Positions 1 through 64,000 of a DNA stretch of 64,000 bases are shown here, piece after piece (within the stretch, counting starts at the first letter, position 1; each line of letters starts with the position of its first letter). The notes under the pieces are model-generated. The model made no database searches. It saw only the letters and a program-made list of their open reading frames with translations, and was not told where the DNA came from. Source of the DNA: Halobellus inordinatus. Its GTDB lineage: Archaea > Halobacteriota > Halobacteria > Halobacteriales > Haloferacaceae. Made by a program: the position numbers and the translations under genes. Location: positions 124,001-188,000 of the forward strand of contig NZ_JANHAV010000004.1 of the NCBI RefSeq assembly GCF_024464655.1, written 5' to 3'.

Positions 1-295
1 TAGTGCTCGCGTCCCGTGTTGGCACGGCTCAATGAGGTCCATAGCCTGCATCTCAATACATTCCGTAGGCCGAGCGTAGCGATTGTCTCGTGAAGCCGAT
101 CTGGACAGATCCAGGCTTCGCGTGAACCACTTACCGCTATATACAGTTTCACTGTCCCCTAGTGGGACTGCTCTTCTTGAGGCCTACGGCTTTCGCGGAT
201 CTTTTGATTTTCGGCTCAGGTTCTGGGGGCCCTTCGCCGCCAACGAGGATCGAGCGTTCAACACCTCTTTCATCCCTTCGGCTATCTGTCGGGAA
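1..295. other. No gene recognised at window start
   Basis: No reading frame here has haloarchaeal codon or amino-acid character that I trust. The stretch lies downstream of the disrupted PQQ/PKD gene that ends at 296, so it may hold its 3' untranslated region or an unrecognised repeat. Confidence 0.4.
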
Positions 296-2490
296 CTAGT
301 CCCGCGGGCGTCTGTCGTGGAGCCATTTGATGAGAGCGGAACTACCAGCGACACCCCCGAGTGCCGTGCCGATACCAAAACCGGGGGCTTCACTGGATGT
401 CGGATCACCGTTCTGGTCGCTTCCATCAGCGGACCCGCCTTCTGACTGAGCTTGTATTGTCACACTGTCTGTGTACCGATTGACGTCATCCTCATCGTCA
501 CCACGATACCATATTGCGATCCCACCCACATCGAATTCGCCTGGCTCATTCGCCGCCAAGCGAATACTAATGCTCGATTGGCTTGCCGGGTCGATAGTTT
601 CTACTGCATTGTACTGATTTGACCCTGAATCAGCACCTGCCACACTGGACACAGATATGCCACTCGGGGTATTGATCACTAACTGTACAGTTACTTCTTT
701 GTTTGAAAGATAGTTCACGATGCTAAGTGTAATGATAGCATCCTCATCAAGTGTGATTTCTGTTTGCGTCCCCGTGAATTCAAAATTCACTTGCTGTTGA
801 ACCACCGTAACTTGCTTTTCAGTACTGGCTTCGAGTCCGTCATCGTCGGTGACTCGCAATTTGACGTTTTTATCACCGGGCTCTCAAAGGAGTATTCGAC
901 AACGTCCCCGTCAATATGATATCCTGAGTTGGGATCCTGGTCGATATCCCACTCATATTTTTCAATCATTCCATCCGGGTCAGATGACGCGGTTCCCTCA
1001 AAGGTCACTGAATCACCAACTTCTGGTTCATTTGGTGAATGTGAGATAATTGCCTCTGGGACCTGATTCGCTCGAACGACGTCTACGCTTTTTGAAATTG
1101 TTGCAGAAGCATCCTGATCATCGGTTACTGTTAATTCGACATCTTTCCTGCCTGGCGTCTCGAATACTTTTGATACAATTTCACCAGTACCGGGACCAAG
1201 ATTTGAATTCCCGAACGTCCAATCATACTCCACGATCGACCGGTCATCAGTCGATTCACTTGCATCGAATGTCACCTCGGTATCAACACGGGGATTTCTA
1301 GGTGAATAACTGAAATCGGGGTCAGGTCGTTTATTCGGCTGATCAGTCAAAGCGTATACTGTCCCATCCTCTGTCCCAAAGTACACTTTATTATACGCGA
1401 TTGCCGGCGATCCAACGATCTCGCTGTCCGTCTCAAACCGGTTTAATTCTTCACCCGTATGCAAATCTAACACATAAAAATTGCCGTCGCGCGCTCCGAA
1501 ATACACTTTATCCCGTACGACTGCCACTCCACCAACCGGCGCCCAGTCCTCTTCGACTTGGAACTCCCAGTTTATTCCCATATCCTTTGACAGGCAAAAG
1601 ACACCTTCACCAAGCGGACTGACTACATATTCATCAGTAACAGCAGGCGAACCGAAGTTGTCGTCGGGGGTGTTGAACTCCCACTTTTTGGTGCCCAGAT
1701 TTGCACCGAAGGCCATCAAATCAGCATCAGAATTTGGAAGGTAGATCGTATTTCCCTGGACTGTGGGTGTTCCAACGTCGAAACTGTTGACTTCAATGTC
1801 CCAGTTGGAGGTCCCATCATTCAGGTCAATACTGTGGAGCGAAATAGGGCCTGCATAGTCCGCGAAATATACGGACCCATCAGCAATTGCCATCCCCCCC
1901 ACCGAGACTCGGTCGTGTACCCATTGTTGCCGTTGATCATCGATTGAAATTGAATGAAGACTCCCGGTTCGCTGGGATCCGTCTTCTTTCACAGCAACAA
2001 TTATCGAATCACGATTCCCTATCAGTCTGCTCACGTACTCTGAGTTTCCTGTCTCGATAGTCTTTGACCACCGTATTTCACCATTGCTGGGATCGATTTG
2101 GTGAATAGTGTCACCATAGTACGAATTTTGGCCATATATGTATCCATTGTGGTACGTCTCTATTGGGCCACTCCAGATTCCCTCTCCAGTCTCCGCATTT
2201 AATGCTAATCCGTTGGTAGATCCTAATGTCGTCGCAAATACTGTTCCATCCACGACCATAATATCTCCGATAGGATCACCCAAATTACGAGACCACTCTG
2301 TTTCTAATTGGGGACCAGGTGCTTCTAGAACATCTGAACTGCTCGTTCGTTTTTTATCATGTTGGGCCATTGGCCAGCCCTCTGCACTCAAATTTTCAGT
2401 CGCTTGAGCGACATCTATTTGACTTCCAGCTCCAAGAACTACAGGGACATATTGAAGTAATCGTCGACGAGTTGGATCCAGAAAGGTCAT
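296..2490 (-). pseudogene. Exported PQQ beta-propeller/PKD protein, one frameshift
   Basis: Two overlapping frames (2490 down to about 880, then about 880 down to 296) read as one protein of about 730 residues. It has an N-terminal TRRRLLQ twin-arginine-like signal, a PQQ/quinoprotein-type propeller (about residues 60-385, repeated blades with G.VYFG..DG..YAL), two PKD domains, then a C-terminal domain shared with four other proteins of this locus. The tail APGFG plus a hydrophobic stretch and RR resembles a PGF-CTERM archaeosortase signal. Frame is lost in the second PKD domain where CCGG is seen at 876-880. One extra G would restore the continuous reading ESPGDKNVKLRVTDDDG. The product was probably extracellular and membrane-anchored. 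Either the gene is broken or this is a sequencing error. Confidence 0.8.
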
Positions 2491-2510
2491 ACGGACTATT
2501 TACCTATTGA

Positions 2511-2524
2511 ATTTTATATTTTTT
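2511..2524 (-). promoter_or_regulatory. TATA-type promoter of the PQQ/PKD gene
   Basis: On the minus strand an AAAATATAAAAT run is centred about 25 bases before the ATG at 2490. This fits an archaeal TATA box driving a leaderless transcript. Confidence 0.55.
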
Positions 2525-2589
2525 CGGGTGCCACAAAATATGCACTTCTAAATTATTAATTTAGTGAGATGTAGTGTGAACAGCAAGTA

Positions 2590-3093
2590 CTACTGATCGT
2601 CGGGAGTTGTTGCGGCCGTATTTCTGACGTACTCATCGGCATCGTCGAAGACCGATGTTCCCTCTCGTCCACTGGGTTCGGCATCACTTCCACCCGATGT
2701 GTCGCTAGACTGTTCGTCAACCAGATTTTTCAACCGACGAGCAGCACTTGCGATCTCGTCAAGTTGTGCGTTTGCCGCATCGATCTGCTCGACAACGTCG
2801 GTAACCTCTCCCTGTAGTTCCTCACCGGCTGTGTTCTCGTCAGCCGCAAGTAGTTCGGTGATGACTGTCAGCGTCGTTTCGAGGTCACCAACTGTGCTGT
2901 CCACGTCGAGGAGCCGGCGGTGAAGTTCCGTGACTGTCTGAACAGTCACGCTTGGGTCAGTACGTACGTTATTCGGCCGGACATCATCGTCATCCGACGA
3001 CGGCTCCCCATCTTCGACGGAATCTGCATCGGAGTGCTCGTTCTCTGTGCTGTTTTTCGGATCGCGCTCGGGTTCCTGCGTTGGGTCGGACAT
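2590..3093 (-). CDS. Acidic coiled-coil protein, third gene of the JAMM operon
   Basis: The 167-residue product starts at an ATG lying one base after the stop of the upstream winged-helix gene, so translation is probably coupled. A longer reading to 3300 exists but would lie inside the upstream gene. Residues 1-45 are low-complexity and acidic. Residues about 55-125 form a heptad-like helix pair (VQTVTELHRRLLDVDSTV and later QIDAANAQLDEIASAARRL), suggesting a coiled-coil scaffold. The tail is again disordered. No enzyme motif, signal peptide or membrane segment is seen. I do not recognise the family. A role as partner of the JAMM and winged-helix proteins is inferred from the operon only. Confidence 0.8.
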   Translation of the reverse strand: MSDPTQEPERDPKNSTENEHSDADSVEDGEPSSDDDDVRPNNVRTDPSVTVQTVTELHRRLLDVDSTVGDLETTLTVITELLAADENTAGEELQGEVTDVVEQIDAANAQLDEIASAARRLKNLVDEQSSDTSGGSDAEPSGREGTSVFDDADEYVRNTAATTPDDQ

Positions 3094-3094
3094 T

Positions 3095-3649
3095 TCAGTC
3101 ACTCTCCGCTGTAATTTCGTCGATGGCTTCGCGGACCGTACGGACGGGCATTCCGGTATCGTCGGCGATGTCGCGGGCGGCCCCGCGTTCGAGATCTTCG
3201 ACGAATCGGTTGTTGTGCAGCGCCCAGTGACGAACTGCCTCGGTTGGTTTGAACGTGTATCTGACCGTTCGTCCGTCGCGGAACCGACCGATGAGACCAC
3301 GCTCGACGAGTTCGTTCAACTGCGTCGACATCCATGGGCGGTGTTTTGCCGACTGGAACTCGTCTACGATCTCGGGGAATTCGTGCTGTATGAGATCGAC
3401 GACCTCTTCGGCAGTACGGGGGCTCCCCATCTCCTGCAGTGCGTCCACAAGGCGACGCTGAGCGTCTGGCAGCTTAGCTGCTTTCTCCGCCGCCTGCGAC
3501 TCTTGATTGACAGTCGGGAGATATCCGAGGTCACTGAGCGTCTCTCGGAGTAACTCGGGGTTATTCTCCGCGAGGTCTCGAAGGCCCTCAGCAGTCTCGG
3601 CGTCCAGCTGCTGAAGCGCCGCTGGGAGCTTCTCGCTATTTTTAGTCAT
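3095..3649 (-). CDS. Winged-helix DNA-binding-like protein of the JAMM operon
   Basis: This 184-residue acidic protein overlaps the end of the JAMM gene by 8 bases and is followed one base later by the coiled-coil gene. The N-terminal half is helical with leucine-rich repeats of LRDLAENNPELLRETLSDLG type. Residues about 65-130 look like a winged helix: PRTAEEVVDLI, a second helix MSTQLNELVERGLIGRF, then a wing RDGRTVRYTF. A further helical segment (ARDIADDTGMPVRTVREAID) could be a second helix-turn-helix. No signal peptide is present, so it is cytosolic. It could regulate the locus or be part of the machinery. The family is not recognised. Confidence 0.8.
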   Translation of the reverse strand: MTKNSEKLPAALQQLDAETAEGLRDLAENNPELLRETLSDLGYLPTVNQESQAAEKAAKLPDAQRRLVDALQEMGSPRTAEEVVDLIQHEFPEIVDEFQSAKHRPWMSTQLNELVERGLIGRFRDGRTVRYTFKPTEAVRHWALHNNRFVEDLERGAARDIADDTGMPVRTVREAIDEITAESD

Positions 3650-4484
3650 CGCTCACCACTGCTTTCCGCGGGTTCTGGAACTTCGGTCCGAAGAGGGCCA
3701 GTTCGTGTCGATACTGCTCGCCCCGCCAGGAGACCGAATTGCTGCGGGCCGTCGGCGAGTGCCGTTCCGAGGGCGACGGGTTACTGCCGTGGTCCTTGTA
3801 CGCGTGGATCCCTTGGAAGAACTCGAAGTCGCCCGTCCCGAAGGCGTCGGCGAAGTTGTCTCTGACCTGCGCAGCACTCTGTCTGTCGGCGTCACTCGGT
3901 CGGGTCGAGCCGCCCGGGTGCGTGTGGAACCGGACTAACAGTTTGGGCGCCTTGCCGTTGGGATAGAGCGCAGCAACTTTGTTGGCCATCTTCCGACTGT
4001 AAGAGACGACGCTCCGACGCGTCGCTGACTTGTAGTACGACGGATTGTCGAGTCGGAACAGATCTGTTGGCGTCGTATAAGAATTGCCTGCGAGGACGTA
4101 CACTGTTTCGACGCGGTTGTGTGCCCCGTTGAGACCGCGTGCCTCGACCTTCTGCATAAAGTCGCGGCTATCGGGGAACACGAACGTCCCACGGTCGTAC
4201 GAACCGGATCCGGGCGATGGTCCTGTCGTGGGCTCGTCGGGTACGGCCGGCTGCGACGGCGACTGCGTGTCCGTCGACGCCGTCCCCTCACTTGAGTCCA
4301 AATCGAGGGAGATGGTGTGTGTCCGAAACCATCCACTACTGGAGCTGCTATCGTTGCTACTTGAGCTCCTAAAGCCGGTGTGTCCCGTTACTTCGATGTC
4401 CCATTCGCTATCGGCACCGTTTCGCTGGACGTCGTTCTTGTCGTCGTCTTCGTCGTCTGAGCCGCCAAAAATGTTGTCGAACAT
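3642..4484 (-). CDS. JAMM (MPN+/JAB) motif metallopeptidase-like protein
   Basis: The 280-residue reading starts at the ATG for MFDNIFGG; an upstream ATG at 4553 adds 23 unlikely residues. Residues 1-100 are Asp/Ser-rich linker. The C-terminal domain has Glu126 (in VETVYVLAG), then His187-x-His189-x7-Ser197-x2-Asp200 (HTHPGGSTRPSDAD). This is the full JAMM zinc signature of deubiquitinase- and desampylase-like isopeptidases. No signal peptide is seen, so the enzyme should act in the cytosol. It heads an overlapping operon with a winged-helix and a coiled-coil protein and sits among genes for exported proteins. No E1-like, E2-like or ubiquitin-like gene lies nearby, so its substrate cannot be read from context. 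Activity is inferred from the motif. Confidence 0.85.
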   Translation of the reverse strand: MFDNIFGGSDDEDDDKNDVQRNGADSEWDIEVTGHTGFRSSSSNDSSSSSGWFRTHTISLDLDSSEGTASTDTQSPSQPAVPDEPTTGPSPGSGSYDRGTFVFPDSRDFMQKVEARGLNGAHNRVETVYVLAGNSYTTPTDLFRLDNPSYYKSATRRSVVSYSRKMANKVAALYPNGKAPKLLVRFHTHPGGSTRPSDADRQSAAQVRDNFADAFGTGDFEFFQGIHAYKDHGSNPSPSERHSPTARSNSVSWRGEQYRHELALFGPKFQNPRKAVVSDD

Positions 4485-4608
4485 TGTGTGTTGCCGTTGG
4501 TTGGGTTGTACGTCGCTGCGTTTCGTATCTCCGTCGGCGAGACCCGCTGTCACTCCCCCAAGAGCGCGTCGATAGTGGCCCTGGATGGCTGGGGCGAGAG
4601 ACCGATGG

Positions 4609-5343
4609 TTATTTGCTGATATCGAAGCCGAGCTTGGGAGCGATATACATCATCCCCACGATGGCGAGTGCGGCGAGGAAGAACAGCAGAATCTCCGAAT
4701 CGAGATTCGAGAGACCCGACAGGATGCTGCTGCCATCGCTCCCGCCGCCGGTACCGCCAGTGGTCGTCTCCGTGGCCGGTTCGGTGACATCGAAGTAGAA
4801 CCGCTGGCTGTCGAGGTTCTGGCTCATCTCGGGGTGTCCCTCCGGCCAGTATTCGATTTCGGCGTCGACACGGGCTTCGCCGGTGTTTCGGCTGTAGACG
4901 TTCGCGGCGATGTCTTCAGTGTCAGAGCCGTCCGGCGTGATCGTGAACTCGGTAGAGACCATCCCGGCCGCGGTCGAACCCCAGTCACTACCGCCACTGA
5001 TACTCATCCCGGACTGGACCATCAGTCGCACCTCGACCACGACAGGACACTCTGCCTGATTGTCGAGGTCGAAACCACCCTCGATGCGGCCGGGCTGTCC
5101 GGCCTCGATCTGTTGGACAGGCGCGTAGAGCCGGGCAGCGTCCATCTGCGGAAGGCTCGGATCCTCACAGGCGGCTGCGGTCGTGGTATCCGATGCAGTC
5201 GGCGTTGACGTCGGCGTCGCGGTCGCAGTGGTGTTCGTCTCCTGTGCGCTCGCAACTCCGGCTGCTAGTGGGAACCCGATCGTGCTCCCCACGAGCACGA
5301 GCGAGAGCACCAGCACAGTGACCATACGGAATTTCGTGTTCAT
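4609..5343 (-). CDS. Exported, C-terminally anchored protein with the locus-shared domain
   Basis: The 244-residue product has a Sec signal peptide (residues 1-33, ending near VASA), a Thr/Ser-rich linker, and a domain at about 65-190 matching those of 6359-7012, 5533-6285, 7055-9916 and 296-2490. Landmarks are VVVEVRLMVQSGMSISGG, IAANVYSRNTG and EYWPEGHPE. A Gly/Ser linker and one membrane helix (about 218-236, ILLFFLAALAIVGMMYIA) follow. Two cysteines flank the start of the domain. The protein should be displayed outside and anchored by its C-terminus. It is divergent from 5533 and lies 124 bases upstream of the JAMM operon in the same direction, so it may be co-transcribed. Function unknown. 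Confidence 0.85.
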   Translation of the reverse strand: MNTKFRMVTVLVLSLVLVGSTIGFPLAAGVASAQETNTTATATPTSTPTASDTTTAAACEDPSLPQMDAARLYAPVQQIEAGQPGRIEGGFDLDNQAECPVVVEVRLMVQSGMSISGGSDWGSTAAGMVSTEFTITPDGSDTEDIAANVYSRNTGEARVDAEIEYWPEGHPEMSQNLDSQRFYFDVTEPATETTTGGTGGGSDGSSILSGLSNLDSEILLFFLAALAIVGMMYIAPKLGFDISK

Positions 5344-5375
5344 TGGCTACACTCTAACCTGTTATTTACCAGTTA

Positions 5376-5385
5376 CTTATATTTA
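5376..5385 (-). promoter_or_regulatory. TATA box for the 4609-5343 gene
   Basis: TAAATATAAG on the minus strand lies about 37 bases before the ATG. The surrounding AT-rich run stands out from GC-rich flanks. Confidence 0.5.
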
Positions 5386-5398
5386 CTGGTATCCATTA

Positions 5399-5415
5399 CT
5401 CGTAACCGGTACGAG
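5399..5415. promoter_or_regulatory. Inverted repeat between divergent exported-protein genes
   Basis: CTCGTA-ACCGG-TACGAG is a perfect 6-bp inverted repeat in the 189-bp divergent spacer. It lies just upstream of the TATA box of the leftward gene. A regulator site is inferred; no known motif is recognised. Confidence 0.35.
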
Positions 5416-5532
5416 TTAGGGTTATTGGGTCCCAGAAACTGCAACCAATCCGTCCGCCTGTCTCAGCGAAAGAGACAGACCGCGTTCTGGAAGACGAGAA
5501 AGTTTCATTGGGACTGTTACTTATTGTAGCGT

Positions 5533-6285
5533 GTGAAGCGCCGAGATCTCCTCCGTGGTGGGGCTGTCGCTGCTCTCACGACACTTTCTGGGTGTCTCTC
5601 GTCTAACCCACTCCAGGCAGAGGCAGCGTTCACCTATACGCCACCGAGTCCGGTGGTCGGTGAGAAGATCGTGTTCGACGCGAGTGAGTCGACCGCATCA
5701 AAGTGGGAATGGTTCTTCGATAAGTCACCGGGGCTCGTGAACTTCGATGCCGAAGGAGCGCAAGTCACACACGCGTTCGAAGAGAGTGGCGCACACACCG
5801 TAACGCTCCGGACGACAGCGCCGTTCGGAATCATCCCAGGGCTGAATATGGACCGGACGACGAAAACGGTCTACGTCGAAGAGCCAGAGGCATCTAGTCA
5901 AGACATAGAGAACCCGATTTCAACGTCGACAGACCGAATTTCGCTCCATCTCCGCGGCGTAGCCACGCGGATCAGCACGGACGAAACAGCCGTGCTTCAG
6001 TTCAGCGCTGTCAACCTCAATCCTGACGAGCGCCTCTCCATTCGGTTGGTGTTGAAAGTTCCCAGCGGGATGAGCCTCCGCGGCACGTCGTTGGCTGAGA
6101 GCGGCACCGGCCAGTATGCGGCGACATTCAACCTTCCACCCGGTGAGAGCGCAGGGACGAGTATTCGACTCGCGGCCACGCGCACGGGACACTTCGAAAT
6201 TGAGGGAATCGCCAACTACTCCTTCGACGAGGGGGACGAACAGACGCGACAAGGGACCATTCCGATCATCGTCACGGATAGCTAG
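5533..6285 (+). CDS. Tat lipoprotein with PKD domain and the locus-shared domain
   Basis: The 250-residue product starts at GTG. KRRDLLRGG followed by a lipobox LSGC (Cys21) marks a twin-arginine-exported lipoprotein. Residues about 32-115 form a PKD-type beta domain (FTYTPPSPVVGEKIVFDASES). Residues about 130-248 are the domain shared across the locus (LVLKVPSGMSLRG, then LPPGES and GIANY). This copy is closest to the C-terminal part of the 296-2490 protein. It is transcribed divergently from 4609-5343 and 73 bases before 6359-7012, probably in one unit. A ligand-binding or adhesion role on the outer face of the membrane is likely; no catalytic residues are apparent. Confidence 0.85.
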   Translation: MKRRDLLRGGAVAALTTLSGCLSSNPLQAEAAFTYTPPSPVVGEKIVFDASESTASKWEWFFDKSPGLVNFDAEGAQVTHAFEESGAHTVTLRTTAPFGIIPGLNMDRTTKTVYVEEPEASSQDIENPISTSTDRISLHLRGVATRISTDETAVLQFSAVNLNPDERLSIRLVLKVPSGMSLRGTSLAESGTGQYAATFNLPPGESAGTSIRLAATRTGHFEIEGIANYSFDEGDEQTRQGTIPIIVTDS

Positions 6286-6358
6286 TCCGGATGCCGCACA
6301 CACGACAACTCACGAGACCGTTCAAACCGATGGTAATCAGCACTGCGAACCAGGAACG

Positions 6359-7012
6359 ATGAGTAGGGGATCAACTTCGAGACGCTGGCGAACGGCCATT
6401 GTGTTGCTTGCGGTGGGCGTACTCGTACTCACGAGCGCTGCGGGCAGCGTACAGGCATCACTGAGCGATGATGCAACGCCATTCGGGGCGACGACGGATA
6501 CACCGTGTACCCAATCAGATGCGGCTTCGACGGGGATTAGTCACGTCCAAATTAAGGCGACAGATGAGACCATCACCACCGATACGCCTGCCGAAATCTC
6601 AGGGCAGGCGACCGCTCCACGTTCAAACCCCTGTCCACTCGTTGTGCAGATGGTACTGACGCTTCCATCGGGGATGTACGTCTCAGGAACGGATAACGTC
6701 AACAGCGGTGGTCAGGGACAACTTACGTCGTCGTTTCGGGTCTCACCAGGTGAGGCGGTAACGATGTCGGCGAACGTCTTCTCTCGGGACGTCGGCTCAG
6801 AAGTCCTCATCGTCGATTTCGAGTACTTCCCGGTTGGGTACCCAGAAGAGAGCAATCGGTTGAGTGGGTTCTCGATCGAGATCGACACCGAAACCCCGAA
6901 TCCGGGACCACTCGGTGAGACACCGACCTCGGAACCTGACGACAACCGGACGATTCTATACTCACTCGGTGGGCTCATTGTCGGTGCGCTTCTCGTCCTC
7001 GTCTTCCGGTAA
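6359..7012 (+). CDS. Exported, C-terminally anchored protein with the locus-shared domain (paralogue of 4609-5343)
   Basis: The 217-residue product starts at ATG 6359; an open frame continues upstream to 6116 but that part overlaps the preceding gene. A signal peptide occupies residues about 10-37, ending near SVQA. The shared domain occupies about 60-180 (VVQMVLTLPSGMYVSG, SANVFSRDVG, EYFPVGYPEESNRL). A final membrane helix (ILYSLGGLIVGALLVLVF) ends the protein almost without a cytosolic tail. ANV(Y/F)SR and EY.P.G.PE make it the nearest relative of 4609-5343, including paired cysteines before the domain. The two may form a pair in the membrane. Function unknown. Confidence 0.85.
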   Translation: MSRGSTSRRWRTAIVLLAVGVLVLTSAAGSVQASLSDDATPFGATTDTPCTQSDAASTGISHVQIKATDETITTDTPAEISGQATAPRSNPCPLVVQMVLTLPSGMYVSGTDNVNSGGQGQLTSSFRVSPGEAVTMSANVFSRDVGSEVLIVDFEYFPVGYPEESNRLSGFSIEIDTETPNPGPLGETPTSEPDDNRTILYSLGGLIVGALLVLVFR

Positions 7013-7054
7013 GGGCGGAAAAAGTCCGGTCCAGTGGTTCTTGGCTCCCTCTCG

Positions 7055-9916
7055 TTACGCGTCGGGTACGGTCACAGACCCGAAAACACCGCCAAGAACG
7101 CCATCGAACCACGATGAAAGCTGTTCAATGAAACCCGGCCCACGGATGCTGATCGTCTCGTTGGACTGTCGGATGTAGGTCAGGTCCTCTGGATGACCGG
7201 CGGGGTAGTATCGGATCGTGACATCGATAGGGACGTCGGAGCCGATCAGCGATTCATCTGCGATCCGAAGGCCGACGCGCATCGAGCGCTGCGACCCAGG
7301 GTCAATACGACCCTTCCCCGTGATCTGCGCCTTGTTTGCCGCATCGACGCCTCGCATTCGGACGACGTCGAGGCCGTCCGGCGTGTCGATGATGAAGTCG
7401 ACGACGACAGTGCGGTCGTTCGAGCTGGGATTCTCCATCGAGACTGTGAGGAACGTCTTGGTAGTCCGCTCACTCTGTGGATCGATCTTGATGTTCGTCA
7501 GGTGCAGGCTCTGCGTCGGCGGTTCACTGAAGCTATCGACGTCGACGGACCACGATCGAGTGCTCGCACTCTCCCGCGGATCTGCCGCTTCAACGGTGAC
7601 ATTGTACGTCCCAGCCTCGTCGAACGTCCGCTCGAGTGACGGTCCAGTACCGACTGTACTCCCGTTTTGCGACCACTGATAGGTCACTCCTTCCTGTTCG
7701 GGATCACGCGCGTCCACCGAAAATGAGGCGGTCGACCCAGACATCAGCGAGAGCCGCTGCTGACTCGGCGATGTGTCGACGAAGCGCGGTGGTCGGCTTT
7801 TGATGTTCACGTCCCACGTGACTTCGTTCTCGGCCCCGTGTTGGTCACGAGCGACGAGCGTGACGGTCTTCTCGCCGGGCGTGTCGAACGTGTGCTGGAA
7901 CGCGACGCGCTGTCTGTCGCTGTCGACATTACGTGTCTCGACTGTGGACTCACCAATTTGGAACGCCACGGTCGTCGTCGAGGTGTCGAGGTTCGTAACC
8001 TGGGCGGCGAACCGGACGGGGTTCTGTGACAGGACGGATATGGATTTGTCAGTCGGCTGCTGACGGTCGACCGATGGTCGGTCATTGCGGACGCGAACCG
8101 TGTACATCCGGGTTGTCTTCGCCCCATAGGAGTTCGTGACTGTCAGCGTGAGCTTATGTTGCCCGACCTCGTCGAAGCTCACCGTCGTCGATTGCTGCTC
8201 GCTGACTTCTTCGGTGCCCAACTCCCACCGGTAATCAAAGGAGAGCGACCGCCCCTTCGGATCGGTCGCGTTAGCACTGACCTGGAGCGATTCCCCCACT
8301 GCGACGACCGACTGTGTCGGGCCCGCACCCTGTACGTTCGGTGGTGTTGCCTCGATCGACACTTCTCTGGATTTGGTTGTGGTGATCCCAGCTTCGTTTG
8401 TCACGCTCACCTCCACGTCGACAGTACCGACTTGCTGGAACGTGTGTTCTACCGTCGTCCCAGAGAACTGTTGGTCGGCGAGTTCCCATTGTACGGTCGC
8501 GATACCCTTCCCGTTCGGATCACTCGCATCGACTGAGAACGAGACCGGTTCGCCGGGTGCCACTGACGAACGTGACGGCGAGATGCTGTGGATCTGTGGC
8601 TTCGAGAGGCCTTTAATCGTCCATTCAGCCCGTGCGTTGTCCGTGAGGCTTGTCCCATCGGAAACGGTTACGCTCACCGTGTGCTTGCCGGATCCAAGTG
8701 CGCTCCTGTCTATCTCGAATGACTGCCCGGACCCAGATCGGTCGCCATCGACTTCCCACCACACGTCGATGTTCGAGTCAGGCGTATCAGCATCGTCGAC
8801 CTCGACGTCGAATGAGGCCGACTCGCCCGGAGCGACATTCACTGAGGGCTGTTGCGGTGCTTTTCCATCTATTTTCGGTGGCACGACGACGCGAACGGAC
8901 CACTCGCGGCTCACACTCTCGGTTTCGGCTTGGTTGTCGTCAACGGTCGCTCTCACCGTGTGCACCCCCGGCGAGAGGTCATCAGCGGAGACGGTGAGTT
9001 CGTCAGCAGTCCCGCGGCCGACACCGTCGACAGACCACTCGGTCGAGATGGCATCGTAATCCGAGTCGGGATCGGAAACGTCGACGCTGAATGTTTCGGA
9101 GTCACCCGTCTCGTGATTGAGTTTGACGTCTCCGGAGGGGTACGCAGACGTGATCGTCGGCGGTTGTGGCGGCTTGTCGATATAGAGGTCCTTGTACCAC
9201 GAGTCGTCGTCCGACTCAACGCCGTATTCGTACCGTCCGGGAGACAAATCGTCGGTATCGAACGAACAAGACAGATCAGTCTCGGACTCTGACGGCTCCA
9301 GTTCGATGAACTGGTCGCCGACGTGTGAGCTTGCGAGATAGCAGTTCGCGAACTGTCCGTCCCTCCCCTCGCCGTCATTGTAGAGTGCGTACTTGATTTC
9401 CGCCGACTCTCCCTTGTCTATCCGCGAGACTGTCTCGCCGTTTTGCTCAACCCGGAGGTTACCGACGAGAAAGTTTGGCTCACCTGCCTTGACGGTCAAT
9501 GGCAGATCGTCAGTGTCCGATGGCGTCCGGAAATACTGCGTATATTCACCCGCCGAGAGCGGATCGCTGTCAACCGTCAGATACCACGTGTCTGTCTCAC
9601 CCGGCGACAGCCTCATCTCCGTCTCGCGGTGGATCGATCCCACGTCGAAGGTCAACGTTCGCGTGTCCGTTTCATCGCCCGTATTGGTGACTTTCATCCT
9701 CGCATCGAACGTGTCCCCTTGCACCACGTCCGCTTTGGAAACGGCTTGGACAGTGAACTCTGCCGACCCGGTCTGTGCAAGCCCGACACCCGTTTTGAGA
9801 CTCTCGTTTCCTCTCGGCTGCTCCCCGGCCGAGACAGGGGACGCCAGAGAGAGCCCACAGACGCAGACGAGAACGAGCACCACGAGTAACCGTTGTCTAA
9901 CATCTGGCCCCACCAT
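7055..9916 (-). CDS. Large exported protein with six PKD-like repeats and the locus-shared domain
   Basis: About 953 residues from ATG 9916; a TTG at 9925 is an alternative. A signal peptide ends near PVSAG. Two CARDB-like domains (about 45-250) precede six beta repeats of about 90 residues with PKD-like cores (for example VAPGESASFDVEVDD, VAPGEPVSFSVDASDP, FDEVGQHKLTLTVTN). The C-terminal 130 residues carry the shared domain (VDFIIDTPDGLDVV, RIDPGSQRS, RYYPAGHPEDL), then GPGF and a weakly hydrophobic tail. It converges on 6359-7012 with only 42 bases between stops. It is probably a long extracellular stalk presenting or binding the same partner as the smaller paralogues. No enzyme motif is seen. 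Confidence 0.85.
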   Translation of the reverse strand: MVGPDVRQRLLVVLVLVCVCGLSLASPVSAGEQPRGNESLKTGVGLAQTGSAEFTVQAVSKADVVQGDTFDARMKVTNTGDETDTRTLTFDVGSIHRETEMRLSPGETDTWYLTVDSDPLSAGEYTQYFRTPSDTDDLPLTVKAGEPNFLVGNLRVEQNGETVSRIDKGESAEIKYALYNDGEGRDGQFANCYLASSHVGDQFIELEPSESETDLSCSFDTDDLSPGRYEYGVESDDDSWYKDLYIDKPPQPPTITSAYPSGDVKLNHETGDSETFSVDVSDPDSDYDAISTEWSVDGVGRGTADELTVSADDLSPGVHTVRATVDDNQAETESVSREWSVRVVVPPKIDGKAPQQPSVNVAPGESASFDVEVDDADTPDSNIDVWWEVDGDRSGSGQSFEIDRSALGSGKHTVSVTVSDGTSLTDNARAEWTIKGLSKPQIHSISPSRSSVAPGEPVSFSVDASDPNGKGIATVQWELADQQFSGTTVEHTFQQVGTVDVEVSVTNEAGITTTKSREVSIEATPPNVQGAGPTQSVVAVGESLQVSANATDPKGRSLSFDYRWELGTEEVSEQQSTTVSFDEVGQHKLTLTVTNSYGAKTTRMYTVRVRNDRPSVDRQQPTDKSISVLSQNPVRFAAQVTNLDTSTTTVAFQIGESTVETRNVDSDRQRVAFQHTFDTPGEKTVTLVARDQHGAENEVTWDVNIKSRPPRFVDTSPSQQRLSLMSGSTASFSVDARDPEQEGVTYQWSQNGSTVGTGPSLERTFDEAGTYNVTVEAADPRESASTRSWSVDVDSFSEPPTQSLHLTNIKIDPQSERTTKTFLTVSMENPSSNDRTVVVDFIIDTPDGLDVVRMRGVDAANKAQITGKGRIDPGSQRSMRVGLRIADESLIGSDVPIDVTIRYYPAGHPEDLTYIRQSNETISIRGPGFIEQLSSWFDGVLGGVFGSVTVPDA

Positions 9917-10176
9917 TACAAGCAACTAATCTGTCTACGTTATTGAACTTGTTCTTCGCTGGCTATAGTATGATGTGCCTACAGAATACAATATTTACCT
10001 TCTTTCACAAGTCTATTGCTTGATCCTAATTTCAAATTATTGGCCTATCTGATTCTAACTGCGATATTGAATATTGTATATGCATTACAATTATTCAAAT
10101 ATATAGGAATAATAGGCAGAGGCGACTCCAGCTGTTTGATCTCACTCCTGAGCGCGTCGCACGGAAGAGTGAATCG
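9917..10176. other. AT-rich spacer
   Basis: The spacer has runs such as ATATTGTATATGCATTAC and no credible gene. It separates the PKD gene from the transducer gene, both leftward, and probably holds the PKD gene promoter and the transducer terminator. Confidence 0.4.
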
Positions 10177-11499
10177 TCACAGCTGACTCTGGACGTCCAG
10201 AGAGTTCAGATCGTCTACTTCCCGGCTCACCTCTTGAATTCGCGAAGTCAGTTCTTCGTTCGCCGCGGCAATCGACTCGGCCTCATCGGTCACCCGTTCG
10301 AAGTCTTCGGCAGTCTCATCTACCAGACTGGCGATCTGCTCGGTGCTGATCGCCTGATCATCCGTGGCGTCCGCCACTTCGGTGATCCCGTCTGAGGCTT
10401 CCTCGACCACGTTGGCGATGCTTTTGAACGTCTCACTGGAGCGTTGTACCTTCGCAGCGCCGTCCTGCACGACGTCGTTCGTCGCTTCGAGGTTGTCAAC
10501 TGCCTCAGACGTCTGAGCTCGCACATCGGCGACGATGGCTTCGATCTCGGCAGCGCGTTCCTGTGAATCGTTCGCGAGGCTTTTGACCTCATCGGCGACA
10601 ACCGCAAAGCCATCGCCAGCCTCGCCAGCGCGGGCTGCTTCGATTGAGGCGTTCAACGCCAGCAGGTTCGTCTGATCAGCGATATCGTTAATGACGTCGA
10701 CGAGCTCGTCGATTTCTTGGATACTCTCGTTGAGCGCCCGAATGTCGCTCGTCACTTCATCGGCTGCAGTCTCGATGTCGTCCATCATCTCGACCGTTTC
10801 TTCAGCCTTTTCCTCACCCGCTTCGGCCTGAGTACGGGCCTGCTCGCTGATCGATTCGACTTCGTCAGCTGTCGCTGCGATTTCCTCGACTGTGGCGCTA
10901 AGCGATGACACCTCCTGGGAGACGTTCGTGATCGACTCCAGTTGTTGCATCGCCTGATCACTAATATCCTGAGAGTTTTCAGCAATCTCCTCTGAGGAGA
11001 CTTTGACCTCGTCGACAGCTGATTTGATGCTTCGGGTTGCCGACTTACGGTCAGAGATATCACGGAACGTCTCACTGATTGCGACGATGTCGCCGGCAGA
11101 ATCATAGATAGGACGTACGACGAGTTCGGTCGGGATAATCTGTCCGTCGTAGCTTTCCTTTTCGACCTCGACGCGAATCTCGTCTTGGCCCTCGTCGACG
11201 ACCTGTTTCAGCGTACAGTTACCCGTTCCACATACCTCTGGATTGCAGAACTGATCGAAGCATTTGAGCGTCTCACTCGATTCAGCCTCGACTCCGCCTA
11301 GGTCTTTCATCAGCTGGTTTTCGACGACGACGTTGAAATCGAGGTCCACAATCCGCATTGCAGCACCCGTTGATTCCATTACCTGACGCAAATTACTGGT
11401 GAGGACATCCCAGAGTTCGTCTTCAGGGAGAGCCTTTCCGTTGACAATCTCTTGTGAGAAATCTTTGTCTGCGGTCGTACCGGCCTCTGCAGTTGCCAT
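10177..11499 (-). CDS. Soluble Htr-type transducer with cysteine-rich PAS domain
   Basis: The 440-residue product has no membrane segment. Residues about 35-150 are a PAS domain with four closely spaced cysteines ([17 protein letters not shown]), a possible metal, iron-sulfur or redox centre. The rest is a methyl-accepting chemotaxis coiled coil with the conserved hairpin tip ([20 protein letters not shown]). Such cytosolic transducers signal to CheA/CheW; none of those genes lie nearby. It probably senses an intracellular redox or gas signal, an inference from the cysteines. It is monocistronic, with an upstream TATA box at 11527-11536. Confidence 0.9.
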
Positions 11500-11526
11500 T
11501 GTACCCCCTACTATCTGTCACCACTG

Positions 11527-11536
11527 ATATATAATC
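11527..11536 (-). promoter_or_regulatory. TATA box of the soluble transducer gene
   Basis: GATTATATAT on the minus strand lies about 30 bases before the ATG at 11499. Confidence 0.5.
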
Positions 11537-11726
11537 TCTGATACCGATTTCGGCGAAAAAACCGACTGCTGTTTGATTTCTTCCCCACTGGTTGCATCCA
11601 CAGCGACCGCAACGAGATCGCTGTGATGTTGTTCGATGACAGCGGCGAACTAGCGAGCGGTTTTGTTTGTATGACTCTATTGAATCCACGGACTGCGTCG
11701 GCTTCCGCCAACCCGAGACCGATGCC

Positions 11727-11841
11727 GAGCGGAACACTGCCGAGGACGGGACGGTCCTCGGGGTCGAAAATCTCGCCGTCACAAGGACCGCTTACTTCTT
11801 CCGCGGGCGGGGGTTAACCCACAACCTCGCCGAGTTCACAC
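11727..11841 (+). pseudogene. Relic of a TnpB (IS1341-type) gene
   Basis: A short frame reads DGTVLGVENLAVTRTAYFF then GRGLTHNLAEF, which aligns with the RuvC-I region of TnpB. The usual DLG triplet carrying the catalytic Asp has been deleted between LGV and ENLAV. No upstream or downstream TnpB portion is readable, so this is a decayed fragment in the 557-bp spacer between the transducer and HalOD1 genes. I see nothing else in that spacer except the palindrome at 11992-12008. Confidence 0.55.
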
Positions 11842-11991
11842 ATTCCAGAAGGATAGATGAGAGGCAGAACAGTTTATTCTATTGAACGGTCAGGTGCTCA
11901 CCCGAGGCAGCCAGGGGTCGCCGGGATACAGCGTCCGCACCCGTTACTTGACGAGCCAGATCCGGGGAGTGTGATATACGAACCGGTATAG

Positions 11992-12008
11992 TTCTCAAAT
12001 TTTGAGAA
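11992..12008. promoter_or_regulatory. Palindromic operator candidate before the HalOD1 gene
   Basis: TTCTCAAA-T-TTTGAGAA is a perfect inverted repeat with 8-bp arms, 48 bases before the ATG at 12057 and next to a GGTATAAC promoter-like stretch. The position suits binding by a dimeric regulator. The cognate protein is unknown. Confidence 0.5.
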
Positions 12009-12056
12009 TGGTATAACGACACAAGTACACTTAGCCGGCGCGTCACAGTATCGTAG

Positions 12057-12293
12057 ATGTCAATTTCAAATAAGGTCTTGGAACGGGTCGCGAAGGTCGA
12101 AGGGAAAGACCCAGCGGAAATCGACGAGCCGCTGTTCGAGGTGGTCGATCCGGACGCGCTCGATGCGATATTCGAGTCCGGAGAGGGAGGCCCCGACCGA
12201 GACGCAGGTATGGTTGACTTCGAGTACTTGGGGTACAGAGTCCGCGTGACGGCCGGAGGCGACGTCCTGCTCAGAGAACGCCCCGAGGTGTGA
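12057..12293 (+). CDS. HalOD1 output-domain protein
   Basis: A 78-residue single-domain protein. The N-terminal helix (VLERVAKVEGKDPAEI), the segment PLFEVVDPDALDAIFE and the beta hairpin DFEYLGYRVRVTAGGDVLL match the HalOD1 family, which usually occurs alone or at the end of haloarchaeal sensor proteins. It presumably acts as a small signalling output module in the cytosol; its biochemical role is not established. It is monocistronic behind the palindrome at 11992. Two more members lie at 47742 and 50246. Confidence 0.85.
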   Translation: MSISNKVLERVAKVEGKDPAEIDEPLFEVVDPDALDAIFESGEGGPDRDAGMVDFEYLGYRVRVTAGGDVLLRERPEV

Positions 12294-12422
12294 AATCCTG
12301 TCGGCAGACTACTTCGCGCTTGATCTTACTCGGAACACAGGACGGATTCGCCCGAGCAGACACGCTTGCCATCACTCCCGTCGCGTCTCACAGCCCCGAA
12401 AGAGCGTCCCCGTTCGCTCGCG

Positions 12423-12968
12423 TCACTCTGTCGACTGGAGTGGCGAATCGGTCCCGTCGGTCCGACCCATTCGACCCGCCGCCGTGTGCTGCTGCTCCGA
12501 GGCGGGGACGATATCCGTACCCTCGCCCGCCGCGAGTCCGTGGGGCGGCATATTGTTGTACACTGTCTCGTACTTGTCGGGGTCGACGACGTACGTCTCG
12601 TGCCAGATACCAACTGCGGCATCGTCCTTCGTCCCGGTGTCGTAGTACTCCTGCCACGCGGGGAAGTGCAGGCGGTCGCTATCACGCGCATACGCACGCA
12701 GGGCCTCGAAGGAGTCCCAGTACTGGACGAATCCCACGTTCCGAATACCGGGGCCGACCACGGTCCGACTTTCGAGCAAGCCCGAATCGGGATCGGCGAG
12801 GAGTTCGCGGACCATCCGTGGCGCGACCAAAAAGAGCGGGATCCACCGGTGCAGTTTCCAGAACGCGTTGATTCGAAGTCCGATGTGGAACACCACGAAC
12901 GTCTCGTCGCGCTCGGCAGCGACCCGCTGTTCGATCGGTTCGTCCGTCCGCTGGCGGCCTTCTGTCAT
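12423..12968 (-). CDS. DUF4188 (monooxygenase-like) protein
   Basis: The 181-residue reading begins at MTEGRQRTDE; the open frame runs 15 codons further up to 13013 without support. The core FVVFHIGLRINAFWKLHRW, VQYWDSFEALRAYARD, HFPAW and IWHETYVV matches the DUF4188 family, a dimeric alpha-beta barrel-like fold related to small monooxygenases and dehydratases. Substrate unknown. It is divergent from an HTH-10 regulator gene starting 171 bp away, which probably controls it. The C-terminal 30 residues look disordered. Confidence 0.8.
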   Translation of the reverse strand: MTEGRQRTDEPIEQRVAAERDETFVVFHIGLRINAFWKLHRWIPLFLVAPRMVRELLADPDSGLLESRTVVGPGIRNVGFVQYWDSFEALRAYARDSDRLHFPAWQEYYDTGTKDDAAVGIWHETYVVDPDKYETVYNNMPPHGLAAGEGTDIVPASEQQHTAAGRMGRTDGTDSPLQSTE

Positions 12969-13139
12969 CGCTATGAAGCACAGTCGGGAGCGGGTTGAGT
13001 GGTAGCCCAACATCTTGGGGGGAGCGAGACTCGCAAGCGCGACGATAGAATCTCCATCTGCAGGGATATTTTTCTCGGCACAGGGCGAACACCCACCGAC
13101 CGTGCCACAGAGACGAGATCCACGCCGAGAGCCGTCACA

Positions 13140-13784
13140 GTGATCCGTGCACGCTTCCGCCTCGTACTTCCCGAGGACATCTGGATTACCGAGGTGTCGA
13201 CCTCGTTTCCGGACGCGACGCTGCGACTACTCACGGGCGTCCCAAAGCGCGACCGCGCGCTCGAACTCGGCGAGGTGCGGGCAGCGGATCCCGCAGCTGT
13301 TACCGATGCGATTCGGGGGCATCCCGATATCGTCGGGTACCAACAGTTGTACGGCGACACCGACCGCGCCATCGGGCAGTACGAAGCCGACGAGAAGAGC
13401 CTGTACGAATTTCTCTGGGGGTCCTCGCTCCCGCCGGAGTTCCCGATCGTCGTCGAGGACGGTGAGATGGAGTTCGACCTGACGGCGACACAGGAACAGT
13501 TCGAGGCGTTCGGCTCGACACTCGACGAGACCGGTCGCCGGTACGATCTCCTGACGCTCAGCCACACCGACGAACGGGACTCGGTGCTGACCGACCGCCA
13601 GCGGGAATGCTTGACCGCTGCACACCGTCTCGGCTACTTCGACGTGCCTCGAGAGTGTTCGCTCGCCGAGCTAGCGGACACGCTCGGAGTGGACAAATCG
13701 AGCGCGAGTGAGACGATCCGACGCGGCACGGGCCGTCTTGTCGACCAGTTCATCCTCGACCGGACTGCGGACCGGCACGGCTGA
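13140..13784 (+). CDS. HTH-10 (bacterioopsin-activator type) transcription regulator
   Basis: A 214-residue protein from GTG 13140 (VIRARFRLVLPEDIW); an ATG at 12999 would add an unlikely Arg-rich leader. The N-terminal two-thirds is the ligand-sensing alpha/beta region typical of haloarchaeal Bat-like regulators. The C-terminal 55 residues are the HTH-10 domain (LTDRQRECLTAAHRLGYFDVP, then LAELADTLGVDKSSASETIRR). It is likely to regulate the divergent DUF4188 gene. Known relatives are DNA-binding activators responding to redox, light or small molecules; the signal here is unknown. Confidence 0.85.
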   Translation: MIRARFRLVLPEDIWITEVSTSFPDATLRLLTGVPKRDRALELGEVRAADPAAVTDAIRGHPDIVGYQQLYGDTDRAIGQYEADEKSLYEFLWGSSLPPEFPIVVEDGEMEFDLTATQEQFEAFGSTLDETGRRYDLLTLSHTDERDSVLTDRQRECLTAAHRLGYFDVPRECSLAELADTLGVDKSSASETIRRGTGRLVDQFILDRTADRHG

Positions 13785-13819
13785 ACAGTGCAGATTCTAG
13801 GAACGTTAACAACTGATTC

Positions 13820-13960
13820 TTGAGGACAAATGTCGCGTGTCCATCGTGTGGACGTGAAGCACTCGTTACAATTCTCCGTGATAAGCGGCTCAAGGGCGTC
13901 CGCGTATATTCAGAAAAACGGGGGACCCGACGTCAAAGGAAACTCGAGTGCGCGGTGTGA
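13820..13960 (+). CDS. Possible tiny CPSCG zinc-finger peptide
   Basis: A 46-codon frame from TTG reads VACPSCGREALVTILRD and ends KLECAV. It has one CxxC pair and a distant single Cys, like a damaged small zinc ribbon. No ribosome-binding site or promoter is convincing and the start codon is rare. It lies in the 275-bp spacer between the HTH-10 gene and the ferredoxin gene, where nothing else is seen. Confidence 0.25.
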   Translation: MRTNVACPSCGREALVTILRDKRLKGVRVYSEKRGTRRQRKLECAV

Positions 13961-14059
13961 ATACGTCTTCTCCTACTGCGACACCTCAACGGCAGTAGAT
14001 CAGGGTACAGCGTCCGCTCTGGTTCGCGAAACGGAAGTCCGACGAACTCGCCTCAAACG

Positions 14060-14377
14060 CTACTGCCACGGATTCGGGACGAGATCCGCCTGGATCTCCG
14101 CGCCGACTTCGATCCGGCAGTCGGATCGAGGTTCGGCCACACACAGCAGGACGTACCCGTCACGGCGGTGACGAGGTTTCAGCCCGCGGGTGCGTTCGAT
14201 GTGGACTAGATCGCCCGACAGGAGTCGGCCGGTGCAGGTACCACAAGCGCCGTAGAGACACCCGAAGGGAACGCCGAGTCCTGCCCGCTCTGTCGCATCG
14301 ATGACCGTCTCTCCGTCGGCGACGTCGATCGTCGCTTCGCGGCCGTCGCGCCACCGTAGCGTGACCTCGTGGGGCAT
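14060..14377 (-). CDS. [2Fe-2S] ferredoxin-like protein
   Basis: A 105-residue plant-type ferredoxin. The cluster ligands are visible: Cys in FGCLYGACGTCTGRL (Cx4CxxC) and a fourth Cys in VLLCVAEP. The ATG directly abuts the stop of the SBP56-family gene upstream, so the two form one operon with coupled translation. A soluble one-electron carrier is expected. The pairing suggests it takes or gives electrons for the SBP56 enzyme reaction, which is inference. Confidence 0.9.
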   Translation of the reverse strand: MPHEVTLRWRDGREATIDVADGETVIDATERAGLGVPFGCLYGACGTCTGRLLSGDLVHIERTRGLKPRHRRDGYVLLCVAEPRSDCRIEVGAEIQADLVPNPWQ

Positions 14378-15781
14378 CTACTGCCAGACGTCGCTGGTGC
14401 AGTCGCCACCGGGCCATCGGATCTCGTGAGCGCGGGCCGGGCCACCCGGAGCGTCGCCGAAGTCGACGAGGAAGTCCTCGTCGAGTTCCATCCGCCCCTC
14501 GTCGGGGTAGACGTCCGCCTTCAGCATCACCGACCCCTCTGATCCAATGTCGGGGTAGAACTGGTTGTCCCACGAGGAGAACAGCGACGTCGTCCAGTAG
14601 ACGCGCTTGCCGTCCCGAGAGAGCTGTAGCATCTGGGGTGCGCCGCGGATCTCGGTGCCCTGCACCTCCTGGCGGTCGCCGAAGTTGCCGCCGGCCCAGA
14701 TGCGGTCGACCAGCCGCGGATTGCCGAAGTCGCTCACGTCGTACATCCGCATATCACCGTGGAGCCAGTTCGAGAAGAACAGATACTGGTCGTCCAGCGA
14801 GAGGACGATGTCTGTCACGAGGCCGGGGACGGGCATATCCCAGTCGGGATGTTCGCGGTCTTCGACGTCGATGACCGTCTCCCACTCCCAGACGCCGTCA
14901 CGGCCCTCCCAGAAGCGGAGAATGTTCGAAGAGAGCGCAGCACCCACGTAGCCCTGCGTCTCCTCAGGGTCGTGCGGCATTCGAATCTCGAGGGGGATCA
15001 GCCCCTCCTCGCCGAACGTCAGCGTCTGTTGGTGCTCTTTGGTCTCCCAGTCCCAGATGTGGATGCTGTCGCCGTATTGTCCCGCCTCGACGTCGTCGAG
15101 GTCGAAGCCGGGATAGTAGGTCCTCGGGGCTGCCCACTCTGTCGAGATCATCACGTTGTGGCGGGGCTGATACCAGTAGTCGTAGTTCATCTCCATCTCG
15201 CCGCGGTCGGCCTCCCAGTGACCGTCGATAGAGAAGTCGTCCTGATCGAGTTGGAGAAATCCACCGGGAAGGTCACCGTTTGCGTCGCCAAGCATACTGA
15301 TGACGACTTTACCGCCCGGAACACAGTGGACGGTATGAGGTGCCGAGAGGTCGTGCTCGAACACTTCCTCGGGTTCGATTACCTTCTCGATGCTCGGATC
15401 ACGTGGATCTGTGGCGTCGAGAATGTGGATTCGAGAGGAGCGCTGGCCTGGGACGATCAGGTGATCGCGGGCGAGTCCTTCAGCGTGACACGACGACGAA
15501 CAGGCGTTCCAGCCGAAGTGGTGGAGTTCGTCGCCTTTGTTCGGCATCTCGATGGTGTCGATCAGCTCACTGTACGTCTCTGAATCTGGATCGACGTCGA
15601 CAACGCCGACGAAGTCGGGCGCGTCGACGTCCATACCGACGCGAGGCGCCATAACGAACGCCGTCTTCTCTCGTTCGGACTCCGTCCGCATCGCCGCCGG
15701 TGTCGGGTACCCCGGACCTGCTACCTCGTGGTGATCGTGACCGGGCTCTTCCGTCGAATGACTTGGTTCATCGGTGCTCAT
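14378..15781 (-). CDS. SBP56/methanethiol-oxidase family protein
   Basis: A 467-residue protein from ATG 15781 (MSTDEPSHSTEE); a GTG three codons upstream is an alternative. It shows the seven-bladed-propeller SBP56 family features: HHFGWNACSSSCH near residues 90-102, HDLSAPHTVHCVPGGKV, MPHDPEETQGYVGAALSS and a C-terminal DFGDAPGGPARAHEIRWPGGD. Family members include copper-dependent methanethiol oxidases (releasing formaldehyde, H2S and H2O2) and selenium-binding proteins. The Cys and His residues of the metal region are present. No clear signal peptide is seen despite a His-rich N-terminus. An AT-rich promoter lies just upstream (15800-15830). It is coupled to a ferredoxin gene. Confidence 0.85.
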   Translation of the reverse strand: MSTDEPSHSTEEPGHDHHEVAGPGYPTPAAMRTESEREKTAFVMAPRVGMDVDAPDFVGVVDVDPDSETYSELIDTIEMPNKGDELHHFGWNACSSSCHAEGLARDHLIVPGQRSSRIHILDATDPRDPSIEKVIEPEEVFEHDLSAPHTVHCVPGGKVVISMLGDANGDLPGGFLQLDQDDFSIDGHWEADRGEMEMNYDYWYQPRHNVMISTEWAAPRTYYPGFDLDDVEAGQYGDSIHIWDWETKEHQQTLTFGEEGLIPLEIRMPHDPEETQGYVGAALSSNILRFWEGRDGVWEWETVIDVEDREHPDWDMPVPGLVTDIVLSLDDQYLFFSNWLHGDMRMYDVSDFGNPRLVDRIWAGGNFGDRQEVQGTEIRGAPQMLQLSRDGKRVYWTTSLFSSWDNQFYPDIGSEGSVMLKADVYPDEGRMELDEDFLVDFGDAPGGPARAHEIRWPGGDCTSDVWQ

Positions 15782-16034
15782 AGCGAACACTAATACATAG
15801 ACAACAATGATAAATAATAGTTAACTTTATTTTTGCTGTGAGTCGAATTGCTTCGGCTCCCGATTCAGCAGTTTCGAGGCGGAGCCCCCGGCCTCAAGGA
15901 GCGAGAGCTTCCGACCAGTCGGAAGCGCGAAGCGAGTAGGCCGGGGAGGAAGCCGACACATCCCGACACAAATGACGGGAGTGTCGCTGTCTGACTCCCG
16001 TATTATTAAGGAACGTTGGAACAACATCTGAAAT

Positions 16035-17291
16035 ATGGAGGTCAGGCGTACCGCGCCGGTCAAACTTGTCGTCCCCGACGAGTATCACGACGACCTCCAC
16101 GAAACTGCCGACCAGTTCCTCTACTGCGCGAACGAAGCCAGTGACTACTGTTGGGACAACACCGACTACGAGGACTGCGTCACTTCCAACGTGACAGCCA
16201 GAGATGCGTTGTACGACCGACTCCGTGACGAAACTGACCTGACGGCGAATCTCGTCCAAGAAGCCATCCGGCGTGCCGTCCACGCCGTTGAGAGTGGTGT
16301 TGACCGCTGGAAGAAGGGCAAGCGGACGAACAAACCAGAGTTCACCTCGTGGAGTGTGGTCTACGACAAACGCAGTGCGTCGTTCTACCGCAACAAAATC
16401 TCGCTTTCGACGGTGAACGGACGCATCGAGTGTGAGTTTGAGTTGCCGGCAGACAGTCCAACACCATACGAGGAGTACGTCCTTTCGGACGACTACGGGT
16501 TCCGGACGAGTACACTCCAGTACGACCAAGCAACCGACGAGTTCTACTTCCACGTCAAAACACGGAAGATAGACGACGAAGGCGAGGGTATCGAAGTTGA
16601 GGATTCGGACGATACCGGGCACCAGACAGTCCTCGGGATCGACCTCGGCGTGACCAGTCTCGCCGTTTCGTCAACAGGCACGTTCTGGAGCGGTGACGAG
16701 TACGACCACTGGATTCAAGAGTTCGAGAAGCGCCGAGCAGAGATGCAACAGCGTGGGACCCAAGCTGCCCATAACGCCTTGCTTCGACTTGGAAAGCGAG
16801 AGCGATCATGGCGCAAACAGTACATCCACACAGTCGCCAACGAAATCGTTGAGGAAGCGGTTGCCCACGACTGCGACGTGATCGTGTTTGAGAATTTGAC
16901 CGACATTCGAGAGCGGCTGCCCCACGCTGAGTGGCATCACATCTGGGCATTTCGCCGTCTTGTCGAGTACGTTGAATACAAAGCACCAGAACGTGGTGTG
17001 GCTGTTGAGCAGGTTGAACCCGACCACACCAGCCAGCGGTGTTCTCACACCGACTGTGGGTTTACCCACGAAGACAACCGTGACGGCGAGCAGTTCCGGT
17101 GTCTCAAATGCGGGTACGAAATCAACGCGGACTACAATGGCGCGAAAAACGTCGGACTGCGGTATATACGGAAGCGACAACACAGACTGCGTTCCTCGCC
17201 CACATCGGGGAGCGCAGACGCACCAGTAGACGTGCGTGTAAATGGTGGGATGCTGAATGGCGACGGCTATCGGCCAACCGCCGACAGTTGA
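16035..17291 (+). CDS. tnpB: TnpB RNA-guided nuclease
   Basis: A 418-residue TnpB of IS200/IS605-type elements. The N-terminal wedge/REC-like half is followed by a RuvC-like nuclease with an intact catalytic triad: Asp203 (GIDLGVTSLAV), Glu286 (VFENLTDIR) and Asp366 (INADYNGAKN). A zinc ribbon lies between (Cys336, Cys341, Cys356, Cys359). TnpB proteins are guided by a right-end RNA to cut DNA, helping retention of the element. The gene is full length and looks functional. The 3' end of the gene probably also encodes the start of the guide RNA. Confidence 0.9.
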   Translation: MEVRRTAPVKLVVPDEYHDDLHETADQFLYCANEASDYCWDNTDYEDCVTSNVTARDALYDRLRDETDLTANLVQEAIRRAVHAVESGVDRWKKGKRTNKPEFTSWSVVYDKRSASFYRNKISLSTVNGRIECEFELPADSPTPYEEYVLSDDYGFRTSTLQYDQATDEFYFHVKTRKIDDEGEGIEVEDSDDTGHQTVLGIDLGVTSLAVSSTGTFWSGDEYDHWIQEFEKRRAEMQQRGTQAAHNALLRLGKRERSWRKQYIHTVANEIVEEAVAHDCDVIVFENLTDIRERLPHAEWHHIWAFRRLVEYVEYKAPERGVAVEQVEPDHTSQRCSHTDCGFTHEDNRDGEQFRCLKCGYEINADYNGAKNVGLRYIRKRQHRLRSSPTSGSADAPVDVRVNGGMLNGDGYRPTADS

Positions 17292-17371
17292 TCGCCGGGA
17301 GTCCACATCAAAGCCCCTCCCTCAAGGACCGAGGCGCGTATGCGCCGAGGGGGTAGGGAGGGGTAGTTTAC
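17292..17371 (+). ncRNA. Probable omega/reRNA scaffold of TnpB
   Basis: Downstream of the tnpB stop, CCCCTCCCT (17314-17322) pairs with AGGGAGGGG (17355-17363) around an inner GGCGC/GCGCC hairpin, and the segment ends GTAGTTTAC. The same order (GGGAGTCCAC, C-rich arm, G-rich arm, GTAGTTTAC) is found after the TnpB relic on the minus strand at 56.2 kb. By analogy with characterised TnpB elements, the scaffold ends here and the guide would begin at about 17372. Confidence 0.6.
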
Positions 17372-17451
17372 AGGTCCAACTCGGCCTGTTCTGTCCCGAT
17401 TTCTAGTACGTGCAAATTCCGACACTGCCGCAGCACCTCGCACGTTGAACC

Positions 17452-17700
17452 GCCTCGGGGTCAAGTGGTTCGAGAATCTCCGATTCTCGTCATCACGGAA
17501 ATCGAATATTTCCGTATGACCCCGAGGCACTCGCCTTGCTTACCTGTAGCAGCGATCTGGGAACACGACGCTCGGTAAACTACTCCATCAGCGCTAACGC
17601 GCCTCGGTCCGTAGGGGTAGCCTTGGGCAACGCAGACGTGGAAACGCCCTCTACTTGAGGCCCCGATCACGCTATTAGCGTCGGTAGAGCGGGCGCTTAG
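17452..17700. repeat. Relic of a second IS200/IS605-like end
   Basis: GCCTCGGGGTCA (17452-17463) and TGACCCCGAGGC (17517-17528) are perfect inverted repeats enclosing two smaller hairpins (GAGAATC/GATTCTC and ACGGAAAT/ATTTCCGT). On the minus strand it reads GTAGTTTAC, then GGCGAGTGCCTCGGGG, as at 56.2 kb. CTTGGGCAACGCAGACG at about 17621 resembles GTTGGGTAACGCAGAGG at about 56730. No gene is present between the tnpB element and the kinase gene. Confidence 0.45.
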
Positions 17701-17861
17701 AGGCGGGAGATGGCAACGACACTACCAGTATCAAATCTAATAACTTTTCAAAAATAATAAGGCGGACGGATCGGCAGGTATGCCTATCGTAACCAAGAAA
17801 CGTCCGCGGCGCTGTGGGGGGCGTCTTCCGGGCGGTCAGATTTGTTTGTACTCTTAGAACA

Positions 17862-20042
17862 ATGATGTCACAACGGACCCAGCTCGAAGCCGATGTACAG
17901 TCTGTCGATATTGGGTCGACCGAGACGACAATTACGGTGCTGTTCGTTGAGGACGACGACGCGTTCGCCGACATCGTCGCGACCTATCTCGAGCGGGAGT
18001 TCGGGTTCGAGGTGTACACCGAAACGAGCGCGAAAGACGCTCTCGGCCGGCTCGACAGAGAATCCAAGATAAGCTGTGTCGTCAGCGACTACGCGATGCC
18101 GGAGATGGACGGATTGGAGTTTCTGGAGGCGGTGAAGGGTCGGTATCCCGACCTTCCCTTCGTGATGTTCGCCGGGCAAGGGTCCGAGGAGGTTGCCAGC
18201 CGCGCAATCCAACTCGGGGCCGACGACTACCTAGAAAAAGACACCGGCGAGACCAGATACGAACTGCTGGCCACCCGGATCAATAGCTGTGTGACGATCG
18301 CCCGCCAGCAGCAGAAGTTGCAGGACCTCTACACGGCGATGGAGCACGCCGGTCACGCGATTCTCGTCACTGACGCGGATGGGACGATCACGTACGCCAA
18401 TCCCACGATGGAGAGCATTTCAGGCTACAGTCTAGCGGAGCTCCGCGGGCAAACGCCCGCCGTCCTCGGTTCCGAAAAGCAGGACGAGGAATTCTACGAG
18501 GACCTCTGGGAGATCATCCTCGACGGCGAGGTCTGGACAGGCGAAATCGTGAACCAGCGCAAAGATGGCCAAGAGTACGTCATCGATCAAACCATCTCGC
18601 CGATCACAGAGGAAGGTGAGATCACTGGCTTCGTCGCCATCAACCGAGATATCACCGCGCGGAAACAGCGCGAGCGGAACCTCCAGTTCTTCGAGCAAGC
18701 GATCGAACAGGTGGGAACTGGAATCGCAGCCTACGACGAAACGGGGACCATCCTGTATGCGAACCAGGCGTACGCTGACATTCTCGGGACAACATCCGAG
18801 GACCTCAACGGCCGGCATATGGCGACCGCGAACCCCCGGTTCGACGTCACTCGGTTTGAGAGCTACTGGAACTCCTTCGAGAACGGAGAGTCACGACGTC
18901 GAGAAACACTCCACGAGCGGTTCGACACCGGTTCGACGGTCCCGGTCGAGACCGTGACAACCCACGTCACTATCGAGGGCGACGAATACCACATCGGAAC
19001 AGCACAAGACATCACAGAGCGGAAAGAGCGCGAGCGTCAGCTCCGGGTCTTCCGTGAGGCCGTCGAACAGGCCGGACACGCAGTCGTGATCGCTGACAGT
19101 GACGGGACGATCGAGTACGTCAACCCCGCGTTCGAGGAGATGACCGGTTACGCCCGCGAAGAAGCCATCGGCCAGACGCCAGCGATCCTCAAATCCGGGG
19201 AGCAGAGCGACGACTTCTACCGTGATCTCTGGGAGACGATCCTCAATGGCGAGGTCTGGACGGGAGAGATCACCAACGAGCGCAAGGACGGCAAGAGGTA
19301 TATCATCGATCAGACTATCTCGCCGCTCACAGACGACGGAGAGGTCACCGGGTTCGTGGCCATCAACCGCGACATCACAGAACTCAAACAGCAACGGCTC
19401 GAATTAGAGCGACAGAACGATCGATTGGAGAAGTTCGGCCGCACTGTCGCCCACGACCTTCGCAATCCGCTCAACGTCATCGAGGGCTACCTCGACATAG
19501 CCCGCCTCGAGGACGATCCGAAAGAGGCACACGACGAGATCCAGCGGTGCACCGATCGGATGGCGGCACTCATCGAAGAGCTACTGGCGCTGGCTGAGCA
19601 GGGAAAGACCGTCCTCGACCCGGAACTGGCGTCGCTGGAGTCGGTCGCAACGGCTGCGTGGGAGAACGTCAACACCAACGAGATGGAACTCCGAATCGTC
19701 GACGACGCTGAGTGTCTGATGGACGACTCCCGAGTGACACAACTCTTTGAGAACCTCTTTCGGAACGCGCGGGAACACGCTGGCGACGACGTGACCGTGC
19801 AACTGGGAACGATAGATGGGGGATTCTATCTCGAAGACGATGGTCCCGGAATCCCGCCGTCAGATCGAGATAGCGTCTTCGATTCGGGCTTTACGACCTC
19901 CGAGGACGGGACAGGGTTCGGTCTTGCCATCGTCTGTCAGATCGCCGACGCCCACAACTGGCAGGTCGACGTGACCGCAGGGTCCGACGGTGGGGCCCGC
20001 TTCGAGTTCCGGGGAGTCGACTGCGCCTCCGATAGGGAGTGA
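17862..20042 (+). CDS. Receiver-PASx3-histidine kinase hybrid
   Basis: A 726-residue cytosolic protein from the tandem ATG ATG at 17862. A receiver domain (about 25-145, phospho-acceptor in CVVSDYAMPEMDG) comes first, then three PAS domains (about 150-270, 275-395, 400-520). A dimerisation/phosphoacceptor helix with HDLRNPLN and an ATPase domain with DDGPGIPP and GTGFGLAI follow. PAS 1 and PAS 3 are near copies of each other (EDLWEIILDGEVWTGEI versus RDLWETILNGEVWTGEI). No membrane segments. It precedes the KaiC-like gene, and its TGA stop directly borders a 79-bp inverted-repeat element. Confidence 0.9.
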   Translation: MMSQRTQLEADVQSVDIGSTETTITVLFVEDDDAFADIVATYLEREFGFEVYTETSAKDALGRLDRESKISCVVSDYAMPEMDGLEFLEAVKGRYPDLPFVMFAGQGSEEVASRAIQLGADDYLEKDTGETRYELLATRINSCVTIARQQQKLQDLYTAMEHAGHAILVTDADGTITYANPTMESISGYSLAELRGQTPAVLGSEKQDEEFYEDLWEIILDGEVWTGEIVNQRKDGQEYVIDQTISPITEEGEITGFVAINRDITARKQRERNLQFFEQAIEQVGTGIAAYDETGTILYANQAYADILGTTSEDLNGRHMATANPRFDVTRFESYWNSFENGESRRRETLHERFDTGSTVPVETVTTHVTIEGDEYHIGTAQDITERKERERQLRVFREAVEQAGHAVVIADSDGTIEYVNPAFEEMTGYAREEAIGQTPAILKSGEQSDDFYRDLWETILNGEVWTGEITNERKDGKRYIIDQTISPLTDDGEVTGFVAINRDITELKQQRLELERQNDRLEKFGRTVAHDLRNPLNVIEGYLDIARLEDDPKEAHDEIQRCTDRMAALIEELLALAEQGKTVLDPELASLESVATAAWENVNTNEMELRIVDDAECLMDDSRVTQLFENLFRNAREHAGDDVTVQLGTIDGGFYLEDDGPGIPPSDRDSVFDSGFTTSEDGTGFGLAIVCQIADAHNWQVDVTAGSDGGARFEFRGVDCASDRE

Positions 20043-20121
20043 TACCGTCGGACAGAACGATGTGAAAACCATCGGCTCCCCGTTGGTGCTAGAATGATTC
20101 ACGAACTTCTGTCCGACAGTA
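20043..20121. repeat. 79-bp inverted-repeat element, copy 1
   Basis: Terminal inverted repeats TACCGTCGGACAG/CTGTCCGACAGTA (one mismatch) flank a GC-rich centre. It is flanked by TGA on both sides; the left TGA is the stop of the kinase gene. The centre is more diverged than in the other copies (CTCCCCGTTGGTGC). Confidence 0.85.
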
Positions 20122-20316
20122 TGAGCCCGCAAGACGATCTGATCCACTGGCGCGGGACCCGACAAGGCACTTTCACACTCGAGCAGGGAGGAGATCCCGT
20201 CGACGCCCTGCTAGCCGAACTCGAAGTCCCGCACAACCGGCATCAGCCGGGAATCAGGTTATCAGCCCCGATAACCGATAGTGATGTTTATCCACTCTCT
20301 GTGAGGAAGGACGAAT

Positions 20317-21801
20317 ATGCATACCCCTGAACAATCCTTTACCCGGAGTTCGAGCGGAATCCCGGGACTGGATTCGCTTCTCGAAGGTGGGTTCGTAGAC
20401 GGCCGTCTATATCTAGTTTTGGGGGTTCCTGGCACGGGCAAGACGTTGCTTGGGACGGAGTTCCTCTGCGAAGGTCTCTCGGCCGGTGAGACAGTGCTGT
20501 TCATCCACGGCGAAGAATCTGCCGACGACCTCCGCGCGAACGCGGCCGAACTCGGAATCGACATCCGCGGCGCTAACTTCCTCGATGTCGGGCCGGAATC
20601 GGACTTTTTCAAGCGGGCGCAGTCCTACGACGTCGTCGATCCCCAGGACATCGAAGACGGGAACCTGATAGCCGAAGTCCGCGATGCGATCGAGGAACTG
20701 GATCCGGGTCGTGTACTGATCGACCCGATTACGCAGTTCCAGTATCTCGAACCGAGCGAGTATCAGTTCCGCAAGCGTATCATCTCGTTCGCACGATACC
20801 TGAAGAACCGGGGGACGACCGTCCTCGCCACCAAGACGCCGCACGCGCAGATGGATATGCAACTCAGATCGCTCAGCGACGGCGTCATCGTGCTCGAATA
20901 CGAGGACGAAAAAGAAGGCCGTCGGATCCACGTCCCCAAGCACCGTGGCGTCGGCCAGCGGGACGGCAGGCACGGGCTAGAAATTCGGGGGGGCGGCCTG
21001 CAGGTATATCCAGCGCTGCAACGTGAACGGCACGCACGGACCTTCGAGCCGGACCAGTTCACGTCCGACATTTCCGAACTCGATTCCCTCATCGGTGGCG
21101 GGCTCGAACGGGGGACGGTGACGATCATCACTGGTCCCTCCGGTGTCGGCAAAACGACGACAGCCACCGAGTTCCTCGCGACAGCCGCGGCAAACGGCGA
21201 GCGGGCGCTCACGTATCTGTTCGAGGAGTCAATCGAGACGTTTACCTACCGATCAGAGGCTTTCGGGCATCCGATCACGCGGTTGCGCGAGGAGGGATCG
21301 CTCTTCGTTAACGAGATTGACTCGCTCACCCAGTCGCCGGAAGAGTTCGCCGACCGAGTAGTGACAGAGGTCCAGGATAACGCCGTTGAACTCGTCGTAA
21401 TCGACGGGATCGAAGGGTACAAAACGGCAATCAAAGGCGCAGGCGAGGCCGTCGAGTTGCGGCGTCGGCTCCACGCACTCACACAGCACCTAGTGGATAT
21501 GAACGTCTCCGTTATTCTGATCGACCAACGAACGACCGTGACGGGGCTCCCGGAAGCGACGAGCGAACACGTCAGTTATATCGCCGATAACATCGTCTTC
21601 CAGAACTACATCGAACTCGAAGGGGAACTCCAGCGTATCGCCGGGGTTCTCAAAAAGCGTGTGGGCGGCTTCGAGACGGTTCCTCGCCGGTATACGATCA
21701 CTGCCGATGGCTTGCAGATAGGCGAACCGGTGACGGGCATCCACGGCGTACTCAACGGGGTTCCGGAGCGCACGAGCGAAACTACGGACCGTTCACGCTG
21801 A
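20317..21801 (+). CDS. KaiC-like protein with two RecA-type ATPase domains
   Basis: A 494-residue protein. Domain 1 has Walker A GVPGTGKT (about residue 36) and a Walker B-like VLIDPITQ. Domain 2 has GPSGVGKT (about residue 272) and LVVIDGIEG. The tandem arrangement and LKKRVGGFE near the C-terminus match archaeal KaiC-like proteins. These ATPases are common partners of haloarchaeal histidine kinases and may act as a signalling timer or scaffold. The gene lies between two PAS kinases and ends 8 bases before the second, so it is probably in an operon with it. No kaiA or kaiB is present, so a clock function is not implied. A GTTTATCC promoter-like stretch lies upstream. Confidence 0.9.
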   Translation: MHTPEQSFTRSSSGIPGLDSLLEGGFVDGRLYLVLGVPGTGKTLLGTEFLCEGLSAGETVLFIHGEESADDLRANAAELGIDIRGANFLDVGPESDFFKRAQSYDVVDPQDIEDGNLIAEVRDAIEELDPGRVLIDPITQFQYLEPSEYQFRKRIISFARYLKNRGTTVLATKTPHAQMDMQLRSLSDGVIVLEYEDEKEGRRIHVPKHRGVGQRDGRHGLEIRGGGLQVYPALQRERHARTFEPDQFTSDISELDSLIGGGLERGTVTIITGPSGVGKTTTATEFLATAAANGERALTYLFEESIETFTYRSEAFGHPITRLREEGSLFVNEIDSLTQSPEEFADRVVTEVQDNAVELVVIDGIEGYKTAIKGAGEAVELRRRLHALTQHLVDMNVSVILIDQRTTVTGLPEATSEHVSYIADNIVFQNYIELEGELQRIAGVLKKRVGGFETVPRRYTITADGLQIGEPVTGIHGVLNGVPERTSETTDRSR

Positions 21802-21809
21802 TCACGAAG

Positions 21810-23585
21810 ATGGCCCAGATTCAGCTGTTACTCGCCGGAGCGGGAAATCGACAGGCGCTGGCGTCACTCGTATCCGAACACCACACGCCTGTCACCGCCG
21901 AGGAGGTCCAGGAGGCCGACCTCCACCTAGTCGACGAGTCGTCGTTTCCGCAGTACCGCGACGAACTGGAATCGTATAAGCGCCGAAAAGAGCCGGTGTT
22001 TTGTCCGGTGGTCCTGATTCGCCGTGAGAAGTCGCCGGTCTCGGTCACGCTTCCCGATATCGAGTCCAGCGACCGTCCTCTCGTTGTCAACGACGTGGTG
22101 ACGGCGCCGGTCGGCAAGCAGGCGCTCTTCCGGACGATCTCGAATCTCCTCGTCCGGCGGGCACAGACGAAAGAGCTCGCTATGGACCTCAAAGAGCAGA
22201 ACGAACAGCTCCGCGAGGAACGGCGGAAGTATCAGACGCTCGTCGAACAGAGTGAACACGGGATCGCCGTCGCACAGGACGGCGAGTTCGTGTTCGTCAA
22301 CGAGCAGATGGCGACGATCGTCGAACGAGACTGTGAGGCTCTGGAGGGAATGACCCTCGAGTCAGTCATCGCACCGGAGTATCAACGGCTCGTTCGCAGA
22401 CGTCACCAGCAACGAACGAGGGGAGAATCTCCGCCAAGCCAGTACGAAATCGCCGTCGTAACGCCCCGGGGCGAGCAAAAAGACATCGGGCTGCGAGCGT
22501 CACGGATCACGTACGACGGCGAGCCGGCGGTGTTGGCTCTCTTTCGGGATATCACCGCACAAAAGGAGCGCGAACGGGATCTCCGGCAGTTCAAAAACGC
22601 TGTCTCCCACGCCGGCCACGCGATTATGATGACTGACACCAACGGCACGATCGAGTACGTCAACCCGGCGTTCGAGGAGATGTCGGGCTACACGGCCGCG
22701 GAGGCGATCGGTGAAACCCCGCGCATCCTCAAATCGGGCGATCACGACGAGGCGTTCTACCGCGACCTCTGGGAGACCATCCTCGAGGGCGAAGTCTGGA
22801 CGAGCGAAACGGTCAACGAACGCAAGTCGGGCGAGCGGATCATCCTTAACCAGACCATCGCTCCGATCCAGAACGGCGATGACGAAATTCAGGGATTCGT
22901 TGCTATCCAAGACGACATCACTGACCACCGACTGCGGGAACAACAACTCGTCGTCTTCGATCGGGTGCTCAGACACAACCTCCGCAATAAGGGGACTGCA
23001 ATCCAAGGATACGCCGACATTCTGGAGCAGACGCTCAGTGATGAGCAGTCGGTCGAACACCTGCGTACGATCCAGGACAACATCGACTCCCTGCTGGATA
23101 TCAGCGAGAAAGCACACCACGCCAGACAGATCTTCGCAGACAACATCGAGGAAGCCGACTCCGTTTGCGGGCTAGAAGCCGGTCTCGAGCGGATCCGTGA
23201 CCGTGTGGAGTCACAGTACACGGAGGGGAATGTCGTCATCCAGGAACTGCCTCCGGAGACTGTCGAAATCGACTCGCGTGTGCTGCCGGGCATTCGCGAG
23301 TTTGTCGAGAATGGCGTCAAACACTCGGATGCCTCCTCGCCACAGGTCGAAATCGCCGCCTCGGTCGACGAGACGACGAGTACGATTTCGGTCGTCGATA
23401 ACGGCTCCGGGATTCCCGAACAAGAGCAGCGCGTCATCGAGGCCGGAACCGAAGAACCGCTCGAACACGGATCGGGATTGGGACTGTGGTTCGCCTACTG
23501 GCTCGTCAGTTACGTCGGCGGAGACATCGACATCCGAACGAGCGACATCGGGACCATCGTCGCGATGACCATCCCCGTCCGGTGA
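21810..23585 (+). CDS. PASx2 histidine kinase
   Basis: A 591-residue cytosolic kinase. Residues 1-110 resemble a degenerate receiver (IQLLLAGAGNRQALASLV, PVFCPVVLIRREK) without an obvious phospho-acceptor aspartate. A short coiled coil, two PAS domains (about 140-260 and 265-390), the phosphoacceptor helix RHNLRNKGTAIQGYADIL and an ATPase domain (VENGVKHS, DNGSGIP, GSGLGLWFAYW) follow. Its second PAS is very like PAS 3 of the kinase at 17862. It is translationally close to the KaiC-like gene (8-bp gap). Its TGA stop is the first base triplet of an IS200/IS605-like end. Confidence 0.9.
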   Translation: MAQIQLLLAGAGNRQALASLVSEHHTPVTAEEVQEADLHLVDESSFPQYRDELESYKRRKEPVFCPVVLIRREKSPVSVTLPDIESSDRPLVVNDVVTAPVGKQALFRTISNLLVRRAQTKELAMDLKEQNEQLREERRKYQTLVEQSEHGIAVAQDGEFVFVNEQMATIVERDCEALEGMTLESVIAPEYQRLVRRRHQQRTRGESPPSQYEIAVVTPRGEQKDIGLRASRITYDGEPAVLALFRDITAQKERERDLRQFKNAVSHAGHAIMMTDTNGTIEYVNPAFEEMSGYTAAEAIGETPRILKSGDHDEAFYRDLWETILEGEVWTSETVNERKSGERIILNQTIAPIQNGDDEIQGFVAIQDDITDHRLREQQLVVFDRVLRHNLRNKGTAIQGYADILEQTLSDEQSVEHLRTIQDNIDSLLDISEKAHHARQIFADNIEEADSVCGLEAGLERIRDRVESQYTEGNVVIQELPPETVEIDSRVLPGIREFVENGVKHSDASSPQVEIAASVDETTSTISVVDNGSGIPEQEQRVIEAGTEEPLEHGSGLGLWFAYWLVSYVGGDIDIRTSDIGTIVAMTIPVR

Positions 23586-23620
23586 CATCCTCGCCCGCCG
23601 TAAACGGCGGGATTCTCTCG
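23583..23620 (+). repeat. Solitary IS200/IS605-like left end
   Basis: TGACATCCTCG is followed by the hairpin CCCGCCGT-AA-ACGGCGGG (23594-23611) and ATTCTC. The same signature is at 37174 and 57213. The TGA is the stop codon of the kinase gene, as expected if these elements insert after a TGAC target. Confidence 0.55.
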
Positions 23621-23843
23621 CTGCTCAAAGATAGGCCAGCGCTCCGGCCGAGGGGATGCCGTCTAGCAGATCTATAGCCGTTTCCAACTGATCGTGCACG
23701 TGATCGCCCGACGGCGTGCGGTCACGTGAGCGAAGGCGTGCACTCAGTAACTGACGTCGAACTGGACTGCAGCACTGTGCGTGCCCACCCACGAACGAGC
23801 GCGGTTTCCCAATACTATTTTACGGAGAATCCTAGGCCCTGAT

Positions 23844-24185
23844 ATGGCGGACACACCCGTCGGTGCAATCGACACTCTCCTGGCGGACGCGACAGCGGAA
23901 GTCGACGATCCAGAAGTCCGATACAAACTCAGAACCGCACGCCAGCTAACGGATGTTATCGAACAGCATCACGACGACCTCGTTGCGGTAGCCGTGGATG
24001 CGACCGGCAGTGACGAAGTCGAAAAGCAACTCCACGCGCGGAGACAGGCGAGTAACTGTTTCTGGTGGGGGACGCAGGAGAGCTCCAACACCCGAAGGAC
24101 CCCGATAAGTGGCGGTTGCGGACGTCACCCCGGGATAATTGCAACTGTCTCGATCTCGACGTGTAACTCCGGATCGATGAGTTGA
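23844..24185 (+). CDS. Small haloarchaeal protein with altered C-terminus
   Basis: The reading from ATG 23844 gives 113 residues; a longer frame starts at 23781 but is not supported. Residues 1-60 (IDTLLADATAEVDDPEVRYKLRTARQL, shortened here; then VIEQHHDDLVAVAVD) resemble small haloarchaeal helical proteins of about 70 residues. After HARRQASNCF the sequence becomes Cys/Ser/Thr-rich and unlike haloarchaeal protein, so the original 3' end may have been lost by a frameshift or replacement. Function unknown. Convergent with the partition operon, 7 bases from its last gene. Confidence 0.45.
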   Translation: MADTPVGAIDTLLADATAEVDDPEVRYKLRTARQLTDVIEQHHDDLVAVAVDATGSDEVEKQLHARRQASNCFWWGTQESSNTRRTPISGGCGRHPGIIATVSISTCNSGSMS

Positions 24186-24191
24186 TCTACC

Positions 24192-24599
24192 TCAATCGTC
24201 TTCCAGAGTCGAAAGTCGAGCCTGGATTTCATCAGCATCCGCCTTCGAAAGGGCTTCTACGCCGAACTGCACGAGGAGCGGGTAGAAGTGCCGGTTCTTT
24301 TTGAACTCGTCTTGACCCGCTTTTCGAAGCGTCAGCTGTGATTCGAGATAGGTGTCCTCCATCTCATCAAGAATGTTGTCCGGAATGTAGATGGTTCGCC
24401 CGTTCCACTCGTCCTTGATGTTCGTTTTCGTCTCACTCGTTTCACTCGTTTCGTTCGTTTCGTTCGAGTCCGATGATCCAGCCGAGGAACTCGTTTCACT
24501 CGTTTCGTTCACTTCACTCGTTTCGCTTGCATCGGCTTCGCCGTCCTCGTCGTCGTAGTTGCCCTCGATACCGGAGGCATCACCCCAGCCGTCAGTCAT
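24192..24599 (-). CDS. Small partition-partner protein with NET/SET repeats
   Basis: A 135-residue protein whose ATG overlaps the parA stop (ATGA). Residues 1-60 are disordered and built of repeated (N/S)ET units (EVNETSETSSS, SNETNETSETSETK). These are encoded by the same AACGAA-type DNA motif that fills the region upstream of parA. Residues 62-130 form the folded part (RTIYIPDNILDEMEDTY, GQDEFKKNRHFYPLLVQFG), resembling a small ribbon-helix-helix or other DNA-binding dimer. As partner of a ParA-type ATPase it is probably the centromere-binding protein. It is not related to classical ParB. Confidence 0.7.
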   Translation of the reverse strand: MTDGWGDASGIEGNYDDEDGEADASETSEVNETSETSSSAGSSDSNETNETSETSETKTNIKDEWNGRTIYIPDNILDEMEDTYLESQLTLRKAGQDEFKKNRHFYPLLVQFGVEALSKADADEIQARLSTLEDD

Positions 24600-25414
24600 A
24601 CGTCTACCTCCGCAGGTGCCGTCTTCTCGAACGTCTCGTCGAACAGGTCGGCGATCTCGTTGAACAGGTCCCGCGCGTCTTCGACCCGCTTGTTCTCTTT
24701 CCCGAAGCCGAAGACGGACACGCCGTCACCGATCGATTGCGAGAGGTCGGTGCGCTTTGGGATCTCGAAGACTGGGAGCGAGTACGCCGATTTGATCTCC
24801 TCGATTGTGTTCCGGTGTTCGGAGTTTTGCTCAACACGGTTACACACGATTGCAAGTCGGTTGATGTCACCGTACGCTGGTTCAAGCGAACCCAACTGCT
24901 TCGCGAATATCTGAAGACTGTTGGCGTTGAGTTTCTCGGGGATGACGGGGATGACGACGTTGCTGGTCGCGACGAGGGCGTTATCGGTGAGGACGTTCAG
25001 CGAGGGTGGCGTATCGACGATGATGTAGTCGTAGTTCTTGTCGAGTTCGTCGAGTGCCATTCCCAGCCGCTCACGACTCTTCGGAGCTTCGAGTAGCGTC
25101 TGGATGTTTTTGTTGTTCGCGAGCTTCTCACTGGCTGGTAGGATGTCGAACTCCTCGTGTTCGACGATGATGTCGTTCACCGACTCCATCTGATCGAAGT
25201 CGAGGACGTCGAAGAGCGTGGTCCGATCGGTGTCGTAGTACAGACCACTGTAGCCGAGAGAGCACGTGAGACCGCCGTGATAGTCGATGTCGACGAGGAG
25301 GACGTCGTAGCCGCGTGCTGCGAGTGCACCACCAGTGTGAATGACGTCGGTTGTCTTTCCCGCACCACCTTTCTGATTCGCCACCGTGATTCGTGCCGTG
25401 TTAGTTTCGCTCAT
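24596..25414 (-). CDS. parA: ParA-family partition ATPase
   Basis: The 272-residue reading begins at MSETNTARITVANQ; a start six codons upstream is less likely. It has the deviant Walker A of the ParA/MinD class (KGGAGKT), the VLLVDIDYHGG switch region and YDYIIVDTPPSL. ParA ATPases move plasmids or chromosomes along the nucleoid through a DNA-bound partner, here probably the overlapping downstream gene. There is no N-terminal DNA-binding extension, so it is of the short type. The 370-bp region upstream is packed with AACGAA iterons, a likely operator/centromere. This is the clearest sign that the window belongs to a low-copy secondary replicon. Confidence 0.9.
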   Translation of the reverse strand: MSETNTARITVANQKGGAGKTTDVIHTGGALAARGYDVLLVDIDYHGGLTCSLGYSGLYYDTDRTTLFDVLDFDQMESVNDIIVEHEEFDILPASEKLANNKNIQTLLEAPKSRERLGMALDELDKNYDYIIVDTPPSLNVLTDNALVATSNVVIPVIPEKLNANSLQIFAKQLGSLEPAYGDINRLAIVCNRVEQNSEHRNTIEEIKSAYSLPVFEIPKRTDLSQSIGDGVSVFGFGKENKRVEDARDLFNEIADLFDETFEKTAPAEVDV

Positions 25415-25800
25415 TCTTCTTGTTCCTCTCAATCAGTTCGTTTGATTCGTTTCTTTCATTATGCTCGTTTAGTTCGGTGCATTCAGTGAGGGATTTTCAC
25501 TTGGTGAGATGATGACGACGATGTTAAAACCATCCGTTCGTTGTACTCGTTGAATCGAACTTATTCGTTGAGTTCGTTACTCTCATTTCATTCGTTTTTA
25601 ATCGACCCCCCCCTTCGTTCACCTTTCTCGTCCCCTTCGTTACCTTCGTTTTTCTCAACGACTCTTTCCTATTCGATACGTCGACGGGAGTTCATTGCCG
25701 TAAATACATTCGTTCCGGTCACTGTTCTCGTTTTATTCGGTGTTTTAGTTTCATTCGTTCTCCTCATTCTATTCGTTACGTTCGTTTCTACATTCTCGGG
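25415..25800. repeat. AACGAA/TTCGTT iteron field upstream of parA
   Basis: I count about 13 exact TTCGTT hexamers plus many one-mismatch forms between 25430 and 25800, mostly spaced 10-30 bases. About five more occur at 24421-24520 within the partner gene. The stretch is pyrimidine-rich on the plus strand, with no credible gene. A centromere (parS-like) or iteron operator function is inferred from position. Confidence 0.6.
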
Positions 25801-25967
25801 CATCTCGGCTGATAGCGGTGGGGATTGTCCGACTCTTTCTCGAAGTCGATTGCGCTGCGCCGTGCAGCACCGCTGATGCAGCCCCCCTGAGTTGATTCCT
25901 CCGCGATGAAGCCCATCGAAGAGTAAGGCTGCCCAGTTCGATGAGAATTAGAACGTGTGCAGACCAC

Positions 25968-28826
25968 TTATGCCGTTCTTTCAGAGCGGTCGAGAACACT
26001 CCGAACAAGATCCGCGATCTCCGCTTCCGACATCGGATCGACATCGACGCGGGACCCGTCAGCAGTATAGAAGACCCCTGCAGTCACGTCCTGGTCAGGG
26101 AACCACTCTTTCAGGACGTGGTAGTACACGCTGAGTTGCTTCCGGTACTCATCCGCGGCGTGCCGTCCGAGGTCGGTCTTGAAGTCGATGATCTCCACGG
26201 TATCGGGACGAATGTGCACGAGGTCGACGACTCCTGAGATGGTGACCTGCTCCCCATCGATGGTGAGTGGGAGATACGCGTCCTCCTCGACCCGTAGTTC
26301 TCCGCCAAGCGAGTCCAGGAACGATTTGATATGACGCTCGTCCTCGTTCGAGGGCTCGACGCCTTCTTCCAACACGTAGCGTTCAGCGAACTCGTGGGTC
26401 TCCGTCCCGAACGCGGTCCCTCTCCCGTCGTCGACGTCCTCGAACACGTCGTCGCGCATCAGCGTGTGTGGCGAGTGTCCGACTGGACCTTCTGGCGTCG
26501 GCACGGAAATCTGTAAGTGTGACTGCGTCGTCTCGCTGACGTCGTCTGCCCGAACGTCGGGTTCCAGTTCCTCGAGGTCGACCGGGAGTTCCTCGATGAA
26601 CGTGTTCGGAGACTCACCTGCTGCAAACACGAGATGGCTCTCTGCCCGGGTCATCGCGACGTAGAGCAAGCGGCGTTCCTCGTCGTACCCACGCGGCAGG
26701 CACTTCTGCAAGACGTCGGCCCGCCAGTTGTCGTGAATGTGGGGATACCCGTGGTCGTCGGCGTAGAGCTTCCGCTGGCGTAACCCGATCGGATCGTCGA
26801 ACGTGATCGCGTTACTGTTCCCACCCGACGGTGGGAAGCGACGAGCGTTCATATTCGCGAGCATGACGATGGGGTGTTCGAGCCCCTTCGCCGCGTGGAT
26901 GGTCTGGACGGTCACCGAGTTCAGACCAGCGCTCGCGTGGACCTCGTGGGTGCTTCCATCATCGATGCCGCGTTCGATGAACCGAATGAGGTCTCCTCGG
27001 GTCAACGTCGTCGCGTTGTGGACAGACTGTATCGTCGTCAGCAACACGTCGGCGTAGGCCCCGTCGTAGTCGTACTGAGAGAACACGCGCTGGGCAACGC
27101 CACCGACGGTCTCCAGTGACGCGAGCTCCGACTCGAACGCCTGCATATTGTCGGGGTACTTCTCGCTCTGGAGGACGTGTTTGACCTCGTCGAGCGTGTA
27201 CCCGGCTTCCTCGAGTACGACCGCCCAGCCTCGCTCGAAATCGGATTCGAGGATCCGCAGCCACGCCAAGAGGATCTTTGCCGGATCGGAACGGAACAAC
27301 TCGATGCCACCCTCGTACGCCATCGGCAACCCATACTCCTCGGCAACAGAGAGGAGTTCTCGGCCGAAGTCACGAGTCCGGGTGAGGACCGCGATGTCAC
27401 CGTACTCCGGGCAGCGAAGGTCGCCGTCCTCCTCGATCTGATACGCGTCGTTCCCGACGATCTCCTGAATCTTGGTCAGGACGGTCTCGTGTTCGTCTTC
27501 GTGTTGGACCGCCTCTATGTGGGAGTTCTCGTGCGCAGTATTCGAAGAGAGCGACACGATGCGGTCTCGGACGGCGGCCTCGTCGACGTCGTCCGTGCTC
27601 CCCGCGGGTGTCACCAGACTGTGTTCGGAGAAGTCGAGGATGTCCTGCGTCGACCGATAGTTCTCGACGAGTTCGATATCGGTGATCGGGCGGGTCGCCC
27701 ACGACACTCGCTCGTGGTCCTCATTGAGTTCGTCGACGAACCGATCCAGCCGGGATTCGAACTCAGTGATGTTCTCGACGGCAGCATACTGGAACGAGTA
27801 GATGCTCTGTTTCCAGTCGCCGACGACACAGACGTTGTTCGTATCCGCGAGCAAGAGTGCGAGTTTGAACTGGATCTCACTAGAGTCCTGGAACTCGTCG
27901 ATCATCACGTACTCGAAGGCGACGTCGTCGTGGAGTCGGTGATCCTCACAGAGTACGACGAACGCGAACAGTTGGAGGAAGCCGAAATTGAGGTAATTGC
28001 GGCTGAGCGCGAACTCTACGTACTCGTGGTAGACGTCGTGGACAAAGTTCTTGAGATCCTCTCGCTGTTCCTCGAACGCGAGCTGAGCGACGGCAGCAGG
28101 CACCTGCTTTTCTCCCCATCCGCCGCGGATCGCCTCTTTCTCGGGTGCGTCCGGGAGATAACACTTACCCTTCCCGTAGTCGCCGAGCTTCGAGCGCAGC
28201 TTGGACTGCTTGCTCCCGTCGTTTCTAGGTTGGTTCTGCTCGTCGAAGACCTCTCGGAACGACTCGAAGTTACCATCCAGATATCGCTCGCCGTTGCGAT
28301 ACCAGCCCTCGGCCGTCGGGAAGACACCTTTCGCCGCAAGCTGATTGATTAACCCGAGGAGTTCGACTGGTTCCTCGATAGCGCGGAAGAAGTCGTCGTA
28401 CTCGGGGTGATCGTCGCTGAAGCGCCGGACGAACTCGCGGAACTGCGCCTTCTCGACGTTCTCGTCTTCGAGGACTCGCGTCGATCCGGTGATGCGGTCG
28501 TCGATGCCGAGAAGCGCCGGTGCCTCGAAGCCGTGCTCCATCAGGATGTCGTGACAGAGGCTGTGGAACGTCTGTATCGGCGCGTCAGAGAGTTCACGCA
28601 TCCCGTAGTCACAGTGGGCGACGATTCGGTCTTTCATCTCCGCGGCCGCGTTGTTGGTGAACGTCACGAGGAGGACGTCCTCGGGCTCGACGTCGTCTTG
28701 GTCGACGATTTCGGCGTAGCGGCGGGTGACCGTGAACGTCTTTCCGGTCCCGGCACCGGCGTCGACGACGTGGATTCCCTGTTTGCTGTCGATGAGGTCT
28801 TGCTGACGATCGTTCGGCGAGGTCAT
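25968..28826 (-). CDS. AddA-like UvrD-family helicase with C-terminal nuclease domain
   Basis: A 952-residue protein. Superfamily 1 helicase motifs are in order: Walker A DAGAGTGKT near the N-terminus, VMIDEFQDSS, VGDWKQSIYSFQYA, ENYRS, VQTIHAAKGLEHPIVML and LYVAMTRAESHLVF. The last 150 residues hold a PD-(D/E)XK nuclease (GVVDLVHI, IIDFKTD, QLSVYYHVL). This is the architecture of AddA/RecB-like helicase-nucleases that resect double-strand breaks. Its ATG overlaps the stop of the AddB-like gene (ATGA), so the two are made together. It lies next to the partition genes; a role in repair or in limiting foreign linear DNA is possible. Confidence 0.9.
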   Translation of the reverse strand: MTSPNDRQQDLIDSKQGIHVVDAGAGTGKTFTVTRRYAEIVDQDDVEPEDVLLVTFTNNAAAEMKDRIVAHCDYGMRELSDAPIQTFHSLCHDILMEHGFEAPALLGIDDRITGSTRVLEDENVEKAQFREFVRRFSDDHPEYDDFFRAIEEPVELLGLINQLAAKGVFPTAEGWYRNGERYLDGNFESFREVFDEQNQPRNDGSKQSKLRSKLGDYGKGKCYLPDAPEKEAIRGGWGEKQVPAAVAQLAFEEQREDLKNFVHDVYHEYVEFALSRNYLNFGFLQLFAFVVLCEDHRLHDDVAFEYVMIDEFQDSSEIQFKLALLLADTNNVCVVGDWKQSIYSFQYAAVENITEFESRLDRFVDELNEDHERVSWATRPITDIELVENYRSTQDILDFSEHSLVTPAGSTDDVDEAAVRDRIVSLSSNTAHENSHIEAVQHEDEHETVLTKIQEIVGNDAYQIEEDGDLRCPEYGDIAVLTRTRDFGRELLSVAEEYGLPMAYEGGIELFRSDPAKILLAWLRILESDFERGWAVVLEEAGYTLDEVKHVLQSEKYPDNMQAFESELASLETVGGVAQRVFSQYDYDGAYADVLLTTIQSVHNATTLTRGDLIRFIERGIDDGSTHEVHASAGLNSVTVQTIHAAKGLEHPIVMLANMNARRFPPSGGNSNAITFDDPIGLRQRKLYADDHGYPHIHDNWRADVLQKCLPRGYDEERRLLYVAMTRAESHLVFAAGESPNTFIEELPVDLEELEPDVRADDVSETTQSHLQISVPTPEGPVGHSPHTLMRDDVFEDVDDGRGTAFGTETHEFAERYVLEEGVEPSNEDERHIKSFLDSLGGELRVEEDAYLPLTIDGEQVTISGVVDLVHIRPDTVEIIDFKTDLGRHAADEYRKQLSVYYHVLKEWFPDQDVTAGVFYTADGSRVDVDPMSEAEIADLVRSVLDRSERTA

Positions 28827-31411
28827 CGCGATCCATCCTCCAGGATACAGTCCCGGTTGTCCACGTACCGGTAGTTCGGGTCGCCGGAGAGCCCCTGTAC
28901 CGGGAAGCGCTCCTCGCCGGCACGGCGGGTATTCAATTCTGCAAGGCGTTCTTGGACGAACTGTTCGAACGCGTCCACGTCGCCGGTGAAGTAGTTCTGG
29001 TTGCGAATTCGAAGCAAGTGTCTCAGTGCCTGCTTACAGCCGTTTTTCACGTACTTGTAGTCTCCAACGTCAGCAATCAATCGCGCAGTGAGTGCGTCGG
29101 CGAACTCCGATTCGATGAGTTCGTCGCTGTCGCGGGTGTCTGGGAACTCCTGGCCGTCCAACACAGACCGATACACCTCGTACCTCGATTTCGAGAAGGT
29201 CTTGTTACAGTCGTTCGCGGCGTCTTCCTGCAGCTCGGTGAAGACAGCGGGGCTCGCGATGTACACCTCGTAGGTGACGGGATAGTAGGTCACCGTCGTG
29301 AGGCAGTCCTCCAGAGCGTTCTCCCCTGTCACGACGTCGTCGAGCGTCTCCAGGAAGTGGAAGAACGTGAACTGCAGTTCCTCATCTGGGTGCTCAGTCC
29401 GCTGGTGGGCGAGATAGAGGAGTGCTTGAAAGTTCGGTTTGTCGCTCGGGGGATCGACCGCCGAATGCTTGACGACAGAGTATGTCGACTTCTTCGAGCC
29501 GCTCTTGTAATCGAGGAGTCTGGTGGGACTGTGAACGAGGTCGATTTTTCCCTTCAGTCCGAGGTCGGTGTTCTCGAACCAGCGTTCGGTGTGGGAGGAC
29601 TCGATGGGGCGGTCGTAGTATTCGGCGAAGAAGTTCTCGCTCCGGCCACTGTCGGGCGTCGCCAACCCATCGCCCTGCGGCGGGTTCGTATCGAGGTATT
29701 CGGCGATCGTCTGGAGCCCGACGCGGTATTTGGTGCGTCGGACCTCTCGGTCGACGCCGCGGAGGAACGGGTCGACTTCGTCGAGAATGAGTGTCGCGAC
29801 CTCCTCAAGTGTCTCGGGTGTGACGACGCCTGGATGCGAGACGTAGAACTCTGCGAAGTCGTGGAACAGATTGCCCTCCCTGAAGTGGTCTTTGTCCGGG
29901 TTGTCGAGGAGTCGACTGAAGAAGTAATCGCGGGGGGAGTTGACGTACGTATTCAGACTGGACTGGCTGAGTGCGGTGACGTCTTCGGGAGAGACATCGA
30001 GCGGTTCTTTCTCGAACCCATCTTGCGTCGGTCGCGATGTTCGTGAATGTCGCAGTGAGTCCAGGTCACTGAATCGGTCGAACTCAGCATCGAACAGTTC
30101 CTCGAAGTACAGACACGGAGTGACGGGCGTTCCACCGGCGGTGTCCTGCACGAGGTAGTACTGCTCGACACCGTTCTGTAGGAGTCGTTGGAACTGCCGG
30201 ATGTTCCGCTCGAACTCTTGATCGTTATCGACCCACGGGCGGCGGGGGGACGAATGCGTCCATCCCTCGTCGAGCCCGAGATAGAACACGACGGTGCGGT
30301 CGACGTGCCCGGCTGATTTCGCATCGGCCAGCAGAACGCCCTCGTTTTCGCGATCGACCGGGACGTCGTAGGACTGTAGATAGAATTCGAGTCGGTCAAC
30401 CGCCGGTTCGGTGACGGGATCGTCGAGGAGGCCGAGCGTCGAAAGTTCGTCTCTGAAGGCGTCGACATCGGCATCGATGACGGCCTCGAATGCGTCGGTG
30501 GCGTCCGCGAAGGTGCAGGAACGGACCTCCTCACGGAACTCGTGGAACCACTCGATTCCCGAGTGGTCGAGGTCGACGAGCCGCTTCTCGTCGTGCTCGA
30601 TGTCGATTGGCATCCCGAGTTGGGTGAGGAGTGGTCGAACGTCGCCAACTCGCGTATCTCGGCCAGCGCGTGCACTTCGGAGGAGTTGCAGAAATGCGCG
30701 GTGGCGAGTATCGTCGCTGAACCCCGGGCCGCCGTAGTAGGGGATGTCGGCTGCGTCCAGCGCCGACTCGATGAGCGGGGAATACTGACTGGCAGCATCG
30801 AGGACGACGGCCACGTCGTCGGCGTTCTCCTGCGTTACGGTATCGAGGACAGTATCGACAATTGCGGCCGGCGAATCGAGGATTCGGAACGGTGGCTGAT
30901 CGAACGGGTCCTCAGAGAACGGGTCGATCGTCTCGTAGGTTGGGGGAAGAATCGAGCGTTCGAGTTCGGTGAGTTGCTTTAATCCGACGACAGCGACCGA
31001 CGTGTCGGCGTCTATCGTGTACTCGGTAAGCCGTTTGGACGTCGTATCCATCTCCGCGATGCAGTCGACCGCAGTGTGCGTCGGGTCCGTCGCGAACTGC
31101 TCGTAGTCGAGAACGGCTTCGGCCGTCCCCTGGTACTCCCAGCACTGGAGGATGTTCCCGACCGCGTAGGACGCCTCCTTCCAGTCGAGATCGGTCGCCT
31201 TGATGACTTCGAGAAACGCGAGCCGGTCCTCGGCCTCTTCTCGCCGTCTGGCAGCGAGTCGACGTGGTGTGATCGCGAAAGCTCCGAAGTGGGGGTGGTC
31301 GAGACGCCGGTTCAGGGCGCTTGCCATCGGCGCATCCGGCACGAGCACGAGGTCGAACTCCTTGCACTCCTCGTAGAGCGAATCGATAGACTTCGCTCGC
31401 GTAATTGACAC
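28823..31411 (-). CDS. AddB-like protein with PD-(D/E)XK nuclease
   Basis: An 862-residue protein from GTG 31411. The N-terminal region shows an inactivated helicase fold (LVLVPDAPMASALNRRL in place of a Walker A; VVLDAASQYSPLIESAL). The C-terminal third is a RecB-type nuclease: SQSSLNTYVNSPRDYFFSRL, EGNLFHDFAEFYV, GLKGKIDLV with Asp, then LLDYKSGS and FQALLYLAHQ. I do not see the four-cysteine iron-sulfur cluster of bacterial AddB. The stop overlaps the start of the AddA-like gene, as in a two-subunit AddAB complex. Confidence 0.85.
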   Translation of the reverse strand: MSITRAKSIDSLYEECKEFDLVLVPDAPMASALNRRLDHPHFGAFAITPRRLAARRREEAEDRLAFLEVIKATDLDWKEASYAVGNILQCWEYQGTAEAVLDYEQFATDPTHTAVDCIAEMDTTSKRLTEYTIDADTSVAVVGLKQLTELERSILPPTYETIDPFSEDPFDQPPFRILDSPAAIVDTVLDTVTQENADDVAVVLDAASQYSPLIESALDAADIPYYGGPGFSDDTRHRAFLQLLRSARAGRDTRVGDVRPLLTQLGMPIDIEHDEKRLVDLDHSGIEWFHEFREEVRSCTFADATDAFEAVIDADVDAFRDELSTLGLLDDPVTEPAVDRLEFYLQSYDVPVDRENEGVLLADAKSAGHVDRTVVFYLGLDEGWTHSSPRRPWVDNDQEFERNIRQFQRLLQNGVEQYYLVQDTAGGTPVTPCLYFEELFDAEFDRFSDLDSLRHSRTSRPTQDGFEKEPLDVSPEDVTALSQSSLNTYVNSPRDYFFSRLLDNPDKDHFREGNLFHDFAEFYVSHPGVVTPETLEEVATLILDEVDPFLRGVDREVRRTKYRVGLQTIAEYLDTNPPQGDGLATPDSGRSENFFAEYYDRPIESSHTERWFENTDLGLKGKIDLVHSPTRLLDYKSGSKKSTYSVVKHSAVDPPSDKPNFQALLYLAHQRTEHPDEELQFTFFHFLETLDDVVTGENALEDCLTTVTYYPVTYEVYIASPAVFTELQEDAANDCNKTFSKSRYEVYRSVLDGQEFPDTRDSDELIESEFADALTARLIADVGDYKYVKNGCKQALRHLLRIRNQNYFTGDVDAFEQFVQERLAELNTRRAGEERFPVQGLSGDPNYRYVDNRDCILEDGSR

Positions 31412-31586
31412 GGACTATCGGACTCAGGTGGGTTTCAAAAATGTGTCGTCAAGACTGCTCGGATGGGTGCATCACGCGCTCATCAACACGTTGGCCACGA
31501 CGTAGAGGTCTCGAGTAGAACCGTATTACGCAATCTGGAGTCGGATAATAACAGTCTTTATCCCTCGCTAATCACTCTGTAGTATT

Positions 31587-31973
31587 GTGAGAAATAAACA
31601 AAATCAATCGACAGGTCGGATCGGACCTCTTACCCAGATCCAGTGGCTAGCAGTTGTGTTAGTCGTCATTACTGGCGTCCTCCACGTGTATGCTGGTATC
31701 GTCGAGGGCCGGGCTCCTGTTGCACTCGCAGGCGTCGGCTACGCTGGTGCACTTGTGCTCTTTTTCCTCGACTACCGCCGGCGAATGCTCTACCTGATCG
31801 GGATTCCGTATACGGCCGTGCAGTTCCCCCTCTGGATCGTGGCCAAGTCAGAGTACGGGATGATCGACTACGTTGACAAGGCGGTCCAGGTCGTCTTGAT
31901 CCTCGTGTTGATCTACCTCTATCTGACCACGCGGTCCGAGTCGACCGGGAACACGGCAACGACGGTGGACTGA
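31587..31973 (+). CDS. Four-helix membrane protein (DUF7475-like)
   Basis: A 128-residue protein from GTG. Four hydrophobic helices are visible: WLAVVLVVITGVLHVYAGI, VALAGVGYAGALVLFFLDY, LIGIPYTAVQFPLWIVA and AVQVVLILVLIYLYL. It resembles small haloarchaeal membrane proteins of the DUF7475 type. No substrate residues are evident. The gene is monocistronic; its TGA stop at 31971-31973 borders copy 2 of the 79-bp inverted-repeat element. Confidence 0.8.
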   Translation: MRNKQNQSTGRIGPLTQIQWLAVVLVVITGVLHVYAGIVEGRAPVALAGVGYAGALVLFFLDYRRRMLYLIGIPYTAVQFPLWIVAKSEYGMIDYVDKAVQVVLILVLIYLYLTTRSESTGNTATTVD

Positions 31974-32052
31974 TACTGTCGGACAGCAATTCGTGAATCA
32001 TATTGGCACCCACGGGGTGCCGATACTTTTCACATCGTTCTGTCCGACAGTA
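31974..32052. repeat. 79-bp inverted-repeat element, copy 2
   Basis: The termini are perfect TACTGTCGGACAG/CTGTCCGACAGTA with a GGCACCC-ACGG-GGTGCC centre, in the orientation opposite to copy 1. TGA flanks both sides; the left one is the stop codon of the membrane protein gene. Confidence 0.9.
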
Positions 32053-32085
32053 TGAGCGAGCGAATTTCCGGGGCGTCTGCCGCGC

Positions 32086-32475
32086 TCAGTTATCTCGAAT
32101 CACCATTATCTTCACTCGGTTCACGCCGTCGAAGTCACGGAGGCGGTAGGTCAACTCCCGAACGCGGTCGCCGGCCCCCTGGCAGAATAAGGATTCGAGA
32201 CACCACTCGCCCTGGTGTGTGTGACTCGTGTTGAGAATCTCATCTTGATACTCGTGTTGGACCGCGTGGAGTTCTCCGATCACCTCGTGATGGCGGTAGT
32301 CGAAGGCGACGAGCGCGATAACGTCTCCGCTGAGGTCTTCGAGTCGAGAATGCGATTCGATGTACTCCTGCATCGCCTCGCGAACTGCTCGGGACCGATT
32401 ATCCAGTCCCTCGTCTTGCCAGACCCGATCGAACTCCTCGAGGATCGCATCCGGGATATTGAAACTCGTTCGCAT
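32086..32475 (-). CDS. nikR: NikR-type nickel-responsive regulator
   Basis: A 129-residue protein. Residues 1-45 form a ribbon-helix-helix (MRTSFNIPDAILEEFDRVW, NRSRAVREAMQEYI). The rest is the ACT-like metal-binding domain with LHAVQHEYQDEIL, TSHTHQGEWCLES and VKIMVIRDN. The His-x-H and Cys residues match the square-planar nickel site of NikR. It represses uptake genes when nickel is bound. It is not followed by a nickel ABC or NikM gene; the closest candidate target is the MFS gene 70 bases upstream in the same direction. Confidence 0.9.
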   Translation of the reverse strand: MRTSFNIPDAILEEFDRVWQDEGLDNRSRAVREAMQEYIESHSRLEDLSGDVIALVAFDYRHHEVIGELHAVQHEYQDEILNTSHTHQGEWCLESLFCQGAGDRVRELTYRLRDFDGVNRVKIMVIRDN

Positions 32476-32545
32476 CGGGTGCTTTTCGGACTACCCGTAC
32501 AAGAGTCCCGAGTATGCTCTCTCTGTGAGTCGACAGTCATAGCCG

Positions 32546-33766
32546 CTATCTCTCGATGGGTGCCTCCCAGAGCAAGATTCCAACCGAGCCGACGATCAGC
32601 ACGATACCGGCCACAGCGAGTGCGAACAGAGGCGAGACAACGTCGGAGATGACGCCACTCCCGAGTTGGAACGGGACGACGGCGAGGCCACTGACCATCG
32701 CCATCGCACTGAGCACGGTCGCCCGGCCCATCGTCTCGATGCGGTCGTTGATGTACTGGCCAGCGAACGACCGCGTCACGTCCGAAAGCCCGCGGATCAG
32801 CAGGAACGTCGGCAGCGCGAGTACCGGCACGAAGTACATCCCCACCAGTGCGCCGCCGACGACGAAGGGCAGCCACAGAAACCACGTTCGGAGCCCGAGG
32901 CGCGCACGAATCGCACCAGTGTAGTAGCTCAGCCCTGCGCCGAAGAGACTGTACGCCGCGTAGAACCACCCGAGCAGTGACCTCACTCGCGACTGCGAGA
33001 CGCCGAAGTCGAGGACAATCGTCTCGAAGATCGGTTGAAGAAACACGAACACCAGATACGTCACTGCCGCGTAGAGGACGTAATAATACAGCACGAACGC
33101 CCGTATATTCCGTTGTGAGATGGTCCGTCGGATGATCGAGAGCGTACGACGAAAGCTCAGTTTCGTGGAGTCCGTTCGTTCGTAGGTCGCGGGCTCGTCT
33201 ATCGTCAGGAGGACACCCACGCCAGTTGCCGTGACCCCGGCAGCGACGAACCATGGATACGACAGGTCGATACTGCCCAGGTAGCCCCCGACGATCGCCG
33301 CTCCAGCGCCGATCGCTAGGGCGACGGATTCGCCGCGGCCACGGACGTGCGCGAACTCGTCCTCGGAGAGGTCGTCGGTGAGCGTATCGTACAGCCACGC
33401 GTCTTCACTTCCCGAGCGGAAGTTGTAGCCCATCGACCAACAGACGTACAGAGCCGCGAGCGCCCAGAACGAACTGGACAGTCCGATTCCGAGCAATGTG
33501 ACCGAGATGAGCGCGGTTCCGGTCAGGAGGCTGTTGCGCCGACCGACCCGGTCACCGATGTAGCCAGTCGGAATTTCACCTAGCAGCGTCGTCAGATTGT
33601 ATATCGCTTCGAGGATGGCGATCTGCGTAAAATTGAGCCCCTGAGCGAGAAAGAAGAGATACATAATTGGCCGATAAAACTCGACGGCCTTCGTCGATTT
33701 GTAGAGATAGTACTTCAGAACGCTCGCCGGAGGAAGATCAGATGCACCCCAGAATAGAACAGCCAT
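32546..33766 (-). CDS. MFS transporter
   Basis: A 406-residue membrane protein with about 12 helices. The MFS signature GEIPTGYIGDRVGRRNSLL lies between helices 2 and 3 and a weaker one in the second half (GLSDVTRSFAGQYINDR). A charged central loop (TYERTDSTKLSFRR) separates the halves. The sequence resembles haloarchaeal efflux-type MFS proteins of unknown substrate. NikR follows 70 bases downstream on the same strand, so metal-linked control is conceivable but unproven. Confidence 0.85.
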   Translation of the reverse strand: MAVLFWGASDLPPASVLKYYLYKSTKAVEFYRPIMYLFFLAQGLNFTQIAILEAIYNLTTLLGEIPTGYIGDRVGRRNSLLTGTALISVTLLGIGLSSSFWALAALYVCWSMGYNFRSGSEDAWLYDTLTDDLSEDEFAHVRGRGESVALAIGAGAAIVGGYLGSIDLSYPWFVAAGVTATGVGVLLTIDEPATYERTDSTKLSFRRTLSIIRRTISQRNIRAFVLYYYVLYAAVTYLVFVFLQPIFETIVLDFGVSQSRVRSLLGWFYAAYSLFGAGLSYYTGAIRARLGLRTWFLWLPFVVGGALVGMYFVPVLALPTFLLIRGLSDVTRSFAGQYINDRIETMGRATVLSAMAMVSGLAVVPFQLGSGVISDVVSPLFALAVAGIVLIVGSVGILLWEAPIER

Positions 33767-34249
33767 ACTGGTGATGGATATTCTGAAGAAATGGGTGTTG
33801 TGTTATGATTGATCTGAAATTTCGTAATACGGCTCCATCGAGTGAGTAGAGTCGGGATTCATTATCCGCTATTCCTGGTCTGACACACTCCGCGATACCG
33901 ATGCTTCCTACACAGCATAGTGGGGGCGTGTTGGACCGTGTATGCAATGAGGCCGACATCGGGGCAGCAGTGGAGTTCGAAGACGCTGCGATCGGTCACT
34001 CGCTGGCGACCGTTCGCTCAAACTGATTAGCGAGGCCACTCGTCCTGTTATCACCTTGCCAGACCCCGGAGGGTCGGAGCAGTGACATCACCGATAGTCT
34101 GAATACTTCTGCACTCACTACGACTCGACGAACCACCTGAGCGAGGATCAGTGACAGCAAAACAGTGGGCGATATGAACCACCACCTTATCACGATCTTC
34201 AGCTGGATGAGTACTCAAAAATATATGAAGACGGGCCCACGATCGCTCA
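33767..34249. other. Spacer without a confident gene
   Basis: Only a 65-codon minus-strand frame (34193-33996; WWFISPTVLLSLILAQ) has a hydrophobic, protein-like start, but it turns Arg/Ser-rich and lacks a promoter. It may be a remnant of a small membrane protein. No repeat other than the element at 34250 is seen. Confidence 0.35.
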
Positions 34250-34328
34250 TACTGTCGGACAGAACGATGTGAAAAGTATCGCCACCCCGTGGGTGCCAAT
34301 ATGATTCACGAACTTCTGTCCGACAGTA
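34250..34328. repeat. 79-bp inverted-repeat element, copy 3
   Basis: Perfect 16-bp arms (counting the flanking A/T) ATACTGTCGGACAGAA/TTCTGTCCGACAGTAT; centre CCACCCCGTGGGTG. TCA flanks both sides on the plus strand; the right one is the TGA stop codon of the leftward transducer gene. Confidence 0.9.
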
Positions 34329-35360
34329 TCAATCGTCAGCTGCGGACTCGGCAGTCTCTGTGGTCTCGGCGTCGGTATTTCGAGCGAGGTCCTCGACTAG
34401 TGCATCGACAGCGTCGTCGATATCTGCAATTTGGTCGGTTTGGTCGTCGATAGTGTCTGCGATTTCTGCAGTGGATGATGCGATTTGATCGGCTGCGGCC
34501 GTCGTCTGGTCGACCATACTGGCAACTTCCTCCGTCGATGCCGCTTGCTGATCAGTTGCATTGGCAACTTCAGTGATGCCCTCGCTGACCTCCGACACGG
34601 CCCCGTGGATTTCGTCAAGAATTTCGACGGCTTCGTCAACCGTTGCGATTCCATCCTCAATGCGGGCGTTGTTTTCTTCGAGTGACTTCACTGCGCTCTG
34701 GGTGTTCTCCTGCACGTCGTAAACCATTTCTTCGATCTCGCTGGCGTGCTCCTGTGATTCTTCAGCGAGTTCTTTGACCTCGTTCGCGACGACTGCGAAC
34801 CCCTCGCCTGCGTCGCCGGCTCGCGCGGCCTCAATGGAGGCGTTCAATGCCAATATATTCGTTTGGTCTGCGATATCGTTGATTACCTCTACAATCTCGT
34901 CAATTTCGACAACACTATTCTGGATCTGTCCAACGTCGTCAGAGACGTCAGTGGCGGCTTGCTGTATTTCGGCCATCGATGTTTTGACTTCCGAGGCGGC
35001 GTCCTGCCCGTCGTCAGCGAGCTCTTTCGCCTGTTGACTGGCTGCTGAAACCTCTTCCGAAGAGGAGGCGATTTCTTCGACGGCAGCCGAGAGGTTGGAG
35101 ACCTCCTCGGCAACCTCTTCCATTCCTTCGTACTGCTCGGCGGTCCCCTCCCGAATTTCACCGATACGCCTAGCAATTTCGACAGATGACTCGTGTAATT
35201 CTGCCAGAGAGGTTTGGACTTCGCTCGCACCCTCGTGATCGTATCCTTCTTCTGCGTCGATGCCTTCCTCAATGTCGTCGATCTCTGTATCGAGATCGTC
35301 CCCGATGTCGTCGGAAATCTGCTGGTCGAGTGCTGCCGAAGGGCTCCCGTCATTCGACAT
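34329..35360 (-). CDS. Soluble methyl-accepting transducer without a sensor domain
   Basis: About 343 residues from ATG 35360 (an ATG two codons earlier also fits; the frame runs to 35444). Residues 1-50 are acidic and disordered. The remainder is one long antiparallel coiled coil with the conserved tip [20 protein letters not shown] and adaptation-region glutamates. There is no PAS, GAF or membrane segment, so the signal must come from a partner protein or the short N-terminus. Its stop codon is part of the flank of repeat copy 3. Confidence 0.9.
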
Positions 35361-35653
35361 AATCATAGGTGTAAAGGATGTCTCACTGATAATCCTACCC
35401 CTGCGAGAATCAGATCTGAAAATTCTATCTACCAGTGATCTCAAATTAAGCTGCTATCTCTCAAATCTGCCGTTTGGCTGTAGCTGTCTCAAAGTCGGCC
35501 TCGCGCAACCCGCGGAGTAACTTATCTAGTCCGGGTCAGGGATGCGCCCAGCCTGGAGGTTATAATCCGATGGGGGTCGGCCGAGGAAAGGTGACTGAAG
35601 TGGTCATTTCAGTTTTGTTCACAATTAAGATATTGATATGAGCACTGTCCAAT

Positions 35654-35902
35654 ATGGATTCAGCGCTCGCCTCCTCCGTAGCTGGTTGTAGTGTGATGAC
35701 GACTGACGGTGTCGAACTCGGTACCGTAGAGAACATCACAGTCAACGTCAAGACAGGAGATCTTGAGCACCTCCGTCTTGATCCGGACGGTCAGCAGACT
35801 CGCGGCTTCAAGCGAAACGACGAGGGACAGCTCCTCATTCCGGCTGATCGAATCGAAGCAAAACAAGATTACCTGCTCATTGCTCCACCACGATCAGAGT
35901 AG
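35654..35902 (+). CDS. PRC-barrel domain protein
   Basis: An 82-residue single-domain protein: LASSVAGCSVMTTDGVELG, VENITVNVKTGDLEHL and IPADRIEAKQDYLLI follow the PRC-barrel pattern (two beta-barrel halves, VM.TDG and DR.E). Archaeal stand-alone PRC barrels are small cytosolic proteins of uncertain RNA- or division-related roles. Monocistronic, divergent from the transducer. Confidence 0.85.
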   Translation: MDSALASSVAGCSVMTTDGVELGTVENITVNVKTGDLEHLRLDPDGQQTRGFKRNDEGQLLIPADRIEAKQDYLLIAPPRSE

Positions 35903-36022
35903 AAGCAGTCAGTCCAAATTTGCCTTCTCAGGAGATCGCAGTCAGGCGCGAGAGTGGGTTCTAGATGTCGCTATCGCTGGAAAGTGGGCGGTGTTCTGAT
36001 CGTCGATCGCCAGTTAGCGAGC

Positions 36023-37156
36023 CTATTCAGGATGATCAGCACCTAACTGTTCCACGTCACGACTGATGACAACGAAGTGGTCAGTGTGCCCCTGACCGAG
36101 ACGCCTGATATTGATCTCTACGGGGAACGTCGATCCATCACGACATCGGTAGGTGCTGTCCACTCGTTTGCTTTCTCCGGGCCGCATTTGCTTCCAGAGT
36201 AATGTCGCTTCGTCCGGTTCAAGTTCCGTGTCAAGATCCCACACGGACATATCAGTCAGTTCTGCTTCACTGTAGCCGGTCCGCTCGCAGAGCTGCGGGT
36301 TAGGCTTGATAATCTGTCCCTCGATGTCGTGGAGGTTGATCATATCTGGCGAGCGCTCAAAGAGTGCCCTGAGGCGAGCTGATGTTTTCTGCAGTCGGTC
36401 TGCCTGCTCTTTCCGTTCGGTAATGTCCTGGACGACGCCCAGTGCTTTCGCTGGTGCGCCGGTCTTGTCGAAGGTGATCTCTGCCCGTTCACGCACCCAC
36501 CGCGTCTCACCATCCGTTGTCACAATACGGTGTTCGACATCGTACTCATCCCCGGTGAGGGCTGCACGCCATTCCTCCTCAACGTGCGCCTTGTCTGCTG
36601 GATGGACAAACTCCATAAACTGGTTGTGATCGATGGAGGTGACATCCGCATCAAGGCCGAATATATCGAAGACGGCGTCCGACCAGTATATTTCGTCGGC
36701 GTGGATGTCTTTCTCCCAACTCCCGAGATGCGCCATCGATTGTGCCTGCCGGAAGTGAGAATTCTGTTCTTCGAGCTGCCGTTGGGCACGGGTCCGTTCG
36801 ACGTTGTTCACGATCCGATTGGCTAGGATCTCGTACTGCTCCGTACCGGTCTCTTTCTGGAGGTAATCCGAGACGCCAGCGGAGATGGCCTCGCTGGCAA
36901 TTTCCTCAGACCCCTTGCCAGTGAACAGAATAAATGGGAGGGCAGGATACTCTTCACGGACGGCTTTGAGGAATTCAATGCCATTCTGTCCCGGCATCTC
37001 ATAGTCGGAGATGATGCAGTCGTATGCCGTCTCTCCAAGTTTTTGCAGTCCCGCTGTTGGTTTCGCGACGGCGTCGACACTGAGACGCTCGCGTTCTCGT
37101 TCAAGAAAATCGGCTGCGAGGGTCGCCAGATCTAGGTTGTCATCCACGTGTAACAC
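36023..37156 (-). CDS. Receiver-PASx2 response regulator, 5' end displaced
   Basis: A 377-residue reading from GTG 37156. The receiver domain (VLHVDDNLDLA, phosphoacceptor in CIISDYEMPGQNG, KGS/FTGKGSEE) is followed by two PAS domains (about 135-255 with a WVRERAEI PAC segment; about 260-375). There is no kinase domain. In-frame codons continue upstream (VTDAQIHVLHVDD), as in relatives that begin a few residues earlier. However, an IS200/IS605-like end starts at 37174, so the original start codon and promoter were cut away. The GTG still preserves the first beta strand. Expression may now depend on the inserted element. Confidence 0.8.
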   Translation of the reverse strand: MLHVDDNLDLATLAADFLERERERLSVDAVAKPTAGLQKLGETAYDCIISDYEMPGQNGIEFLKAVREEYPALPFILFTGKGSEEIASEAISAGVSDYLQKETGTEQYEILANRIVNNVERTRAQRQLEEQNSHFRQAQSMAHLGSWEKDIHADEIYWSDAVFDIFGLDADVTSIDHNQFMEFVHPADKAHVEEEWRAALTGDEYDVEHRIVTTDGETRWVRERAEITFDKTGAPAKALGVVQDITERKEQADRLQKTSARLRALFERSPDMINLHDIEGQIIKPNPQLCERTGYSEAELTDMSVWDLDTELEPDEATLLWKQMRPGESKRVDSTYRCRDGSTFPVEINIRRLGQGHTDHFVVISRDVEQLGADHPE

Positions 37157-37173
37157 GTGAATCTGAGCATCCG

Positions 37174-37460
37174 TGACATCCTCCCGCGCCTAAAGACGCG
37201 GGCCTCCCACCCGGTGTTGGCCGGGCAGGTCAATCCTGAAGGTTGGGAGTCTAAGGTTTGCTGGACAGTCAGCAGTGGCTTTGCCACGAAGCCGTTACTC
37301 GTACCCTGTAAAGGGCTTCGAGCTACCTGATTGTGTAACGACTGTCGGCGTGGGCGGCTTACCTTTTGATTTCGGCTACGAACCGTGGCAAACACCGAGT
37401 CAACTGCCAGTTCTCCACGCACAGTGCGTAGTACGTGGTTTGTGACTTAAATCGTCGGAT
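37174..37460 (+). mobile_element. Non-autonomous IS200/IS605-like (PATE-like) element
   Basis: It begins TGAC-ATCCTCCCG with the hairpin CCCGCG/CGCGGG (37183-37202). It shares order with the 57213 element: GTGGGAG/GTTGGGAG boxes, GGC..TGCCA..GCC, and a late GTGACTTAAA versus GTCACTTAAA. It has no open reading frame. The right boundary is uncertain and the element is shorter than the 57-kb one, so it may be truncated. Palindrome-associated transposable elements of this type are known in haloarchaea. About 300 further bases to 37769 are AT-rich and without a gene. Confidence 0.5.
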
Positions 37461-37732
37461 TCATCTGGTGGCTGGAGTGATATGCGTAAGAGTTGAATAT
37501 AGCACTGAAACGAGTGAGAGACCCAGTGAACGAATAGAGGTGTTTCACTCGGAGCGAGGGGTCTGCACCACACGTCGCTGCATATTCAGTTGTTTCAGTG
37601 ATCACTCAAGCCACCAGCATTTTCCTCGAATCTCTATAACCAGCGTTCGCCAACATTTTGATATATAATCATCGTTCGTCTTCTACAGGTAGACCGAAAG
37701 TTATCCTGTAGTTACACTACTATCAGGCGTTC

Positions 37733-37745
37733 CAAATATTTTAAT
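37733..37745 (+). promoter_or_regulatory. TATA box before the 37770 gene
   Basis: AAATATTTTAATA lies about 30 bases before the ATG, in an otherwise AT-rich spacer. Confidence 0.5.
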
Positions 37746-37769
37746 ACGATTTTGCATTGACAATCGTCT

Positions 37770-37997
37770 ATGGTGCCCCTCCAATTCGCAATCCCACTAG
37801 GTATTGGGTTTGTCCTCATACTGTTCCTCATCCCAATTGTACTCGGATTTGCCTTAGCCTACTGGGTATACAACGATGCGGAGAGACGTGGTATTAAGAA
37901 CGCTGCACTATGGGCACTCGCCGTCGGTGGACTCACGCTAACGACGTTCTTCGGCGGGTTACTCGCGTTTGCAGTGTACGTCTGGCAGCGTGAGTGA
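37770..37997 (+). CDS. Small two-helix membrane protein
   Basis: A 75-residue protein with two membrane helices (about 8-33 FAIPLGIGFVLILFLIPIVL and about 50-72 ALAVGGLTLTTFFGGLLAF) joined by a polar loop YNDAERRGIKNAALW. The loop motif YxDAExRG is common in small haloarchaeal membrane proteins. Function unknown. A clear TATA box and the absence of neighbours on the same strand indicate a monocistronic leaderless gene. Confidence 0.8.
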   Translation: MVPLQFAIPLGIGFVLILFLIPIVLGFALAYWVYNDAERRGIKNAALWALAVGGLTLTTFFGGLLAFAVYVWQRE

Positions 37998-37999
37998 TA

Positions 38000-38395
38000 C
38001 AGAGACAGGAGCTACCTAACGGGCCACTCAATAGGAGAAGTATCGGTTAATAGGGGCCGACAGCGCCTCTCAAGTGAATTATAGCAGCGTTTGCAGCCTA
38101 TCGCACGCTAGCCGGTGAATTCGCACGGATACTGCTGGTGCCCGTTTCGTTTTCAATCCTCACTACCTCTAGATTGATGCGGAGTGCCTGAGGTATCCCG
38201 TCACCCGCCTCATTCACCACCCACCCGTCTTTCCGTGACTGTTACCCCTCTAGTGTGAGTTCTCGTCAACTGTTGGTAGTTGAACAACCAGCGTACAGCA
38301 CTCTTTGTCTGCAGCCCGTGGTGAGGTAGCCGTGTCACGCGGTTCCGGAGTTGGTGTGAGTGACCGCTCCGTGGAGGTGCTTGTAGGTATCTTGC
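38000..38395. other. Gene-poor spacer with a decayed inverted-repeat element
   Basis: No gene is recognised. TATAGCAGCGTTTGCA at 38080-38095, followed by CCTATCGCACG and GTGAATTCG, resembles a diverged copy of the 86-bp element at 52863-52948. The rest shows no clear structure. Confidence 0.35.
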
Positions 38396-38551
38396 TCAAG
38401 GCAGGTGGAGGCCGTTGATAGGGGCGTACCCGACCGTGCGGAGTGCCTCGTTGAGGCTGCTCACCCGGATGCCGTGCTCACGGCGCCGCTCACAGATGCG
38501 AAATAATTGAGCTTTCTCCAGAGAGGTCTTGTTCGATCGATCTGAAGGCAC
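38396..38551 (-). CDS. Possible small helical protein or gene fragment
   Basis: A 51-residue frame from GTG reads SLEKAQLFRICERRREHGI, RVSSLNEALRTVGYAPING and stops. It has a haloarchaeal helix-turn-helix look, but is too short to place and lacks a promoter. It may be the end of a lost DNA-binding protein gene. Confidence 0.25.
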   Translation of the reverse strand: MPSDRSNKTSLEKAQLFRICERRREHGIRVSSLNEALRTVGYAPINGLHLP

Positions 38552-38667
38552 CTAGGTTGAGCGAGGGTTTCTTCCAATCACTATTCCGGAGCATCCAAAG
38601 TTATGAGTTAATCTACACGACTGACATATAGCTGATAAGCCGACAGAAAAACTAGTTCGGCGACGGC

Positions 38668-39081
38668 TCAGTGGTTTCGGGTGGGAATCTCACCGGCCGG
38701 CACGACTTCACATTCGGGTAGGTCGGCCAGCACGTCTTCGGGGCCTGGCGGGGCGTACACCGCAAGCAGTTGCAGCGTCTCCCAGCCGGTGTTTGTGGTT
38801 CCGTGCTCGACGCCCGCCGGAATGTAGATCATCTCGCCGGGCCCAACCTCCTTCGTTTCACCGGCGACGGTCTGCTCGCCTTCGCCGCTGATGAAGTAGA
38901 GGATCTCGTCGCTGTCGGGGTGAGTGTGGATATCGTGACCCTTGCCGGGTTCGAGGTTTACCACGCCGGCACTGAGTCGTTCCGATCCGTTCACGTCCGG
39001 GGTCGCCATCCACTTCAGGGTCCCCCAGTCGAACAACTGTGTCGAGACGTCTCCGCTACTGATGAAGTTCTCTTCTGGCAT
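38668..39081 (-). CDS. Cupin-domain protein
   Basis: A 137-residue single cupin. Motif 1 is GHDIHTHPDSDEILYFISG (His, His, Glu) and motif 2 is PGEMIYIPAGVEHGTTNTG (His), together forming a metal site on a beta barrel. This looks like a small cytosolic isomerase, dioxygenase or binding protein of sugar or aromatic metabolism; the substrate is not readable. It is divergent from the TIM-barrel/Tm-1-like pair (start-to-start 210 bp), which suggests a shared pathway. Confidence 0.85.
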   Translation of the reverse strand: MPEENFISSGDVSTQLFDWGTLKWMATPDVNGSERLSAGVVNLEPGKGHDIHTHPDSDEILYFISGEGEQTVAGETKEVGPGEMIYIPAGVEHGTTNTGWETLQLLAVYAPPGPEDVLADLPECEVVPAGEIPTRNH

Positions 39082-39290
39082 TACTACGAAATGCTATGTG
39101 TTGCCAGTGAAGTATAATTGTACCGACGGTTACGGGCCTGCTCCGGATTTTTGACCAGTGTGAGTCTAGTTACGAGCGATAGGTAACGAGATATATTAGT
39201 CAAAGTCATAACTCATTCCATCGAGATAACTCAATCTTGCTTTTTCACCACAATATTCAATATCTGCCCGTCGGTTGGTATCAATTGGCT

Positions 39291-40124
39291 ATGAAGTTCA
39301 CACGTGAGGAGTCGCTCACACGACTCGAAGCAACGGTATCGAGTGGCGAACCGATCATCGGTGCGGGGGCGGGGACGGGCATCTCTGCGAAGTTTGCCGA
39401 GCGCGGCGGTGTCGACTTGCTCATCATCTACAACAGCGGCCGTTACCGGATGAACGGTCGCGGATCGCTGGCCGGTCTCCTACCCTACGGTGACGCCAAC
39501 GAGATCGTCGTCGATATGGGCCACGAGGTCATCCCGGTCGTCGAGGATACACCTGTTCTGGCGGGCGTCAACGGGACAGATCCGTTCCGCGAGATGGACG
39601 TGTTCATCGAGGACCTCAAGCGGCGGGGCTTCTCGGGCGTCCAGAACTTCCCGACAGTCGGCCTCATCGACGAAGACAGCCAGTTCCGCCAGAACATCGA
39701 GGAGACGGGTATGGGCTACGACAAGGAGGTCGATATGATCCAGGAGGCCGCCGAGCAGGATATGCTGACCTGTCCGTACGTCTTCAGCGAGGCGCAGGCC
39801 CGCGAGATGGCCGAGGCTGGCGCGGACGTCATCGTCTCGCATATGGGTCTGACCACTTCCGGCGACATCGGCGCGGAGACAGCGCTCGATCTCGAAACGG
39901 CGGCCGAGCGCGTGCAGGCCCACCACGATGCCGCCAAAGACGTAAACGACGACGTGATGGTCATCTGCCACGGCGGCCCGATCGCCTGGCCCGAGGACGC
40001 CGAGTACGTCCTCAACAACACCGAGGGTGTGGTCGGTTTCTTCGGCGCGTCCAGTCTCGAACGCCTCCCCACCGAAGAGGCCATCCAGAACCAGGCCCGC
40101 GAGTTCAAGGAGATCGAGTTCTAG
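39291..40124 (+). CDS. TIM-barrel protein of the phosphoenolpyruvate-hydrolase-like family
   Basis: A 277-residue protein from ATG 39291 (MKFTREESLTRLEATV); an earlier ATG at 39237 is not supported. The barrel strands are readable: PIIGAGAGTGISAKFAERGG, DLLIIYNSGRYRMNGRG, VIPVVEDTPVLAGVNGTDP, GFSGVQNFPTVGLID, PYVFSEAQAREMAEAGAD and GVVGFFGASSLERLP. This family is usually encoded next to a Tm-1-like protein, as here (1-bp gap). The name comes from a family annotation linked to PEP/phosphonate chemistry; the actual reaction is uncertain. Likely cytosolic. Confidence 0.85.
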   Translation: MKFTREESLTRLEATVSSGEPIIGAGAGTGISAKFAERGGVDLLIIYNSGRYRMNGRGSLAGLLPYGDANEIVVDMGHEVIPVVEDTPVLAGVNGTDPFREMDVFIEDLKRRGFSGVQNFPTVGLIDEDSQFRQNIEETGMGYDKEVDMIQEAAEQDMLTCPYVFSEAQAREMAEAGADVIVSHMGLTTSGDIGAETALDLETAAERVQAHHDAAKDVNDDVMVICHGGPIAWPEDAEYVLNNTEGVVGFFGASSLERLPTEEAIQNQAREFKEIEF

Positions 40125-40125
40125 T

Positions 40126-41352
40126 ATGGCCGTCGTTATCATCGGCACGCTGGACACAAAGAGCGGGGAGCTCGGCTTCGCCCGCGACGTGATCAAAGCG
40201 CAAGGCGTCGACGTTCACATCGTCGACGTCGGCGTGATGGGAGATCCCGCATTCGAGCCGGACACGTCAGCGAGCGAGGTGGCTGAAGCCGCCGGCACGA
40301 CGCTGGATCACCTCCGGGACAATGCAGACCGCGGCGAAGCGATGGAAGCGATGGGCGACGGTGCAGCTGCTGTCGCCGAACGACTCCACGATGAGGGCGT
40401 CCTCGACGGCGTCCTCGGCCTCGGCGGGTCGGGTAACACCTCCATCGCGACGACAGCTATGCGGGCGCTACCCGTCGGCGTGCCCAAACTGATGGTCTCG
40501 ACGATGGCTTCGGGCGACACCGAACCCTACGTCGGGTCCCGCGACATCGCGATGATGTACTCGGTCGCCGACATCGAGGGACTGAACCAACTATCCCGAC
40601 AGGTCATCGCCAACGCCGCACTGGGGGTAGTCGGGATGGTTGCCAACGAACCGGACGTCGAGGTCGAGGACCGGCCGACCATCGGAATGACGATGTTCGG
40701 CGTCACGACGCCCTGCGTCCAGGCGGCCCGCGAGATCCTCGAAGCGAAGGGCTACGAGACCATCGTCTTCCACGCAACTGGAACCGGTGGCAAGGCGATG
40801 GAGTCGCTGATTGAGGAGGGCATCATCGACGGCGTGCTGGACGTCACCACCACGGAGTGGGCCGACGAACTTGTCGGCGGTGTTCTCAGTGCCGGCCCTG
40901 AGCGACTTGATGCCGCGGGCAAGGCGGGTATCCCGCAGGTGGTCTCGACCGGGGCACTCGATATGGTGAACTTCGGGCCGCGTGAGTCCGTACCCGAGGA
41001 GTTCGAGGGGCGGCAGTTCCACGTCCACAACCCGCAGGTGACACTTATGCGGACGACGCCCGAGGAAAACGCCGAACTCGGCGAGATCATCGCCGAGAAA
41101 CTCAACGCTGCGACCGGTCCGACCGCGCTCGTCCTGCCGATGGCGGGCATTTCGATGATCGACGTCGAGGGCGAGGACTTCTACGATCCCGAAGCCGACG
41201 CAGCGCTGTTCGACGCCCTGCGCGCGAACCTCGACTCGGACGTCGAACTCGTCGAGATGGACACCGACATCAACGACGAGGCATTCGCGGAGATGCTCGT
41301 GGAGACACTGGATGGGTATATGCGCGCGGCGGGTCTCGGTCCCGAGGCGTGA
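40126..41352 (+). CDS. Tm-1-like (UPF0261) ATP-binding domain protein
   Basis: A 408-residue protein beginning one base after the TIM-barrel gene. Features of the family: VIIGTLDTKSGELGFARD at the start, VLGLGGSGNTSIATTAMRALP, KLMVSTMASGDTEPYVG, TMFGVTTPCVQAAREIL and VLPMAGISMIDVEGEDFYDP. Tm-1-like proteins bind ATP in a two-lobed fold; plant Tm-1 blocks a viral replicase but the microbial role is unclear. The constant pairing with the TIM-barrel protein suggests one enzyme complex. Confidence 0.85.
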   Translation: MAVVIIGTLDTKSGELGFARDVIKAQGVDVHIVDVGVMGDPAFEPDTSASEVAEAAGTTLDHLRDNADRGEAMEAMGDGAAAVAERLHDEGVLDGVLGLGGSGNTSIATTAMRALPVGVPKLMVSTMASGDTEPYVGSRDIAMMYSVADIEGLNQLSRQVIANAALGVVGMVANEPDVEVEDRPTIGMTMFGVTTPCVQAAREILEAKGYETIVFHATGTGGKAMESLIEEGIIDGVLDVTTTEWADELVGGVLSAGPERLDAAGKAGIPQVVSTGALDMVNFGPRESVPEEFEGRQFHVHNPQVTLMRTTPEENAELGEIIAEKLNAATGPTALVLPMAGISMIDVEGEDFYDPEADAALFDALRANLDSDVELVEMDTDINDEAFAEMLVETLDGYMRAAGLGPEA

Positions 41353-41456
41353 AATCGGCCTGAATGGCCGCGATCACGTCCGACTCGGTCACTATCGATA
41401 GCTCCACGACGAAGACTGCGCATTCGGACCTGTTGTCGTCATCGTCTCGTTCTTCA

Positions 41457-41535
41457 TACTGTCGGACAGAACGATGTGAAAATTATCAGCACCCCGTGGG
41501 TGCCAAAATGATTCACGAACTTCTGTCCGACAGTA
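41457..41535. repeat. 79-bp inverted-repeat element, copy 4
   Basis: Perfect TACTGTCGGACAG/CTGTCCGACAGTA termini, centre GCACCCCGTGGGTGC, TCA on both sides. It lies 105 bases after the Tm-1-like gene. The 260 bases to its right hold no gene I recognise. Confidence 0.9.
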
Positions 41536-41795
41536 TCAGCTGAGACGGACCGTCTGTCGTCTTCTTGTCGCTGTGTCGGACAGCGTTGTGCAACAGGTTG
41601 CGACGCACCGAGGTGGCCATCTCGTTGGCTCGGGCCCTTGTGACTTCTCCCACGAGTAAAGTCGGTGACTTTCTCCTTGACCTCGTGTATATGCCAGATA
41701 TGGAGTCTCTCACCTTCGTCAAGAGCCCTTCTCGAAAGCCCTAATTGTATACTCGAATCCCAAAGGACAAACGTCGCTCCCCCCTACAAACAGTT

Positions 41796-41996
41796 ATGAG
41801 CGAGTCAAAAGACACGGACGCGGGGCCAAAAATATCAGTTGCAGTCGTTGATAAGACACACGCGAACGAGATCCCGGACAATATTGACTCTGAACTATAT
41901 ACGACGACCAGACCAGAGTCATCGTTAGTTGAGTTTACCGTCGACCCTGACAGTGAACTGGCAGAGGCACTCAGGCGGAACGGATTCGACGTGTAA
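41796..41996 (+). CDS. Small acidic protein of unknown function
   Basis: The 66-residue reading starts at MSESKDTDAG (ATG 41796); an upstream start at 41745 adds a basic leader with no support. It contains KISVAVVDKTHANEIPDN, a middle LYTTTRPESSLVEF and an ending DSELAEALRRNGFDV. It may be a small alpha/beta domain. It is somewhat like the end of HalOD1 proteins but lacks their motifs. Not recognised. Confidence 0.5.
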   Translation: MSESKDTDAGPKISVAVVDKTHANEIPDNIDSELYTTTRPESSLVEFTVDPDSELAEALRRNGFDV

Positions 41997-42299
41997 AATA
42001 ATATACTGGTGAGCGCTTTCTGTTGAGGTGGACTCGTCGACGATCTTCCCGAGTGGCGCTTCTGACCTGATTCTGGTCCACAGCAGGATCTCACCCAGTA
42101 CAGGTCAAATCTATCCGAATCAGATCGGGGTCCGCCTGCAAGACATTGCGGGTACGTGCAGCAATCAGAACCGCTGTACCACGAGAAACGGTCGGAAGGC
42201 TCTGGGCGGAGAGATGACCTGGCTGTAACATAGTTCGGTTGGGATAACTTGAGTATGATACCGCACATTATATCCGAACGGCGTCGTTCGATAGGCTGA
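41997..42299. other. Spacer with nothing recognised
   Basis: No frame has convincing composition. The last 60 bases, AT-richer, probably carry the promoter of the PiT-type transporter gene. Confidence 0.4.
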
Positions 42300-43547
42300 A
42301 TGGTCTCACTGTTGCTGATCGCTGGAATCGCCGTAGCAGTGTTCGTGGGGTTCAATATCGGCGGTTCATCGACAGGCGTAGCATTCGGGCCCGCGGTCGG
42401 TTCGCGTCTCACTCGGAAAGCGACTGCCGCGGCGCTGTTCGTCGGGTTCTCATTCCTCGGTGCGTGGACCGTCGGTCGAAATGTCATCACGACTATGAGC
42501 AGCAGTATCGTTCCAGCGGTCCAGTTCACGCCCGTCGCGAGCGTCGTCGTCCTGTTCTTCACTGGACTTTCGTTGCTCGTGTCGAATCTGTACGGTGTTC
42601 CGGCCTCGACGTCGATGACGGCCGTCGGAGCTATCGTCGGACTGGGCCTTGCATCGGGGACGCTCAACCAGGCGCTGATGTTCGTCATCGTCTCGGCGTG
42701 GATTGTCGCACCGCTGTTGAGTTTCGTTGTAGGACTCGTGACCGGACGGTACATCTATCCGTATCTCGATCGCTACGTCGCATTCACGGAGTTCGATCTT
42801 CACTTCATCCAACTCGATCGCTCGGGGATGATTCCACGCCCGTACTTGAACAACAATGCCACCCTGCAGGACATCGTCGGGTCGCTCTCGGTAATTCTCA
42901 TTGCCTGCTATATGGCCTTTTCTGCGGGCGCCTCGAATGCGGCGAACGCTGTCGCCCCGCTTGTTGGCTCGGGCGGGTCGCTCACGGTTGATCAGGGAAT
43001 CCTACTCGCGGTGGCGGCTTTCGGGGTGGGCAGTTTCACCATCGCTCGCCGCACGCTGGAGACGGTGGGCGACGACATTACCGAACTCCCGATCCTCGCA
43101 TCACTCATTGTCTCCGTGGTGGGCGCGACGGTCATCACGATGCTGTCCTACCTCGGCATCCCTGCGAGTCTCGCAGTGAGTACGACCTCGACGATCATCG
43201 GACTCGGCTGGGGGCGAGCGAGTCGGGCGGCGACACTGGCGGAGCTAGCGACGCCGAAACCCAGGCCTGCGGCGGAGGACGTCGAGATCGCCACGGGGGC
43301 GTTGGCCACGTCACGGGACGAGGAGGTACCCGCTAGTCCAACGATCGGGGATATCGCTCGACACGAAGCGCCGGCGGAGAAGCCAGCGGAGATACCGGAG
43401 GTGCCAGAGGTTGGCGAAAAGGGGTCGGTCGACCTCGATCAAAAGAGCCTCTTCGACCCGGCGGCGGCCAAACGCATCGTTTCGATGTGGGTCTTGACGC
43501 CCTCGCTGGCGGTGGGCGCCTCCTATCCCGTGTTTCTGCTCTTGTAG
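42300..43547 (+). CDS. PiT-family inorganic phosphate transporter
   Basis: A 415-residue membrane protein. PiT signatures occur in both halves: GFNIGGSSTGVAFGPAVGSR near the N-terminus and AFSAGASNAANAVAPLVGSG in the second half, with about 10 helices. A long acidic, Pro-rich cytosolic loop (about 315-385) precedes a last helix. PiT carriers are low-affinity phosphate (metal-phosphate) symporters. No PhoU-like gene is adjacent. Copy number and redundancy cannot be judged from this window. Confidence 0.85.
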   Translation: MVSLLLIAGIAVAVFVGFNIGGSSTGVAFGPAVGSRLTRKATAAALFVGFSFLGAWTVGRNVITTMSSSIVPAVQFTPVASVVVLFFTGLSLLVSNLYGVPASTSMTAVGAIVGLGLASGTLNQALMFVIVSAWIVAPLLSFVVGLVTGRYIYPYLDRYVAFTEFDLHFIQLDRSGMIPRPYLNNNATLQDIVGSLSVILIACYMAFSAGASNAANAVAPLVGSGGSLTVDQGILLAVAAFGVGSFTIARRTLETVGDDITELPILASLIVSVVGATVITMLSYLGIPASLAVSTTSTIIGLGWGRASRAATLAELATPKPRPAAEDVEIATGALATSRDEEVPASPTIGDIARHEAPAEKPAEIPEVPEVGEKGSVDLDQKSLFDPAAAKRIVSMWVLTPSLAVGASYPVFLLL

Positions 43548-43803
43548 TGTGACTCGCTAGGATCTCTTCGTGAAGCAGTTACCGCTCAGAACCCATATTG
43601 CTAGTAGTTGAGACGATAGTACTACTTGCACGTCTTCATTCCGAAGGCTCGCACGGGAACGCAGCACTTCCATTCAACGAGGTCCAGCAGTCGAGGTCCC
43701 TTCGAGAATAGATCCGTGGCTATCGTTGTGAGCTCTGTTTCTCTTACGACACCAACAATATTGCTAGCAGCAGGGTTTCGACGCGAGATCCGACGACCAC
43801 AAA
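43548..43803. other. Spacer before the zinc-type ABC operon
   Basis: No gene seen. The right part becomes AT-rich and leads into the operator and TATA box. Confidence 0.4.
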
Positions 43804-43819
43804 ATTAGATTCATCTAAT
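43804..43819. promoter_or_regulatory. Operator palindrome of the metal ABC operon
   Basis: ATTAGAT-TC-ATCTAAT is a perfect inverted repeat with 7-bp arms about 25 bases upstream of a TATA box (CTATATATTT, 43841-43850), itself about 29 bases before the ATG at 43874. The position fits control by a metal-dependent repressor or activator, for example of the DtxR/SirR class. The cognate protein is not in this window. Confidence 0.55.
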
Positions 43820-43873
43820 CTCTATTTTTGATGCAAACTACTATATATTTTGCCGCACACCGACTAGCCGACA

Positions 43874-44968
43874 ATGAATGACACGGGACAGTCGCAACCG
43901 AAGTACAGCGTCTCACGCAGAAGAGCCATTACTGGGGGTACAGGACTTCTCGCCGCTAGCCTCGCCGGATGTACTGGTAGGTCCAGCAGCAACGATACCG
44001 AACCTACGAACGGCTCAGGAAACGATGGCGCGAATGGCGACGGCCCTGCCGTCGCAGTTGCGTCCTTTTTCAGTTTCTACGACTTTGCTCGGAATATCGT
44101 CGACGGGACGCCCATCCAAGTGAACAATCTCGTTCCGACCGGACTGCACGGTCACGGGTGGGAGCCGAACGCGAGCGTCACGAAAGACATCATCGAAGCG
44201 GATGCGTTCCTCCACGTGGGTCCGGGATTCCAGCCGTGGGCCGACCGTGCGATTCAGACGCTCAAAGACGACGACGTCGACACGCAATTGATCAACGTCC
44301 GCGAGGGCGTCGAACTGGTCGATCTCGCGGCGACTCTGGACCCCGAGGAGGAAGGCGTCGGGAAGCAACAGGGTAAAGATCCGCACTTCTGGCTTGATCC
44401 CGACCGGGCGACGGAATCGGTCGACAACATCGCCGATGGATTCGCCAGACTCGCTCCCGACCATGAACGGTCGCTCCAAGCGAACGCCGAGACGTACAAA
44501 TCCGACGTCCTCGAACAAATTGATCAGGACTACCAGTCCATCTTCGACGCGGCAGACCGAGATGTGGTGCAACTGGCGGCGCACAACGCCTTCCAGTACA
44601 TCGGCGTCACGTACGACGTACAGATGGTTCCACTTGTGACGAACCTCGCAGCCAGTGGCGACGTCAAGCCCTCGGACATCGCCGGTGCGAAGGAAGTCAT
44701 CAAGGAGAACGATATCCAGTACATCGCCAACGGTGTCTTCGAGTCGCGGAAGCCAGCGAAGCAACTACTCGATGAAACACAGGTTGAGGGGTACCTTCCT
44801 GTTACCCCGTACGCGGGGGTCCGAGAGGACTGGGTCGAGAACAACTGGGGGTACAAGGAAATCGCCTACAACATCAATATGCCCACGTTCGAGGTTGTGC
44901 TCGGCAACAAACAGCCCGAGGAAGCCGGTCCCGATGGCTGGGCAGACGAGTGGATGAACTTCGAGTGA
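43874..44968 (+). CDS. znuA: Metal (zinc-type) ABC transporter substrate-binding lipoprotein
   Basis: A 364-residue Tat lipoprotein: SRRRAITGGTGLLAASLAGC contains the twin arginines and lipobox Cys. The mature protein is a cluster A-I metal-binding protein (VASFFSFYDFARNI, LVPTGLHGHGWEPNAS with metal His, KDPHFWLDP with a second His, VVQLAAHNAFQYIGV with a third). The histidine pattern fits zinc or manganese. The usual His-rich loop is replaced by a short acidic stretch (DPEEEGVGKQQG). It is the first gene of the operon. Confidence 0.9.
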   Translation: MNDTGQSQPKYSVSRRRAITGGTGLLAASLAGCTGRSSSNDTEPTNGSGNDGANGDGPAVAVASFFSFYDFARNIVDGTPIQVNNLVPTGLHGHGWEPNASVTKDIIEADAFLHVGPGFQPWADRAIQTLKDDDVDTQLINVREGVELVDLAATLDPEEEGVGKQQGKDPHFWLDPDRATESVDNIADGFARLAPDHERSLQANAETYKSDVLEQIDQDYQSIFDAADRDVVQLAAHNAFQYIGVTYDVQMVPLVTNLAASGDVKPSDIAGAKEVIKENDIQYIANGVFESRKPAKQLLDETQVEGYLPVTPYAGVREDWVENNWGYKEIAYNINMPTFEVVLGNKQPEEAGPDGWADEWMNFE

Positions 44969-44975
44969 ACCTCTA

Positions 44976-45764
44976 ATGCGCACACAAACCTCTGCGAGTC
45001 CCACGAGTTCGGGAACGGCAAGCAGCACCGAGTCGGCCATCGAACTATCCGATGTCGACTTCGGATACACATCTTCCCCGGTCGTCGAGGAGATCTCGCT
45101 TCGGATCGACCCCGGCGAGTACGTTGCGGTCGTCGGTCCGAACGGGTCGGGGAAATCGACGCTGATGCAGTTGATGTTAGGGTTGCTCCGACCGGACGAG
45201 GGAGTTGCTCGGCTCTTTGGCGAATCCGCGCATCAGTTCGACGACGGCGAGCGGATCGGCTACGTCGCCCAGCATGCCAGCGCCTCGAAAGAGATGCCGA
45301 TCACCGTCCGCGAAGTCGTAAAGATGGGTCGGTTTCCGCATGTCGGCTTTGGTCGCCTCTCCAGTGAGGACTGGGATATCGTAGACCGGGCGCTTGATAC
45401 GGTCGGTATGGCGGCGTTTTCCAATCGTCGTGTGACACAGTTGTCGGGCGGTCAGCGCCAGCGGGCATTCATCGCCCGTGCGCTCGCCAGCGAGGCCGAC
45501 CTGCTCGTCCTCGACGAGCCGACTGTCGGGGTCGATATGGAATCAGTTGAGGCGTTCTACAATCTCTTGGGTTCACTGAACAGCGACGGTATCACGGTCC
45601 TGCTCATCGAACACGACTTGGGCGCAGTTACCGAACACACCGACCGCGTCATCTGTCTCAACCGGGAGATCTACTTCGACGGATCAGCCAACGAGTTCGT
45701 CGAGAGTGACGCCCTGGCTCGCGCATTTGGCACCACAGCGGATCTGCTGGGTGGCTCTCGATGA
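44976..45764 (+). CDS. znuC: Metal ABC transporter ATP-binding protein
   Basis: A 262-residue ATPase with Walker A VVGPNGSGKST, Q-loop GYVAQHAS, signature QLSGGQRQRAFIARAL and Walker B LLVLDEPTVGVD, then the H-loop in LLIEHDLGA. It starts 7 bases after the binding-protein gene and overlaps the permease start by 4 bases. It energises metal import with the adjacent permease. Confidence 0.9.
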   Translation: MRTQTSASPTSSGTASSTESAIELSDVDFGYTSSPVVEEISLRIDPGEYVAVVGPNGSGKSTLMQLMLGLLRPDEGVARLFGESAHQFDDGERIGYVAQHASASKEMPITVREVVKMGRFPHVGFGRLSSEDWDIVDRALDTVGMAAFSNRRVTQLSGGQRQRAFIARALASEADLLVLDEPTVGVDMESVEAFYNLLGSLNSDGITVLLIEHDLGAVTEHTDRVICLNREIYFDGSANEFVESDALARAFGTTADLLGGSR

Positions 45765-46771
45765 CTTACCTATCTGCTGTTCCGCTTCAAGCGGGGCTGT
45801 TGGACGGTGTGTTCGGTCCATTTTACTGGTTCCTGAATTACTGGTCGGAGGTTATGTCGTGGGTTGCCGGCCAGACAGGCCTCGAAATACTCCAGTACGG
45901 CTTTATGCACCGGGCAATCTTGGTCGGTCTCTGTATCGGGGTGATGGCACCCCTGATCGGGACGTTCCTCGTTCACCGGCAGCTGGCGCTGATCGGTGAC
46001 GCACTCGCCCACACTGGCTTTGCTGGTGTCGCTGTGGGATTATTCCTCAACGCGGTCCTCGAGCTCGGTGTCTCGCCATATCTGACTGCAGTCGTCGTTT
46101 CGATGATCGCGGCCCTGTTCATCGAACTCATTTCGGAGGCGACAGACGCTTACAATGACGTTTCGATGGCAATTGTGCTCTCGACGGGCTTCGCGTTGGG
46201 GACGGTCCTGATCAGCATCAACGCCGGTGGGCTCGCCGTCGGCGTGAATCAGTTCCTCTTCGGGAACCTCGCGACGGTCTCGCAGGACAGTGCAGCGATA
46301 CTCCTGCTGTTATTCGTCATCGTCATCGGCGTAGTCGGGCTGACGCGCAACCAATTACTGTACGTCACCTTCGACGAGACGGCAGCAGCTGTGTCTGGCC
46401 TCTCGGTCAGTTGGTACAACCGCATTATGGTGTTGTTGACAGCGATGGTCGTGGTCGGCGCAATGCAGATTATGGGAGTCATCCTCGTGGCCGCGATGCT
46501 CGTCGTGCCCGTCGCTGGCGCGTCACAGGTCTCTCGGAGCTTCAACGAATCGATACTCGTGTCGGTCGTCCTCGCCGAACTGGCCGTTATCCTCGGCATC
46601 GGTGTCTCCTACTATGCCGAGGCGACTGCTGGGGGCGTGATCGTCCTGCTCGCAGTCGCGATCTACGTGGCCGCCGTCGTGCTCGGAAAACTACAGGCGG
46701 CCTCCGGTGAGGAAGACACCCCTGAGATGGGCAGCATCGACGTAAGCGACGCCAAACCAAGTGACGACTGA
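45761..46771 (+). CDS. znuB: Metal ABC transporter permease
   Basis: A 336-residue ABC-3 family permease with about 8-9 helices. Typical motifs are RAILVGLCIGVMAPLIGTF, HRQLALIGDALAHTGFAGVA and the cytosolic loop near AVSGLSVSWYNRIM. The ATG overlaps the end of the ATPase gene (ATGA). The last 25 residues are acidic and disordered. It is the third gene of the zinc-type operon. Confidence 0.9.
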   Translation: MTYLSAVPLQAGLLDGVFGPFYWFLNYWSEVMSWVAGQTGLEILQYGFMHRAILVGLCIGVMAPLIGTFLVHRQLALIGDALAHTGFAGVAVGLFLNAVLELGVSPYLTAVVVSMIAALFIELISEATDAYNDVSMAIVLSTGFALGTVLISINAGGLAVGVNQFLFGNLATVSQDSAAILLLLFVIVIGVVGLTRNQLLYVTFDETAAAVSGLSVSWYNRIMVLLTAMVVVGAMQIMGVILVAAMLVVPVAGASQVSRSFNESILVSVVLAELAVILGIGVSYYAEATAGGVIVLLAVAIYVAAVVLGKLQAASGEEDTPEMGSIDVSDAKPSDD

Positions 46772-46942
46772 CGACCTTCCACAACGAACCTGTGCGGTGA
46801 CTCGCGAACTAAACCGCTCGAAACACGGCCGCGGCATCCAAGAGAACACACAACACAGGTGGTTTCCTCCGTGTAGTACTCTGCATCTGGAGTCCCGACG
46901 ACTTACCAGCCTTGAGAACGAAGCCGTATTCAGAAGTTCAGT

Positions 46943-47371
46943 ATGGACTCTAGAGAACCTGGCCCTCCTCGAGGAGAGGAGCCTCCTGGCACGCCGCCAG
47001 TACCCTGTGCTGCTTGCGAGGCGGCACTGCAGTCGCCGGCACAGCAGTACCTCTCGTTTTTGTTGCTCGATCAGTTCACGATTCCTGTCGCCGGATGCGA
47101 GGAGCACCTAGAACAGTTCGCGAGCACGTGTGGGTATACGACGGACGACACTGCAGAGCTCATCGCTCATCGACCTGCAGGGGGTGTCAGCTGCCCGAGT
47201 TGCCACCTCGCGCCTTATAATCTACACCACCCCGTTATTCCGGTCGGCACTGGCGCTGTGAGTATCCTCGCCTGTCCAGAACACCAATCCGAGATCATCA
47301 ATCGTTTCCAAGCCGGACTCGACACACAACAGCAAATCACGACGTCGCTTCAGACTTCCGAGATGAGATAG
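46943..47371 (+). CDS. CxxC/zinc-binding protein after the metal importer
   Basis: A 142-residue protein. Cys pairs occur in PVPCAACEAAL, SCPSCHLAP and LACPEHQSE, with further Cys/His in VAGCEEHLEQF and STCGY. This suggests two zinc knuckles or a treble-clef-like fold. Pro/Gly-rich N-terminus, no signal peptide. The family is not recognised. Lying 171 bases after the metal ABC operon in the same direction, it might be a metal-storage or metal-sensing protein, which is inference. Confidence 0.65.
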   Translation: MDSREPGPPRGEEPPGTPPVPCAACEAALQSPAQQYLSFLLLDQFTIPVAGCEEHLEQFASTCGYTTDDTAELIAHRPAGGVSCPSCHLAPYNLHHPVIPVGTGAVSILACPEHQSEIINRFQAGLDTQQQITTSLQTSEMR

Positions 47372-47534
47372 TTTCTGCGGCGACCACAAGTGGATGCTGC
47401 TCCGTTGGTTGTGGGCCAGAGAAAGGCGTATGACAGCACGACTACCGTCCGCGGATCGATGCTTACAGAGAGAGCCTTTCACATCGTTTGTGGCGTGGTG
47501 TACCGAGTGCCGGCAACGTAGAGACCGCCGATTA

Positions 47535-47583
47535 CGGCACCCCGTGGGTGCCAATATGATTCACGAACTGCTGTCCGACAGTA
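47535..47583. repeat. 79-bp inverted-repeat element, copy 5 (left part lost)
   Basis: Centre GGCACCCCGTGGGTGCC and the whole right arm CTGTCCGACAGTA are intact and followed by TGA. The left arm and its flank are missing, so this copy is a relic. It lies in a 370-bp spacer that otherwise holds only the TATA-like TTATATCAC about 30 bases before 47742. Confidence 0.8.
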
Positions 47584-47741
47584 TGAGCGAACCCAGAACT
47601 GTCGGCGGGATCTCCGAGTGGTACAGCACGTCCTCGACAGTCCATCCCTGGTGAGACTTCCTGACGCGGCGCGAATACATCTACTGCAGCCACAAACATC
47701 TTCAGGTCTTATATCACTCCATTGACCCGAGAGAGGCCAAT

Positions 47742-48134
47742 ATGCGTATCCAGCCCGCCCATCCGACATTTGTTTCGATAAACCGGGTGAAAAACTTCGG
47801 ATCTTTTGCGCGTCCAGCACGAATCAGAACTGTGGAGTACGAAATCGGGCCGGAGGAATCGGTCAGCACAGCCGTCGTACGCGCGGTGAGCGCAGTTGTT
47901 GGCTGTGAAACACACTCTCTCCGACCGCTGGCGGATGTCATCGATCCGACTGCGTTAGATACGTTGTTCGACCCGCAGTACGACGGTACACCTCGGACAG
48001 GCGGACGCCTCTCGTTCGTTTACAACGATTGTTGCATCACGATTGACAATGGTGAGTATCTCACTCTCCAGTTGCTCGAAGACCGTATCTGCGATGAACG
48101 CGATCACGAACTCTCTGACAGTTGCGTCCGCTGA
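47742..48134 (+). CDS. HalOD1 output-domain protein
   Basis: A 130-residue protein. The C-terminal 85 residues are HalOD1: STAVVRAVSAVVGCETHSL, PLADVIDPTALDTLFDPQY, then LSFVYNDCCITIDNGEYLTL. The N-terminal 35 residues are basic and unassigned. It is convergent with a TrmB gene 30 bases away. Single-domain HalOD1 proteins are presumed signalling outputs. Confidence 0.8.
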   Translation: MRIQPAHPTFVSINRVKNFGSFARPARIRTVEYEIGPEESVSTAVVRAVSAVVGCETHSLRPLADVIDPTALDTLFDPQYDGTPRTGGRLSFVYNDCCITIDNGEYLTLQLLEDRICDERDHELSDSCVR

Positions 48135-48164
48135 CGGAGTAGCTAACAGTCGCTCGTCGGGGGA

Positions 48165-48968
48165 TTACTGCTTGGGGTCACGGGCGGTCAACAACCCCTG
48201 TGCCATAAGTCGCCGGGAGATTACGACCAGGCCATTCCCGAATCCTTCACCGAATATCGCTTGTTCTTCTTTGCTGCCGGGCATAATCGAGCTTACGAGG
48301 ATCGCCGAGCGGTCGACCAGAAGGAGCCTACCGATTGCCGTCTCGTCTTCGGTAACGTTCTCGCCGTGTAGCCACTCTAGGCCAGAAATGAACGTCGTGG
48401 CGTCCGGCACGGCCGTCTGGATCTGCTCTTGAAGCGACTCCGTCAGCGCGCCGATGAGAAGGTCGACCCCGTTACCGACGTCGTTGAGTCTGGCAACGAG
48501 ATCCTCGGTCAGCAGTGACTCGTCGCCGACGACGAGAACGACCTCCTCGGCCGCGTCCTCGATGAGTTGGTCCGTCCGATTTTCGATCGCGTCCCGCCCA
48601 GACATCGCCCATATCTGCTGGACAGGCGTCTCGTCGTCCTGCTCGATGATTTCGACCGTGTCCAGCGCATCGTGGAGTCGCTCGACGCGGTCTTCGTACT
48701 GGTCGCGCAGGGTCTCGGTCGCCTCGTCGAGCGGAACCGCCCGGAACTGCTGCGGGCTCGAATGCTGGATCTCGACGAGACCTTGTGCCTCCAGTACTCG
48801 AATCGCGTCGTATACCCGTGTTCGCGGAACCTCTGTCATCTCACTCAATTGCTTCGCTGTACCCGTGTGGAGACGGGACAAGCCAACGAAGCATCGCGCC
48901 TCGTATTCTTTCAAGCCGAGTTGCTGGAGGACTTCGATTCCTTCCTCCAGACTATTATTATTGGTCAT
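48165..48968 (-). CDS. TrmB-family transcription regulator
   Basis: A 267-residue protein from MTNNNSLEEG (ATG 48968). The N-terminal winged helix (LQQLGLKEYEARCFVGLSRL, LSEMTEVPRTRVYDAIRVLEAQGLVEI with parts omitted) is followed by a coiled coil and a C-terminal phospholipase-D-like ligand domain (WAMSGRDAIENRTDQLIEDA, VLVVGDESLLTEDLVARL). TrmB proteins control sugar and central metabolism genes or act on stress genes. It is divergent from a second TrmB gene at 49351, of which it is a distant paralogue. Confidence 0.9.
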   Translation of the reverse strand: MTNNNSLEEGIEVLQQLGLKEYEARCFVGLSRLHTGTAKQLSEMTEVPRTRVYDAIRVLEAQGLVEIQHSSPQQFRAVPLDEATETLRDQYEDRVERLHDALDTVEIIEQDDETPVQQIWAMSGRDAIENRTDQLIEDAAEEVVLVVGDESLLTEDLVARLNDVGNGVDLLIGALTESLQEQIQTAVPDATTFISGLEWLHGENVTEDETAIGRLLLVDRSAILVSSIMPGSKEEQAIFGEGFGNGLVVISRRLMAQGLLTARDPKQ

Positions 48969-49350
48969 GTGTCCCAACCTCACGGGGGAGTGCCCCAGTG
49001 ACTCTCTGATAATTTACTCCCGACACGGATAGGTATTGTCACTCCTTTCATAACGGCTAGTGCGGATGCGACGTGATACGGGCAATATAAGCGTCTGAAC
49101 TCGCCGCATAGATTGCCCTCTAGAATTTGTTGTGATGAATCTAGTTACAACAGATAACTCCAGATTTCACCGCGTGAGAGCACAAATAAACGGGAGATTA
49201 GAATAGTCACCCGTTTAATCACAAAAGAGATATACGGGGTGGAAGCTAAACTCTTCATCGGCACGCAGTCCAGTTCTGTGTCCCAACTACCGTACTGTTG
49301 CGTGTCGGCCCGGCCGCTCTCCGTGGCTGGGCTCACAATGACCCACATCG
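48969..49350. other. Divergent spacer between two TrmB genes
   Basis: No gene is seen. It is AT-richer around 49130-49220, with AAATAAACGG and similar runs, and should hold both promoters and possibly mutual operator sites. I could not define an exact palindrome. Confidence 0.45.
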
Positions 49351-50148
49351 ATGAGCAATGATCCAGTCGAAGACCCACAGACCGCCGCGATCGAGCAACT
49401 CGAACGGTTCGGGTTGAGTGCCTACGCCGCACGGACGTTCGTCGCGCTTGCGAGCCTCGGCACGGGGACAGCCAGAGACGTCAGCCAAGTGTCGGAGGTG
49501 CCGCGCACTCGAGTATACGACGCCATCGACGAGTTACACGACCGGGGACTCGTCGATATCCTCCAGTCGTCGCCTAAGCAGTTCTGGGCGATCTCCGCCG
49601 AAACCGCGAGTCGGACGTTCGAACACGAGCTACAGCACCGCACGGAAATCCTCCGGACGGCGCTGAGTGAACTCGAACCCATCGAACGACGGGCCGAACA
49701 GCGTGGCGTCTGGACAGTAAACGGGCAGACGGCGGTTACGGAACGGGTCCTGGAGTTCTTCTCCAACGCGGACGATGAAATCGTCTATATGACCGTCGAA
49801 GGGCTGCTTACCGAGGACCTGATCGAGGGGTTAGGTGAAGCCGCAGAGCGGGGCGTTTCGATCAAACTGGCCGGGGTGTCGACGGAGGTCCAGGAACGCA
49901 TTCAGGACGAGATCCCCGGCGCGACGATGTTCGAGTCGCTCTGGGTCTGGTCAGACACGTCGGCGGGACGGCTCATGATGGTCGACGGGCGAAAAACCCT
50001 CGTGAGCGCGCTCGTCAACGGCGCGGACGCGAGTCTGTCCGATCCGCGGTCGGAGACCGCCATCTGGGGCGAGGGTGACACGAACAGTCTGGTCGTGATT
50101 TTGAAGGCGATCTTCACCTGGCGACTCGACGCGGAGGAGCGAACTTGA
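49351..50148 (+). CDS. TrmB-family transcription regulator
   Basis: A 265-residue protein with the same plan as 48165-48968: winged helix (FGLSAYAARTFVALASLG, SEVPRTRVYDAIDELHDRG), coiled coil, then WTVNGQTAVTERVLEFF and VYMTVEGLLTEDLIEGLGEA. PRTRVYDAI is conserved between the two, as is the closing NSLVVI...IF. It probably forms a dimer. Together with the neighbour it may regulate this cluster or distant metabolic genes. Confidence 0.9.
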   Translation: MSNDPVEDPQTAAIEQLERFGLSAYAARTFVALASLGTGTARDVSQVSEVPRTRVYDAIDELHDRGLVDILQSSPKQFWAISAETASRTFEHELQHRTEILRTALSELEPIERRAEQRGVWTVNGQTAVTERVLEFFSNADDEIVYMTVEGLLTEDLIEGLGEAAERGVSIKLAGVSTEVQERIQDEIPGATMFESLWVWSDTSAGRLMMVDGRKTLVSALVNGADASLSDPRSETAIWGEGDTNSLVVILKAIFTWRLDAEERT

Positions 50149-50245
50149 CGGAATCCAATCCCCGTAGATAAACCATCCATATGAATCCATACCATCAGAA
50201 CCGACGTGGCCGGGTACCCGCATCAACGTACTGGCGGAATCACTC

Positions 50246-50575
50246 ATGACTACCTCCGATAGAGGGGAAGATCACGGCTCGGTTACCGACGCGGACGGTG
50301 ACATTCAGGCTGAGTACGACTGGTCGTCGGTAACCCCGAGTACAGCGGTCATCGAGACCGTCGCAATCGCGACGAACAGGGAGCCCACGGCACTCGAACC
50401 GTTGTACAAGTCAGTCGATGTGGACGCGTTAGATGCGCTGCTCGCTTCCGACGGGTTCCATTCGACTGGCAGAGTCACTACCGTTTCGTTCGCGTTCGCT
50501 GGCTATGATGTAACTGTTCAGAACAACGGGGTAGTCGTCGTCCAGCCGACCGAGCCGCGACACGAATCGGAGTAA
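50246..50575 (+). CDS. HalOD1 output-domain protein
   Basis: A 109-residue protein with TAVIETVAIATNREPTALEP, LYKSVDVDALDALLAS and VSFAFAGYDVTVQNNGVVVV matching HalOD1. A 30-residue acidic N-terminal tail precedes the domain. It lies about 100 bases after the second TrmB gene on the same strand and converges on the DUF7344 gene. Confidence 0.85.
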   Translation: MTTSDRGEDHGSVTDADGDIQAEYDWSSVTPSTAVIETVAIATNREPTALEPLYKSVDVDALDALLASDGFHSTGRVTTVSFAFAGYDVTVQNNGVVVVQPTEPRHESE

Positions 50576-50643
50576 CACCGGACGAATCCGATACCGAATC
50601 ATCGACTCGGAAGACTCGATGTCTCTCGTGGGAGACATTGACG

Positions 50644-50979
50644 TCAGGGACTCGGCAGCGACACTTCTTCAGGGAGCGAATCGAGTACTGTTTCGACCTG
50701 TTCGTCAGGGTGGTACCGGACGGCACCGGTTGTATGTTCGAACTCGACGACACCGTAGTCCGCTAACTTCGGCAGGTGGGAATGTTGGAGTTGGATGGCG
50801 AGTTCTTCACGGTCCTGCTGTGGACCGTTTTTGGAGTCGGAAGCTCGACTGGATATCTGCTCGACGAGGTCGTCGAACGTCGTGGTTCCGTTAGCCTCGT
50901 GGCGCAGGTGGTGAATGATCCGACGTCGATGCTGGTCGGCAACGAGCTGGAGACACCTGTCGAGATCGTGGTTCGTCAT
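50644..50979 (-). CDS. DUF7344-type winged-helix regulator
   Basis: A 111-residue protein: CLQLVADQHRRRIIHHLRHE (helix 1-2), DDLVEQI, then LAIQLQHSHLPKLADYGVVE and a wing FEHTTGAVRYHP. This is the DUF7344 pattern found in many haloarchaeal single-domain regulators. DNA binding is expected; the target is unknown. AT-rich spacer upstream (51020-51150) carries no gene. Confidence 0.85.
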   Translation of the reverse strand: MTNHDLDRCLQLVADQHRRRIIHHLRHEANGTTTFDDLVEQISSRASDSKNGPQQDREELAIQLQHSHLPKLADYGVVEFEHTTGAVRYHPDEQVETVLDSLPEEVSLPSP

Positions 50980-51221
50980 AATACACTACTCTCTACCGAG
51001 GTCGATCAATTATGCCGATTTTTACACGTGAGAAAATTTTGATTATGTGAGTTACACTCACTGAGTGCACATATCTGCAGTAGTAGTACATTGATCGTCG
51101 TAGGCTCTCGAAGCCTACGTCACTCAGTTAATCAAAAAATGTCTACTCGTTAAAATGTCGTTACTTGATTCAGTGGGAGAGCGTTCGTTCCGGTATCCGC
51201 TCATCAGCGGAGAGATCACAT

Positions 51222-51512
51222 ATGGTACGAAATCCGTTCCGATCGCGTCGAAAAACGCGGCGCCGAGCACGAGAAGCGGTTGACGCCGAGAAGGCGAAAA
51301 ACGTTCTTTCGGAAGCCGCCGAGGAAGATGTCGAGCCAGATGCTGAGGCTGCAGAGGCACTGAGAGAGGCGGCAGCCGAGGAAACAGCCGAAGTCGCCGA
51401 ATCGGCGGCGCGCCGCGCCCGCCGCCGCGGTCGAAAAAACATCACTTCCGAGGACGTTGCACAGGCGAACGAACGACATCAAGACCGCGAAGAACGTGGA
51501 CGGCGCCGATAA
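51222..51512 (+). CDS. Histone-fold-like small protein with basic N-terminus
   Basis: A 96-residue reading from ATG 51222 (MVRNPFRSRRKTRRRAREA); a start at 51165 is possible. The residue pattern from about 32 to 85 follows an archaeal histone fold: VEPDAEAAEALREAAAEE, TAEVAESAARRARRRGRK, NITSEDVAQANERHQ, corresponding to helix 1/loop, the long helix 2, the RK(T/N) loop 2 and the T-x-ED helix 3. Arg-rich tails at both ends are unusual for salt-adapted proteins and suggest DNA binding. Haloarchaeal histones normally carry two fused folds, so a single fold with basic tails is notable. Followed by two small zinc-ribbon genes. Confidence 0.65.
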   Translation: MVRNPFRSRRKTRRRAREAVDAEKAKNVLSEAAEEDVEPDAEAAEALREAAAEETAEVAESAARRARRRGRKNITSEDVAQANERHQDREERGRRR

Positions 51513-51555
51513 CGACCAATCACATCCCCGTCAGGTCCTCCCGAGCGACTAAACG

Positions 51556-51702
51556 ATGCCAGAATGCAACGACTGCGGCGCGTTCGTAACGTCACGATTT
51601 GCCCGTGTCTTCGGGGACAACGAGGACAACATCTATGGCTGCCGCGCCTGCCTGCCAGTCACAGCACTGGTCGAGGGACATGCGTCACGGGATACCTCGT
51701 GA
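51556..51702 (+). CDS. Tiny zinc-ribbon protein (DUF7563-like)
   Basis: A 48-residue protein, easily missed by gene callers. MPECNDCGAFVTSRFARVFG provides the first Cys pair (CxxC) and YGCRACLP the second. This matches the DUF7563-type haloarchaeal mini zinc fingers. Four Cys at knuckle spacing imply one structural zinc. It lies 43 bases after the histone-fold gene on the same strand. Confidence 0.75.
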   Translation: MPECNDCGAFVTSRFARVFGDNEDNIYGCRACLPVTALVEGHASRDTS

Positions 51703-51764
51703 CGCCGACGAATGCTTCCGATCTCGATCGACGCCCGATGTCGGTGCGGTAATCACCACCAATA

Positions 51765-51905
51765 ATGACAAACTCACGCAACTTCGTTTCAGAAGCAACG
51801 CTCTACGTATGCCGTGATTGTGGAGACGGCATCGAAGATCCCAACACGAATAACTGTCCTCACTGTGGTGGACCGTTGGTGAACAGTACAGTCCCGCACG
51901 ATTAG
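51765..51905 (+). CDS. Tiny double-CxxC zinc-ribbon protein
   Basis: A 46-residue protein starting TNSRNFVSEATLYVCRDCG and continuing DPNTNNCPHCGGPLV. CRDCG and CPHCG form a rubredoxin-like zinc ribbon. Only 62 bases separate it from the previous tiny gene. Haloarchaeal mini zinc proteins of this type are often needed for stress or motility phenotypes; nothing specific is known for this one. Confidence 0.7.
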   Translation: MTNSRNFVSEATLYVCRDCGDGIEDPNTNNCPHCGGPLVNSTVPHD

Positions 51906-52018
51906 TAGTGGAATCGTGCGGAAGCTCACACATTCATCGTCGTCCTCGTGACACAGACTCTAAGGGTTCTCTGCGGAACCTCTGGGCGGCGGCTCAACGA
52001 ATGATCGCGGGTTCGTCA

Positions 52019-52096
52019 TACTGTCGGACAGAACTCTGTGAAAATCATCGGCACCCGTGGGTGCCAATATGATTCACGAACTGCTGTCCGACAGTA
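52019..52096. repeat. 79-bp-type inverted-repeat element, copy 6
   Basis: A 78-bp copy: perfect TACTGTCGGACAG/CTGTCCGACAGTA arms, centre GGCACCCGTGGGTGCC (one C fewer), TCA on both sides. Confidence 0.9.
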
Positions 52097-52195
52097 TCAG
52101 TTCGGGTCCAAAGTAGCTTTCACCCACATAATCAAAACCCGCCCCGTTATGAAATTCGAGAGCACTATCCACCTGACGGCCCTACTTACTGGCGA

Positions 52196-52738
52196 ATGAC
52201 CGATCTCGTAGAGAGTATGAAAATACCAGCTTCGGAACGCGAATCTTCGGAGGTTGTCGCGGTGCTCGATAGGATTGAGGGTTGCGTCAAGGAAATCAGT
52301 CGCGGGTTTGAACGATGGGACGACCCCTACGCCCGGGGACCGGGTCTCTATTTCGTCGTTGAGCGCGATTCAGTCGCCGAGTTCACGGACCCGATGGGGA
52401 CGAACCGCTGGCCGGTCGAAGACTGTGCCAGTGTATTCGATGAAACCGATGCATTCCTCGAGACGGCACGAGGTGTCGCCTTTTCCTGCGACGGCGCAGT
52501 CGTCATCCACAACGACGGTACGATCCAAGAGGAGATGGTCCGGGTCAACCAGCTATCGACAGCTGAACGGGCACAGGCCGGCGAACTTCCCTATGCGGGA
52601 TGGATGGGGACCCGCCATATGAGTGCGCTGGAAACCGCGACCCGCGAGGAAGTGGTCGCGGCGATCACGCTCAGCGAGGAGGACGGACGAGTGACGACGT
52701 TCATTGACGATGGGTTCGAGGACTATCAACGGACATAG
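52196..52738 (+). CDS. DisA_N-type diadenylate cyclase-like protein
   Basis: A 180-residue protein. The C-terminal part matches the diadenylate cyclase fold: FSCDGAVVIHNDGTI contains the DGA active-site motif, and AGELPYAGWMGTRHMSALE the second motif region. In characterised cyclases the second motif is RHR; here it is RHM. Family members join two ATP molecules into cyclic di-AMP, which controls osmotic balance in haloarchaea. The N-terminal 65 residues are helical with a DPYARGPGLYFVV start to the domain. The changed third motif residue could reduce activity. Monocistronic, 100 bases after repeat copy 6. Confidence 0.7.
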   Translation: MTDLVESMKIPASERESSEVVAVLDRIEGCVKEISRGFERWDDPYARGPGLYFVVERDSVAEFTDPMGTNRWPVEDCASVFDETDAFLETARGVAFSCDGAVVIHNDGTIQEEMVRVNQLSTAERAQAGELPYAGWMGTRHMSALETATREEVVAAITLSEEDGRVTTFIDDGFEDYQRT

Positions 52739-52786
52739 GTGACGGAGAGGGCCGTGTGAGTGACTGATCTACGATTGTGAATCCCC

Positions 52787-53112
52787 GCAGCCGTCGATTC
52801 GGGCTTGTTACTCACGTTTCTCGGCGGGCTGACTCTCGTCGTGGCGGCTTTGGGGTTGGCAACTATAGTAGCGTTTGCAACTGATTACACAGCCAATCGC
52901 ACGACTGCGTGCAATTCGGTGAGTGAAGACTTGCAAACGCTACTATAGGATTCTCACGCTCCTCGACGAAATCGACGCCATCGGCAGCGACGACTTGCAA
53001 ACGCTACTATAGGATTCTCACGCCTACCATCTCTGCGTCGTTGTACTCGTCGCCATCGTCACGGCTGTAATGACGCCGCCACTGCTCCGGCGGTGGCTCT
53101 GTACCTACCAGT
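52787..53112 (+). pseudogene. Remnant of a monovalent-cation/proton antiporter gene
   Basis: Two membrane-protein pieces survive on one strand: an N-terminal-like helix (AAVDSGLLLTFLGGLTLVVA) and a C-terminal-like helix (LCVVVLVAIVTAVMTPPLLRR), the latter typical of the last helix of Kef/NhaP-type antiporters. Between them lies the 86-bp inverted-repeat element and about 50 bases of other coding-like DNA. Most of the gene has been deleted. Confidence 0.55.
52863..52948. repeat. 86-bp inverted-repeat (MITE-like) element
   Basis: Arms CTATAGTAGCGTTTGCAA and TTGCAAACGCTACTATAG are perfect 18-bp inverted repeats. A second right arm occurs at 52995-53012 inside a tandem duplication that also repeats GGATTCTCACGC. 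A diverged relative may be at 38080. Confidence 0.75.
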
Positions 53113-53250
53113 AGCGGTGATTTTGTCGATTGGCTCTCACCGTACAGTAGTTGCGTTACGAGAAGACATACCGTCTTTTCACGGTGGCTTCACGACCCAG
53201 TCGGCGACTGGTTTTATCGTGCTAAATGAGGACGTCTATTACGATACGCG

Positions 53251-54231
53251 ATGGTGGGCAACGGAGCCGCTGTTCAAGTCGGTATTCTTGTTGCGACAGT
53301 TGCGGGACTCTGGGTCGGGGCCCGTCTCCTCGTCGATTCCGTGGTCCGGCTGGCCCGTCGCCTCGGGCTGTCAGAGCTCACTATCGGCCTCACCATCGTC
53401 GCCGCCGGCACCTCAACTCCGGAGCTGGTGGTCACCGCTGACGCGGCACTGGCTGGTCTGGGGGCGATCGCAGTCGGCAACGTCGTCGGGTCGAACATCT
53501 ACAATCTCGCATTCATACTTGGCGTCGTCTCGCTGGTACGGGTCATCCCGATCGAGCGGTCGCTGGTCCACCGCGACGGTGTGGCTCTGGTCGCAAGCAC
53601 ACTCCTCGGTGCCGCAGTTATGTTCGACCGCACGGTGTTCCGTGTCGAGGGTACCGTACTCCTCGTCTCGTTCGTCGCCTACACGGCGTACCTGCTCCTG
53701 ACTGATGCCGGCCCCTCGGACACGGATCCCGGTCCCGAGAAACAGGGCATACCGACGGCGCTGACCGAACGTGTGACGTTCCGTGGACGCGATGCGGTCC
53801 TGCTGGTGCTGGGGGTCGCCGTGGTTCTGGTGAGCGGCGACCTGATGGTGGGGGCGGCCTCTACGCTGGCGTGGGCAGCGGGTATCCCCGACTCGGTCAT
53901 CGGCGGCACCATCGTCGCTGCGGGCACCTCGACGCCGGAATTCGCCGTCTCGCTGGTGGCGATGAGGCAACGACGGCTCGGAGTGTCCGTCGGGAACGTC
54001 GTCGGGAGCAGCGTCTTCAACGTGCTCGGTGTGTTAGGCGTGGCGGCAGTCATCCGGCCGCTGTCCTTCGGGTCCGTCGCGCTCGAGTCCATCGCATGGC
54101 TTATCGTCGTCACCGTGGTCATAGTCGCTGCGCTGTGGACGGGCCGACAGCTCTCGCGGCCGGAGGGAGCGTTGTTCGCTGTGTCGGAGGTCGGACGGTG
54201 GGTCCTGGGACTGCTGGGTCTGGTCGGATGA
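53251..54231 (+). CDS. CaCA-family Ca2+(Na+)/H+ exchanger
   Basis: A 326-residue membrane protein with two homologous halves of about five helices. Each carries the alpha repeat: IVAAGTSTPELVV with GNVVGSNIYNL in the first half, IVAAGTSTPEFAVS with GNVVGSSVFNVLG in the second. This is the calcium/sodium exchanger (YrbG-like) signature. It probably exports Ca2+ or another cation in exchange for Na+ or H+. It lies after an antiporter remnant, so the region is or was ion-transport related. TATA-like TTTTATCG occurs about 35 bases upstream. Confidence 0.9.
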   Translation: MVGNGAAVQVGILVATVAGLWVGARLLVDSVVRLARRLGLSELTIGLTIVAAGTSTPELVVTADAALAGLGAIAVGNVVGSNIYNLAFILGVVSLVRVIPIERSLVHRDGVALVASTLLGAAVMFDRTVFRVEGTVLLVSFVAYTAYLLLTDAGPSDTDPGPEKQGIPTALTERVTFRGRDAVLLVLGVAVVLVSGDLMVGAASTLAWAAGIPDSVIGGTIVAAGTSTPEFAVSLVAMRQRRLGVSVGNVVGSSVFNVLGVLGVAAVIRPLSFGSVALESIAWLIVVTVVIVAALWTGRQLSRPEGALFAVSEVGRWVLGLLGLVG

Positions 54232-54363
54232 GAGACGCTCGGCCGCGATGAGCGTTCCTGCTGCAACCACAGTTTCTGTCGAGCGCGCCGTTGAATTAGG
54301 CTGCCCTACCCGGATGAGGTCTGTTGTAAGTCACTCAGCAGCGAGCCGCGGGAGTACACCGAT

Positions 54364-55497
54364 CTACGACGAAACCGACGTTTGTTCTTCCGGTTCCGCG
54401 GCAGGTTCGTCCTCGACGGCATCGTCGGCTCTCTCGAAGTTCGGCTCACCGTCCTTGACCGCCTTGGCCTGCTGTTCTAGCCCTGCGACGTCCATCTCGG
54501 CGGCCTTCTCGATCTCGCCAAGAATCTCCTTGATGTCGTCGAGTCCGAGGAGTTCGCGAGTCTCGGGGTCGAATTCCAGGCTGTCCAACCGCTGCCCACT
54601 GGCCGCCACATCGCTCCCAGTGAGGTGTTTGCCGTAGCGCCCGACCAGCGAGGTGAGTTCCTGCGGGAGGACGAACGTCGTCGACTCTCCCTGACCGATC
54701 GCTTCGAGCGTCTCCATTCCCTTGTCGATGATCGCACGCTCGCCCATCGACTCGGCGGATTTTGCGCGCAGCACCGTCGAAATCGCGTCGCCCTGTGCTT
54801 CGAGGATCTGGCTCTGTTTTTCGCCTTGCGCTCGAATGATGTTTGACTGCTTGTCCCCTTCGGCCTTCTCGACTGCACTCCGACGCTGACCCTGTGCTTC
54901 GAGGATCGTCGCCCGGCGTCTCCGCTCCGCGCCGGTTTGCTGTTCCATCGCCTGCTGAACCTCCTGGCTGGGGTTGACCTCTCGAACCTCGACGGACTCG
55001 ACGCGGATTCCCCATTCGTCGGTGGGTTCGTCTAGTTCCTTGCGGATGCGAGTGTTGATCTCCTGACGCTTGTTAAGCGTGTCGTCCAGTTCCATATCGC
55101 CGATTACTGCCCGGAGCGTGGTCTGAGCGAGATTCGAGACCGCCGTCTTGTAGTCTTCGACCTCCAGAAACGCCCTCTTCGCATCCATCACACGGAGATA
55201 GACGACCGCATCCGCTGTCACGGGGGAGTTGTCCCGTGTGATCGCCTCCTGGCGAGGCACGTCCATCGTCTGAGTACGCATATCGAACGTGTACGTGCGC
55301 GAAACGAACGGGGGAATGAAGTTGATGCCCGGTTCGAGCAGGCTGCGATACTCGCCGAACACGGTGAGCGCCTGTTTGTCGTAGGCGTCCACGAACCGCA
55401 CCATCTGCCAGACCGTCACCACTGCAAGCAGCAGTACGAGCAGGCCGACGATCCCGAATCCGAGAGTAGAGATCTGCAGCGTGATCAGGTCATTCAT
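54364..55497 (-). CDS. SPFH/Band-7 domain membrane protein
   Basis: A 377-residue protein. One N-terminal helix (GIVGLLVLLLAVVTVWQMV) anchors the SPFH domain (about 30-190: YRSLLEPGINFIPPFV, VTADAVVYLRVMD, VRAVIG-type core, VEVREVNPSQEVQQAM). A long Gln/Glu/Arg coiled coil (AEGDKQSNIIRAQGEKQS) and an acidic tail follow. Stomatin-like proteins form membrane rings that organise lipids or partner proteases. No NfeD-type protease gene is adjacent. Confidence 0.9.
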   Translation of the reverse strand: MNDLITLQISTLGFGIVGLLVLLLAVVTVWQMVRFVDAYDKQALTVFGEYRSLLEPGINFIPPFVSRTYTFDMRTQTMDVPRQEAITRDNSPVTADAVVYLRVMDAKRAFLEVEDYKTAVSNLAQTTLRAVIGDMELDDTLNKRQEINTRIRKELDEPTDEWGIRVESVEVREVNPSQEVQQAMEQQTGAERRRRATILEAQGQRRSAVEKAEGDKQSNIIRAQGEKQSQILEAQGDAISTVLRAKSAESMGERAIIDKGMETLEAIGQGESTTFVLPQELTSLVGRYGKHLTGSDVAASGQRLDSLEFDPETRELLGLDDIKEILGEIEKAAEMDVAGLEQQAKAVKDGEPNFERADDAVEDEPAAEPEEQTSVSS

Positions 55498-55751
55498 GTG
55501 GCCTGTGTTCAGTCCGCAACCGTATCAAGAGACGCCATTTTCACACTCGTCCGGCTTTTGATTATGTGGGAAACACGAACGCCCCCAGACTCGTGGCTCT
55601 TCAGCCGTCCCGTGTGCGCATCCGCCGACCGTATCACGACTGGTCGCGGTCGGCCGCAGACACACCGTCCACCAGAGGTGCCAAGAAGGAGCGAAGACGA
55701 CCCCGACGCGGTCGGCAACAAGCACTTACCTCGGCATCGACGGCGAGCCCA

Positions 55752-56057
55752 TCAGAACGAAATGCTGGATTCGTCCCTAGGCCCTAACTCTCCTCTGGGA
55801 GGGTTAGCACCACGGTCGTCGTAGAATTTGCGTCCGATGTACTCGTCGCTTACGTTACCGATGATGGTCGTGAACAACTCGTCGGCCGACGCGTACGTCT
55901 CCTGTCCGACGGGTCCAATAATCGTAGAGATCGTTTCAGTTCCCTGAGCGTCGGGTGCCTCGATTTCGACCGCTCCGATCCGCCTGATGACTGAATCTTG
56001 GCCGATCGGAAACGTGAGTTCATCTTCGAGAGACGCGAGCAGGTGACTTATTTTCAT
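55752..56057 (-). CDS. DUF5789 family protein
   Basis: A 101-residue protein: an N-terminal (ISHLLASLEDELTFPIGQD), a strand region EIEAPDAQGTETISTII and YIGRKFYDDRGANPPRGE match the DUF5789 family of small haloarchaeal proteins of unknown function. Monocistronic. A second member lies at 56883-57215. The 250-bp spacer to the SPFH gene holds no gene. Confidence 0.8.
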   Translation of the reverse strand: MKISHLLASLEDELTFPIGQDSVIRRIGAVEIEAPDAQGTETISTIIGPVGQETYASADELFTTIIGNVSDEYIGRKFYDDRGANPPRGELGPRDESSISF

Positions 56058-56171
56058 AGGACAGCTAAACTACCGTTTCTCGGCCACCTCAATTGACAGC
56101 ATTTTACTAATCGAGACGCTTTTTGATTAACCGAGTCACTCGGCTTCTCACCTCGTTGACGGTGACAGTGT

Positions 56172-56298
56172 GAATCGCCTCGGGGTCAAGCCCCGAGGCA
56201 TTCGCCTCGACCGCCTGTAAACTACCCTCCCCTACTTCGCTCGGGATCTAAGGACCCGCTCGCTCGTTGAGGGAAGGGCTTTCGCGTGGACTCCCGTT
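56172..56298 (-). ncRNA. Relic of a TnpB guide-RNA scaffold and right end
   Basis: On the minus strand the order is GGGAGTCCAC, a C-rich arm CCCTTCCCT, a G-rich arm AGGGGAGGG, then GTAGTTTAC, then GCCTCGGGG...CCCCGAGGC. This mirrors the 17.3-kb element. It lies directly after the TnpB relic ending at 56299. Confidence 0.45.
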
Positions 56299-56420
56299 CT
56301 ACGCCTCACCAGAGGCGGGAGGGTTGTACTCCCCGCTCACGTTCAGCGTCCCTCGATTCAAGCGCACGTCTACGGGTGCGCCTCCATCGTCTGCGTTTTG
56401 CCGACGTTGACGAGACGCGG
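56299..56420 (-). pseudogene. C-terminal relic of a TnpB gene
   Basis: The minus-strand frame ends ADDGGAPVDVRLNRGTLNVS, then PPASGEA, which aligns with the C-terminus of the intact TnpB (ADAPVDVRVNGGMLN). No RuvC region is present upstream, so this is a relic. DNA from here to about 56760 is palindrome-rich and contains no gene. Confidence 0.6.
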
Positions 56421-56882
56421 GAGTGATCACTGTAACTGCTGAATACGAGCGAACACCGTTCTTGCTGGATATGAAAGCCCTTGAAACGGGATTACGGCAC
56501 TGCTTCACTCGCCGTCTGCTGGCACCCCTATTGGATATTCACAACTAGCGCAGACCACTCGAGCGTCTCGTTCGCACACCAGAAATCTCTGATTTCTGGG
56601 GACGCCTCCGCCTTGACTTAGGTGAATGTGGACTATTGTAACAGTGTACCGGTTGTCGCCGATCCGGGATCGGCGACTTACCGAAATGACGTACAACAAT
56701 CCTCACCGTTGCCGGGTAGGTCGGCCGTTGGGTAACGCAGAGGTGGTCAATCTCGTTCGTGAGCTAAACTGCGCGGACTAGGCGCCAGTACGTCGTCCGA
56801 ATACCCGACGACTGCTCCGAGCTCGATGGCCACACCGACGAGCGTCCACACAGTTATCCGAATTGGGCGCCTATCTCAGAGT

Positions 56883-57215
56883 ATGCCAGACGACGAACGG
56901 GGCCGAGACGAGAACTCAGACGACGAACAGCGAAAACAGCCAGAGCGGAAGCGAGAGGATGTGCGCGACCGCACCAATGAAGATCGAGCGATGAGCGGTG
57001 AGCCTGGTGGAAGGCTTGGTGACCTCGATGAGGCACTCGAAACTCAAGGCTATCCAACCACGACGGATGAACTGGTCGAGGCCTACGGCGACTACGAGAT
57101 CGAAACGCAAGGTGGGACGGAATCCCTCGAAGAAGTGCTTGCTCCGACCGAAGATCAAACGTACGACTCCGCTGATGATGTTCGAAGCCGGTTACTGGGA
57201 CTGATACATCGTTGA
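56883..57215 (+). CDS. DUF5789 family protein
   Basis: A 110-residue reading from MPDDERGRDE; an earlier ATG at 56826 is unlikely. A 40-residue charged tail precedes the domain LDEALETQGYPTTTDELVEA, YGDYEIETQGGTESLEEVLA, YDSADDVRSRLLGLI. It is more distant from the 55752 copy and ends early compared with it. The TGA stop at 57213-57215 is also the first triplet of an IS200/IS605-like element end (TGACATCC), so the last residues may have been set by the insertion. Confidence 0.75.
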   Translation: MPDDERGRDENSDDEQRKQPERKREDVRDRTNEDRAMSGEPGGRLGDLDEALETQGYPTTTDELVEAYGDYEIETQGGTESLEEVLAPTEDQTYDSADDVRSRLLGLIHR

Positions 57216-57730
57216 CATCCTCCTCCGCGTGAACGCGGAGGAATCCCGAGCGGTGGGAGTTTCAGGTTTGGAGTCCAATCACCGGACTCCCAGACCTTTC
57301 GGGCACGGGTAGTCCCACAGCATCGGACTGGTGGACCGCTGGCGGTGCCAAGCCGCCGGTACCCCTATCCTTGACCGTGTTTGGCGTCCCGGTGTTGTTT
57401 TTGCCACGGGGGCGCCAGCAGGCGTCAGCAGACTCGGGGGTATCGTCTGGTTTGCTTCGAGCAGTCGGCACGGGCACACGCTTCGAGCACATGTGTTCAC
57501 CGACTGCCCTTTCGGATACTGCCTCGTTAGGTGGGCGGACAGGCCGCCTCCGAAGGACGGTTCGGAATCCGCTCCGTTCCGACCGATTCCTACCTCGATG
57601 TCGGTTGGCCTGTCACTTAAACGTCACCGTGGGGAACTCAGGAAAACCGTTTGAACAGTGGTCTGTTGCCCGGTGTGACGGCGCGTATCCACGGCCTGGA
57701 GGCCGTGGTATTGCGCCTGTTCCGCGTATA
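57213..57730 (+). mobile_element. Non-autonomous IS200/IS605-like (PATE-like) element
   Basis: Left end TGAC-ATCC with a perfect hairpin TCCTCCGCGT-GA-ACGCGGAGGA (57221-57242). Many further short palindromes occur inside, and the right-end hairpin is CCACGGCC/GGCCGTGG at about 57690-57710. It is about 515 bases long without a gene. Longer frames here are compositionally odd. It resembles the 37174 element in order of motifs, and the palindrome-associated transposable elements known from haloarchaea. Confidence 0.55.
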
Positions 57731-57772
57731 ATATGCGTAGATACTGAAAAAAGCAAGTGAGCTACGCTCATG

Positions 57773-58755
57773 TGTAGCAGATTGTTGATTTCAGAGAGTC
57801 GCTTTGACAGCGTGTTTGAGTGCTTCTCGACCGGGTTTTCTGAAGAGTTCGCTGCGTAGCTGAAAGGCGCGAAGATACTGAGTCAACTTGTCCTTCGAGA
57901 TGCCTCGATGCGGCGAGAGCCACCGTCGCGCCAGCGACGCGTGGCTCTCGCAGGTGTTGACGTGAACGTCTCCATCCGCGTACTCGCCGTCACCGTGGAC
58001 GACGTATTCGCGGGTGAATTTGTCGTCGTCCTCAAGTGGATCGTATGCCCGAAATCCGTCGGTGTAGACAGTCAGCGACTCCTCCTCGTGGTCGGCGAGG
58101 AGGAGTCGCACTGTCGATTCGTCAGCGGATTTCGCTGGGACAACGTGTCGCTGTCGCGTTCCACGGTCAACGATGGTGAAGACCGGTGGTTTGTCTCCCT
58201 CGTAGGAACCTCGTCCGCGCGTGGACAGGCCACGCGAGCGCGACCAACCGTCGCGCTCGCGGCCTTTCAACCCTGCAGAGACGTACACTTCGTCGATTTC
58301 GACCGGTCCAACGAGATCGAGTTGAGGCGCGTCGAGCGCTCTGGTAAAGCGCTCGACGCGGCGGTGCATCGTCTTGTAGGTCACACCAATCTCGCTGAAG
58401 TTGGCGAACACTCGTGTTGAACCGCAAGAACGCGTAGATCGAGAACAACCACTTCCGGAGCGCAACCTTCGAGTGAGCGAAAATTGTGCCCGTCTTATCG
58501 TTGAACGTGCGGTCGCAATTCTTACAGAGATAGCGTTGAAACGCCCCATAGCTGCCGTTCTTGACCGTTCGGTCAGAACGGCAGCGGGGGCATTCAACGC
58601 CGTCACGCCAGCGCACCTGTTCCAGCAGGTCCGCTGCGAGCGATTCCGAGCCAAACACATCCAGCGGAATCATTCGTGTCGGACACCGCTAGCGCGGTGT
58701 CCTTGCCCTCTTTGATTTCAGAGCGGCAGCTGAACTCTATCAACAATCTCCTACA
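57773..58755 (-). mobile_element. IS1595-type insertion sequence
   Basis: About 980 bp with inverted ends TGTAGCAGATTGTTGAT on the left and ATCAACAATCTCCTACA on the right (one mismatch). It encloses a transposase gene that is frameshifted. I do not see a clear target duplication (CGCTCA on the left, GAAGAG on the right). Confidence 0.75.
57791..58673 (-). pseudogene. IS1595-family transposase, one frameshift
   Basis: The N-terminal frame (58673 downwards) has the zinc ribbon CPRCRSDRTVKNGSYGAFQR, YLCKNCDRTFNDKTGT and FAHSKVALRKWLFSIYAFLR. The C-terminal frame has the ISXO2-like DDE core: VGPVEIDEVYVSAGLKG (first Asp), SLTVYTDGFRAYDPL (second Asp) and VHVNTCESHASLARRWLSPHRG. Reading passes from RQLQ to EIGVTYKT if one extra base at about 58394 is ignored. 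The Asp/Asn/Glu pattern looks otherwise intact, so loss of function is recent, or frameshifting is used. Confidence 0.8.
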
Positions 58756-58858
58756 GAAGAGCGAGTGAGTAATAAGCTGTATTCGAGCCACTTCCCACCC
58801 ACTTGGCTCGGAGAATAGCTCCAGATGCTGGATGCCTCGCATACCTATACAGAGTGAT

Positions 58859-59194
58859 TCAGGGCTCGAACCGGATGACGAGGTGGTCGACTGCCAATCC
58901 ATACACAGTCATCTTTCTGCCCTTTTCAGAATACCACGTATCGACGGGCTCGACGAATTCCGCCTCACAGAGCTGGTCAATGTGGTAACGCACGTTCTGG
59001 AGCGACGTCCCCGCATCGTCCGCAATCGCAGAGACAGGTTTCGGGCCGTCTCGGAGCGTCCGGAGGATTTGCTGGGCTGTCTCCGATGCGATCGCCGAAA
59101 GCGCCGCTCCTGAGCCCGTCCCGTCGACGACAATCTCAGTCCGAGTTGAGCAGGAATGCTCGACCGGTTTTCGGGTCGGTAATAGACTCGCCAT
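58859..59194 (-). CDS. Winged-helix protein, possibly C-terminally truncated
   Basis: A 111-residue protein. ASETAQQILRTLRDGPKPVS, DDAGTSLQNVRYHIDQLCEA and VDTWYSEKGRKMTVYGLAV form the ArsR-like winged helix of haloarchaeal regulators that usually continue with a C-terminal membrane part. Here the frame stops 15 residues later (HLVIRFEP), about 100 bases from the IS1595 element. The insertion or an associated deletion may have removed the remainder. Confidence 0.7.
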   Translation of the reverse strand: MASLLPTRKPVEHSCSTRTEIVVDGTGSGAALSAIASETAQQILRTLRDGPKPVSAIADDAGTSLQNVRYHIDQLCEAEFVEPVDTWYSEKGRKMTVYGLAVDHLVIRFEP

Positions 59195-59475
59195 TAGGCT
59201 AGCAGTGTCGGGGGCCCGTCGTTCGGATCCTGCCGAATGGGATGCGTCTGGTCAACGTCGCCGCTTGCAGGGACGTGTCTCCCCGCGACAACGCGCGCGG
59301 TACGCCTCCCGCAGTTCCTCTGTCTCTCATTTCAACTCACGTTTGGGGACTCGGATATATGAGATGGCAGGCGGAGTTTCTCAGCCTGAAATTCCCCCGG
59401 TGAGAGGAGCAAGACCAGACTGCAACGTGCGAGCGAGGGGTGAAGACGAGTGTAAACAGGGGAGGAGCCACAAGC

Positions 59476-59787
59476 TCAAGCGCGTGAGTGAAGCGAGTAC
59501 GCGATGAGCAAGACACCGAGAAACTGCAGACTCCGCGTTATGAGTGTCAACGGCTGCTGGTACTGGAGGCCAAGGTAGCCTTCACGAAGGAGTAGTGATC
59601 CGAGGAAGGCGACGCTGAATGCGGCCGTCGTCAACAAGAGGAGGCCCAACGAGAGCGCTTGCATCGCTCGGCTATCGTGACGTCGGTAGCCCCGATATGC
59701 CTGGTAGCCGACGTAGCCACCGAGGAGTGTCGATGCGAACGCCAGCGCGACGATCAGCCACTCGACGAGAGCTGAAGCCGCCAGCAT
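59476..59787 (-). CDS. Three-helix membrane protein (DUF7521-like)
   Basis: A 103-residue protein with helices at about 8-28 (VEWLIVALAFASTLLGGYVG), 44-66 and 82-98. A charged loop YRGYRRHDSRAMQAL follows the first helix, as in DUF7521 proteins. These are almost always encoded after a winged-helix regulator, as here (1-bp gap). Together they may form a membrane-linked sensing pair. The spacer 59205-59475 holds no gene. Confidence 0.8.
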   Translation of the reverse strand: MLAASALVEWLIVALAFASTLLGGYVGYQAYRGYRRHDSRAMQALSLGLLLLTTAAFSVAFLGSLLLREGYLGLQYQQPLTLITRSLQFLGVLLIAYSLHSRA

Positions 59788-59788
59788 A

Positions 59789-60160
59789 TCAGAGATTCTC
59801 CCACATCTTTGCGAAGCGATCAGCAGTATCGTCTTCGTGCTGTCCAGGGAATGTTTCGGGATCAGCTCGCGTTACGGCAGCCTCGAAGTCACCGTCATCC
59901 AGCGATACAGACACCTCGTCAAGTGTGGCGGTGTACACGCTGTAGTGATTACCATCGGGTTGGAGTTCCGTCCGTTCTTCGAGGAACTCCTGTTTTTTGA
60001 GCCGTTCGATCCGCCGGTAGACGGTGGGCTTGGACATTTCACACTGCTCGGCGAGTTGCTGTGCAGACATTGGCTTGACACTCGTTGCGGAGAGGATCTC
60101 CCGGGCGTACTCGTCACTGAGAACATCCAGAAGGGCACCGAGGTCCGGGTCCTCACTCAC
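59789..60160 (-). CDS. Winged-helix regulator paired with the DUF7521-like protein
   Basis: A 123-residue reading from GTG 60160; the frame is open up to 60244 but that part lies across the promoter. The winged helix is LLDVLSDEYAREILSATSVK, AQQLAEQCEMSKPTVYRRIE, FLEERTELQPDGNHY. Residues after it are acidic. A TATA-like TTTTTATAC about 27 bases before the GTG supports this start and a leaderless transcript. Confidence 0.85.
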   Translation of the reverse strand: MSEDPDLGALLDVLSDEYAREILSATSVKPMSAQQLAEQCEMSKPTVYRRIERLKKQEFLEERTELQPDGNHYSVYTATLDEVSVSLDDGDFEAAVTRADPETFPGQHEDDTADRFAKMWENL

Positions 60161-60379
60161 GTGTTGACAGCATGACGACCGGCTGTATAAAAACCCCCAC
60201 AGATTTCTGATCCAGAGAATCCGTGTGGAAACTGAAGAGAGCACACAGAGTTTGCCGGCTGACTGGGAACAGAGTCCCGCTGTGTACTGATAGGGATTAT
60301 CGTAACTGTTCGGAGATTCTCGCCGTATCGTCCGGCGAGAAATCTATGGAGACGTACGATAATCCCTATGAGAGCTATC

Positions 60380-61558
60380 TCAGGACGTTGGACAACCAAC
60401 CGAGCGAGCAACAGTGATCAGTTGATCCGTCTCGACACTAGTCCCACGGACGGTGTATCGATACTGATCACACGTCCACGACAGCGAGGTCGTCGGCCCA
60501 CGGTCGAGCGTTGCAGGCCGACCGTCGATCGTCAGATCACGTTCGTCTGGATCGGGGGCATACGTGAAATTGTACTTCGCTATCGTGAGTTGACGGCCCT
60601 CGGTCGCGTACCGGAGGCCGACGCCGTGCATCCGACCGGTGGTTCGAGTGGCGTACGTTACGCGGAACGGCGATGGGACCGTTGGGTCGGGGACCGCAAT
60701 CGAGCTTTCTGCCTTGAGACGGTCGACACTACGGAACCACTCCGTGTCAGGGGTCTGTAGCCGATCGACCGAGGTGTCAGCTCCGAACTCCGGTTGGAAC
60801 GTGTCTGCAGACACCTGCGCGTCGAACGTGACGTTCGTATAGGTGGTCGTAACCGATCGCTGGACGCTATCGGTTCGCCAGACCGTCTGAGTCCGGAGCG
60901 GATAGAACCGCTCCGAGTCGAGCCAGATCCGCTGTCGGTATGCCGTCTCGCTGCGATTTGTTGGGGGAGAAAGCCCCACCACGAAGGTGTCTCGGCCGTC
61001 GATCGAGTCACGTTCGATATACTCGACGCGGTAGCCGTCGGCGGCTGGCGCGGGTCGTAGACTACCGCGACGCGGTACCGTGGGTAGTGGGGCGACGTCG
61101 GGTTGCTGTGGGCGGCCTGCTGCATCAGTCAACCCAGCCGCTGCAACGATCGCCTGCAGACGGGCAGCCCTCCCTGTGGTCGGTGGACCGGTGAGGTTGA
61201 TGACCGTGACACGCTCTCGATCATTGTCGTAGAGCCAGAGCACCGAGCCGTTTGAGATACGTCGTTCGTTTCGGTGAGGCCCAGTCTCGCGGAACTGGAC
61301 GCGCTCGCGGTCTGTCCCTGGGACGAGGACCACATCCGCAACAGTTCGTGTAGTGGCGTTGTTCTGCTCAACAACGACAGAACGAGTTGCACTGACACTC
61401 TCGACCGATTGATATCGGTCGCTCACGTTCGCGGTGACCTGCGGTTCACTGTCAGTGACCGCCACTCCAGACGCCCACAATCCTGAGGAGAGTACAGCAG
61501 CAAACAGCAGGAGGGCGATGAGTGTGCGTCGGCTCACTGGGAGGGCATCGGTGCTCAT
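60380..61558 (-). CDS. Exported LolA-like domain protein
   Basis: A 392-residue protein with an N-terminal membrane anchor or signal (SRRTLIALLLFAAVLSSGLW). The body is beta-rich (SVVVEQNNATTRTVADVVLV, RISNGSVLWLYDNDRERVTV, RQRIWLDSERFYPLRTQTVW), which fits the LolA/RseB half-barrel that carries lipids or lipoproteins in other lineages. Haloarchaeal versions have no assigned cargo. The C-terminal 60 residues form a second small beta domain. No partner gene is adjacent. Confidence 0.75.
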   Translation of the reverse strand: MSTDALPVSRRTLIALLLFAAVLSSGLWASGVAVTDSEPQVTANVSDRYQSVESVSATRSVVVEQNNATTRTVADVVLVPGTDRERVQFRETGPHRNERRISNGSVLWLYDNDRERVTVINLTGPPTTGRAARLQAIVAAAGLTDAAGRPQQPDVAPLPTVPRRGSLRPAPAADGYRVEYIERDSIDGRDTFVVGLSPPTNRSETAYRQRIWLDSERFYPLRTQTVWRTDSVQRSVTTTYTNVTFDAQVSADTFQPEFGADTSVDRLQTPDTEWFRSVDRLKAESSIAVPDPTVPSPFRVTYATRTTGRMHGVGLRYATEGRQLTIAKYNFTYAPDPDERDLTIDGRPATLDRGPTTSLSWTCDQYRYTVRGTSVETDQLITVARSVGCPTS

Positions 61559-61797
61559 AGGGTGCTAGTCGTACAACTACGTGCTGTGACCGGCAGTGAT
61601 TAAGTCTTGCCGGTCAGCTACGGCCGCGAAAACAGTCACGACTCAGATATTTACGCCGTCGTGCAGTAGTATTCATCCCGTCTGTTACAAGAACTCTCGT
61701 ACAGAGCGATTCCTCCACAGAGCCGTACACCTAACGTAATGTAGTCAGAGAGACGGAGGTTCCAGAAAATGTTTTACACCGCTACCCGACGGCAACG

Positions 61798-62457
61798 GTG
61801 ATGCCCTCCCTGTCACGCCGCCGAACCCTCCTCGCGGTTGCATCCGGGGTCGCCGCACTCGCTGGGTGTTCCAGCGAGACTGATCCCCCGATGATCGACC
61901 CCCAGAGCGATCACAACACGATCGAGGACTACGAAGTGCGCCAGGTCCGCAACGAGGATGGTGTCGTATTGTTCGCCCACGGAGCGGAGTTGTCGACGCC
62001 GAGCGACGAAGGGCGTGGTCGGTATGCCCGTCACGGTCGAAGCGTCATCGTCTCCGAAGACGACCTCGCCGAACTCAGGTTTGGCGACGTGCAAGAGGCC
62101 GAACGACTCCGCTCGTTCGTCACGGAGACGGACTTCGACTCGTCGTCGGTATACCTGCTCTCGATGCCCGTTGAGGCCTGCTATGAGATCCGCCTCCAGT
62201 CGGCGACAGTCGAGTGGGACGAGCTGAAACGTGACGACCTCCAGCCGCACGCCGACTTCTGCCGAACGCACCGCCCTGCTGACGTCGAATGCAGCCTCGA
62301 GGAAATCCACACTGTCGGATTCGCGATCCGACTGCCCGTCGCCGCCGAGCAGTCCTCGGGAATGGGGCGGGGGATGTCGAGTTCTTGTCGACCCTCTCCC
62401 CGCGGAGAGTACTTCAACGCCACGGTGACGCCCGCAAGCGGGGGTGGCGCCGAATGA
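61798..62457 (+). CDS. Tat lipoprotein of unknown function
   Basis: A 219-residue protein. SRRRTLLAVASGVAALAGCS holds the twin arginines and lipobox Cys. The mature part contains DYEVRQVRNEDGVVLFAHGA, then ARHGRSVIVSEDDLAEL and SVYLLSMPVEACYEIRLQS, and several Cys (AC, FC, EC, SC) that may form disulfides. Two ATGs at the start overlap. Its stop overlaps the start of the next lipoprotein gene (ATGA), so the two form an operon. Not recognised. Confidence 0.75.
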   Translation: MMPSLSRRRTLLAVASGVAALAGCSSETDPPMIDPQSDHNTIEDYEVRQVRNEDGVVLFAHGAELSTPSDEGRGRYARHGRSVIVSEDDLAELRFGDVQEAERLRSFVTETDFDSSSVYLLSMPVEACYEIRLQSATVEWDELKRDDLQPHADFCRTHRPADVECSLEEIHTVGFAIRLPVAAEQSSGMGRGMSSSCRPSPRGEYFNATVTPASGGGAE

Positions 62458-63734
62458 GGTCTCGTCGAAACGTGCTCGCCGGACTCGGAACTATCGGCGT
62501 CACCGGGCTGGCCGGGTGTGTAGCCCTGCCGTTCGGGAACGACCACTCCGACAACGAGGACGTGTCGCTGTCAACTGCGGATATCGGGTCGCTCGCGTGG
62601 CCCGAGTCGCCGTTCCCAGTCGCAGTTCCACCGAGCCTGGTGAACGCACACCGCGATCGAACCCGCGAGTTACTCGCCGCAGTTCCGTCCGACCCGTCTG
62701 TACCCAATGGGGCCGTCTCTGAGGAGGTGCAATCGGACCGCGAACGCACCGCGAATCAGCTTGATGATGAACCGGACGAGCCTTGGCCGACCGAGGAACT
62801 CTCGACGTGGCGCGAGCGGCGGAACGAGGCCGCGTGCGTTCTGGGAACCTACCGCGCCGCGACAGGCAAAGACGACGCAGAGGCGCTCACAGAACGGCAG
62901 CAGGGGGTGCGCGACGATCTCGCGTCCTTCGTTGCCGACCACGAGTACCGCGCGTCGTCACCGTTAGAAGCGGTGCTCGCACACGCACCAATAGAAGAAT
63001 TGGTAGGAGACTGTCGCCGACACGTCCGTCCCGCCCCGGCGTATCCGTCCGATCCGGTCGCCAGTCCGTTCCAGGCGGGGGACGCCGTCGGACGCGTTGA
63101 ACTCGCCCGTGCAACGCTCGCGGACGCCCGTCGGCTGCGGGAAGCGTACCTGGGCGAGCGCTCCGAGACGACCGCGCAGTGGACAGCACTGATCGACGCG
63201 TCGAGGCGCTTCGAATACGCGGCGTCGCGCACACGCTCGTCTGTTACCGACTTTCTCGACCGCGAGGAATCACCGTTCCGCACCGACCTCGACGGAACGG
63301 CAGGTCGGTGGTTGTTCAGACGGGCCAGCGGATACCTCGAGGCGAAGACCGAGGAAGCGCGGGAGCATCGAGACGACGGCCAATTCGCGGCCGCCGTTAT
63401 CGAAGCCGGGCAAATACTGGCGGGCGTCGAGGCGCTTCGAGCGACGATCAACGGAATTCGTGACGGTGCATATCTGGGTGAAGTGACGACTGAGTCGGTC
63501 TCGCGAACGGCCGATCGGGCGCGGGAAGCAATTACCGCGATCGGAGAGAGTGAAAATCCGAGAGTGGCAGCCCAGATCGTTCGACCGACGCTCGGGACCT
63601 TCGAGTACGTCACCGATCTCACCGCGGAGCATTACGCCGACGCCGTGCGTGTTGAAGGCGATTTAGCTTGGGCTGAACTCTACGCGCGCGCTGTTCCCGC
63701 CGCGGCCGAGTTCGTGGTCGAACGGCTCGGATAG
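62454..63734 (+). CDS. Tat lipoprotein, helical, unknown function
   Basis: A 426-residue protein starting at MRSRRNVLAGLGTIGVTGLA, with a lipobox GLAGC. The mature part is rich in long amphipathic helices (RELLAAVPSDPSVPNGAVSE; VELARATLADARRLREAYLG; ATINGIRDGAYLGEVTTE). It looks like an alpha-solenoid or other helical repeat outside the membrane. No enzyme motif. Coupled to the upstream lipoprotein gene by a 4-base overlap; a complex of the two is likely. Confidence 0.75.
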   Translation: MRSRRNVLAGLGTIGVTGLAGCVALPFGNDHSDNEDVSLSTADIGSLAWPESPFPVAVPPSLVNAHRDRTRELLAAVPSDPSVPNGAVSEEVQSDRERTANQLDDEPDEPWPTEELSTWRERRNEAACVLGTYRAATGKDDAEALTERQQGVRDDLASFVADHEYRASSPLEAVLAHAPIEELVGDCRRHVRPAPAYPSDPVASPFQAGDAVGRVELARATLADARRLREAYLGERSETTAQWTALIDASRRFEYAASRTRSSVTDFLDREESPFRTDLDGTAGRWLFRRASGYLEAKTEEAREHRDDGQFAAAVIEAGQILAGVEALRATINGIRDGAYLGEVTTESVSRTADRAREAITAIGESENPRVAAQIVRPTLGTFEYVTDLTAEHYADAVRVEGDLAWAELYARAVPAAAEFVVERLG

Positions 63735-64000
63735 CTACTCCATCAGTATCTGATTCGGATTCATCGGGGCGATACGTCGCGATGATTTGACCGTATTGAG
63801 CGAATCCTGCTTCAGGAGGGGATCCTCTACACGCGCTCTGCAATAATAACGACGCTACTGTTGTGGTGATAACGAGTCGGAGCCTTCTGCCTGCAGTTAT
63901 GGGCTGCGGGTCAAGACTCTGCCGTGCTCCCCTCGTGCCCGTACATCGTCCCCGCCAAGATCAAAACGAGTCGCAGGGCATAAAAGATAGCTGCTTTATC
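63735..64000. other. Window end without a recognised gene
   Basis: No frame or repeat is convincing in these 266 bases. Confidence 0.4.

Follow-up and report, generated by a model that had tools for sequence, protein, structure and literature searches.

The window, a stretch of 64,000 nucleotides corresponding to positions 124001 to 188000 of a 301-kb contig of Halobellus inordinatus (here C18), carries on its reverse strand a gene for a ParA-like Walker ATPase of 272 amino acids (24596 to 25414; Pfam AAA_31, 2.3e-35) and a small partner gene of 135 amino acids (24192 to 24599), also on the reverse strand, that overlaps the end of parA. The AAA_31 match starts at residue 9 of ParA, and the N-terminal helix-turn-helix domain is absent. 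The partner is laid out as a disordered N-terminal tail (approximately residues 1 to 64) followed by a C-terminal domain (approximately residues 65 to 135). Upstream of parA lies a 386-bp spacer that bears the repeats described below, and beyond this spacer and a further stretch there is a UvrD-like helicase gene at 25968 to 28826. Three traits of a small-ParA (type Ib-like) system are present, namely a ParA with no helix-turn-helix, a small overlapping downstream partner, and a direct-repeat array upstream.

A preliminary description of this DNA had reported about 13 TTCGTT hexamers between 25430 and 25800, where chance was said to predict 0.1 to 0.2. We counted 13 exact copies in the spacer, from 25437 to 25786, and none of AACGAA on the opposite strand. 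The quoted expectation, however, was too low, as the local dinucleotide content predicts 2.1 copies, with a maximum of 8 in 5000 local dinucleotide shuffles. Because the shuffle maximum is only 8, the observed 13 copies still lie far outside chance. The hexamers form part of an array phased at 9 bp with a weaker half-step of 4/5 bp: base matches within the spacer peak at lags of 4/5, 9, 13/14, 18, 22/23, and 27, and the match at lag 9 is 0.40 versus 0.29 ± 0.02. On the coding strand, the iteron unit across 43 loci reads AAyGAAcrr. The array, on the reverse strand, is divided into an upstream block of 9-bp iterons at 25537 to 25789, which contains 11 exact AACGAA copies plus degenerate units, and a leader block at 25437 to 25478, lying between the putative promoter and the parA start, which contains 2 exact copies plus degenerate units and is retained in relatives at roughly -10 to -60 from the ATG. 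Between the blocks is a gap (25479 to 25536, same strand) with a TTTTAAC element that is probably the parA promoter. The size of the gap is constant, with 82 bp between the neighboring hexamers in 24 loci, and TTTTAACA within it is retained in the loci inspected. Since the gap encloses this probable promoter, iterons lie on both of its sides. A structured RNA or DNA role for the array was rejected, as no Rfam match was found and shuffled versions of the array fold better than the array itself (z = +1.7).

The motif reappears inside the partner gene, where in-frame iterons (24421 to 24530, reverse strand) made of GAA ACG AGT/AAC triplets encode a tail of SET/NET repeats. Five exact TTCGTT copies fall between 24421 and 24509, in line with the roughly five that had been noted for 24421 to 24520, and these coding iterons are spaced like those of the upstream array, by steps of 9 bp and 4/5 bp. 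An iteron period spans three codons, which allows the array to be translated in frame into a low-complexity tail, here a series of (S/N)-E-T triplet repeats. In 43 tails, AACGAA occurs 140 times, compared with 15.7 ± 3.8 for codons drawn anew according to parA usage and 68.5 ± 6.1 under a stricter null that shuffles synonymous codons inside the tail. For the partner core of the same 43 loci, the count is 3 versus about 1 to 2 expected, which is no clear excess. In several conserved-residue columns of the tail, ACG, GAA, AAA, or AGT is the sole codon used (share 1.00), while the mean codon share in parA, given for comparison, is 0.78 for threonine (T) and 0.88 for glutamate (E). This codon excess, along with the invariant tail codons, therefore indicates that the DNA motif is maintained more strictly than the protein requires. 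Recent slippage in 9-bp steps could mimic part of the codon signal, but hardly the invariant orthologous columns. The coding DNA of parA itself has zero motif copies in the window, and 43 loci together yield 9 copies versus 8.8 expected, which is no excess. Consequently, the array lies to either side of parA and does not run through it, so the earlier suggestion of a centromere spanning the operon is not established in that form.

C18 was scanned in 360-bp segments with a position-weight matrix built without the window. The densest segment is 25423 to 25782 with 31 units (C18 mean, 1.2), followed by the partner tail with 14 units and a distal intergenic patch with 11, and all other segments have 8 or fewer. 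A similar density elsewhere would have spoken against a dedicated site; the peak lies here and the rest of C18 is much lower. The genome has only six perfect TTCGTT-n3-TTCGTT doublets: the spacer accounts for four of them, and the partner tail and the distal patch, which is about 34 kb from the array, have one each. The patch (C18:114440-114799) lies approximately 9.2 to 9.6 kb to the left of the window, between two regulator-like genes, and contains five AACGAA copies among its 11 units. It is possible that it serves as a second partition site. Distal AACGAA doublets in other genomes were mostly coding and concentrated in two recurrent genes, one of which resembles a VirB4-like ATPase gene, and they were not counted as belonging to the system. 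Doublets resembling AACGAACGAAACGAA are found in the coding sequence of one conserved gene with no known family, carried by large plasmids of other haloarchaea, where the protein motif is RNERNEF or RNEQNEF (L056-L062, L064, L066, L067, L069, and L070). AACGAA steps are seen again in a 775-amino-acid VirB4-like conjugation ATPase that ends with ATNGTNETSELN (L063, L065, and L068).

Related loci are present in many haloarchaeal genera. In 39 plasmid records, parA is 90 to 95% identical, after which identity drops to about 42%. Taken across many haloarchaeal genera, identity is 85 to 95%; with almost nothing between that and 42%, the cassette appears to have been transferred very recently or repeatedly. 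All 43 assessable loci carry 7 to 17 AACGAA copies within 420 bp upstream of parA, almost all of them pointing the same way and spaced at 4, 5, 9, 18, 27, and 45. With the window included, the array is present in 44 of 44 assessable loci with an intact pair, so the motif loss in homologues that would have weakened the proposal of a centromere was not seen. The borders of the array are sharp, as AACGAA density per 100 bp is 3.1 to 3.9 from -330 to 0, falls to 0.02 to 0.06 beyond -420, and is 0.04 downstream of the partner. The window spacer shares a mean identity of only 59% with the spacers of its relatives, yet the array is found in each of them, which shows that the array is retained while the surrounding sequence drifts. 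On one plasmid of a Haloferacaceae archaeon, XH8, the locus is present twice, and the iteron spacings of L027 and L029 are the same; the tblastn alignment of the second copy covers only parA residues 1 to 176.

The partner protein has no Pfam or NCBIfam family and no sequence match in the PDB, and its core matches phrog_29165 and phrog_26668 in PHROGs, both of unknown function. Structure prediction on a shallow alignment gave a pLDDT of 49, and a core-only model reached a pLDDT of 85 with an extended segment followed by helices. A Foldseek search of the core model against the PDB and BFVD returned no significant match. We suspect that the core is ribbon-helix-helix-like, as the model is compatible with one half of such a fold; since no structural match was significant, this is a fold that we infer. 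In the clade that includes the window, the tail starts with a nearly invariant W-G-x-A-S-G-I-E-G-N-Y. The tail encoded in the window has no arginine or lysine in residues 1 to 57, and thus no candidate for an arginine finger like that of ParG, while arginine-rich N termini are found in many divergent relatives.

A profile search found the partner family in 113 of 292 Halobacteria genomes, divided into the window clade and a divergent group. Forty divergent loci were fetched, 35 of which have a recognizable parA on the same strand, and parA and the partner overlap by 4 or 8 bases in most of them. The divergent cores align, the tail sequences differ, and these loci use motifs other than that of the window clade. 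Their tails show a period of three residues, or 9 bp (z = 20), and identical residues share the same codon at a rate of 0.60 for lags of 3, 6, and 9 versus 0.33 to 0.43 for other lags. The short leader before parA likewise has a 9-bp step (z = 5.2). A general test for k-mers co-occurring in upstream DNA and tail was dropped as unspecific because the partner core, used as a control, was raised almost as much, and it was replaced by a local match with synonymous resampling. The segment shared by leader and tail exceeds the synonymous null in 19 of 40 loci (13 at approximately p = 0.01 or below), although these 40 include four window-clade loci and related groups and do not represent 40 independent events. 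In the controls, leader sharing was seen with parA in 1 of 40 loci and, at an intermediate level, with the partner core in 10 of 40. Since the core, too, is above chance, the leader matches more than the tail alone. Shared segments include GAAACGATCGAAACG (L137 and L160, inverted in the leader), TCACAGAACGCACAGAACG (L140), AAGAACG (L134), and CAGACAAACCAG (L145). The idea that one motif is used both as a noncoding array and as code for a tail, first raised for the window, is supported by the synonymous-codon tests and by distant families with other motifs.

Members of the family are also found in haloviruses, as gp54-gp53 of phiH1 and gp53-gp52 of ChaoS9, while single-sequence viral scans for two partner types gave no matches. 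Both viruses resemble the window in pairing an annotated ParA-like gene with an overlapping uncharacterized partner of the same family, and the ChaoS9 tail contains a run of in-frame GAAACGACT. They differ from it in having another iteron motif and no evident extended upstream array, and in having, close to the start of parA, a GTCTGACG box that is absent from the window clade. A GTCTGAC(G/A) box, mostly 41 to 60 bp before the parA start, occurs in 29 of 39 divergent loci and in none of the window clade, and is perhaps a promoter-linked operator. In a Halococcus plasmid (L076), a pyrimidine array of CTCTTTATC / CTCTTTGCT lies upstream of parA with the same 9-bp period as the window clade but a different motif, which is unmatched in the partner tail.

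We consider it probable that this is a small-ParA partition locus, that its partner binds the iterons as both centromere and operator, and that the partner gene itself contains part of the site. Binding, partition function, autoregulation, and fold are all properties that we infer. On the model of ParF-ParG-parH and delta-omega-parS, the partner most likely uses its C-terminal domain to coat the iterons and directs its N-terminal tail to ParA. In this mechanism, the predicted and probably ribbon-helix-helix-like C-terminal domain would bind the 9-bp direct iterons AAyGAAcrr, and the upstream iterons on both sides of the promoter would serve as centromere and autoregulation operator. The bound partner would then offer its disordered tail to nucleoid-bound ParA-ATP and stimulate ATP hydrolysis, by which plasmid copies would be moved apart. 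The iterons in the tail codons would constitute a second block of the same site. A broader proposal, which we advance only tentatively, is that the disordered tail is a translated centromere throughout a widespread family of haloarchaeal plasmids and haloviruses, in which the 9-bp iteron doubles as binding site and tail code, specificity and tail co-evolve, and the gene itself is the main centromere in ChaoS9-like members.

As an alternative, the array could be centromere and operator while the in-gene repeats are no more than a low-complexity tail that 9-bp slippage produced, perhaps from a seed in the array, and that still resembles the array. Tail indels are mostly three-codon steps in the alignment, three-residue repeats are found in divergent tails too, and identical codons are a natural product of slippage. 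The orthologous tail codons, however, are invariant in about 40 loci while those of parA vary, distant families, whose motifs are different, again show agreement between tail and leader, and the 4/5-bp half-step is common to coding and noncoding copies, and we therefore regard tail repeats without a binding role as rather unlikely. It is more doubtful still that the array acts solely as an autoregulatory operator while partition proceeds through another site such as C18:114440-114799. Such an arrangement would fit the placement of iterons to either side of the putative promoter, as well as the third iteron cluster about 34 kb away, but some 30 units over 350 bp far exceed what an operator needs, the distal patch is small at 11 units, and a single array serves both roles in known systems (PMC9499535, PMC7308502).

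Iteron arrays are also common at plasmid origins and C18 has three strong orc1/cdc6 genes, so the repeats might instead be bound by a replication initiator (Orc1/Cdc6 or RepH). The strong matches are at 46.6, 90.1, and 104.7 kb of C18 and the array is at 148 to 150 kb, and this distance of more than 40 kb makes an origin unlikely. In addition, the array of relatives stays with parA and the partner, no annotated replication gene adjoins these two genes in the plasmid neighborhoods examined, and the motif changes along with the partner family, all of which leaves an origin with very little probability. The least credible explanation is a compositional accident of an AT-rich, T-biased spacer without function. 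Local composition does raise the expected count to 2.1, but the 9-bp phasing, the restriction to a single strand, the sharp borders, and the persistence of the array in 44 loci at about 59% identity leave this reading almost no probability, and we consider it refuted by conservation.

In a review of archaeal segregation, what constitutes a centromere on chromosomes and plasmids is listed among the questions still open (PMC5120986). We found no description of a haloarchaeal centromere in the open-access literature, although an unlisted account of this locus may exist. The locus offers a concrete candidate for archaeal plasmid centromeres, with exact sequences and a partner family of unknown function, and the system is carried by the model replicons pNG600 of Haloarcula marismortui, phiH1, and ChaoS9. 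It also suggests a way for the same bases to serve as a repetitive DNA site and to encode a disordered tail.

Known small-ParA systems have short direct-repeat arrays over their promoters (PMC9499535, PMC7308502). The ParF-ParG-parH system of TP228 resembles the window in its small ParA, its small partner with an unstructured N-terminal tail, and its array of degenerate boxes, and ParG combines the roles of centromere binding and repression (PMC7308502). In contrast to parH, which consists of tetramer boxes with AT-rich spacers, the window has a 9-bp unit with a 4/5-bp half-step that recurs inside the partner gene, and its tail lacks the arginine finger that ParG has. The delta-omega-parS system of pSM19035 shares with the window contiguous short nonpalindromic repeats over promoters and a small partner, and full ParA activation there needs a minimum of four repeats (PMC9499535). 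Its repeats, however, are 7-bp WATCACW units in both orientations at six sites, whereas the window has 9-bp AAyGAAcrr units in one orientation at one main site plus the coding copies.

Among archaeal systems, SegAB of Sulfolobales is like the window in having an archaeal ParA, an overlapping downstream DNA-binding partner, and sites upstream of the operon (PMC12284271). The SegB site is a chromosomal 13-bp palindrome (core AGAg/cTCT), unlike the direct repeats in one orientation described here, and no inverted repeat of the SegB type was found in the region of the window locus. The AspA-ParB-ParA system of pNOB8 is likewise an archaeal plasmid partition system with its site upstream of the operon, but it differs from the window in having three genes and a 23-bp palindrome (PMC5120986). 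A parallel for a site within the partner gene is ParA-ParT-parS of the Streptomyces plasmid SCP2, in which parS lies within the coding sequence of the DNA-binding partner ParT, so this part of our interpretation has a precedent (PMC12260392). In SCP2, the site is a single 18-bp inverted repeat and the partner is ParB-like, whereas in the window a periodic array encodes the tail and is accompanied by a noncoding array. What differs from SCP2 is an array that is both periodic and translated.
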